Part shown: positions 1 to 34,335 of the stretch, piece after piece | How the letters are laid out: the number at the start of each line of letters is the position of its first letter | Numbering within the stretch: position 1 is the stretch's first letter | The notes under the pieces: generated by a model | Seen by the model: only the letters and a program-made list of their open reading frames with translations | Database searches by the model: none | What the model was told of the DNA's origin: nothing | Assembly: GCA_012516935.1 (NCBI GenBank) | Contig: JAAYVZ010000004.1 | Coordinates: 1-34,335 of the forward strand | Direction: 5' to 3' | Length of the DNA stretch: 34,335 nt | Source of the DNA: Holophagae bacterium | GTDB lineage: Bacteria; Acidobacteriota; Thermoanaerobaculia; Thermoanaerobaculales; Thermoanaerobaculaceae | Position numbers and translations under genes: made by a program

Positions 1-269
1 ACGAGGAAATGGTCTCCATGGGTCTGGATCTCGGTATCTTCACCTGCGACCGCCCTCTCCGTGAGTTCTACCAGCGAGCCGGGTGGGAGGAGTTGCCGGG
101 CACCGTTCTGGTCGGAGGCACCCCGCAGGAGCCGTTCGCCAGCGATCAGCCCGGATTCGACAAGGTGACCATGGCTGCCTTCTTCACGCCGGCCGCGCTG
201 GCACACCGGGATGCCTTCACGCGCACTCGCATCGCGCTGTACCCCGGCAATATCGACAAGCTGTGGTGA
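1..269 (+). CDS. GNAT-family N-acetyltransferase, C-terminal part (cut by window edge)
   Basis: The frame is open from the left edge (first full codon at 3) to a TGA at 267-269, so only the last ~88 residues are seen. The stretch FTCDRPLREFYQRAGWEEL is the typical end of a GNAT fold: a strand followed by the x-FYxRxGW helix-strand that closes the acetyl-CoA site. A longer tail follows, ending in IALYPGNIDKLW. Such tails occur in GNAT proteins annotated as aminoglycoside 2'-N-acetyltransferase-like, but the substrate cannot be read from this fragment. The acetyl-CoA-binding loop (Q/RxxGxG/A) lies outside the window. Internal ATGs at 9 and 18 are not the true start. The next gene is convergent, on the opposite strand. 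Confidence 0.7.
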   Translation, partial: EEMVSMGLDLGIFTCDRPLREFYQRAGWEELPGTVLVGGTPQEPFASDQPGFDKVTMAAFFTPAALAHRDAFTRTRIALYPGNIDKLW

Positions 270-621
270 GCAACGGAACCACCAGCACTGTGCCAGGTAC
301 TGGCGGCTGGCACCGCGCGTTTCCCCACGCGGCGTGGTCAGGTTCCGTTCGATCGAAAAGGCCCAGCGAGCGCGCGAGCAAGTGGCCCGCGACAACACCC
401 GGCGGTCCCACGCCCAGCAGAGCGAGCTGGAGCGGGCATCCAGCGCTCGGTCCGTTGCCGGCTCGTGGTCGGCCAACCGCTCGAGATCCGTTGTCGGTGG
501 CTGCGCTCCGATCAGCGGGCCTCGCGGTTCGCGGCGCGAGGGCGGCCGACCTGCCCAGGCCGGGGCGCGGGGTGTCCCGGGGGTCGGATCTTCCGAATCG
601 GCCCGCTTGACGAAAAGGCGG
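270..621. other. Intergenic stretch without a supported gene
   Basis: This 352 bp lies between the converging ends of the GNAT gene and the SARP regulator gene. Frames through it are open on both strands because of the high G+C, but they have no family-like sequence and run antisense into the regulator. A short inverted repeat (GCCAG-GTA-CTGGC) lies near 290-302 and could help terminate the GNAT transcript; it has no T-tract. I see nothing else. Confidence 0.5.
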
Positions 622-3600
622 TCAGAGGTCCTTCCTTCTTCCGCCCAGCGCTCCGGGCTCGAGAAGCTTCTGGATCTCGGTGTCGAGCGCACGCTGCATC
701 CCGCGATCGAGATGGCGGGTGAGCGCATCGTGCGAGACCGTGGGGGTGATCACGGCCAGGACCCGCTCGATCTCGACGGTGTGATCCTTGCGGTTGGCAG
801 GATGGGCGCGCGCGAGGCCGAGCAGCTCGAGCGCCCGCGTGCTCGCGCCGCGCCGGTGCAGGACCTCGGCAGCACTGATGAGGGCAGGCAAGGCAGTGGC
901 CACCGAGCCGCCCCGTTCGTAGTGCTGCAAGACCTCGCGGAGGGTGGCCTCCGCTTCGTCCAGGAGCCCCGCCGCCGCGTGCGTGTACGCGAGGTTTCCC
1001 AGCAGCAGGCCCACCAGATGATCGGCCCCGATCTCCCGGGCGATGACCAGAGCGTCTGCATAGAGCTGGCGCGCCGGCACAAGCTCTCCCGTAACCCGAA
1101 AGGTCTCGCCGATGACCGTGAGCACGTAGGCCTCGCCCCGCCGGTTGCCGCTCTCCCGGCAGAGCGCGAGCGCCTCCTCGTAGTGTGCGCGCGCAGCGGC
1201 GAACGCCCCCTGGGCTTCGCGCACGATACCGAGGCCGGTCGCCGCCTCCTCCACGAGGCCGACATCCCCCGCTACTCGCGCCGACGCGAGCACCTCGCCG
1301 AACAGACCCTCGGCGCGCCCGAGATCGCCGCGGAAGTACGCCGCCATGCCGAGCTGATTGGTGGCGGTCCGCTCGTTGGCACTGTCGCCGACCTCGCGAG
1401 CCATCGTGCGTGCGGCCTCGAACAGCGCCTCGGCGTCGGCATGCTGGCCCTTTTCCATGGCGACGCGACCTCGGAGCACCCGGCACATGGCGCCGGCCGA
1501 GCTGGTCCCGACCCGGGCGATCGCCTCGTCCAGCCGCGCGCGGGCCTCGTCGTACCGCCCCTGGTAGTAGGCACAGGCCCCCAACTGGGCCATGGCCAGG
1601 CTGTGCTTCTCGCCTCCCGGATCTTCGCTCTGGAGCACGGACTCCAGATCCTCCCTGGCCCGCTCATACCGCCCCATGCGGATGCGCAGGGTCCCCCGCG
1701 CCACGAGCAGATCGGCAGCCAGCTCGGGCCGTTGTCGGTGAAAGGCATCGATCGCTTGGGTGATGAGGGTCTCGGCGCCGTGGAGCCAGCCGCGGGCCTG
1801 AGCGTAAAGCACCACACAGTCCAGGTAGTTGGCTATCACCTCCGGCTGCCCCGCCGTGAGCGCCCACTGCCACGCTGCCTGGAGGTTGGATAGCTCTGCC
1901 GCCACCTCGTCGAGCAGCCGGCAGCCTCCATCGCGCCCCCAGGTTCCGCGAGACCCTCGTAGCCGGCGGGCGAAGAACTCGGCGTGCGCGCGGCGGGCGC
2001 GCTGGTGCTCAGCCGGCGCTCGCTCCAGCTCCTCGCCGGCGAAGCACCGCAGGACCTCGTGGATGGAATAGCGCCCCGTGGCTTCGAAGCGCACGAAGGA
2101 GCTGTCCACGAGGCGGCGCAGGCTCGCCGGTGACGCACCGGCCACCACCTCGGCGGCTTCCCGCGAGAACCCTCCAACGAACACCGAGAGAACGGCCAGC
2201 ACCGCGTGGTCCGTGGCGTCCAGACGCGACCACGAGGACTCGAAGACGGCCCGCAGCTCGCTTCCGGACTCGCCCAGAAACCCCGGATGGCGCCGGATCT
2301 CGTCGACGATCTGATGGGGGGACAACGAACCGATCCAGCCGGCGGCCAGCTCGATGGCAAGCGGAAAACCCTCCACGGCATGGCAGAGCTTGGCGATATC
2401 GCTCAGATCGCGCGGGGTGGGGGAAAACGACGCTCGCACCCGCCGCGCGCTCTCTAGGAACAACTGGCAGGCGGGGCTGCGCTGGACACCACGGCGACCC
2501 GGCGGCGGCACCCCCAGCCCGGAGATCTCGATCGTCCATGCGCCCTCCAGTGGCAGCCGCACCCGGCTCGTGACGAGCATCGAGAGCAGTGGTGCTGCGG
2601 CCAGAAGCTCGGCCAAAACCCCGGTCTGGCTCAGGCTGTGCTCAAAGCCGTCGAGGATGAGCAGCGTCTTTTGGGGACGCAGGAAATCGACGAGCCGTTG
2701 CTCCGGGTCCAGCTCTCCCGACGCTGCCTGCGTGCCGGCGAAAAGAGCTTTGGCCACCGCCTCGTGAAGGCCTCCCCCTCTGTCTTCATCCTGCGGTGCC
2801 ACGAACCACACTCCGTCGTAGCGCCCACCACCCGCCCCGGCGACAGCCACTCGCCGGAGCCCGACCTGAATCGCCAGCCGTGTCTTGCCGATGCCCCCGG
2901 GCCCGAGCAGGCAGATCAACCGGCAGTCCGGGGTGTCGAGGAGCTGCTCGAGGGTCGCAATCTCGCTCTCGCGGCCATAAAAAGGCGTGATCTGAGCCGG
3001 CAGGTTGTGGCGGACGAGCGCCGCGCCCGGAGGCTGACCTGCGCCAGCCGCCCCCCGCAAGCTGGCTGCCAGCCGGGAGGTCTGGGTGGCCGGCGACGTC
3101 TGGAGCTCGGCGGCAAGAATCCGCCGGCACTGCTCGAACTGAGCCAGAGCGGCAGGTAGATCACCAGCCGAAGCGAGGATCTCCATCACGGCTCGATGGG
3201 CCTCCTCCCGCCACGGATCGAGCGCCACCAGCTCGCGCGCTCTCACCAGTGCCACCTCGAGCTCCCCGGCCTGACGGTGCTGGGCAACCAAAGCGCGAAG
3301 CACTTCGACCGCCGCGGCGCGCAACCGCTCGCGCTCGATCTGGAGCCACTCCTCGAACTCGGGAACATCGCCGATGAGGGTGCCATCGAGCAGCTCGCCA
3401 CGCCACAGGGGCGTGACGATGCGAAAACCGTCGCGGCCCGGAGCGGCGGCGGTCCGCAGCGCCTCGCGCGCCGCCAGCAGCTCGAGCGCGTCCACGACCA
3501 CATGGTCGGAGGCAGCAAACGTGACGCGACTTCGACTGGCCTGCACCACACTGGCGCCGGCGGCGGCAAAGGTGCGCCGAAGATCCCACAGCGCGTGGCG

Positions 3601-3816
3601 GAGGTTGCGAGCCGCGCGAACGTCGGGCAGGTCGGGCCAGAGCAGGCGTTGCAGCTTGCCCCGCACGTGCTCGCCCGGCGCCAGCGCCAGGTAGGCGAGC
3701 AAAGCTCCTGTCTTGGCGGACTCGAGATAGAGCGCTCCGCTCGGCCCCTGAATCTGCAGCCCGCCGAGGAGGCGCACCGCCACACACCCTGGAGAGCCTG
3801 ACAGCGACGCTTCCAT
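622..3816 (-). CDS. SARP-type transcriptional regulator with BTAD, STAND (NB-ARC-like) ATPase and TPR domains
   Basis: This is a 1064-residue AfsR/SARP-like regulator. Residues ~10-100 form the OmpR-like winged helix (VRLLGGLQI start, DVRAARNLRHALWDLRR near its end). Residues ~105-255 are the bacterial transcriptional activation domain with repeated helix pairs. A STAND ATPase follows, with Walker A GPGGIGKT at ~305-312 and Walker B LLILDGFEH around residue 389; the downstream GFPLAIELAAGW segment is typical of the AP-ATPase helical region. From ~600 to ~1040 there are tetratricopeptide-like helices (AYYQGRYDEARARLDEA, AYFRGDLGRAEGLFGEV). ATG at 3816 is chosen because a G-rich ribosome-binding site (GGGGG) precedes it. 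The upstream in-frame start at 3870 would lie in the promoter. The gene is divergent from the RHS gene and probably controls it, possibly also itself: its likely -35 (TTGAGG) overlaps the direct repeat at 3865-3872. The STAND/TPR part suggests that a ligand or partner switches it. The ligand is unknown. Confidence 0.88.
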   Translation of the reverse strand: MEASLSGSPGCVAVRLLGGLQIQGPSGALYLESAKTGALLAYLALAPGEHVRGKLQRLLWPDLPDVRAARNLRHALWDLRRTFAAAGASVVQASRSRVTFAASDHVVVDALELLAAREALRTAAAPGRDGFRIVTPLWRGELLDGTLIGDVPEFEEWLQIERERLRAAAVEVLRALVAQHRQAGELEVALVRARELVALDPWREEAHRAVMEILASAGDLPAALAQFEQCRRILAAELQTSPATQTSRLAASLRGAAGAGQPPGAALVRHNLPAQITPFYGRESEIATLEQLLDTPDCRLICLLGPGGIGKTRLAIQVGLRRVAVAGAGGGRYDGVWFVAPQDEDRGGGLHEAVAKALFAGTQAASGELDPEQRLVDFLRPQKTLLILDGFEHSLSQTGVLAELLAAAPLLSMLVTSRVRLPLEGAWTIEISGLGVPPPGRRGVQRSPACQLFLESARRVRASFSPTPRDLSDIAKLCHAVEGFPLAIELAAGWIGSLSPHQIVDEIRRHPGFLGESGSELRAVFESSWSRLDATDHAVLAVLSVFVGGFSREAAEVVAGASPASLRRLVDSSFVRFEATGRYSIHEVLRCFAGEELERAPAEHQRARRAHAEFFARRLRGSRGTWGRDGGCRLLDEVAAELSNLQAAWQWALTAGQPEVIANYLDCVVLYAQARGWLHGAETLITQAIDAFHRQRPELAADLLVARGTLRIRMGRYERAREDLESVLQSEDPGGEKHSLAMAQLGACAYYQGRYDEARARLDEAIARVGTSSAGAMCRVLRGRVAMEKGQHADAEALFEAARTMAREVGDSANERTATNQLGMAAYFRGDLGRAEGLFGEVLASARVAGDVGLVEEAATGLGIVREAQGAFAAARAHYEEALALCRESGNRRGEAYVLTVIGETFRVTGELVPARQLYADALVIAREIGADHLVGLLLGNLAYTHAAAGLLDEAEATLREVLQHYERGGSVATALPALISAAEVLHRRGASTRALELLGLARAHPANRKDHTVEIERVLAVITPTVSHDALTRHLDRGMQRALDTEIQKLLEPGALGGRRKDL

Positions 3817-3840
3817 TGTGCCCCCGTTGCCGCCCGGCCC

Positions 3841-3870
3841 ATCGTACCGCACTGTGCGCCGCTTCCTCAA
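3841..3870 (-). promoter_or_regulatory. Predicted promoter of the SARP regulator gene
   Basis: On the minus strand TTGAGG (3865-3870) and TACGAT (3841-3846) are separated by 18 bp. Transcription would begin near 3834, about 18 nt before the ATG at 3816. The -35 hexamer lies inside the first of two direct repeats, so a protein bound there would occlude it, which would fit autoregulation. This is a consensus match only. Confidence 0.5.
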
Positions 3871-3883
3871 CGCAACCTCAACG
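3865..3883 (+). promoter_or_regulatory. Candidate SARP operator: two 8 bp direct repeats with 11 bp period
   Basis: CCTCAACG occurs at 3865-3872 and again, identical, at 3876-3883. The period is 11 bp, one helical turn. SARP activators of Streptomyces bind heptamer direct repeats spaced this way, with the last repeat about 8 bp before the -10 box. Here 9 bp separate the second repeat from TACGCT (3893-3898), a plausible -10 for the RHS gene, and no good -35 is present, as expected for a SARP-dependent promoter. The adjacent divergent gene encodes a SARP. Confidence 0.55.
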
Positions 3884-3892
3884 GTGCCCCGC

Positions 3893-3898
3893 TACGCT
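3893..3898 (+). promoter_or_regulatory. Predicted -10 element of the RHS gene
   Basis: TACGCT is followed by about 35 nt to the GTG start at 3934, giving a leader of roughly 29 nt that contains the Shine-Dalgarno sequence GGGAGGTGG at 3922-3930. The -35 position holds no consensus hexamer and falls on the second direct repeat. Confidence 0.4.
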
Positions 3899-3933
3899 TG
3901 CCAACGCGCACCCGAGCGCGAGGGAGGTGGCTC

Positions 3934-6900
3934 GTGACCAACCGTGTCCGGTTTCTCTTCCCACTCCTCCTGCTGGTGGCCCTCGTCTTCAACCCTGCCT
4001 GGGCCGCCGCCACCGCGATCTCGCTGCAGGTCCCGGGAGGGGCCGTCAACGGCGAGATCATCAAGGTGAAGGTCCTGATCGATGGCGGCAGCGAGGGGAT
4101 CAGCTTCGAGACCGAGGGTCTCCAGTACGTACGGGGGTACTTCGATCACTGCGGCTTCTGCGGCAAGCCCTGCCTGGTCAACGACACCATCCAGGCGTGC
4201 CCCAGCGCTCCGGACGGCTGCTGCTTCAGCCTCTACTGTCTGGGCTGCTCGTATAGCTCCGGGCACGAGTTCTCCGACCGCTGGTACGGGGGGCCCACGG
4301 TGGAGTACCGGGTCAATGCGTGCCTCGGCCCCAACCCCACGAGAGCGCGGATTCGCGGCCGGTGGTTGGGCGGCAGCCACGAGGGGCCGTACTACACCCC
4401 CTGGTACGAGATCGCCGTCGGCAACCCGATCGTTGCCTCTTTCGACTACCTGCCCACCGACCCGCTCTGCGCCGGCGACCCGATCCGCTTCGAGAACACG
4501 AGCTGCGGCGGTACCGACTGGCACTGGGACTTCGGTGACGGAGAGACCGCCGAGGGCAGAGTCGTGGTACACACCTTCACCGACCCCGGCAGCTACCCGG
4601 TGACGCTCACGGTGACATCCTCCTCCGGGATCGATACCGAGACCCGCACGCTCAACCTCCGTGGCGACTGCGCGACCATCCGGGGAACGGTGACGGACAG
4701 CGTCGATGGCCACCCGCTGCCGGGAGCGGTTGTCGAGCTCTCGCGCGCCGGCTGGAAGAAATTGGCTTTGGCCTTCCAGGGCGGCCAGTACCTGACCCGG
4801 GTCGCGCCCGACTACACCTACGTCCTGGTCGGCAGCTACCGCGGCTACTTCGACTCCGCTCCCGGCAGCGCCTCCCCCGGCCCCAACGAGACCGTCACTG
4901 TGGACCTGAGCCTCGCTCCCGAGCCCGAGGAGTGGAACCACCCCGATCTCACCGCCCTGGCCAACCTGGGGCGCCAGTACGACGCGATCGCCGATCCGGT
5001 CAACCCGTTCGTCGGCAACTTCTTCTTCAACCGCACGCTGTTCGGCTTCCCGGGCCGGATGGGCCTGGATCTGGCGTTCGCCGTGAGCTACAACTCGCAT
5101 CTCGCCGGCGAGGACGGCCCCCTCGGTTTCGGGTGGACGCACAGCCTGGCCATGCGCGTCGAGGAAAACGGCGAGGATCACACCGTGGTCATGCCCGACG
5201 GCAGCCGCCGGTTCTTCAAGAAGAGCGGTACCACCTATACCCCGTTCAACTGCACCACGACCGCGACGCTCGCGGACCGCTCGCCGGACGGCTGGAGCCT
5301 CACCTTCCCCGACGGCCTGGCGTGGCTGTTCGACGCGTCCGGCAGGCTGACGAAGATCACCAACCCGCGCAACCACTCGATCACCCTCACCCACTCCACG
5401 CAGCTTGACCGCATCACCGACTCGATGGGCCGGCAGATCGATCTCACCTGGGCCGGCGGGCGCATCACCGCCATCACGACGCCGGCCACGGGCGGGCCGA
5501 CCGCGCAGCTCGCATACGACGGCAACGGTAATCTCACCTCTCTCACCGATGCCCGCGGCCACGCCTGGACGTTCACCTACGACGCCCAGCACCGCCTGCG
5601 CACCGAGACCGACCGCCGCGGCATCGTGGTGCTGACCAACACCTACGGCGGTGACGGCCGCATCGCATCCCAGGCCGACGCCGCCGGCCAGCTCACTACC
5701 TTCGTGGCCACCCCTCTCGCCGGGAATCGTCTGCAGGTCGTGGTCACGCCCCCCTCGGGCCACGCGATCACCCAGGTCTACGACGCCAACGGGCAGCTCC
5801 TGCGGGTCACCGACGGCGAGGGCCACAGCGCGACGTTCGGCTGGGACGCCCACGGCAACCTCGCCGCCGCCACCGACAAGCTGGGGCACATGGTGGCGTT
5901 CGAGAACGACGCCCAGGGAAACCTCGTCTCGACCACCGACCGGATCGGCGCCACCACCACGGTCACCTACAACGGCCTCGGCCAGCCGACCGAGATCAAA
6001 GGCCCGACCGGCAGGTCCTGGTTCACCTACTTCGCCAACGGCAACCCGCGCGCCCTCTGGCTGCTGGAGGTCCCCCTCGCCGGTCTGGGCTACGACGGCC
6101 AGAACCAGCTCACCGCCGTGGATCACAACGGGCGCACCGTGAGATACGAGTACAACGCCCAAGGCATGCGCACCAGCATCCAGGACCCGACCGGCAAGGC
6201 GTTCCTCCTCGCGTACGACGCCGCGGGCCGGCCCACGCAGGTCACCCTTCCAGATGGGCTCGGCAACTTCCAGTACACCTGGGATCCCGGCAGCAACCTC
6301 ACCAGCCTCACCAACCCGGCGGGGCACCAGACTACCTTCGCCTACGACGCTGAGAACAACATCACCAGCCGCACCTTCGTGCCCACCAACGCGACCGCGG
6401 CGCTCACCTACGACGCCCTGGGCAGGGTGCACACCGAGACCGACGCCCTGGGAGGGGTCACGACCTACGCCTACGACGCCGACTCCAACGTCGTGGCGGT
6501 CACCGACGCCGATGGCGTCACCACCAACCTCGCCTACGACCGCCGCAACCTGCTGCGCACGGTCACATATCCCAGCGGCAACCAGGAGACGATCAGCCGC
6601 GACGCCAACGGCCGGGAGACCGCGCTCACCAACGGCTTGGGGCATACCTGGCAGGCCGCTTTCGATGCCGAGGGCCGCCCCACCGAGCTGCGCAATCCGC
6701 TGGGAGCGGTGACCAAGCTGGCGCGCGGCCCGGACAGCCGCGACCTCACCATGATCAACGCACTGGGGGAAAAGGACCGGCTGGCTTTCAGCGGGCTCGG
6801 GGAGCCCACCGCCGTCACCGCCGCCAACGGCGACGGGATCAGCGCGCAGTACGACCACTATGGAAGCGTCTCCCGCCTCGTCGATGCCCGCGGCAGCGAG

Positions 6901-8985
6901 TGGCGTTTCGCCTACGACCTGGCGGGCCGGGTGACTGCCGTAACCGGAGCGGACGGGGCGACCGAGCGCTACGCCTACGACGCGCTGGGACGCCTGGTCA
7001 CCCTGACCCGGCCATCGGGGGAGGAGGTGGCTTACCAGTACACCCCCGACGGCCGCCTCAGTCGCATCACGCTGCCCGGCGGCGCCCAGGTCGACTTCGG
7101 GTACGCCTACAGCGCGGCCGGCCTCGTGGTCACGGTCACCGAACCTCTGGGGGTCTCCACGTACACCTACGACAAGCTGGATCGCCTGATCAACCGGACC
7201 GACGCCCAGGGCAACACCGTCAGGTTCTCCTACACCCCAGCCGGGCGGGTGGCCTCGGTCACCTACCCCGGCAACCGCCAGCTCGTCTACACCTACGACG
7301 GCGCCGGGAGGGTGCAACGCCTCACCGACTGGACGGGTAAGGTCACGACGTTCCAGTACGATGGCGTGGACCGGCTGGCCCGCGTCGACCTCCCCAACGG
7401 CACCGCCACGGTCTACGCCTACGACCCGGTCGGCCGGCTCACCTCGCTCACCCATCGCGGCCCCGGCGGCTCGACCCTGCTTTCGTACACCATCGCCCGC
7501 GATGCGGTCGGCCGCGTGACCGCGATGACCACGACCGGCACCCTGACCCCGGCTTTCGGCGACGCCGACCGTGAGCGCAGCGTCGACTCCGCCAACCGCC
7601 TGCTCTTCGAGAAGGCCGGAGCCGAGCTGGCCACCTTCGCCTTCGACGCCGACGGCCGGCAGGTCGAGCGCCGCCTGGGGGCGGAGGTCACCACCTACAG
7701 CTACGACCCCCACGGCAACCTCTCCGGCGTCACCGGCGGCGGCCGCGCGACCACCTACGTGCGGGATGTCGACGGCTCCTGCCTGCGGACGGTGACGAAC
7801 GGGGTCGAGACGCGCTATCTGCGCGACGGCAACGAGCTGTGGGCCACGCTCGACGCCGCCAACACCCCGACCCGCTTCTTCATCGGCACCGGCACGATCC
7901 TGTACACGCTCGACCCCGCCGGCACCGCCCGCGTCCTGCACACGGATCCGCAGGGCAACGTCGTGGGGGTCAGCGACGGGAGCGGCGCGCTCGTCGCCCG
8001 CTTCGCCTACGACCCGTACGGCCGCACCGTCGCCGCCGAGGGGCAGAGCGAGCTGGGCTGGCTGGGCAGCCACGGGGTGGTCACCGACGACAACGGCCTC
8101 CTCCACACGGGCGTGCGGATGTACGACCCGGCGAGCCGCCGCTTCCTCACCGAGGACCCTCTCGGCGTGCTCGTGGCTTCCAACCTCTACGCGTACACCG
8201 ACGGGGATCCTCTCAACTTCATGGATCCAGCCGGGCTCCAGCCAGCACCGGATATTAGGCTGTGGAACGTAAGGAGGACACTCACTCCAGCTCCTTCATA
8301 CCCCACGCCGCGCATACCGAGCGGCTGGGGGCCCGACATCTTCAAAGCCCACGTCGACTGGATCGAGAAGGGTCTGGAGGTCGGGCGTGACGCGGGAGCA
8401 CTGGTCCCGAGTGAGTCTTGGAAGCTTGGCGAGGTCTATATCACCGAGCAGTCAGCGACCAAGTATTTGAGTAGCCAGGGCCTCGAATATGGCATGAAAG
8501 TTGTTGAGGTGGATTACTATAGGACGTTTGGAACTGCGCCGCTTCGCTCTGGACCTCCGGACAATCTCCTCTTGAACCGAATGAGCAACCAGTGGACTCG
8601 ACAAGGTGTGAAGTCGACGTTCAGCGGCAAGAGCGTGACCGGGCAGCTCGTCAGGGGCATCGAGGGGGGCGCCCAGCGCACCGTGACCGGCAGCGCAGTG
8701 AAAAGCGCGGCCGGCGGCCTGGCGGGGCGGCTCATCACTCCGGACCTACTGCCACTGGTCGGGTGGGAGACGGCCCGCTTCGCCTCCTCGAGCCTGGTGT
8801 ACATCTACAACGAGAACACCGGCCGCTACGAGACGGGCGACGAGGTGGTCGCCAACTCGTTCATCCCCTGGCAGGTCGCGGCCTGGGCGCCGCGGGAGGA
8901 TAGCTCGTTCGAGCTCAAGAAACGGCTGCACAAGATCAAGAGGGATTTCAATGCGGGCCTCAAGCGCAACGCGCCGTCCAAGTGA
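3934..8985 (+). CDS. Secreted PKD/RHS-repeat (YD-repeat) protein with Cys-rich N-terminal region and variable C-terminal tip
   Basis: This is a 1683-residue protein. GTG at 3934 is chosen because GGGAGGTGG stands just before it and because it puts a signal peptide (VRFLFPLLLLVALVF...AWA) at the N-terminus. The TTG at 3898 would overlap the -10 box. Residues ~72-129 contain nine cysteines (CGFCGKPC, GCCFSLYCLGC). A PKD domain follows at ~165-244 (WHWDFGDGE) and a carboxypeptidase-regulatory-like β-sandwich at ~247-327. A DUF6531-like RHS entry domain lies at ~349-440 (NPFVGNFFF, LGFGWTHSL). About 30 YD repeats run to ~1330. The RHS core-associated domain ends with RRFLTEDPLG and NFMDPAGL near residue 1433. 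The last ~250 residues are unrelated to the repeats and match no toxin family I recognise. RHS β-cages often enclose a C-terminal effector. A Sec signal argues against simple type VI delivery. No small immunity gene follows; the next gene begins 10 bp downstream. Confidence 0.9.
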   Translation: MTNRVRFLFPLLLLVALVFNPAWAAATAISLQVPGGAVNGEIIKVKVLIDGGSEGISFETEGLQYVRGYFDHCGFCGKPCLVNDTIQACPSAPDGCCFSLYCLGCSYSSGHEFSDRWYGGPTVEYRVNACLGPNPTRARIRGRWLGGSHEGPYYTPWYEIAVGNPIVASFDYLPTDPLCAGDPIRFENTSCGGTDWHWDFGDGETAEGRVVVHTFTDPGSYPVTLTVTSSSGIDTETRTLNLRGDCATIRGTVTDSVDGHPLPGAVVELSRAGWKKLALAFQGGQYLTRVAPDYTYVLVGSYRGYFDSAPGSASPGPNETVTVDLSLAPEPEEWNHPDLTALANLGRQYDAIADPVNPFVGNFFFNRTLFGFPGRMGLDLAFAVSYNSHLAGEDGPLGFGWTHSLAMRVEENGEDHTVVMPDGSRRFFKKSGTTYTPFNCTTTATLADRSPDGWSLTFPDGLAWLFDASGRLTKITNPRNHSITLTHSTQLDRITDSMGRQIDLTWAGGRITAITTPATGGPTAQLAYDGNGNLTSLTDARGHAWTFTYDAQHRLRTETDRRGIVVLTNTYGGDGRIASQADAAGQLTTFVATPLAGNRLQVVVTPPSGHAITQVYDANGQLLRVTDGEGHSATFGWDAHGNLAAATDKLGHMVAFENDAQGNLVSTTDRIGATTTVTYNGLGQPTEIKGPTGRSWFTYFANGNPRALWLLEVPLAGLGYDGQNQLTAVDHNGRTVRYEYNAQGMRTSIQDPTGKAFLLAYDAAGRPTQVTLPDGLGNFQYTWDPGSNLTSLTNPAGHQTTFAYDAENNITSRTFVPTNATAALTYDALGRVHTETDALGGVTTYAYDADSNVVAVTDADGVTTNLAYDRRNLLRTVTYPSGNQETISRDANGRETALTNGLGHTWQAAFDAEGRPTELRNPLGAVTKLARGPDSRDLTMINALGEKDRLAFSGLGEPTAVTAANGDGISAQYDHYGSVSRLVDARGSEWRFAYDLAGRVTAVTGADGATERYAYDALGRLVTLTRPSGEEVAYQYTPDGRLSRITLPGGAQVDFGYAYSAAGLVVTVTEPLGVSTYTYDKLDRLINRTDAQGNTVRFSYTPAGRVASVTYPGNRQLVYTYDGAGRVQRLTDWTGKVTTFQYDGVDRLARVDLPNGTATVYAYDPVGRLTSLTHRGPGGSTLLSYTIARDAVGRVTAMTTTGTLTPAFGDADRERSVDSANRLLFEKAGAELATFAFDADGRQVERRLGAEVTTYSYDPHGNLSGVTGGGRATTYVRDVDGSCLRTVTNGVETRYLRDGNELWATLDAANTPTRFFIGTGTILYTLDPAGTARVLHTDPQGNVVGVSDGSGALVARFAYDPYGRTVAAEGQSELGWLGSHGVVTDDNGLLHTGVRMYDPASRRFLTEDPLGVLVASNLYAYTDGDPLNFMDPAGLQPAPDIRLWNVRRTLTPAPSYPTPRIPSGWGPDIFKAHVDWIEKGLEVGRDAGALVPSESWKLGEVYITEQSATKYLSSQGLEYGMKVVEVDYYRTFGTAPLRSGPPDNLLLNRMSNQWTRQGVKSTFSGKSVTGQLVRGIEGGAQRTVTGSAVKSAAGGLAGRLITPDLLPLVGWETARFASSSLVYIYNENTGRYETGDEVVANSFIPWQVAAWAPREDSSFELKKRLHKIKRDFNAGLKRNAPSK

Positions 8986-8995
8986 GGAGGCTGCC

Positions 8996-10441
8996 ATGAA
9001 CGACACCAGCATTCGCTCCGCCCGGATCCCAGGCGCGGGGGGACTCGGCGCCGCCCGGTGGTGCCTCGCGCTCGCCGCGGTCATCGCACTGCTCCTTCCC
9101 CTCTCGCTGGCCGCCCAGACCACCGTGCAGTACGACACCAAGGGGCGGGTGGTGCGGGTGGATTACGGCGGCGGTCGAGTCATGACGTTCACCTATGATG
9201 CTGCCAACAACCTCGTCGCGGAAACCGCGTCCGCCCCGGGGGAGACTCTCGCCGTGGCGGTGAGCCCCGTCGGGAGCGGCACGGTGCTCGGCGACGGCAT
9301 CGTCTGTCCCTCCGATTGCACCGAAACCTACACGGGGTCCCCATCGGTGGCGCTCACCGCCGTCCCGAATCCCGGCTGGCTGTTCCTGGGGTGGGGAGGG
9401 GCGCTCTCCGGATCGTCGAGCCCGGCCTCGCTGACGATGGCAACCGATGCCGTGGTGGTCGCCTACTTCGGCGCGGACAGCGGCGACACCGACGGTGACG
9501 GCACGCCTGACAGCGCCGAGACCGGCCCCGGTGGGAACGCCTTCGGTTACGACGGCAACGGCGACGGCATCCCCGACTACCAGCAGCCGCACGTCACCTC
9601 GTTGCCCACCTTCGACGGCGCCTCGTACGCCACGCTGGCGGTGGATCCTCCGGCGGTCCTCACCGGAGTTGCCGCGGTCGACAACCCGTCTCCGGGTGAC
9701 AGCCCCGCGGGCGTGGGCTTCCCCTTCGGCTTTTTCGCCTTCACCATCGAGGGCGTGGCCCTCGGGGGGTGGGCGAACCTCGACATGTTCTTCCCGCCCG
9801 CACAGCTCACCTCCTACTGGAAGCACGGCCCCACCCCGGACGACCCGGCACCGCACTGGTATCAGTTCGTCCACTACCACCCGGCGCTGCCCGGGGCGGA
9901 GATCTGGCCTCGCAGCGACGGCGTGCAGGTGCGCCTGTTCCTGCAGGATGGCGCCAAGGGGGATGACATCCCGGACCCCGACGGCATGATCGTGGACCAG
10001 GGTGGTCCTTCCGGGCAGCAAATCACTGCGGCCATCTCCGTGACCCCGACCGCCCTCAGCTTCGGCACCTTGAGGGTAGGCCAGGACGCCGTCCTGTCGG
10101 TGACCGTGCGGTCCACCGGTCAGGGCGCGCTGGGGCTCGGAAGCATCGGTGGCGGCAACCCCCTGGCGGCGCCGTTCTCTATCGCCAACGATGGTTGCTC
10201 CGGCCGCACCCTCCAGCCCGGCCAGAGCTGTGTGCTCGGGGTGCGCTTCGCCCCCACGATCGCCGGCACCTTCAACGACAGCTTCGACATCCCCTCGAAC
10301 GCCGGCACTCCTGTGGTGACGGTGAGCGGGCAAGCAGAGCGGCCCGAGCCGATCCCGGCTCTCGGTGGGGTCAACCTGGCGGTGCTGGCACTGCTGATGA
10401 TCGTGCTCGGAGGGTGGCTCGCCACCCGTCGTGCCTGGTGA
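8996..10441 (+). CDS. Surface protein: YD-repeat start, InlB-like repeat, Ca-binding-like motif, choice-of-anchor U and ASH domains, IPTL-CTERM-like sorting tail
   Basis: This is a 481-residue exported protein. ATG at 8996 has GAGGAGG seven bases upstream and the stop codon of the RHS gene lies only 10 bp away, so the two are probably co-transcribed. A signal peptide (LALAAVIALLLPLSLAAQ) is followed at once by one YD-type unit (VQYDTKGRVVRVDYGGG, FTYDAANNLVAE). Then come an InlB B-repeat-like segment (AVPNPGWLFLGWGG), a DTDGDGTPD aspartate-rich motif with NGDGIPD, a choice-of-anchor U-like domain (~residues 210-330), and an ASPM-SPD-2-Hydin-like β-sandwich (ISVTPTALSFGTLRVGQ...). The end PIPALGG, a hydrophobic helix and LATRRAW fits the IPTL-CTERM plan of motif, membrane helix and basic tail, predicted to be processed at the envelope. 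It may anchor or present the RHS product; that role is inference. Confidence 0.82.
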   Translation: MNDTSIRSARIPGAGGLGAARWCLALAAVIALLLPLSLAAQTTVQYDTKGRVVRVDYGGGRVMTFTYDAANNLVAETASAPGETLAVAVSPVGSGTVLGDGIVCPSDCTETYTGSPSVALTAVPNPGWLFLGWGGALSGSSSPASLTMATDAVVVAYFGADSGDTDGDGTPDSAETGPGGNAFGYDGNGDGIPDYQQPHVTSLPTFDGASYATLAVDPPAVLTGVAAVDNPSPGDSPAGVGFPFGFFAFTIEGVALGGWANLDMFFPPAQLTSYWKHGPTPDDPAPHWYQFVHYHPALPGAEIWPRSDGVQVRLFLQDGAKGDDIPDPDGMIVDQGGPSGQQITAAISVTPTALSFGTLRVGQDAVLSVTVRSTGQGALGLGSIGGGNPLAAPFSIANDGCSGRTLQPGQSCVLGVRFAPTIAGTFNDSFDIPSNAGTPVVTVSGQAERPEPIPALGGVNLAVLALLMIVLGGWLATRRAW

Positions 10442-10456
10442 CGACAGCGGGTGTGA

Positions 10457-10489
10457 CACCGGGGGCTCGGGAGCACCCAGCCCCCGGTG
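10457..10489 (+). terminator. Hairpin after the RHS/surface-protein operon
   Basis: CACCGGGGGCT (10457-10467) pairs perfectly with AGCCCCCGGTG (10479-10489). An inner GGG/CCC pair closes an AGCA loop, with one bulged C. There is no T-tract, so termination may need Rho. It lies 16 bp after the stop codon. Confidence 0.6.
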
Positions 10490-10539
10490 ATCGAGCCTGT
10501 GCAGTAACCGGGGACTACCACCGCTACCGGTCAAGCGCA

Positions 10540-10556
10540 CGAGCGCCCCGCGCTCG
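10540..10556. terminator. Small hairpin between converging genes
   Basis: CGAGCGC and GCGCTCG form a perfect 7 bp stem around CCC. It lies in the 228 bp between the surface-protein stop and the acyltransferase stop and could act on the minus-strand transcript. There is no T-tract on either side. Otherwise this gap holds nothing I can identify. Confidence 0.3.
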
Positions 10557-10669
10557 AGCGGTGCTGCCTTCGCCCCCGGCGCCACGAACGGCGTTGCTTG
10601 CTGGCCGGTGGACGATCGACGAAGCGCGCGCGGGTGCGGTGCCGCCTCCACCATCCGCGAAGCAGCGGT

Positions 10670-12481
10670 TCAGTCGGCCGCGGTCATCGGGAGGTGACAC
10701 GACAAGAACGCCGCCGCCCCCTCGGCACCCATGTACCGCTCGAGGGTACGGCGCTCGCTGCGGGCGAGGTCGACCACGATGAGGCCGTCCACCACGTTGG
10801 CGAACTCGGGGTCGATGTTGAACGAGAGGATCCTGCCGCCCAACCGCAAGTACTGCTTGACGAGGATCGGCACCCCTTTGGCATCCGCCTCGAGATCCGA
10901 GACGAACGTCGACACGGTATCCACGTCCCGCATCGCCCACGGCTGCCCTTTGCCCTCAGCCGCTTCCCAGCGCCGAACCCGGAACGGGCGCCGCGGGCGT
11001 GCCAGGTGGGCCCACTCGGAGAGCCCATGGTTGGCCTCGAGGAACTGGGCGATGAGCGCCCGTGAGGCGCGCTGGTAGTCGGCCGAAATACTCACCGGCC
11101 CGAACAGCACCCGGTAGCGCGGGTGGCGCACCACGAAGTGGCCGATCCCTTTCCACAACAGCATCAGCCCCGCGAACGAACGCTGGTACTCCTGACAGAT
11201 GAACGACCGCCCCATCTCGAGCGCCGGGCCGAGGCGTGCGAACAGCTCCGGCTTGTAGCGCCAGAGCGTCGAGGTGTACAACCCGGCGATCCCTTTCGCG
11301 GGCAGGATCTCATCGGTCGGCCCGAGGCGATAGGCGCCGGCGATCTGCTTCCGGTCCGAGTCCCAGATGAACAGGTGCAGATAGGTCACATCGAACTCGT
11401 CGAGATCGCAGGCTTTGCCACTCCCTTCGCCGGCAGCCCGAAAGGTAACCTCCCGCAGCCTCCCGATTTCCAGCAGCAGCGTGGGTATCTCGGAGGCGCG
11501 GGCGACCACCACATGCAAGGGGCCGGAGTCAGCGAGCCACGCCGACCGCGGCAGCGCCTCGAGCTCGGCCTGTAGCACCGCAACCGGCTGCGCCTCGGCG
11601 ACGAGCGCGATCTCGCTGCTCCGCTCCTCGGAGCGACGGCTCGGCCGCCCGCGCCTCGCCAGGTTGAAGGTGCGCTCGCGCAGGTAGCGCGTGACCTCGC
11701 GCGGGTTGCCCAGCCCGGCCACGCGGGCAGGTGGAATCGGGTCGCCGATGCTCACCGCAAGCGTCTTCGATCCCTTGTTGAGCAGCTCTCTGACGAGCAA
11801 CGCGGTCCGCAAGCGGGGGTGAACGAGGCCGGCCAGGTGGAAGAACGGACCGTTGCTACCGGCAAAAAAGGCCGGCACCGCGGTGGCCTTCCCCCGCAAT
11901 AGAATCCGCGAGGCAGTGTCGTTCCACGGCGGGTCGCTGACGCGCAAGCCGCGCAGCCGCAAGCTCGCGACCTCACCGGCCGGGAAAACCGCCAGCAAGC
12001 CGCCACCATCCACCCAGCGGATCGCTTCCCGCAGGCCGGTCCGGCTGGCCGCCGCCGCCGCTGCCCCGCCGAAGGGGTCGACGAACACAAACAGCTCGTG
12101 CAGCGGCTCGAATACGGCCAACAGGTAGTTGGCCATGATGCGCACGTCGGATCTGCGGCGCGTCAGCAAAGCGCCCAGCACGAGCCCCTCGACGCCACCG
12201 AACGGGTGGTTGGCCACCAGCACGGTGGGACCCGCGGCGGGGATCCGGGCGAGGTCCGCATCGGTGACCTCGTACCGGATACCAAGGGCTGTGAGCCCGT
12301 CCTCGCAGAAACGCGCCGCGTCGGTCATGTCGCACAGCGGCGCGTAGACCTTCCTGAGCCGATCGACGGCCAGGAGCCGCTCGAGCGCTCCACGCCACAG
12401 CACGTTGAGGTCGACCTTCCCTCCGCCCGATGGCAACGGTCTCAAGCTGAACCTGGGGCCGCCCCTGTCAGCACCCGGCAT
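10670..12481 (-). CDS. Two-domain acyltransferase: PlsC-like O-acyltransferase plus OlsB-like GNAT N-acyltransferase (OlsF-like)
   Basis: This is a 603-residue protein. Residues ~60-300 form a lysophospholipid-acyltransferase domain of the hemolysin-like (COG3176) type, with ANHPFGGVEG (His92) and LAVFPAGEVAS; most relatives have Asp where Glu98 stands. Residues ~330-600 resemble the OlsB/Acetyltransf_5 fold: ARASEIPTLLLEIGRLRE, then DEFDVTYLHLFIWD, IAGAYRLG and CQEYQRSFAGLMLLWKGIG. OlsB proteins attach 3-hydroxyacyl chains to the α-amine of ornithine; OlsA-type domains add the second chain. Fusions of the two (OlsF) make ornithine lipids alone. That the substrate is ornithine is inference. 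ATG at 12481 is preferred because a G-rich ribosome-binding site precedes it; the frame extends to 12565. It lies 220 bp downstream of glutamine synthetase on the same strand. It probably acts at the inner face of the cytoplasmic membrane. Confidence 0.8.
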   Translation of the reverse strand: MPGADRGGPRFSLRPLPSGGGKVDLNVLWRGALERLLAVDRLRKVYAPLCDMTDAARFCEDGLTALGIRYEVTDADLARIPAAGPTVLVANHPFGGVEGLVLGALLTRRRSDVRIMANYLLAVFEPLHELFVFVDPFGGAAAAAASRTGLREAIRWVDGGGLLAVFPAGEVASLRLRGLRVSDPPWNDTASRILLRGKATAVPAFFAGSNGPFFHLAGLVHPRLRTALLVRELLNKGSKTLAVSIGDPIPPARVAGLGNPREVTRYLRERTFNLARRGRPSRRSEERSSEIALVAEAQPVAVLQAELEALPRSAWLADSGPLHVVVARASEIPTLLLEIGRLREVTFRAAGEGSGKACDLDEFDVTYLHLFIWDSDRKQIAGAYRLGPTDEILPAKGIAGLYTSTLWRYKPELFARLGPALEMGRSFICQEYQRSFAGLMLLWKGIGHFVVRHPRYRVLFGPVSISADYQRASRALIAQFLEANHGLSEWAHLARPRRPFRVRRWEAAEGKGQPWAMRDVDTVSTFVSDLEADAKGVPILVKQYLRLGGRILSFNIDPEFANVVDGLIVVDLARSERRTLERYMGAEGAAAFLSCHLPMTAAD

Positions 12482-12701
12482 ACCTTCGTCCCCCCCTAGC
12501 GCCCGCACCAGGCGACCTGCCGGTGGCTGGCGCTGTGGTGCCAAAGCCCGAGCTCCGTCCGGCAAGGTGCTGGTTCAGGACAAAAACCGCGGTGTCGAAG
12601 ACCAGCGTCACGCGCGAAGCCACGCCCGCTTGGGAACCGGGGCAACCGCTGGCTGGTCGTCGGTCGGTCTCCAGCTCGTGTCCGCTGCTTTCTACCCGCT
12701 T

Positions 12702-14120
12702 TTACAACCCGTAGTACAGCTCGATCTCGTAGGGATGCGGTCGGTTGCGAACCTCACGGTCCTCCCACAGCTTGCGGGCAATCCAGCGATCGATGACGTC
12801 CTTGCTGAAGACGTCGCCGGCGAGCAGGAAGTCATGGTCAGCCGACAGCGCAGCCATTGCCTCCTCGATCGAGGTCGGCAGCGCCTTGATCCGCGCGCGC
12901 TTCTCCGCCGGCCACGAGAAGATATCCTCATCCACGGGCCCGAAGCCGAGCTCGGTGGGATCGAGCTGGCGCCGGATGCCGTCGATCCCGGCCAGTAGCT
13001 GAGCTGCGACCGCCAAATACGGGTTGCACAGCGCGTCAGGCGGTCGGAACTCGAAGCGTGCCGAGTCGGCGTCGTTGGCGTACTTGGGGATGCGGATCGC
13101 TGCCGAGCGGTTGCCGAGCGAGTAAATCGCCGAGATCGGCGCCTCGAACCCCGGGATGAGCCGGCGGTACGAGTTGGTGGAGGCGTTGGTGAACGCCATC
13201 ACCGCCCCACCGTGCAGCAACAACCCGGCGATGTAGTGCCGGCCGATATCGCTGATGGCACCGTAGCCTCGCGGGTCGTAGAAAACGTTCCGGCCCTCCA
13301 GGCGCAGGCGTTGGTGGAAGTGCATCCCCGATCCCGCCTCGCCGTACAGCGGTTTGGGCATGAAGGTGGCGGTCAAGCCCATCTCCAACGCCGCCATACG
13401 CGTCACGTACTTGCCCAGGAGTACCGTGTCGGCAGCCTTGAGCATCGGCAGGATAGGGGTCTCGATCTCGCACTGGCCCGGGCCCCCCACCTCGTGGTGG
13501 TGATACTTCACCTCCACACCCATGCGCCCGAGCGCCATCGAGATGCGGGTGCGGGCAGTGGCGAGCTTGTCACGTGGCGGGATGGCATGGTAGCCGCCGT
13601 GCCGCGGGATGCTATACCCGGAGCCCATCTCGTGGCTGTGCCAATCAGCCTCCCGCGAGTTCACCCGGTACGAGGCGACGTTCATGCCGTTCTCGTAGGA
13701 GACGCCGTCGAACAGGTAGAACTCGAACTCCGGCCCCCACTCCGAGAGGTCGGCGATCCCCGTCGAGCGTAGGTACTCCTCGGCACGGCGCGCGATCGCT
13801 CGGGGGTCGTAAGGGTAAAGCTGGCGGCTGTCCGCCTCGACCGTGGTGCACAGGAACGACAGCATCGGCACCTCGCTGAACGGGTCGACGAACCCGGTGT
13901 CGAGGTCGGGGATCATCACCATATCCCCCGACGACACGGTCTTGAACCCCACGGAGGAGCCATCGAACCCGACACCCCGCTCCATGAGCCGCTCGGAAAA
14001 GCGCCCGGCCGGGAGCGTGATGTGGTGCCAGTGGCCCCACAGATCGCAGAACTTCAGGTCGATCATGTCGATGGCGTGGTTGCGGATGAAGCTTTTGGCT
14101 TCCTGGAAGCTGGTGAACAC
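12702..14120 (-). CDS. glnA: Type I glutamine synthetase
   Basis: This 472-residue enzyme makes glutamine from glutamate, ammonia and ATP as a dodecamer in the cytoplasm. The GTG start at 14120 has AGGAGG spaced ideally upstream; the frame extends to 14273 without a better signal. The family motifs are in order: GFDGSSVGF, GPEFEFYLFDG, YHHHEVGGPGQCEIE, FMPKPLYGEAGSGMHFHQ, PGFEAPISAIYS, NRSAAIRIPKY, FEFRPPDALCNPYLA and the end ELYYGL. Length and layout match bacterial GSI. The segment equivalent to E. coli DKNLYDLPPEE reads DEDIFSWPAEK, so the tyrosine normally adenylylated by GlnE is Phe401 (codon 12918-12920). Regulation by adenylylation is therefore unlikely. The gene is divergent from phoH across 311 bp; TATCAT on the minus strand at 14169-14174 is a possible -10. 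Confidence 0.95.
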   Translation of the reverse strand: MFTSFQEAKSFIRNHAIDMIDLKFCDLWGHWHHITLPAGRFSERLMERGVGFDGSSVGFKTVSSGDMVMIPDLDTGFVDPFSEVPMLSFLCTTVEADSRQLYPYDPRAIARRAEEYLRSTGIADLSEWGPEFEFYLFDGVSYENGMNVASYRVNSREADWHSHEMGSGYSIPRHGGYHAIPPRDKLATARTRISMALGRMGVEVKYHHHEVGGPGQCEIETPILPMLKAADTVLLGKYVTRMAALEMGLTATFMPKPLYGEAGSGMHFHQRLRLEGRNVFYDPRGYGAISDIGRHYIAGLLLHGGAVMAFTNASTNSYRRLIPGFEAPISAIYSLGNRSAAIRIPKYANDADSARFEFRPPDALCNPYLAVAAQLLAGIDGIRRQLDPTELGFGPVDEDIFSWPAEKRARIKALPTSIEEAMAALSADHDFLLAGDVFSKDVIDRWIARKLWEDREVRNRPHPYEIELYYGL

Positions 14121-14431
14121 CGACGACCTCCTGGCGGGCCCCTTGGCACTTGGTTCCCGGAGCACCGATGATAGACGACTCGCCGAGGTTCCGCCAACTC
14201 CGAAACGCGGCTGGCGTTGGCGGGGGCTGGTCGCCAGCCGAGCCGGCTGTCCCCAAGGTCGGGAACGTGACAACGGCAGAACAAAGGTGAGGGCTCGCCC
14301 GACCAGCTCCAGACCGCTTCAACGATCATGACGGTCGACCACGGTCGGCGCGAGGCGCGACCGATTGCCGGGTATGGCGCCGTTCGGCACCACGAGGATG
14401 CCCGGTTTGACGCGTCGGGTACCATATCCTC
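14121..14431. promoter_or_regulatory. Divergent glnA/phoH promoter region
   Basis: This 311 bp region separates two divergent genes and holds no convincing ORF. TATCAT (minus strand, 14169-14174) is a possible glnA -10. TACCAT (14420-14425) lies six bases before the phoH GTG. CGGTCG (14342-14347) and CGACCG (14358-14363) form a hairpin with an inner CGC/GCG pair, and ACGGTCG is repeated directly near 14331-14347. What binds there is unknown. Confidence 0.4.
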
Positions 14432-15820
14432 GTGAGATCCCGCTTCCAGGCAATCGACACCCCGCGAGCCCCCTCGAGATCGCATCGGACAGCGAGCGCC
14501 CGCAAGGTCTTCGTCCTCGACACCAACGTGCTGTTGTACGACCACACCTGCATTTGGAACTTCCAGGAGCACGACATCGTGCTGCCGATCGTTGTTCTCG
14601 AGGAGCTCGACGAGTTCAAGAAGGGCTCCGACCTCATCAACTTCCAGGCTCGCGAGTTCATCCGCAACCTGGACGAGCTCTCGCGCGAGCACGCGCTGGC
14701 CGACGGGCTGCCCCTCGGCCCCGACCGCGGCCGACTGTTCGTGCAGACCGGCGACCTGCACTCGGTGAAGGTCGAGGCCGCGTTCACACGCACCAAGGCC
14801 GACCACCGCATCCTGGCGGTGGCCGAGCAGCTCCAGGCACAGCACGCCGGGCAGCGGCCGGTGATCATCGTCTCCAAGGACATCAACCTGCGGATGAAGG
14901 CGAAGGCGCTGGGGATCCCGGCCGAGGACTACGAGACCGGCAAGATCCGCGACATCGACAAGCTCTATACCGGCATGAGCCTGCTCGAGGGCGTCGACAA
15001 GACGACGATCACACGCCTTTTCGCGGAACCCTTCGCCCTTCCCGCCACCGAGCTCCTGGGCACCCACCAGCCACTCCCGCACCAGTACTTCATCGTTCGC
15101 AACGGCTCAACCTCGGCGCTCGCCCACTACAACCCGGAGACCGAGCAGCTCGAGCGGGTGATCAAGAAGCCGGCGTACGGGATCGATCCGCGCAACGCCG
15201 AGCAGATGTTCGCCGTCGATGCGCTGCTGCGCGAGGACATTCCACTCGTCACGCTGACCGGCAAGGCCGGCACCGGCAAGACGCTGCTCGCACTCGCCGC
15301 GGCGCTCGAGCAAAAGCGCGACTATCAGCAGATCTATCTGGCGCGTCCGGTGGTACCGCTCGGCAACCGCGACCTCGGCTACCTACCTGGCGACATCAAG
15401 TCCAAGCTCGACCCGTACATGCAGCCGCTGTGGGACAACCTGTCGGTGATCCGCCACCGCTTCGCCGCCGACAGCAAGGAGCAGAAGCGCATCGCCGACA
15501 TGCTGGCGACAGAAAAGCTGTTTATCGCGCCGCTCGCCTACATTCGCGGCCGCTCGCTGGCCGACATCTTCTTCATCGTCGATGAGGCGCAGAACCTCAC
15601 CCCGCACGAGGTCAAGACGATCATCACGCGCGCCGGAGAGGGGACCAAAATCGTCTTCACCGGCGACATCCACCAGATCGACTCGCCGTACCTCGACAGC
15701 CAGTCCAACGGGCTGACGTTCCTGGTCGACCGCATGAAGGGCCAACCGCTGTTCGCCCACGTGAACCTGGTCAAAGGCGAGCGCTCGAAGCTGGCGGAGC
15801 TCGCCTCCAACCTTCTCTGA
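14432..15820 (+). CDS. PIN-domain PhoH-family ATPase (YlaK type)
   Basis: This is a 462-residue protein with an N-terminal PIN nuclease domain (~25-160; KVFVLDTNVLLYD, LEELDEFKKGS, KADHRILAVAEQL, VSKDINLRMKAKALG) and a C-terminal PhoH NTPase. Walker A TGKAGTGKT is near residue 277 and Walker B FFIVDEAQN near 382, followed by the PhoH signature FTGDIHQIDSPYLD. PIN-PhoH proteins couple an RNA helicase-like motor to a ribonuclease, so a role in RNA turnover is likely; the PIN acidic residues appear intact. The only good start is GTG at 14432. It has no Shine-Dalgarno sequence but has TACCAT at 14420-14425, so its mRNA may be leaderless. The ~25 residues before the PIN core are basic and poorly conserved. 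The gene converges with bcp. Confidence 0.92.
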   Translation: MRSRFQAIDTPRAPSRSHRTASARKVFVLDTNVLLYDHTCIWNFQEHDIVLPIVVLEELDEFKKGSDLINFQAREFIRNLDELSREHALADGLPLGPDRGRLFVQTGDLHSVKVEAAFTRTKADHRILAVAEQLQAQHAGQRPVIIVSKDINLRMKAKALGIPAEDYETGKIRDIDKLYTGMSLLEGVDKTTITRLFAEPFALPATELLGTHQPLPHQYFIVRNGSTSALAHYNPETEQLERVIKKPAYGIDPRNAEQMFAVDALLREDIPLVTLTGKAGTGKTLLALAAALEQKRDYQQIYLARPVVPLGNRDLGYLPGDIKSKLDPYMQPLWDNLSVIRHRFAADSKEQKRIADMLATEKLFIAPLAYIRGRSLADIFFIVDEAQNLTPHEVKTIITRAGEGTKIVFTGDIHQIDSPYLDSQSNGLTFLVDRMKGQPLFAHVNLVKGERSKLAELASNLL

Positions 15821-15840
15821 CCCCGTCGTCGAGGGCAGGA

Positions 15841-15856
15841 GGCCGCCGCTGCGGCC
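15841..15856. terminator. Hairpin between phoH and bcp
   Basis: GGCCGC-CGCT-GCGGCC sits in the 56 bp between the two converging stop codons and could serve both strands. The stem is 6 bp and there is no T-tract. Confidence 0.35.
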
Positions 15857-15876
15857 CCGGTGCCAGAAGTCTGCGG

Positions 15877-16353
15877 TCACACTCCCCGCAGCTCCCGCAG
15901 CTTCGCGGCCACCACTGCGGCATGCCCGGCCGCCTTCACGGTCGGCCAGTGCGCGGCCACCTTGCCCGCCGGGTCGACGATCACGGTCGAACGGATCACG
16001 CCCATTACGGGCTTGCCGTACATCTTCTTCTCGCCGTACGCGCCGTAGGCGGAGAGCACGGTGCGCTCGGGGTCGGAGAGCAGCCGGAGCTTCAGGCCGT
16101 GCTTGGCGATGAACCTCCGGTGGCTCGCTGGGGTGTCGGGGCTGCACCCCAGGACCACGGCATCGAGGTCGACGAAATCGGTGATCGAGGCGGTGAACTC
16201 GCACGCCTCGGTCGTGCAACCTGGCGTGTCGTCCTTGGGATAGAAGTAGAGCACCACCCAGTTGCCGGCGAGGCTACCCAGCGAAACGGTCACGCCGTCC
16301 TGGTCGGGGAGCGAGAAGGTGGGGGCGGGGGCGCCGATGGTCAATGCGCTCAT
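15877..16353 (-). CDS. bcp: Thioredoxin-dependent peroxiredoxin, Bcp/PrxQ type
   Basis: This 158-residue thiol peroxidase reduces hydrogen peroxide and organic hydroperoxides with electrons from thioredoxin. The motif PKDDTPGCTTEACEF contains the peroxidatic Cys and a second Cys five residues later, as in atypical two-Cys Bcp enzymes. RSTVIVDPAGKV is the conserved C-terminal half of the fold. A third cysteine sits in VLGCSPDTP, where most relatives have Ile, Val or another small residue. The ATG at 16353 has GGAGG upstream; the frame extends to 16485 but would then overlap the transporter gene. It follows that gene by 55 bp on the same strand, so an operon is possible. Confidence 0.93.
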   Translation of the reverse strand: MSALTIGAPAPTFSLPDQDGVTVSLGSLAGNWVVLYFYPKDDTPGCTTEACEFTASITDFVDLDAVVLGCSPDTPASHRRFIAKHGLKLRLLSDPERTVLSAYGAYGEKKMYGKPVMGVIRSTVIVDPAGKVAAHWPTVKAAGHAAVVAAKLRELRGV

Positions 16354-16408
16354 GGCACGTTCCTCCTGCGACTGGGCCAACCTCGCACGGCCGTCGGCTG
16401 TTCCCGCC

Positions 16409-17992
16409 TCAGGCGGCGGGCGCCGGGTGCTTCTCGAGCCAGCGGTTGAACAGCCACATCGACAGCGCCGACAAGAACCCCACACCCATGAGGATCAGCC
16501 AGCCAAGGGCGTTGTGCGCGGGATCGAGCTCGAGCAGGCCATCCGGCCGCTCGGTCGCACCCTTGGCCATGATCTCGTTGAAGATCAACGCCCCAACCGG
16601 TCCACCGGTGAGCGACCCAATGGCGAGCGGTAGGTTGGCGTAGCCCAGGAAGAGACCTTCCTGGCCCTTCGGGGCCAACGCCCCGATGTACTCGTACATG
16701 CGCGGCGAGGTGAACAGCTCGCCGAAGGCGATGAGCCCAACGGTGAGGATGATGAATACCGAGGCGAGCGGCAGCCAGTTGGCCGCCAGGGTGCGGAGGC
16801 CGCCCCCGGTGAAGATGGGTATCAGGTTGATCGCCATCGACAAGCCGATGACGACGCAGCCGATGATCATTGACCGGACGGGCTTCAGCTTGCCGAAGTA
16901 GCGCGTGACGAGGAGCTGGAAGCAGACGATGACGAAGGGGTTGGCGGCGGTGTAGAGGTCCATCGCCGGGCCGACCTCGACGACCCGCTTCACGTACAAC
17001 GGCAGTACGTTGTAGACCTGGTTATAAAGGAAGAAGAATCCCGAGATGACGATGAGGAAGAGCGTGAACCGGCCGCTTTTCAGTACCAGGACCATGTCGA
17101 GCAGGATGCGCAGGAGCGAGCGATGGGGCTTCTCCGGCGCCTCGGCCGGCTTTGGCGGCTCCTTGTAAAACAGCAGCACGATGAAAAATGCCACGATGGA
17201 GGCGGCAGCAGCAACCCCGAAGATATACGACAGGCTCGAGGATGTATCGCCGACCGGTTGTCCGAACGGCAACCGCAACACCCAAGCGATGAGCGCCCCG
17301 GCCGTGGTGACGATGAGCAACGAGCCGAGCGTGGTCCGAGCGATGGTGCCGGGTTTCGCTCGATGCTCGACGCTCCAGCGCACGAGCACGATGAGTGCGG
17401 CAGCAGCGACGGCGCACACAGCGACCACAAGGATGACCAGCAACGCGTTGGAGCGCGTCCGGACCACGAACGCCGTGCCGCGTCCGAATAGCGATCCGAT
17501 GTTGATGACCATATAGAAAATTGCGAAGCCGAGGGTCGCCAGCACGCCCGACGTCTTCTGTACCGTGCCGGAGATGCAGGGCTTGATCACCGAGCCGCCC
17601 GCACCGATGAGCAGGATGGCGATGACGATGACGCCGATGAGCTGTGGCGAAGCAGTGAGCTGCTTGTGGACGACGGGCGAGAGGGTGGCACCGCCGAACC
17701 AGACCGGGAGCCCCATCATCGCGTACCCGACGGCCAGCAGCACGAAAGCGACGAGCAGGGAGCCGCGAAAGCCGACCTGGTCGGCGATGGTGCCGGAGAG
17801 GATCGGCAGGAAGTAGACGAGGGTCCAAAGCACGCTGTTGAGGTTGGATGGCCAATACTCGCCGAGGCCGAGCTGGCCGAGGTAGATGACGACGAAGCTG
17901 GCCATCGAGTAGTACGCGGCCCGCTCGAAGAGCTCCACGACGTTGGCGGTCCAGAACACTCCGGGGAAGCGGTGCGACGGCGCCTGCTCCAT
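16409..17992 (-). CDS. POT/PTR-family proton-dependent oligopeptide transporter (MFS)
   Basis: This is a 527-residue polytopic inner-membrane protein with about 14 hydrophobic segments, normal for bacterial POT transporters. The first helix carries VELFERAAYY, the ExxER(F)xYY motif linked to proton coupling. FYMVINIGSLFG matches the second PTR2 signature (FYxxINxGS). The ATG at 17992 is preceded by GGAGGGAGG. These transporters take up di- and tripeptides, sometimes nitrate or drugs, with protons; the exact substrate cannot be told. It is upstream of bcp on the same strand, with no obvious functional link. Confidence 0.88.
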   Translation of the reverse strand: MEQAPSHRFPGVFWTANVVELFERAAYYSMASFVVIYLGQLGLGEYWPSNLNSVLWTLVYFLPILSGTIADQVGFRGSLLVAFVLLAVGYAMMGLPVWFGGATLSPVVHKQLTASPQLIGVIVIAILLIGAGGSVIKPCISGTVQKTSGVLATLGFAIFYMVINIGSLFGRGTAFVVRTRSNALLVILVVAVCAVAAAALIVLVRWSVEHRAKPGTIARTTLGSLLIVTTAGALIAWVLRLPFGQPVGDTSSSLSYIFGVAAAASIVAFFIVLLFYKEPPKPAEAPEKPHRSLLRILLDMVLVLKSGRFTLFLIVISGFFFLYNQVYNVLPLYVKRVVEVGPAMDLYTAANPFVIVCFQLLVTRYFGKLKPVRSMIIGCVVIGLSMAINLIPIFTGGGLRTLAANWLPLASVFIILTVGLIAFGELFTSPRMYEYIGALAPKGQEGLFLGYANLPLAIGSLTGGPVGALIFNEIMAKGATERPDGLLELDPAHNALGWLILMGVGFLSALSMWLFNRWLEKHPAPAA

Positions 17993-18225
17993 GCTGACCC
18001 TCCCTCCGCCGGTGGCGGAACGTCATTCTACCCGTGCCTCCGCCCGCCGTGTCGAGAGCCAGGAGTCGACAGCCGAACGCTTGTGCGCTTCGCCCATGGC
18101 GTCAAACCTCCAACCCTTGACTCTCTTCCCCGGCCGAGCACCACGTGACGCCCGAGGCGCTCAGGGGTCGAGTGCCCGAGACCGGCCGACCCGACCCCCT
18201 TCCGTGACCGAGAAAGGCTCCCGGC

Positions 18226-18253
18226 TTTCGACCTTCGACTTTCGACTTTCGAC
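18226..18253. repeat. Tandem heptamer repeat, four TTTCGAC units
   Basis: Units lie at 18226-18232, 18233-18239 (first T replaced by C), 18240-18246 and 18247-18253. They sit in the 290 bp between the ankyrin-gene stop and the POT-gene start, both on the minus strand. Short heptamer arrays of this kind are known in other bacterial intergenic regions; the function is unknown. The rest of the gap holds no gene. Confidence 0.85.
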
Positions 18254-18282
18254 TTCCCACCGGGCGGGTGGGCGGAACCGAG

Positions 18283-18912
18283 CTACCAGATCTTCCACCA
18301 CGGCTTGGACCCGGCCGTCTTGACGCTCTTGGCAGGCCCCGCCGCACCCCCGAGCAGTCGTGTGATCACAGCCGGTGGCGGGCCCTTCTCACCAGCGTAG
18401 ATGAGCGCCCGCCGACCGTACATGTCGAGCGCCCGCGGCTCGGCACCGGCGTCGATGAGCTGCTTGATGATCGCCACTTGTTGGAGACGTGAGGCTTGCA
18501 TCAGCGCGGTCACACCATCGCGGTTGGCGGCGTTGACGTCGGCCCCGGCCTCGAGCAGCACCTGCACCACCGCCTGTGCCCCGGCGCGCGCCGCGATCAT
18601 GAGCGCGGTGTTGCCCTCTTCGTTGGCAGCATCCACGTGCGCCCCGCGCTGCGCCAGCAGCTTGACGATCTCGAGGTGCCTCATCCCGGCAGCGATCATG
18701 ATCAGGCTCATCCCCGCTCGATCGCGGGTGTTCGGGTCACCGCGGTAATCGAGGAGAAGCCTCACCACGGCGGTGTTGCCCTGCTTGACGGCGAGCATGA
18801 GCGGCGACACGCCCGCTGCGTCCGCCTGCGTCATGTCCGCTCCAGCATCGAGCAATCGCTTGAGCCCATGAAGGTCGCTATTGGTGATGGCCTCGTGCAA
18901 CGTGCCTGACAT
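18283..18912 (-). CDS. Ankyrin-repeat protein
   Basis: This 209-residue soluble protein is made almost wholly of ankyrin repeats. Five near-complete units can be read (starting LHEAITNSDLHGLKRLLDAG, VSPLMLAVKQGNTAVVRLLL, MSLIMIAAGMRHLEIVKLLA, NTALMIAARAGAQAVVQVLL and VTALMQASRLQQVAIIKQLI) plus a partial sixth, with ADVNAANRDG-type loops. There is no signal peptide, so a cytoplasmic binding role is likely. The tail is short and basic-aromatic, ending KPWWKIW. The ATG at 18912 has AGGGGG upstream; the frame runs open to 19263 but that part shows no repeat. The partner is unknown. Confidence 0.9.
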   Translation of the reverse strand: MSGTLHEAITNSDLHGLKRLLDAGADMTQADAAGVSPLMLAVKQGNTAVVRLLLDYRGDPNTRDRAGMSLIMIAAGMRHLEIVKLLAQRGAHVDAANEEGNTALMIAARAGAQAVVQVLLEAGADVNAANRDGVTALMQASRLQQVAIIKQLIDAGAEPRALDMYGRRALIYAGEKGPPPAVITRLLGGAAGPAKSVKTAGSKPWWKIW

Positions 18913-19429
18913 CGGTCGACCCCCTACCGTGGGGTGAACCGCTGGCTCGAGGTCGCGCCCGGCCCACCCCTTTCCGGCGCGGCTGCCTTCTCCCCAATAC
19001 CCCATGGATACGGTCGAGCCCCGCCGCCTGGGCACCATACACCGCTCGCATATCGTGTGCAAACCATACTGACGGCGACGCTTCGACCAGCAAATTGACA
19101 CCCATCGTGGGCGAGCGGACGCCTGGACTCCCAGCCAGGAGTCGCGTGCCGTCGAGTCGCTCGCAAAGCTCTGCAAGCAGCTGTTCGAGGCCGCGCCATC
19201 GCTGGTGGTCGCCGACTCGGTGTCGCCCCTTTGGGAGCTACCACCCGTACTCGTCGCCGCCAAGACACAAACTTGGCCAATCCCCCCGGATCCTGTACCG
19301 CCACGGCTGAGTGCGAAGCCGGATCCGGCAGCGACGCGTACCGCGTCCGACGCCTGCTGGTCCGCTGGATCGAGGACGGCTGGTTCGCCTTTTGCGCTCG
19401 CTTCCGAGACCTGCTGCTAGACTCTTCTC
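18913..19429. other. Long divergent intergenic region, no supported gene
   Basis: This 517 bp lies between the divergent ankyrin and GGDEF genes. Open frames here give low-complexity Arg/Ser/Pro-rich translations. An inverted repeat GACTCC-CAGCCA-GGAGTC lies near 19128-19146. TAGACT at 19418-19423 is a probable -10 for the GGDEF gene. I identify nothing else. Confidence 0.5.
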
Positions 19430-20560
19430 ATGGACGGTACGAGCCCCGAGGTGTTCGTCCTCCCGCCGACCCACCTCGAGCCGTTTTTGGAACGCTACAA
19501 GCTCGACAGCGGCATGTTCGAGGCCACCGATGCCAGCCGCTTCATCAGCGAGGTGCTCCAGCGAGCCACCGCGTTCGTGCCTTCCGAGGCCGGGTCGGTC
19601 CTGCTCGATAACCCCTTCGAACGGACTGCCGACCCGACCAACCACTCGCTGTACTTCATCGCCACGTTCGGCCCCGCAGCCTCTTCGCTGCTGGGCGCCT
19701 CGATCCCGACCAACCTCGGGGTGGTCGGCCACGTGTACCGTACCGGCGAGTCGTACTTCGTCAGCGAGGCTCAGCACGACCCGCATTTCCTCCGCCACTT
19801 CGACGAGACCCTGGCGTTCCGCACCGACAGTCTGGTCGCCGTACCGATCCGTTTGCAGAACACGGTCTGCGGCGTGCTGGAGCTCGTCAACCGCAAGGAG
19901 AAACGGGCGTTCGACGAGCGCGACCGCGACCTGCTGGAGATTTTCGCCGCCTACACCTCGCTCACGTTGCAGACATTGCTGGACGCGAGACGGGCAAACG
20001 AGGCAGCCCGCAGCGACGACTTGACGGGCCTCAGCAACGACCGCTTCTTCCATCGCCGCCTGACGCTGGCGCTCGAGCACGCCGACGCCTCTGGGGGTCG
20101 GGTTGCGCTGCTTTTCTTGGACCTCGACAACTTCAAGTCGGTCAACGACACCCATGGTCACTTGGCGGGCAGCCAAGTACTGAAGGAGTTCGGTTACCTG
20201 CTGCGGCGGGTGGTTCGTATCCCCGGTGCGACGCTCGCCCGCTATGGCGGCGATGAGTTCGTCGTCATCATCCCCGGCTTCGACGGTCCTGCCGCTTTGC
20301 GCATCGCCGAGGACATACGACACGCTATTGCTCGGGAGGCCTTCCTGCGCGGCCGATTCTCGTGGGCCGACGGGCCGGTGGAGTTCGCGGGACCGCTCAC
20401 CTGCTCGATTGGGGTTGCCGTGTACCCCGACCACGTCCCACGGGAGGGCTCGTCCGACCACCGCCGAAACCAGCTCCTGCGCGCCGCCGACCAAGCGATG
20501 TACGCGGCGAAGGCGAAGGGCAAAGACCTGGTCCTGCAAGCGCCGCTGGCGCCAAAATGA
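19430..20560 (+). CDS. GAF-GGDEF diguanylate cyclase
   Basis: This is a 376-residue cytoplasmic protein. Residues ~30-185 form a GAF sensor domain (SEAGSVLLDNPF, GVVGHVYRTGESYFV, LVAVPIRLQNTVCGVLELVN). Residues ~195-370 form a GGDEF domain with DDLTGLSNDRFFHRRL, LDLDNFKSVNDTHGHLAGSQ and the active-site RYGGDEF (G273-F277). All residues for c-di-GMP synthesis from two GTP appear present. The inhibitory I-site, normally RxxD five residues before GGDEF, reads RIPG, so product inhibition through it is unlikely. No Shine-Dalgarno sequence precedes the ATG; TAGACT ends six bases before it, so the mRNA may be leaderless. Together with the HD-GYP gene at 22290 it makes a synthesis-breakdown pair. Confidence 0.93.
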   Translation: MDGTSPEVFVLPPTHLEPFLERYKLDSGMFEATDASRFISEVLQRATAFVPSEAGSVLLDNPFERTADPTNHSLYFIATFGPAASSLLGASIPTNLGVVGHVYRTGESYFVSEAQHDPHFLRHFDETLAFRTDSLVAVPIRLQNTVCGVLELVNRKEKRAFDERDRDLLEIFAAYTSLTLQTLLDARRANEAARSDDLTGLSNDRFFHRRLTLALEHADASGGRVALLFLDLDNFKSVNDTHGHLAGSQVLKEFGYLLRRVVRIPGATLARYGGDEFVVIIPGFDGPAALRIAEDIRHAIAREAFLRGRFSWADGPVEFAGPLTCSIGVAVYPDHVPREGSSDHRRNQLLRAADQAMYAAKAKGKDLVLQAPLAPK

Positions 20561-20692
20561 CACCCTCGGATCTCGGAAGAGGAGGCCGCAACACCCTCTG
20601 CCGTGGCCCCGACGCACGTTTGTGAGAGTGGCACATCGATTGCTTTGAGCTCACGATGGTCGCACGCAGCACGCGATCACTGGAGGCAGCTC

Positions 20693-22192
20693 ATGAGCTC
20701 ACATCTGATGCGCAAAATCCTTTCGCTTGGAACTGTCGCTTTCGCCGGGCTGGTCCTCGGCCTGGTCATCGGCGGAGGTTTCGGCGTCACTGCTTCGACC
20801 CAGGCTGAACGCCTCGCCCCTCCAACCGCGGCTCCGGCTCTACCGGCCATGTACCCCGACTTTGCCAGCTTGGCCGACCGCGTGCTCCCCTCGGTGGTCT
20901 CGGTCTACACCGAGGATCGCCTGCTTCCTGGCGAGCGCGGGCGAGGGCGGGGCGAGATCGACCCGTTCGAGTTTTTCTTCGGCGTCCCCCGCCAGAATCC
21001 GCCAGACCGCCGGCAGACACCGCGCAGCTTCGGCGCCGGTAGCGCGTTTTTCATCTCGGCCGACGGCTTGGCCCTGACCAATAACCACGTGATCGAGGGA
21101 GCCGACAAGATCAAGGTTCGCCTCGCTGACGACAGCGAGCTCGACGCCACGGTGGTGGGACGCGACCCAGCCACGGACCTGGCCTTGATCAAGGCCGACG
21201 GCAAGGGCCCGTTCTCGTTTCTGCCTCTCGGTGACTCCGAGTCGTTGCGGGTCGGGGAGTGGGTGATGGCGGCGGGCAACCCCCGCCGGCTGTCCCACAC
21301 CATCACGGTCGGGGTGGTCTCTGCGAAAGGACGTGCCATCGGCCTCTCACCGGAGACAAGCTCGTTCGAGAACTTCATTCAGACCGACGCGGCGATCAAC
21401 CTCGGCAACTCCGGCGGCCCCCTCGTCAACCTGCGCGGCGAGGTCGTCGGCATCAACACCGCCATCGACGCCAGCGGCCAGAACATCGGCTTCGCGGTGC
21501 CGGTCAATACCGTCAAGTCCATCCTGAGCCAGCTCAAGGAAAAGGGTAAGGTCGTCCGGGGCTTCCTCGGGGTCAGGATCCGCAACCTCGACGACGAGGC
21601 CCGCGAGGCCTTTGGCCTGGCCACCCGTGCCGGTGCCCTCATCTCGGACGTCGATGCGGACGGGCCGGCCGACAAGGCCGGGCTCCGCAAAGGTGACGTC
21701 GTAGTCGCCATCAAGGGACAGCCGGTGAAGGAGACACGGCAGGTCATCGACACCATCTCGGGGATAATGCCGGGCACCAAGGTCGACGTCGAGGTGGTGC
21801 GGGATGGGAAGCCCAAGACCCTCACCGTGACGCTCGGGGAGCGTCCCGGAAACGGCGAGGGGAACGAGGGGACCGGGAGTGGAACAGCGACCACGCCGAC
21901 CGGCAAGCTCGGGCTCCAGATCGAGGACATCACGCCGCAGCTCCGCCGGACGTTCGGGCTCAAGTCCAACCTCAAAGGGGTGGTGGTCACGGAGGTAACC
22001 GATCTCTCCCCGGCGGACGACAAAGGACTGCGGCCAGGGGACATCATCTTGCAGGTCAACGGCGAGGACATCGACTCCGTGGCATCGTTCCGCAAGGTGC
22101 TCGGAGCCCCGAAATCGGGGCAGCTCGTGCGGCTGTACGTATTCCGGCCGCGGGCCGACCAGCAGGACTTCGTGTTTCTCCGGGTGCCGTAA
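20693..22192 (+). CDS. HtrA/DegP-family periplasmic serine protease with two PDZ domains
   Basis: This is a 499-residue protein. An N-terminal membrane helix or signal (LSLGTVAFAGLVLGLVIGGG) is followed by a trypsin-like domain with the triad His132 (TNNHVIEG), Asp162 (PATDLALIK) and Ser240 (LGNSGGPL). PDZ1 begins near FLGVRIRNLDDEA and contains GLRKGDVVVAIKG. A Gly/Thr-rich linker leads to PDZ2 (GLRPGDIILQVNGEDI). This is the DegP/DegQ layout: degradation and chaperoning of misfolded envelope proteins. The signal has no clear cleavage site, so it may stay anchored as in DegS/HtrA. The ATG at 20693 has TGGAGG upstream; the frame extends to 20603 without a signal. A hairpin at 22226-22253 follows the gene. 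Confidence 0.94.
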   Translation: MSSHLMRKILSLGTVAFAGLVLGLVIGGGFGVTASTQAERLAPPTAAPALPAMYPDFASLADRVLPSVVSVYTEDRLLPGERGRGRGEIDPFEFFFGVPRQNPPDRRQTPRSFGAGSAFFISADGLALTNNHVIEGADKIKVRLADDSELDATVVGRDPATDLALIKADGKGPFSFLPLGDSESLRVGEWVMAAGNPRRLSHTITVGVVSAKGRAIGLSPETSSFENFIQTDAAINLGNSGGPLVNLRGEVVGINTAIDASGQNIGFAVPVNTVKSILSQLKEKGKVVRGFLGVRIRNLDDEAREAFGLATRAGALISDVDADGPADKAGLRKGDVVVAIKGQPVKETRQVIDTISGIMPGTKVDVEVVRDGKPKTLTVTLGERPGNGEGNEGTGSGTATTPTGKLGLQIEDITPQLRRTFGLKSNLKGVVVTEVTDLSPADDKGLRPGDIILQVNGEDIDSVASFRKVLGAPKSGQLVRLYVFRPRADQQDFVFLRVP

Positions 22193-22225
22193 GACGCAGC
22201 CTGCGCAGGCGAGGCTCGACTTCGA

Positions 22226-22253
22226 GGTGAAGCCGCCGGACGGCGGCTTCACC
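22226..22253 (+). terminator. Strong hairpin after the HtrA gene
   Basis: GGTGAAGCCGCC pairs perfectly with GGCGGCTTCACC around a GGAC loop (12 bp stem). There is no T-tract. Its right arm runs into the probable promoter region of the HD-GYP gene. A perfect palindrome, GCCTGCGCAGGC, lies just before it at 22199-22210. Confidence 0.6.
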
Positions 22254-22289
22254 GTCAAAGCCAACCGTTGTGTACAATCGATCCTTGGC

Positions 22290-23249
22290 ATGGCCGTTGT
22301 TGGCACCGTCCTCGTCGTCGATGACCAAGCCTCGAGCCGTGAGGCGATGGCGGCCGCCTTGCTGCCCCTCGGCTACGAGGTCCTCCAGGCACGAGATGGG
22401 ATCGAGGGCCTGCTACTGGCCCGCCAGCGCGTACCGGACGTCATTCTGCTCGACATCATGATGCCCGGTGTCGACGGGTGGGAGGTCTGCCAGGAGCTCA
22501 AGGCCGACGAGGAGACCCGGCTCATTCCGGTCGTCTTCCTTACCGGCCTCGACTCCCGTCAGGCCCGCCTGCGGGGCCTCGAGACGGGAGCGACCGACTT
22601 CCTCTCCAAGCCGTTCGATCTCGTCGAGCTCGAAGTCAGAGTGCGCAACCTCGTGAGCTTCCGCCGTCTGACACAGGACCTCGATGACGCGGAGAAGATG
22701 CTCTTCGCGGTGGCACGGGCGGTCGAGGCGCGCGACGAGCAGACTGGGGATCACTGCGGCCGACTGGCCGATCTGGCGGCCTCGCTCGGCGAGACGCTCG
22801 GCATCGACGGGGAGGGACTCAAAGCACTTCGCCGCGCCGGCTACCTTCACGACATCGGTAAGATCGGAATCCCCGATGCCGTCCTCCTCAAGCCAGACCG
22901 ACTCACCGCCGAGGAGTGGCAGGTGATGCAGACACACGTCGAGATCGGCGTCAAGATCTGCGCACCGTTGCGCACTTTGCGCAGCGTCCTGCCGATCATC
23001 CGCCATCACCACGAGCGGCAGGACGGGAGCGGCTATCCCGACGGTCTTGCGGGGGATGCGGTGCCCGAGCTGGCCCAGGTTTTCCAGGTGGTCGACGTCT
23101 ACGACGCCCTCACCAACGACCGGCCGTATCGCAAGGCGCTCACCCCCGCGGTCGGGCTGCAGATCTTGCACGAAGAGGCGGCGCGTGGCTGGTGGAACGG
23201 CGAGGTCGTCGAGGCACTCACGGACCTCCTGTCGCGGCAGTCGTCATAG
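22290..23249 (+). CDS. Response regulator with HD-GYP c-di-GMP phosphodiesterase output domain
   Basis: This is a 319-residue protein (RpfG-like). The receiver domain (~1-120) has the acidic pair Asp11-Asp12, the phospho-acceptor Asp55 (VILLDIMMPG), the FLTG threonine and LSKPF lysine. The HD-GYP domain (~135-315) has EQTGDHCGRLADLA, GYLHDIGKIGIPD and HHHERQDGSGYPDGL, so metal-binding and GYP residues are intact; it should open c-di-GMP to pGpG or GMP. ATG at 22290 is chosen because it begins directly at the receiver fold; the frame extends upstream to 22227 through the hairpin. TACAAT (22273-22278) lies 11 nt before the ATG and no Shine-Dalgarno sequence is seen. No histidine kinase gene is adjacent. 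Confidence 0.93.
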   Translation: MAVVGTVLVVDDQASSREAMAAALLPLGYEVLQARDGIEGLLLARQRVPDVILLDIMMPGVDGWEVCQELKADEETRLIPVVFLTGLDSRQARLRGLETGATDFLSKPFDLVELEVRVRNLVSFRRLTQDLDDAEKMLFAVARAVEARDEQTGDHCGRLADLAASLGETLGIDGEGLKALRRAGYLHDIGKIGIPDAVLLKPDRLTAEEWQVMQTHVEIGVKICAPLRTLRSVLPIIRHHHERQDGSGYPDGLAGDAVPELAQVFQVVDVYDALTNDRPYRKALTPAVGLQILHEEAARGWWNGEVVEALTDLLSRQSS

Positions 23250-23261
23250 CGCCGGTGAGCG

Positions 23262-23280
23262 AGGGGGCAAACCGCCCCCT
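23262..23280 (+). terminator. Hairpin after the HD-GYP gene
   Basis: AGGGGGC and GCCCCCT form a perfect 7 bp stem around AAACC, 12 bp after the stop codon. Its last base is the first base of the predicted rho -35 box. Confidence 0.55.
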
Positions 23281-23309
23281 TGGCAGGTTGTAGGGGAATG
23301 CACTAGACT
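23280..23309 (+). promoter_or_regulatory. Predicted promoter of rho
   Basis: TTGGCA (23280-23285) and TAGACT (23304-23309) are 18 bp apart, one of the best sigma-70-like matches in the window. Transcription would start near 23316, leaving a leader of ~117 nt to the ATG at 23433, or ~27 nt to the alternative GTG at 23343. Rho genes are often autoregulated through long leaders in other bacteria. Confidence 0.6.
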
Positions 23310-23432
23310 GTCGGTGGCCGGCGAGCTCTTCAAGGAGCGCCGGTGGCTGTTCCCCACAGCCTTGCGACCCCGACCGGCGGCACAATGCGCGGCGCACACG
23401 CACGTCGCCCGAAGGGTCTAGGAGTCCATTGG

Positions 23433-24695
23433 ATGGCAGAGACAGCGAATACCCCCCCTCAGGAGCGTCCCGAGGGGAACGGCGACAAGCCCACTACTGA
23501 CCGGCCGGGAGGCGGGCGGCGACGGCGTGGATGGCGCCGGCGAAGCCGACGAGGCGGAGCGGCGTCTTCGCCTTCCGCCAGCCACAGCGGCTACCTGGCC
23601 CGACGGGACGACGGCAAGCTCGTGGCGGTGTCGGCAGCCCATCGCTTCCACCCATCCTCGTCCGACCCGATCGTCGACACCGACCAGATCGAGCGCTGGC
23701 ACCTCGATGCCGGTCTTCTGGTCACGGCCTCGGTGAGCTCGAGCGGCGGCCACCGTCCGATGGTGACCGAGCTGCAGGCAATCGAGGGTTTGCCGCCCGA
23801 GGAGTACCGCCAGAGGGCGACACCGTTCGGCGAGCTGACGTCGATCGACCCCACCGAACGGCTACGGTTGGAGACCGACCCGGGCGTGCTGGAGCCGCGC
23901 GTCGTCGAGCTCTTGTCCCCCATCGGCAAGGGGCAGCGGTGCCTTATCGTCGCCCCTCCCAAGGCAGGCAAGACCACGCTGCTGCAGCAGCTCGCCCATG
24001 CCATCGCGGTCAACCACCCCGAGGTCCGGATCTTCGTCCTGCTGGTCGATGAGCGCCCCGAGGAGGTCACGGACTGGAAGCGCAACATCATCAAGGGCGA
24101 GGTGTTCGCGTCCTCCTCCGACGAAACGACCCAGAGCCACATCGAGGTCGCCGAGATGGTGCTCGAGCGCTCCCGTCGCCTGGCCGAGCTCGGCGAGGAC
24201 GTCGTCGTCTTCATGGACTCGCTGACCCGTATGTCGAGAGCCTACAACAACAACCAAAAGAGTTCGGGGCGCATCCTGTCGGGCGGGATCGACGCCCGGA
24301 CGATGGAGAAGCCTCGGCGCTTTTTCGGCTCCGCCCGCAACATCGAACATGGAGGTTCTCTCACTATTGTCGCAACATGCCTCGTCGACACTGGGTCGCG
24401 CATGGATGAGGTGATCTTCCAGGAGTTCAAAGGCACGGGCAACATGGAGATCGTGCTCACGCGCGACCTCTTCGAGCGCCGGATCTTCCCCTGCATGCAC
24501 ATTGCCCAGTCCGGCACGCGCAAGGAAGAGAAGCTCTACGATGCCGCCTCGGTCGAGAAGATCTTCCTGCTCCGCCGGGCTCTCGCCTCCCTCTCGCCCC
24601 ACGAGGGGATGCAGCTGCTGCTGTCCAAGCTCAAGCAGTTCAGAAGCAATCAGGAGTTCCTCGCGAGCCTCCAGCGCCTGGCCAACAGCCGCTGA
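23433..24695 (+). CDS. rho: Transcription termination factor Rho, without the usual N-terminal helical domain
   Basis: This 420-residue protein is a hexameric RNA-dependent ATPase that ends transcription. The motor is fully conserved: Walker A APPKAGKTT, VLLVDERPEEVTDW, Walker B VVVFMDSLTRMSRAYN, SGGIDARTMEKPRRFFGSAR and the R-loop KGTGNMEIVLTRDLFERR. The N-terminus differs: instead of the Rho_N helix bundle there are ~45 residues rich in Arg and Gly (GGGRRRRGWRRRSRRGG). The cold-shock-like RNA-binding domain is degenerate, with SGYLARRD where GFGFLR is usual. The start is uncertain: ATG at 23433 has AGGAG at a good distance, but an in-frame GTG at 23343 also has AAGGAG and would add 30 residues. 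Confidence 0.93.
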   Translation: MAETANTPPQERPEGNGDKPTTDRPGGGRRRRGWRRRSRRGGAASSPSASHSGYLARRDDGKLVAVSAAHRFHPSSSDPIVDTDQIERWHLDAGLLVTASVSSSGGHRPMVTELQAIEGLPPEEYRQRATPFGELTSIDPTERLRLETDPGVLEPRVVELLSPIGKGQRCLIVAPPKAGKTTLLQQLAHAIAVNHPEVRIFVLLVDERPEEVTDWKRNIIKGEVFASSSDETTQSHIEVAEMVLERSRRLAELGEDVVVFMDSLTRMSRAYNNNQKSSGRILSGGIDARTMEKPRRFFGSARNIEHGGSLTIVATCLVDTGSRMDEVIFQEFKGTGNMEIVLTRDLFERRIFPCMHIAQSGTRKEEKLYDAASVEKIFLLRRALASLSPHEGMQLLLSKLKQFRSNQEFLASLQRLANSR

Positions 24696-24751
24696 CTGCG
24701 GCTGGCCGCTGCCGCTACCGTCGCCCGCACCGCACCCGCCCTCGAAGCGCA

Positions 24752-24777
24752 GCGCGCCCGGCGGCGGCCGGGCGCGC
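24752..24777. terminator. Bidirectional hairpin between rho and the pseudokinase-TonB gene
   Basis: GCGCGCCCGGC pairs perfectly with GCCGGGCGCGC (11 bp) around GGCG. It lies centrally in the 106 bp between converging stop codons. There is no T-tract. Confidence 0.6.
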
Positions 24778-24801
24778 GTCACCAGCGTCGCTCCTTCGGA
24801 G

Positions 24802-26727
24802 CTACCGCTTGTTGCTGACCTGCATCGTGATCGTCGCCCAGGTTTTGACCTTGATGCCGCCCTTGGTCGCCGCCTTGAAACGGTACTGCCGTGCTGCCTC
24901 GGCGCAGGCCTCGTCGACGCCCAGCTTGGGCACTGGGAACGGCCGCAGAACCTGAACGTCCTCGACCAGGCCCTTGGCGTTGACCAGCGCCTTGAGGATG
25001 ACCAGCCCCTGGAGCGACTGGCGGGACATAAGGAATACCCGCGAGTAGGACGGCTTGGCATCCTGGAGGATTTGCGGCGGCACGTCTACCAGCGTCGGGT
25101 CGACGAGGTCGTTCTCTTTCAGGCCGTCTCCGAGCCCGATCCCCGGCGCGGCCGGTACCGGTGCAACCGTGGGAGCCACGGCGGCCGGAGCCTGGGTTGC
25201 CGGCGGCGCTGTCGGTGGTGCCGTGGTCGGCACCGCCGCAGGCAGCGTGGCGACCGGCGCGGCAGTGGGCTGCGGGATCGGTGTCGGCACAACTGGAGGT
25301 GAGGTCGGTACCACAACCGGTGCCGCCACCTTGGCCTCGAGCTGCTTGGCCTGCGCCTCGATGGCAGCCAACCTCTCGCGCCGCTGCCGGTCCGCTTCCT
25401 CGCGCGCCCTGATATCGGCTTCGATCTTGGCCTGCTCCTCGGCCGTCAGCTTCCTCGGCCCGGCGCCCTTGCGGCTGTCCTCGAGCTGTTGCTGCAGCTC
25501 GGCCGCCTTGATACGCTCGGCCTCGGCCTCTCGTCTGAGCACCTCGATCTGCTGGTTGTACGCATCGAGCTGACGTTTGACCTCGTTGCGGAGCGACTCG
25601 GAGTCGATCCCAGCCTGAGGGGTTGGTCGCAAGAGCAGGATACCCACCACAACAGCCAGCACCGCCACCGCGCCGATCGCGACGTACAGGCCGGTTCGGC
25701 TCGAGGCCGGCTGCTCCACGACAACGGGTGCCGGGGTTTCGGAGGCCGCTGGTTTGGGTGGCTGGTAGTAGGCCGCGACGTCGAGACCCCGCTCTTTCTG
25801 CAGCTCGCGGTCTTCCTGCTCGATGTCGTTCCGATAGAGCCGGTCCATGAAAAGCGCAAGGTTGAAGGTGGTCGGCGAGTACGCTCCGCCGTAGAGCAGC
25901 TTCTCGAGCTCACGCTTGAGCTCGGCGGCCGAGCCGAAGCGCTCCTCCGGGCGAGTCGCGAGGGTCTTGCGCAGGATGGCCATCACGTCTGCGGGGACCG
26001 CACCTTCTTCGAACGCCAGCTGCGGGGCGGTGAGCGCCGCCGCTCGCACCGTCGGATCGGCCGGCAGCGGCGATCCGGTGAGGAGTTGGAAGAGAATCGC
26101 TCCGACTGAATACACGTCCGTGCGCCGGCTCGCCGGCTGCCCACCCAAAACCTCGGGCGCCAGGTAGGGGGCCGCCGCATCCTTGAGCGCCGGTACCTTG
26201 GCGAGGTTGGCGAGAAAGCCCTTGGCAAGCCCGAAACCGCCCGCCATCGCCTCGCCGTCGTTGCCGATCATCACCATGTGAGGGAGGAGGAAGCCGTGGT
26301 GGAGAGGCTCACCACCGACCTCGACAGACAGAGCCGAGGCCAGAGCCGCAGTGATCTTCTCGGCGATCAGGAGAGCGTTGTCGATGGCAATCGGGAACTG
26401 TTCGTGCGCCACCCTTTCGAGGAGCTGGTCGAGGGGCTGAGAAGGAACGTAGTCCCAGGCGAGGTAGGGAACGCCCTTCTCACGGCCGACGGAGGCGTTG
26501 CGCACGATGCTGCTCGCCTTGAGCGTCTGCGCGATTTGGTTGGCCGCCGCAAAGTCGGCGCTCATGAGGTTGCGGTCGAGTCCGATCTGGTCGAGGCGCC
26601 GGAGCCAGACGATGCGCTTGAACCCCGTGCGTTCCATTTCGCCGGCTCGCCACAGAGATCCAACACCTCCCCTGGCGCGCTCCTTGAGGAGCAGGAAGTT
26701 ACCGAAAGTAGTGTAGGAATCAGCCAT
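24802..26727 (-). CDS. Pseudokinase-transmembrane-coiled coil-TonB C-terminal domain fusion protein
   Basis: This is a 641-residue protein. Residues ~8-290 have a Ser/Thr-kinase fold with glycine loop ARGGVGSLWRA and the activation-segment end APYLAPE plus DVYSVGAILFQLLTG. Catalytic residues are missing: the VAIK lysine is Arg43, the HRD loop reads HGF (144-146) and DFG reads GFG (164-166). A single membrane helix follows at ~346-366. Next come a charged coiled coil (~375-470; NEVKRQLDAYNQQIEVLRRE) and a Pro/Ala/Thr-rich linker (~475-545). A TonB C-terminal domain (~546-641) ends it (QGLVILKALVNAKGLVEDV, AARQYRFKAATKGG). The kinase-like part should be cytoplasmic and the TonB part periplasmic. 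It may be a ligand-binding switch or a scaffold rather than an enzyme. ATG at 26727 has GGAGGAGGG upstream. It lies 53 bp after ruvX on the same strand. Confidence 0.9.
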   Translation of the reverse strand: MADSYTTFGNFLLLKERARGGVGSLWRAGEMERTGFKRIVWLRRLDQIGLDRNLMSADFAAANQIAQTLKASSIVRNASVGREKGVPYLAWDYVPSQPLDQLLERVAHEQFPIAIDNALLIAEKITAALASALSVEVGGEPLHHGFLLPHMVMIGNDGEAMAGGFGLAKGFLANLAKVPALKDAAAPYLAPEVLGGQPASRRTDVYSVGAILFQLLTGSPLPADPTVRAAALTAPQLAFEEGAVPADVMAILRKTLATRPEERFGSAAELKRELEKLLYGGAYSPTTFNLALFMDRLYRNDIEQEDRELQKERGLDVAAYYQPPKPAASETPAPVVVEQPASSRTGLYVAIGAVAVLAVVVGILLLRPTPQAGIDSESLRNEVKRQLDAYNQQIEVLRREAEAERIKAAELQQQLEDSRKGAGPRKLTAEEQAKIEADIRAREEADRQRRERLAAIEAQAKQLEAKVAAPVVVPTSPPVVPTPIPQPTAAPVATLPAAVPTTAPPTAPPATQAPAAVAPTVAPVPAAPGIGLGDGLKENDLVDPTLVDVPPQILQDAKPSYSRVFLMSRQSLQGLVILKALVNAKGLVEDVQVLRPFPVPKLGVDEACAEAARQYRFKAATKGGIKVKTWATITMQVSNKR

Positions 26728-26780
26728 TGCCTGCCCTCCTCCGCATCCCACCGCAACGCTATCACCGGTAATGGACCGGG

Positions 26781-27227
26781 TCAACGGGGATCGCTTCCTC
26801 TCGTGAGCCTCGCCTGACCTGCCAGGTGGCGCTGGAGGATGATCTCAGCCGCAACACCGTCCACCTGCCGAGGCCAGCGACCACGCGGCACGCCCTCGGC
26901 CGCCAGACGGCGTTCGGCCTCGCGGGTGCTCCCGGCCTCGTCCTCCTCGACCACGGGTATCTGCAGCCGGGCCCGCAGCGCCTCCAGCGTTGCCGTGATC
27001 CGGGTCCCACCGCGTCCCACGCCGGACGAGGTCCGTGGCACGCCGACCACCACCGCTTCGACGCCTCGGTCCCGGCAGAGCTCCGCCACTCGCTCAGCGA
27101 GCGCAGTTGGGCCTCGAAACGCCAGGGGTGGCAACCGGGTAACCGCCACCTCGCCGGGATCGGACACGGCCATCCCTACCCGCTCGGCACCGATGTCGAG
27201 GCAAAGCCACCGCACGCACAGCAGCAT
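26781..27227 (-). CDS. ruvX: RuvX/YqgF-family putative pre-16S rRNA nuclease
   Basis: This 148-residue RNase H-fold protein belongs to the YqgF family, involved in 16S rRNA 5'-end maturation and earlier called a Holliday-junction resolvase. It has the first catalytic Asp in CLDIGAERVGMAVSD, the glycine-rich VVVGVPRTSSG, DEAGSTREAERRL (usual DExxTTxEAExxL) and the last Asp in QVDGVAAEIILQRHL. ATG at 27227 or GTG at 27215 (directly before RWLCLD) are possible starts; the frame extends to 27338 across the lptD start. It is divergent from lptD by only 58 bp and upstream of the pseudokinase gene. Confidence 0.88.
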   Translation of the reverse strand: MLLCVRWLCLDIGAERVGMAVSDPGEVAVTRLPPLAFRGPTALAERVAELCRDRGVEAVVVGVPRTSSGVGRGGTRITATLEALRARLQIPVVEEDEAGSTREAERRLAAEGVPRGRWPRQVDGVAAEIILQRHLAGQARLTRGSDPR

Positions 27228-27271
27228 AGCCCCGGTCGGCCCGGCTTCCCAGCTACCGGAAGCCCTCGGGG

Positions 27272-27277
27272 TACAAT
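27272..27277 (+). promoter_or_regulatory. Predicted -10 box of lptD
   Basis: TACAAT lies eight bases before the lptD ATG at 27286. This is the distance from a -10 box to a transcription start, and there is no Shine-Dalgarno sequence. No convincing -35 at 17 bp. Confidence 0.5.
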
Positions 27278-27285
27278 CCGGCCGC

Positions 27286-29463
27286 ATGCGATGCCCACCT
27301 GCACATGGTGGACGGCAGCCGGGCACTCGACATATCACCGAAGCCCTGCTCGCCTTCTCGCTCGCCCTCGGCGCCTGGGCCGGAGAGCCCGCAGGGCCGG
27401 CTCAGGCCATCAGCCTCCAGGCTCAGCACCAGCAGTGGGTGGAGGACCAGCTCCTGTGTGCCCAGGGAAGTGTGCGCGTGTCCTATCAGGATATCCGCCT
27501 ACAGTGCGACGAGATCGAGGTCGACCTCTCGACGATGAAGCTGAGGGCCTCGGGCCGGGTCGTATTGGACCAGGCCGACAGCCGGATGGCGTGCGATCGG
27601 CTCGAGTTCGACCTCCGCAAGAAGGTCGGCACCCTCTATGCCGTCGATGCCTTCTTGCCCCCCACGTACTACTTCCGTGGCGCCGAGCTGGAGAAGCTCG
27701 ATGAGACGCACTACCGGATCAAGGACGGGCTGTTCACGAGCTGCCAGCTCACTACCGACGCGCCGCCTTGGAGCATCGACGTGGCCGAGGCGACGCTGGA
27801 GATCGAGGGGTACGGGCACTTCCGGGGCGTATCCATGCGGGTTCAGGGTGTCCCGGTGTTCTATACGCCCCGCCTCCTGTGGCCGATCAAGCGCGACCGG
27901 GCAGCCGGCTTCCTCGTTCCCAACTTCGGCTTCAACGACCGCCACGGCGCCTACCTGGGAACGGCGTTCTTCTGGCCAGTGTCGCGGGCGTTCGACACCA
28001 CCTTCTATCTCGATCTCTACTCCAAAGACTATGTCGGGATCGGCGACGAGCTGCGTTGGGCGCCGGCCGAGAATGCCCGCGGCTCGCTCCAGCTCTACAC
28101 CCTCCGCGACCCGGCAACCAACCACTGGGAGTGGAAAGCCTTCGGCAAGCACAGTCAGCTTCTCGCCGGTGGCTACTCGATCAAGGGTCAGATCGACGAG
28201 ACCTCCGACCTCGACTTCTTCCGGCGCTTCGAGCGCAGCGCCGACCGCAACACGCGTCCGGACCTCTTCTCTTTCCTCACGCTCAGCCGGACGTGGGGCG
28301 CCCAGTCGGTCAACCTGCGCTCGGACCACCGCCGGCGCGTGTACGAGACCCTGACCGGCCAGACCACGCCCCCGCCTGACCTCGTGCTCGACAGGCTGGC
28401 GGAGGTGGAGTACAGGCTGCGTTCCACGAGGGTGGGAGCGACACCGCTGTACGTGTCTTTGGTGGCGCTCGGCGATGCCCTCAGGGTCGAGCGTTCCGAA
28501 ACGCTCACGGGCCAGTACGGGCGCCTCGACGTGTTTCCAACCGTCTCTCTTTTGACCTCGGGCTTGCCCTGGCTCAGCCTCACCCCGACGATCGGCGGTC
28601 GAGAAACGTACTACACCAGACGCTATGAACTCGACGCCAACCGGCGGCCGGTACGCTTCGCCGATGAGGCGCTCGCGCGCTCGTACTGGACGGGCGGGCT
28701 ATCTCTCGTTGGCCCCTCGGTCTCGCGGATTTGGGAGCTTGCGTCGGGAAACAAGCTCAAGCATCTCGTCGAGCCCCGCGTCGAGTACTCGTACATTTCC
28801 AATCCCGGTGATCAGCGCATCATCCCGGTCTTCGACGAGAAGGACTCGGTGCTGGTCGCCAACCGCTGCCGCTGGATCATCGGCAACCGGCTCTTCTACA
28901 AGGAAGGTGCCGCCGGCAGCCGCGAGGTCGCGAGCTTGGAGCTGTACCAGGACTACTCGTTCACCGGTCCTCTCACCTATGCACGCCCACCCTTGGAGGA
29001 GAGCCGCAAGGGACCCTTCACGGCAGCTCTGCGCACCACTCCGTGGCAGGGGCTGTCGATCGACGTTCGGGCCAGCGCCGGTCCGTTTGCCGGCTCCATG
29101 CGCAACACCTCCCTCACGAGCAGCCTGGCTCGCGGGGCATCGAACGTGGCCCTGACCTGGAGCTCGACGTACGACCCGCTCAAGGCACGCATGACCGCCT
29201 CGCAAGCCGTCCTCTCCGGCGCGCTCAGCCCATCCGGCGGCAGGTGGCGCCTAGAGACGCGTATGGTTTACGACTTCCAGAACCGACTCGCCCTCGACCA
29301 ACGATACGCTTTCCGCTGGCGTGGGAGCTGCTGGTCCGCGTTTGCCGAGTATCGCGACTACAGGGCCCCCGGCCTCAACTCCCGCGACTACAGGATCTCC
29401 ATCGACCTCACCGGCCTCGGCACGTTCCTGGACATCCACGGCGGCCTCGACTCCAGCCCATGA
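27286..29463 (+). CDS. lptD: LPS-assembly protein LptD (OstA/Imp)
   Basis: This 725-residue outer-membrane protein inserts lipopolysaccharide into the outer leaflet with LptE, receiving it from LptA. After a signal-like stretch (LLAFSLALGAWA) comes the periplasmic β-jellyroll (~45-125; GSVRVSYQDIRLQCDEIEVD, LRASGRVVLDQADSRM). The barrel start is diagnostic: YRIKDGLFTSCQLTTDAPPW, GVPVFYTPRLLWPIK, RAAGFLVPNFGFNDRHGAYLG. The C-terminal ~450 residues alternate as β-strands. It is similar in size to the ~780-residue E. coli protein. ATG at 27286 is the only sensible start; the frame runs open to 26839 but that region is antisense to ruvX. In E. coli surA follows lptD directly; here a SurA-like gene lies 3.4 kb downstream. 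Confidence 0.93.
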   Translation: MRCPPAHGGRQPGTRHITEALLAFSLALGAWAGEPAGPAQAISLQAQHQQWVEDQLLCAQGSVRVSYQDIRLQCDEIEVDLSTMKLRASGRVVLDQADSRMACDRLEFDLRKKVGTLYAVDAFLPPTYYFRGAELEKLDETHYRIKDGLFTSCQLTTDAPPWSIDVAEATLEIEGYGHFRGVSMRVQGVPVFYTPRLLWPIKRDRAAGFLVPNFGFNDRHGAYLGTAFFWPVSRAFDTTFYLDLYSKDYVGIGDELRWAPAENARGSLQLYTLRDPATNHWEWKAFGKHSQLLAGGYSIKGQIDETSDLDFFRRFERSADRNTRPDLFSFLTLSRTWGAQSVNLRSDHRRRVYETLTGQTTPPPDLVLDRLAEVEYRLRSTRVGATPLYVSLVALGDALRVERSETLTGQYGRLDVFPTVSLLTSGLPWLSLTPTIGGRETYYTRRYELDANRRPVRFADEALARSYWTGGLSLVGPSVSRIWELASGNKLKHLVEPRVEYSYISNPGDQRIIPVFDEKDSVLVANRCRWIIGNRLFYKEGAAGSREVASLELYQDYSFTGPLTYARPPLEESRKGPFTAALRTTPWQGLSIDVRASAGPFAGSMRNTSLTSSLARGASNVALTWSSTYDPLKARMTASQAVLSGALSPSGGRWRLETRMVYDFQNRLALDQRYAFRWRGSCWSAFAEYRDYRAPGLNSRDYRISIDLTGLGTFLDIHGGLDSSP

Positions 29464-29573
29464 TGCCCCGGCCGTGCGCCGAAGGTTTGCCGCTGGCCCC
29501 CGGAAAGCCCTGTGCGCTTGCCTCCCGGCCCGCAGCCCCTACGCTGCGTGCAGGTTCGTTCCAGCGTGCTACC

Positions 29574-29593
29574 AAGGGGACATTTCTAAAGAG
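29574..29593. repeat. Possible mobile-element end relic
   Basis: AAGGGGACATTTCTAAAGAG resembles GGGGACATTTCTA-type strings that I have seen repeated at ends of some transposable elements in environmental bacteria. There is one copy, no transposase and no partner repeat. It lies in the 199 bp between lptD and the tRNA gene, which otherwise holds only the tRNA promoter. Confidence 0.2.
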
Positions 29594-29618
29594 CCTTGAC
29601 GCGCCAGGTCATCGGTGG

Positions 29619-29647
29619 TTGCGGGCCGACGGAGCGTGGTGTATTCT
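29619..29647 (+). promoter_or_regulatory. Predicted promoter of the tRNA-Pro gene
   Basis: TTGCGG (29619-29624) and TATTCT (29642-29647) are 17 bp apart. Transcription would begin near 29654, nine bases before the mature tRNA. Confidence 0.6.
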
Positions 29648-29662
29648 TCGCTTTCGCCGGGT

Positions 29663-29739
<77 letters not shown>

Positions 29740-30017
29740 TTTCCTCATCCTCGCCATGTTCGCATTTCGTCACTCATGCTGCGGCTCGTGCACGACGGCA
29801 CGCTTCTTGCTTTTCGGACCGGCGACCCCGTGGCGGCACTACCGACGCCCGGACGGACGGCCCACGCTCAGAGTGCACCAGCGACAGCGCTGAGCAACTC
29901 GAAACCGGGTAGACTGGCGACGCGATGGGCCGAGGTGAGAGGGATGCCTTTTTGGCCACACGCCCTTCGCCGACGGGGAGAGGCGAGGTGCCATCTTGAG
30001 GCCTCTCGCAGGAGCGG
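29740..30017 (+). promoter_or_regulatory. Leader region between tRNA-Pro and the envelope operon
   Basis: This 278 bp contains TAGACT (29910-29915), a -10 candidate matching those of rho and the GGDEF gene. Nine bases later there is an ATG (29925) opening a 24-codon ORF that stops near 29999. It lacks a Shine-Dalgarno sequence and its second half overlaps GC-rich dyad text (TCGCC...GGCGA), so translation is doubtful. AGGAG precedes the real gene at 30018. Confidence 0.35.
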
Positions 30018-30896
30018 ATGATGCGGCGAGCAACCGACAACTTGGCTTTGGCTGCCATGGCCGTTCTCGGCGGTGCTTGGACTGCGGCGGCGCAGCCTCA
30101 GGCAGCATCTGTACCGGACCCCAAGGTCGTCGTCCAACGAGCCTGTGATGCCCTGGGAGGCCTCGACGCCTTCCGGAAGCTGGGAATCCTCGGCATCCAA
30201 ACGGACCGTGAGGAGATCACCCAAGACGGGAAGGTCTCCAACGACTCGTATCTCGTGATCATGGACACTCCCGGGCCGATCCCCGGCCGACTGGAGATCG
30301 CCAGCACCAAGACCATCGCCGCCGACGACGGGACGGGCGGTTGGGCACTCGCCAACGGCAAGCCCGATCAACGCCCGGCCACCCAACACATGGTGAAGCG
30401 GACGTTGACGAGCTACACCTTTTCGCTTTTGGCACCCTTTTCCCTCACCTGGGACGGCGTCACGCACAAGTCCGTGCAGCCGGGCGTGATCGCAGGCCGA
30501 CCCGTGTGGCGGCTCGAGATCGAGGTCGGGAGTGGGTTCTTCGCCTCGCCACAGGTTTCCCGAACCTGGTTTTTCGACTTCGATCAGAATTCGTTCGAGC
30601 TGATCCAGGCCATAAGCCCCGCTACCGACCTCGGCAAGGGAATCCGGGCCGATGGCATGCTCGTCGTCGTCACGCACCGCGTCAAGGTCGGTGGTGTGTC
30701 GCTGCCCTCCAGTGAGAAGGTCATCGGCCTCGACGAGGCCGGCAACCAAAAGAGCCACACCCGGATCAAGACGCTCAAGTACAAGCTGATCTCGAGCACC
30801 GAGGCCGGGTTGCTCTTCCCCAACCCGATTCCGCCCGACCAGCGTCCCAAACCCCCGCAGATGCCGATGCCCGGCTCTGCAGCGCGACCCAGCTAG
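30018..30896 (+). CDS. Secreted protein, possibly LolA/LolB-like fold; function unknown
   Basis: This 292-residue protein starts with a signal peptide (LALAAMAVLGGAWTAAAQ). The mature part begins with a helix (VVVQRACDALGGLDAFRKL) followed by many β-strands (GILGIQTDREEI, VSRTWFFDFDQNSFELIQA, GMLVVVTHRVKV). Such helix-then-sheet proteins with an ALGG-L-F helix are common in Acidobacteriota-type genomes and look like the lipoprotein-carrier (LolA-like) β-sheet family; this is a fold guess, not a firm match. The tail is Pro-rich. ATG at 30018 has AGGAG upstream; the next codon is also Met. It is the first gene of a probable four-gene run ending at 33825. Confidence 0.7.
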   Translation: MMRRATDNLALAAMAVLGGAWTAAAQPQAASVPDPKVVVQRACDALGGLDAFRKLGILGIQTDREEITQDGKVSNDSYLVIMDTPGPIPGRLEIASTKTIAADDGTGGWALANGKPDQRPATQHMVKRTLTSYTFSLLAPFSLTWDGVTHKSVQPGVIAGRPVWRLEIEVGSGFFASPQVSRTWFFDFDQNSFELIQAISPATDLGKGIRADGMLVVVTHRVKVGGVSLPSSEKVIGLDEAGNQKSHTRIKTLKYKLISSTEAGLLFPNPIPPDQRPKPPQMPMPGSAARPS

Positions 30897-30941
30897 CCGC
30901 TGGGCAACATTTGGTTGAGCCTTTCCTCCTGGGAGGTGGTC

Positions 30942-32000
30942 ATGTGTAGATCGGTACACGCAATGCTGATCGCCGGGGTGATGATGCTCGCCGTGTCAGC
31001 GGCAGCCCAACCATCGCCCGCTCTCGATCCTTCCAGCCAGCTCGCCGAGCTCCAGCGCGCCAGCCAGGCACTGGAGCACCGCCTCGACGAGCTGGCCAAA
31101 GCGATCGACGACCTCGCCTGGTTCGCCCGGGTCGGGGACATCGCGGTTATCGACAAGTGGCGGATCGTCGGTCCTCCGGACGCCAACCCCGCCAACCCAC
31201 AGGCACCCGGTGCCACCAATCCGGTCAAGTTCTATACGTACACATTCGTCCCCAAGGACCGCCCCGCCAACCTCAAGCTCCCCTTGGTGGTATTGCCCCA
31301 CGGTGGCGTCCACGCCGACTTCACGACCTACCACACGCACATCATCCGGGAGCTGATGGCTATGGGCTACGTCGTCGTGGCACCGGAATACCGGGGCTCG
31401 ACCGGGTATGGCCAGGGCTTCTGGCAGCTCATAGATTACGGTGGCAGAGAGGTCGACGATGTCCAAGCGGCGCGGGATTGGGCGATCGAGAGCTTCGATT
31501 TCGTCGATCCCAAACGCGTGGGCATGGTGGGGTGGAGCCACGGTGGCCTCATCGCACTCCTCGCTGCCAACCGCTTCCCGGACGCCTACGCCTGTGTCTT
31601 TGCCGGCGTACCCGTGTCCGACTTGATCGCCCGGCTGGGTTACTACGACGAGGACTACCGGGAGCTCTTCTCGGCCCCCTACCACGTCGGCAAGACGGTC
31701 CGCCAGAACATCCCCGAGTACAAGCGGCGCTCACCGGTGTGGAACGTCGACCACATCCGCTCGCCGCTTCTCATCCACACCACGACCAACGATGAGGACG
31801 TGAACGTGCTCGAGGTCGAGCACCTCATCCAGGCGCTGAAAGCCGCTGGCAAGACCTTCGAGTACAAGATCTGGGAGGATGCGCCAGGAGGTCACAGCTT
31901 CGACCGGATGGATACGCTGTCGGCCCGTCAGGTGCGCCGTCAGATCTGGTCGTTTCTGGCCCGACACCTGCATCCGCCGCGGCCAGAGGCCGGGCTCTAG
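30942..32000 (+). CDS. Secreted S9-type (prolyl oligopeptidase family) α/β-hydrolase
   Basis: This is a 352-residue exported hydrolase. A signal peptide (AMLIAGVMMLAVSAAAQ) is followed by a heptad-rich helix (LAELQRASQALEHRLDELAK) and the catalytic fold. Nucleophile Ser199 sits in GMVGWSHGGLIAL. Asp284 (TTNDEDVNV) and His318 (APGGHSFDR) complete a plausible triad. VVLPHGGVHADF is the oxyanion strand and VVAPEYRGSTGYGQGFW is typical of S9 peptidases, but the β-propeller is absent, so it may be an acylaminoacyl-peptidase-like enzyme or an esterase. ATG at 30942 has GGGAGGTGG upstream. It starts 45 bp after the previous gene. Confidence 0.87.
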   Translation: MCRSVHAMLIAGVMMLAVSAAAQPSPALDPSSQLAELQRASQALEHRLDELAKAIDDLAWFARVGDIAVIDKWRIVGPPDANPANPQAPGATNPVKFYTYTFVPKDRPANLKLPLVVLPHGGVHADFTTYHTHIIRELMAMGYVVVAPEYRGSTGYGQGFWQLIDYGGREVDDVQAARDWAIESFDFVDPKRVGMVGWSHGGLIALLAANRFPDAYACVFAGVPVSDLIARLGYYDEDYRELFSAPYHVGKTVRQNIPEYKRRSPVWNVDHIRSPLLIHTTTNDEDVNVLEVEHLIQALKAAGKTFEYKIWEDAPGGHSFDRMDTLSARQVRRQIWSFLARHLHPPRPEAGL

Positions 32001-32018
32001 GCCCACCAGTGGGTTGGC

Positions 32019-32867
32019 GTGAGACCGCCTGGAAGGCCGACCGCCCCAATCGCAGGTAGGGTCCTGGTGCTCGTCTCGACCCTCGCTCTTGGCGCCTGCC
32101 GGGAGCCAGCCGGGGTGCTGGCCACCGTCGGGAACCGGACCGTCCGCCAGGAGGACCTGATCGCTGTCGTGGAGAGCCAAACTGGCCAGCCGATCGGCGA
32201 GGCACCGCCCGAGCTGGTGGCAACGCTGTTCGAGGGGCTGCTCGATGAAGAGGTGGTGCTGGCGGCCTCCGGTGTGCCAACTGACTCCAAGCTGACTCCC
32301 GTCGCCCGTTCGGCGAGGGTGCGTGAGGCCCTCTTTCAGCTCTGCCCACCGCCTCCCTTGCCCACGGCGGCCGAGGTAGATGCCTTCCTGGTCAGCAGCA
32401 GCGCCGAGGAGCCGGGTGGCGAAAGGTTGCGCTTGCGGCAACTCCTGCTCCCCGATCAGGCCGCTGCGCACGCGGCGCGCGAGCGCCTGCGCAGAGGCGA
32501 GGACTTCGCGGAGGTGTCACGGCAGATGTCGCGAGCTCCCAACGCCGCACAAGGCGGGCTGCTGGGGTGGGTCGGCCCAGGACAGCTCCCTCCGGAGTTC
32601 GAAGCGGCGGTCTTCGCGCTCGCTGTCGGCGGTGTCTCCGAGCCCGTGGCCAGCACCGCAGGTTGGCACATCTTCCAAGTCGTCGAACGGCGCACGACGG
32701 GTAGTGGCGCCGATCCGGCTCGGCGCGAGCGCGCGCGCGCCGAGCTGGCGGCCCAGAAGGCCGAGGCATCCCGCCGAGACTGTCTCCGCGCACTGGCGGC
32801 ACGGATCGGCGTCACGACCCATTGCAAAGATGCTACCTTCCCGTGCCGAAACCCTTTTGAGGCCTGA
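32019..32867 (+). CDS. Parvulin-type peptidyl-prolyl isomerase lipoprotein
   Basis: This is a 282-residue protein with a lipoprotein signal, hydrophobic LVLVSTLALGAC with the lipobox Cys, so it is probably lipid-anchored in the periplasm. The N-terminal part (TVGNRTVRQEDLIAVV, LFEGLLDEEVVLAA) resembles SurA/PrsA N-domains. Residues ~135-230 are a rotamase domain (LRLRQLLLPDQAAAHAARER, LLGWVGPGQLPPEF, VGGVSEPVASTAGWHIFQVV). A charged C-terminal helix follows. The GTG at 32019 is the only start before the signal; its Shine-Dalgarno sequence is weak. It lies 18 bp after the hydrolase stop and 1 bp before the next gene. Confidence 0.87.
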   Translation: MRPPGRPTAPIAGRVLVLVSTLALGACREPAGVLATVGNRTVRQEDLIAVVESQTGQPIGEAPPELVATLFEGLLDEEVVLAASGVPTDSKLTPVARSARVREALFQLCPPPPLPTAAEVDAFLVSSSAEEPGGERLRLRQLLLPDQAAAHAARERLRRGEDFAEVSRQMSRAPNAAQGGLLGWVGPGQLPPEFEAAVFALAVGGVSEPVASTAGWHIFQVVERRTTGSGADPARRERARAELAAQKAEASRRDCLRALAARIGVTTHCKDATFPCRNPFEA

Positions 32868-32868
32868 C

Positions 32869-33825
32869 ATGCGAGCTCTTGCCGTCGTCACCATCCTCTC
32901 CTCCCTCTGTACCCCTTTGCTAGCGGCCGAGCGCGTGCTCGTCGAAGGCATCGTGGTGCGGGTCAACGACCGCATTTTCACGACTCGCGACGTCGCCCAT
33001 CGGATCGACGAACGAGCCGGTGAGCTCGGACGGCCCTTGACTGCCGACGACCTGCAGGCCCTCCTGCACGAGATCACCGAGGATGCCTGCCTGCTCGAAC
33101 GAGCGGGCGAGCTCAAGATCGAGGTGGACGCGCAAGAGGTCGACGGCGCCATCGCTCGCCTTCGCGAGCAGAACCATGTGCTCGACGAGCAGGCGTTCGA
33201 GGAGTCGTTGCAGAACATGGGTATGACCCGTGACCAGCTCCGCGCCCGCGTTCATGACAACATCGTGGTGAATCGGCTCCTGAGCCGCGAGGTCCACCAC
33301 CCCGCCGTCACCGAGGAGGAGCTCAAGCGCCGGTACTCCAGCGAGCTAGAAAGGTACCGGCTTCCCGAGAGAGTCCACCTGGAGCACGTCATCTTCACCG
33401 TCGGCAGCGACGCTGGCGACGAGGAGCGGGGGCTCGCGGCAGCCCGCCGGCTCGCCGCTGCCGCCCGCACCACCGGCGATTTCCTCGCCCTCGTCAAAGC
33501 GGAGGAAGAGGCCGGACGTGCGACCGGCGGGGACCTGGGGCTGGTCGCTGTCCCCGATCTGCGCCAGGAGGTCGCCCAGGTGGTGTCCCGCCTCAAGCCC
33601 GGTGAGGTGAGCGAGCCGTTCCGCAGCGCTGCCGGGATCCACGTGGTCCGCCTCCGGACGCGGGTCGAGCCGGGCTTCAAACCCTTCCCGGAGGTCGTCG
33701 AGGAGCTCCGCTTCCGCGAAGAAGAGGAGCGCTATCGCAGCCACATCTCCGGTATCGTCGAAGAGCTTCGGAAGCGGTACGTCGTCGAGGTCCACCCCGA
33801 GCTGGTACCACTCCCCGCGAGATAG
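32869..33825 (+). CDS. SurA-like periplasmic chaperone/peptidyl-prolyl isomerase
   Basis: This is a 318-residue exported protein. A signal peptide (AVVTILSSLCTPLLAAE) is followed by a SurA N-domain (VLVEGIVVRVNDRIFTTRD, LLERAGELKIEVDAQEVDG, MGMTRDQLRARVHDNIVVNRL). One parvulin domain is at ~165-265 (ERVHLEHVIFTVGS, GGDLGLVAVPDLRQEVAQVV, VSEPFRSAAGIHVVRLR), then a C-terminal helix returning to the N-domain. E. coli SurA has two parvulin domains; one is normal in many other phyla. It should chaperone outer-membrane β-barrels such as LptD. The ATG at 32869 follows the lipoprotein stop by one base, so the two genes are probably translationally coupled and act together. Confidence 0.9.
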   Translation: MRALAVVTILSSLCTPLLAAERVLVEGIVVRVNDRIFTTRDVAHRIDERAGELGRPLTADDLQALLHEITEDACLLERAGELKIEVDAQEVDGAIARLREQNHVLDEQAFEESLQNMGMTRDQLRARVHDNIVVNRLLSREVHHPAVTEEELKRRYSSELERYRLPERVHLEHVIFTVGSDAGDEERGLAAARRLAAAARTTGDFLALVKAEEEAGRATGGDLGLVAVPDLRQEVAQVVSRLKPGEVSEPFRSAAGIHVVRLRTRVEPGFKPFPEVVEELRFREEEERYRSHISGIVEELRKRYVVEVHPELVPLPAR

Positions 33826-33847
33826 CCAGACCACCAAAGGACAGGGA

Positions 33848-33875
33848 GCGGCCCGCCGGGCGACCGGCGGGCCGC
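33848..33875 (+). terminator. Strong GC-rich terminator after the SurA-like gene
   Basis: GCGGCCCGCCGG pairs perfectly with CCGGCGGGCCGC (12 bp) around a GCGA (GNRA) loop, followed by GTGCTTT. It is the strongest hairpin in the window and closes the envelope operon. Confidence 0.8.
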
Positions 33876-34335
33876 GTGCTTTCCGCTCGCTGACGCCCTC
33901 AGCCGGGACGCTTCCAGTCCGCGCCGCACCGATGTCCACGACCGCACGCCCGGCCTGCACCCCTGCGCGAGCTGTGCGGTCCGAGGCGGCGTCAAAGGTG
34001 TGACGTATCGCGGCTGAGCGAGCCGACGGCGCATCGAGGCGAACGCCGTGGCGCGCTGGACAACGAAAGCCATACAGTCGGCTTCGTATCGCGTCGGCCG
34101 GCCACGGCAGTTCGTGGGCTGGTCCTCATGAAACCAGGTTGGGACCCAGGAGAGAGCCGACCCTCGGCGCCGAGCTTCGGCCGGGTGGGTGGGTGGCGGA
34201 AACCGTGTGAGGTTGAGGTCGTAGCGCTGTCCGGGGGTGTTGAAGTACTTGGGGTTTGCGGAGGGGGCGTTGGGGAGTCACCCCACGGAGGGTAGGTCGG
34301 ACCTGGGTCGGGGAGGGGCGGAGGCGTGTGAGGGC
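33876..34335. other. Right-edge region without a supported gene
   Basis: This 460 bp follows the terminator. The last ~170 bases are strongly G-rich on the + strand. On the minus strand one frame from about 34268 downward reads NPKYFNTPGQRYDLNLTRF, which looks protein-like, but an in-frame TGA stands just before it and the frame then runs on through low-complexity text. It could be a gene relic. Nothing else is recognised. Confidence 0.4.

Follow-up and report, generated by a model that had tools for sequence, protein, structure and literature searches.

SARP regulators recognise direct repeats placed 11 or 22 bp apart, the 3′ repeat of which lies 8 bp from the -10 (PMC10936776). The closest described system to the locus reported here is that of AfsR and its target afsS in Streptomyces coelicolor. 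AfsR is a large SARP with NOD and TPR parts, and the present regulator displays the same domain order and a recognition helix that aligns to that of AfsR. In both systems two 11-bp direct repeats overlap the -35 position, the distance between the 3′ repeat and the -10 is about 8 bp, and a small-protein gene is the target (here in most relatives). The two systems differ in the letters of the half-sites and in the divergent arrangement with exported surface proteins found here, in other phyla; furthermore, the small protein encountered here matches no family model. PimR (a SARP-LAL regulator) and pimM offer a second comparison, as an operator made up of heptamer repeats with 4-nt spacers serves one dedicated target (PMC5930380), although PimR serves an antibiotic cluster and its main operator consists of three repeats that do not overlap the -35. 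In RHS/polymorphic toxin systems, as at this locus, the RHS core protein is secreted and its C-terminal region is divergent; here, however, RHS proteins are one of several target types of the regulator family.

EmbR of mycobacteria regulates cell-wall genes and acts, in other words, outside antibiotic synthesis. The EmbR of Mycobacterium tuberculosis is comparable to the present regulator as a SARP-fold protein with such a role, but it carries an FHA domain in place of NB-ARC/TPR and does not form a divergent module with a private operator. EmbR has been identified as a structural relative (PMC10936776). In the preliminary description of this DNA, SARPs controlling RHS proteins outside antibiotic clusters were presented as what would be a new use of the family; novelty of any role outside such clusters is too strong a claim given the SARP-type precedent of EmbR.

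Organisation of the regulator/RHS locus

The window, i.e. the whole 34,335-nucleotide stretch of DNA under analysis, is part of a 3.7 Mb genome assembly and carries a regulator gene that is divergent from an RHS operon (Table 1). The regulator has the composition of a large AfsR-like SARP, with an N-terminal OmpR-type winged helix and BTAD followed by a central STAND ATPase and C-terminal TPR (Pfam matches: BTAD 1.1e-18, NB-ARC 4.7e-6 and TPR_12 1.5e-28). NACHT, AAA_16 and MalT-like TPR were also matched in the domain search, and a P-loop (GPGGIGKT) is present at residues 305–312. The solved AfsR structures 8k60, 8jke and 8hvr were retrieved as matches, residues 15–246 aligning to the SARP structure 8hvr with an E value of 0.0024. 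Against the NCBIfam AfsR equivalog model NF053617 the regulator scored 74.4 bits (5e-21), which is far below the cut-off of 1430; it is not AfsR, though its mode of action is probably AfsR-like.

The facing gene encodes an RHS protein with a signal-peptide-like N terminus, PKD, DUF6531, 16 RHS repeats and a Rhs-associated core. Beyond this core neither Pfam nor NCBIfam identified a domain, and neither a toxin domain nor an immunity gene was recognised at the locus. A short similar stretch (LVP....K.GEVY..E), matching no known domain, follows the Rhs core both in the window (8400–8985) and in the RHS protein of the paralogue locus described below (L036:4335–9437, minus strand). In G011, the RHS gene is likewise followed by a gene similar to P0003 in size and start. 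A defence-system reading of the locus was dropped, as PADLOC returned no match except a generic TPR model.

Table 1. Location of the genes and promoter elements of the window, with examples of the small-protein gene in other loci
Feature	Position	Strand	Remarks and basis
AfsR-like STAND-SARP regulator (P0001)	622..3816	-	winged helix + BTAD + NB-ARC/NACHT + TPR; likely ATG start at 3816
Possible -10 (TACGAT) of the regulator's own promoter	3841..3846	-	sequence; similar hexamer only in close relatives
Possible -35 (TTGAGG) of the regulator's own promoter	3865..3870	-	18 bp spacer to TACGAT; overlaps first repeat
Upstream 11-bp direct repeat unit	3867..3877	+	half-site TCAACG at 3867–3872; sequence and layout kept in relatives
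Downstream 11-bp direct repeat unit	3878..3888	+	half-site TCAACG at 3878–3883; sequence and layout kept in relatives
-10 (TACGCT) of the RHS operon	3893..3898	+	sequence; TAnnnT peak in the same offset range in 27/44 promoters
Ribosome-binding-site-like AGGGAGG of the RHS gene	3921..3927	+	sequence
Secreted RHS protein (P0002), 1683 aa	3934..8985	+	likely GTG start at 3934
Operon gene 2 (P0003)	8996..10441	+	one YD repeat, choice-of-anchor U and D domains, membrane-anchor-like C-terminal tail
Small-protein gene	L044:6654-6878	-	one of the examples; about 30 other loci besides these three
Small-protein gene	L069:6674-6877	-	
Small-protein gene	L036:9445-9663	-	

Direct repeats and -10 box in the window

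The sequence CCTCAACG is read at 3865–3872 and again at 3876–3883, 11 bp from start to start, and TACGCT is located 9 bp past the end of the second octamer or hexamer (8 bp past the heptamer TCAACGG). The preliminary description had reported these identical repeats, their period and the distance to TACGCT, as well as TTGAGG and TACGAT with an 18 bp spacer on the minus strand, and direct reading proved it exact on each count. The window, together with the 54-promoter set described below, thereby displays the SARP operator layout given at the outset (PMC10936776). When the 117 bp intergenic region was shuffled, an identical 8-mer at period 11 arose in 0.5% of cases, while an 8-mer repeat combined with TAnnnT at the right distance arose in 0 of 20,000. 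Within the window, TCAACG-N5-TCAACG (≤1 mismatch) occurs once against 0.08 expected. A generic sigma-70 scan identified no promoter in the regulator/RHS intergenic region, a result that fits weak activator-dependent promoters, yet is no proof of them.

A paralogue of the regulator (56% identical) is encoded on contig C142 (locus L036), where it also faces an RHS gene, and the intergenic region of this pair contains TCAACG-N5-TCAACG. The relaxed pattern YCAACG-N5-YCAACG was found six times in the whole genome, and four of these matches lie inside coding-looking open reading frames, so that the two regulator promoters, both at STAND-SARP/RHS pairs, provide the only clear intergenic sites. No wider regulon was thus identified in this genome.

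Conservation of the probable operator layout in relatives

Scanning genome contigs once with an alignment of the regulator yielded 45 loci, mainly from Chloroflexota and some from Acidobacteriota; the close relatives that bear taxon names are Acidobacteriota, one being labelled Thermoanaerobaculaceae. Combining these loci with the window, the paralogue and L040, and removing duplicates and truncated loci, gave 45 upstream regions, 37 of which contain a period-11 repeat at 6/7 identity (shuffle mean 9.1) and 22 at 7/7 (shuffle mean 0.7). On alignment, these regions present two hexamers 11 bp apart, usually followed by TAnnnT nine bp after the second. Beside period 11, a weaker and unexplained excess of 7-mer matches was observed at period 21 (21/45 upstream regions at 6/7).

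In a larger set of 54 promoters beside regulator relatives (Acidobacteriota and Chloroflexota), a period-11 8-mer repeat (≥7/8) was detected in 44, a clear repeat being absent in the other 10; the other periods tried yielded 2–14 promoters, with two at period 10 and four at period 12. TAnnnT was found at offsets 15–20 in 27 of these 44 (background 0.9% per position), and the -10 was poor in several GC-rich Acidobacteriota promoters. A combined repeat-plus--10 score of ≥8.3 was reached by 38 of the 54, compared to a mean of 0.7 and a maximum of three in shuffles, and by 0–3 of the 54 at other lags. Control windows in the same loci passed in 10 of 2338 cases (0.4%) and the opposite strand of the same promoters in five of 54, indicating that the site is oriented with the divergent operon rather than with the regulator.

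Searching by the small protein (described below) instead of the regulator recovered three further Acidobacteriota loci with divergent SARP genes and perfect 11-bp hexamer repeats, their -10 boxes being poor. In Chloroflexota, all three strong small-protein matches passed the repeat-plus--10 rule, as did six of 17 in total; most of the weak matches lack the full signature, and in some of them the SARP gene precedes the small gene on the same strand. The preliminary description had staked its reading on the orthologous promoters, and there the repeats are kept (44/54 at period 11); the conserved layout and the control scores support its proposal that the repeats represent a putative SARP-type operator, placed as an activator of the RHS gene would need.

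Half-site variation and the recognition helix

The half-site hexamer approximates to Y-N-V-A-C-G, often followed by N-T, and its bases 4–6 (the ACG core) are near constant. Bases 1–3 (positions 0–2) differ between loci while agreeing within a pair in 43–44 of 46 cases, a figure that is inflated because hexamer identity formed part of the selection; unbiased evidence is provided by the control scores. Several half-sites may occur in one genome, as in G061 (TCAACG, TTGACG/TTAACG, CACACG, TTCGCG/TTCACG and TGGACG). Half-site distance correlated with recognition-helix distance at r = 0.33, versus 0.11 for the rest of the DNA-binding domain, and a partial Mantel test corrected for the latter, in which related sequences are otherwise treated as exchangeable, gave r = 0.31 (p = 0.0002, 40 regulators). 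The leading helix columns include R70, H74, W77 and D78, the last three of which align, in the window regulator, to AfsR T88, S91 and R92; of these AfsR residues, T88 and R92 contact bases and S91 contacts the backbone (PMC10936776). Some of the top-scoring columns (L31, V98 and A34) lie outside the recognition helix, as is expected if the signal is partly ancestry.

Since the layout is kept across two phyla while the words change with the DNA-reading helix, it is very probable that the AfsR-like STAND-SARP regulator encoded next to the two 11-bp direct repeats uses them as its operator; this regulator is predicted to activate the RHS operon. The repeats might instead be read by another protein, such as a PhoP-like regulator of the OmpR family, the SARP gene being adjacent by location only. 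PhoP-like regulators likewise read 11-bp direct repeats, and PhoP also recognises those of AfsR at afsS (PMC10972967), so that the layout by itself does not identify the reader. However, the half-sites vary between regulator loci, even among the G061 copies, and track the recognition helix of the adjacent regulator, while a global regulator would be expected to have one motif per genome at many sites and only two intergenic sites are present here; a separate reader is thus considered very unlikely.

The regulator-side promoter

Self-repression by the regulator had also been suggested in the preliminary description, and the repeats could even be mainly autoregulatory, with the bound protein blocking the regulator's own promoter. 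In the window TTGAGG lies within the first repeat, 18 bp from TACGAT, and TACCAT is similarly spaced in two close relatives. However, apart from the window and the paralogue, only two close relatives, both Acidobacteriota, share TAC(G/C)AT at 17–20 nt on the regulator side. In Chloroflexota, TATAAT is located at 32–51 nt on this side, where present, without fixed spacing, and it is the -10 of the divergent operon that is conserved instead. Additionally, known SARPs with such a layout are activators (PMC10936776), and a mainly autoregulatory function is scarcely to be expected. Self-repression itself was not supported because the promoter overlap is confined to close relatives and is not kept in Chloroflexota, although as a side effect in this genome it is possible, without support from conservation. 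Finally, that the repeat arose by chance, the intergenic region being short and GC-rich, is of negligible probability: a lone period-11 8-mer repeat is not extremely rare in shuffles, but conservation of the layout in dozens of promoters despite varying letters refutes chance at the family level.

A small-protein gene and exported proteins in the divergent module

Of the 45 upstream regions, 35 carry a gene for a protein of 60–80 aa close to where the divergent stretch begins (one or two matches being weak); the protein has the consensus LLRLWxE..VWRxSLEDPxTGxRxGFxxLExLxxFL. Pfam returned no match for three members and weak single-member matches to DUF2517 (0.002) and YdjO (0.026), and NCBIfam, PHROGs and PADLOC were without match. 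The AlphaFold model (mean pLDDT 86.5) consists of three strands and a helix (beta-beta-beta-alpha); Foldseek identified nothing at E <0.001 (best E 0.21, Cren7), and VIA-align reached Z ≤4.5 (yaiA), values that common arrangements also attain. The Chloroflexota genome G061 holds 13 copies of the small gene (L096, L102, L107, L115, L121–L124 and others), several with differing half-sites. The window locus is without the small gene, the single copy in its genome being at the paralogue; the RHS start codon of the window lies just 50 bp past the operator (3884–3933).

Following the small gene, mostly exported proteins are encoded; by a crude hydropathy measure, the first genes include one with a hydrophobic N terminus in about 19 of the 26 listed loci. 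The target types recognised comprise RHS, LRR-like (assigned by reading the sequence), beta-helix, LVIVD propeller and cohesin-containing proteins and cytochrome c. RHS targets were identified at the window, the paralogue, L044, L046, L040 and L083, and a same-genus relative (L045) carries an LRR-type protein in place of RHS. The RHS/surface operon named as the target in the preliminary description is too narrow for the family, as most relatives face the small protein and other exported proteins. L133:1638-2375 (+) and L134:1434-2186 (+) come from two genomes of a further Acidobacteriota genus, and in both a single open frame contains the small domain together with a hydrophobic exported-looking segment. 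This is a possible fusion, which would hint at action of the small domain with the exported product.

Proposed mode of action and significance

From the computed repeats, their spacing, conservation and orientation, and the variation of the half-sites with the recognition helix, we infer binding, activation and gating by ATP or a signal. By analogy with the structure of AfsR, afsS and polymerase (PMC10936776), two SARP domains would bind next to each other on the repeats, immediately 5′ of the weak TACGCT -10. The pair would stand in for a good -35 and hold or recruit RNA polymerase at this weak -10, by which the secreted RHS gene and the gene following it would be switched on. The NB-ARC/TPR part probably gates this activation in response to a signal, and each family member seems to possess a private operator located beside its gene. 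For the widespread SARP-STAND family of Chloroflexota and Acidobacteriota as a whole, we lean towards the view that private operators have drifted along with the recognition helices of their regulators, so that several copies in one cell function without cross-talk, each regulator being dedicated to one exported-protein locus via the small beta-beta-beta-alpha protein, which usually heads the operon and in one genus seems to be fused to an exported protein.

The core finding of the preliminary description holds and is broader than first stated. In a literature search covering few subscription journals, no paper was found that links SARPs to RHS genes or to Chloroflexota regulators. SARPs and their operators are already known, while the host range, the module and the private operators look new; within a known operator type, the new elements are the private operators and an undescribed small-protein partner. 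The reach of the SARPs, a family of antibiotic activators, and of their operator code thereby widens to take in uncultured members of Acidobacteriota and Chloroflexota as well as exported surface-protein genes, and an undescribed small-protein family is brought out as a companion of SARP-STAND regulators. Furthermore, these natural regulator-operator pairs render the SARP recognition code readable and testable, with G061 constituting a natural test set for operator orthogonality.
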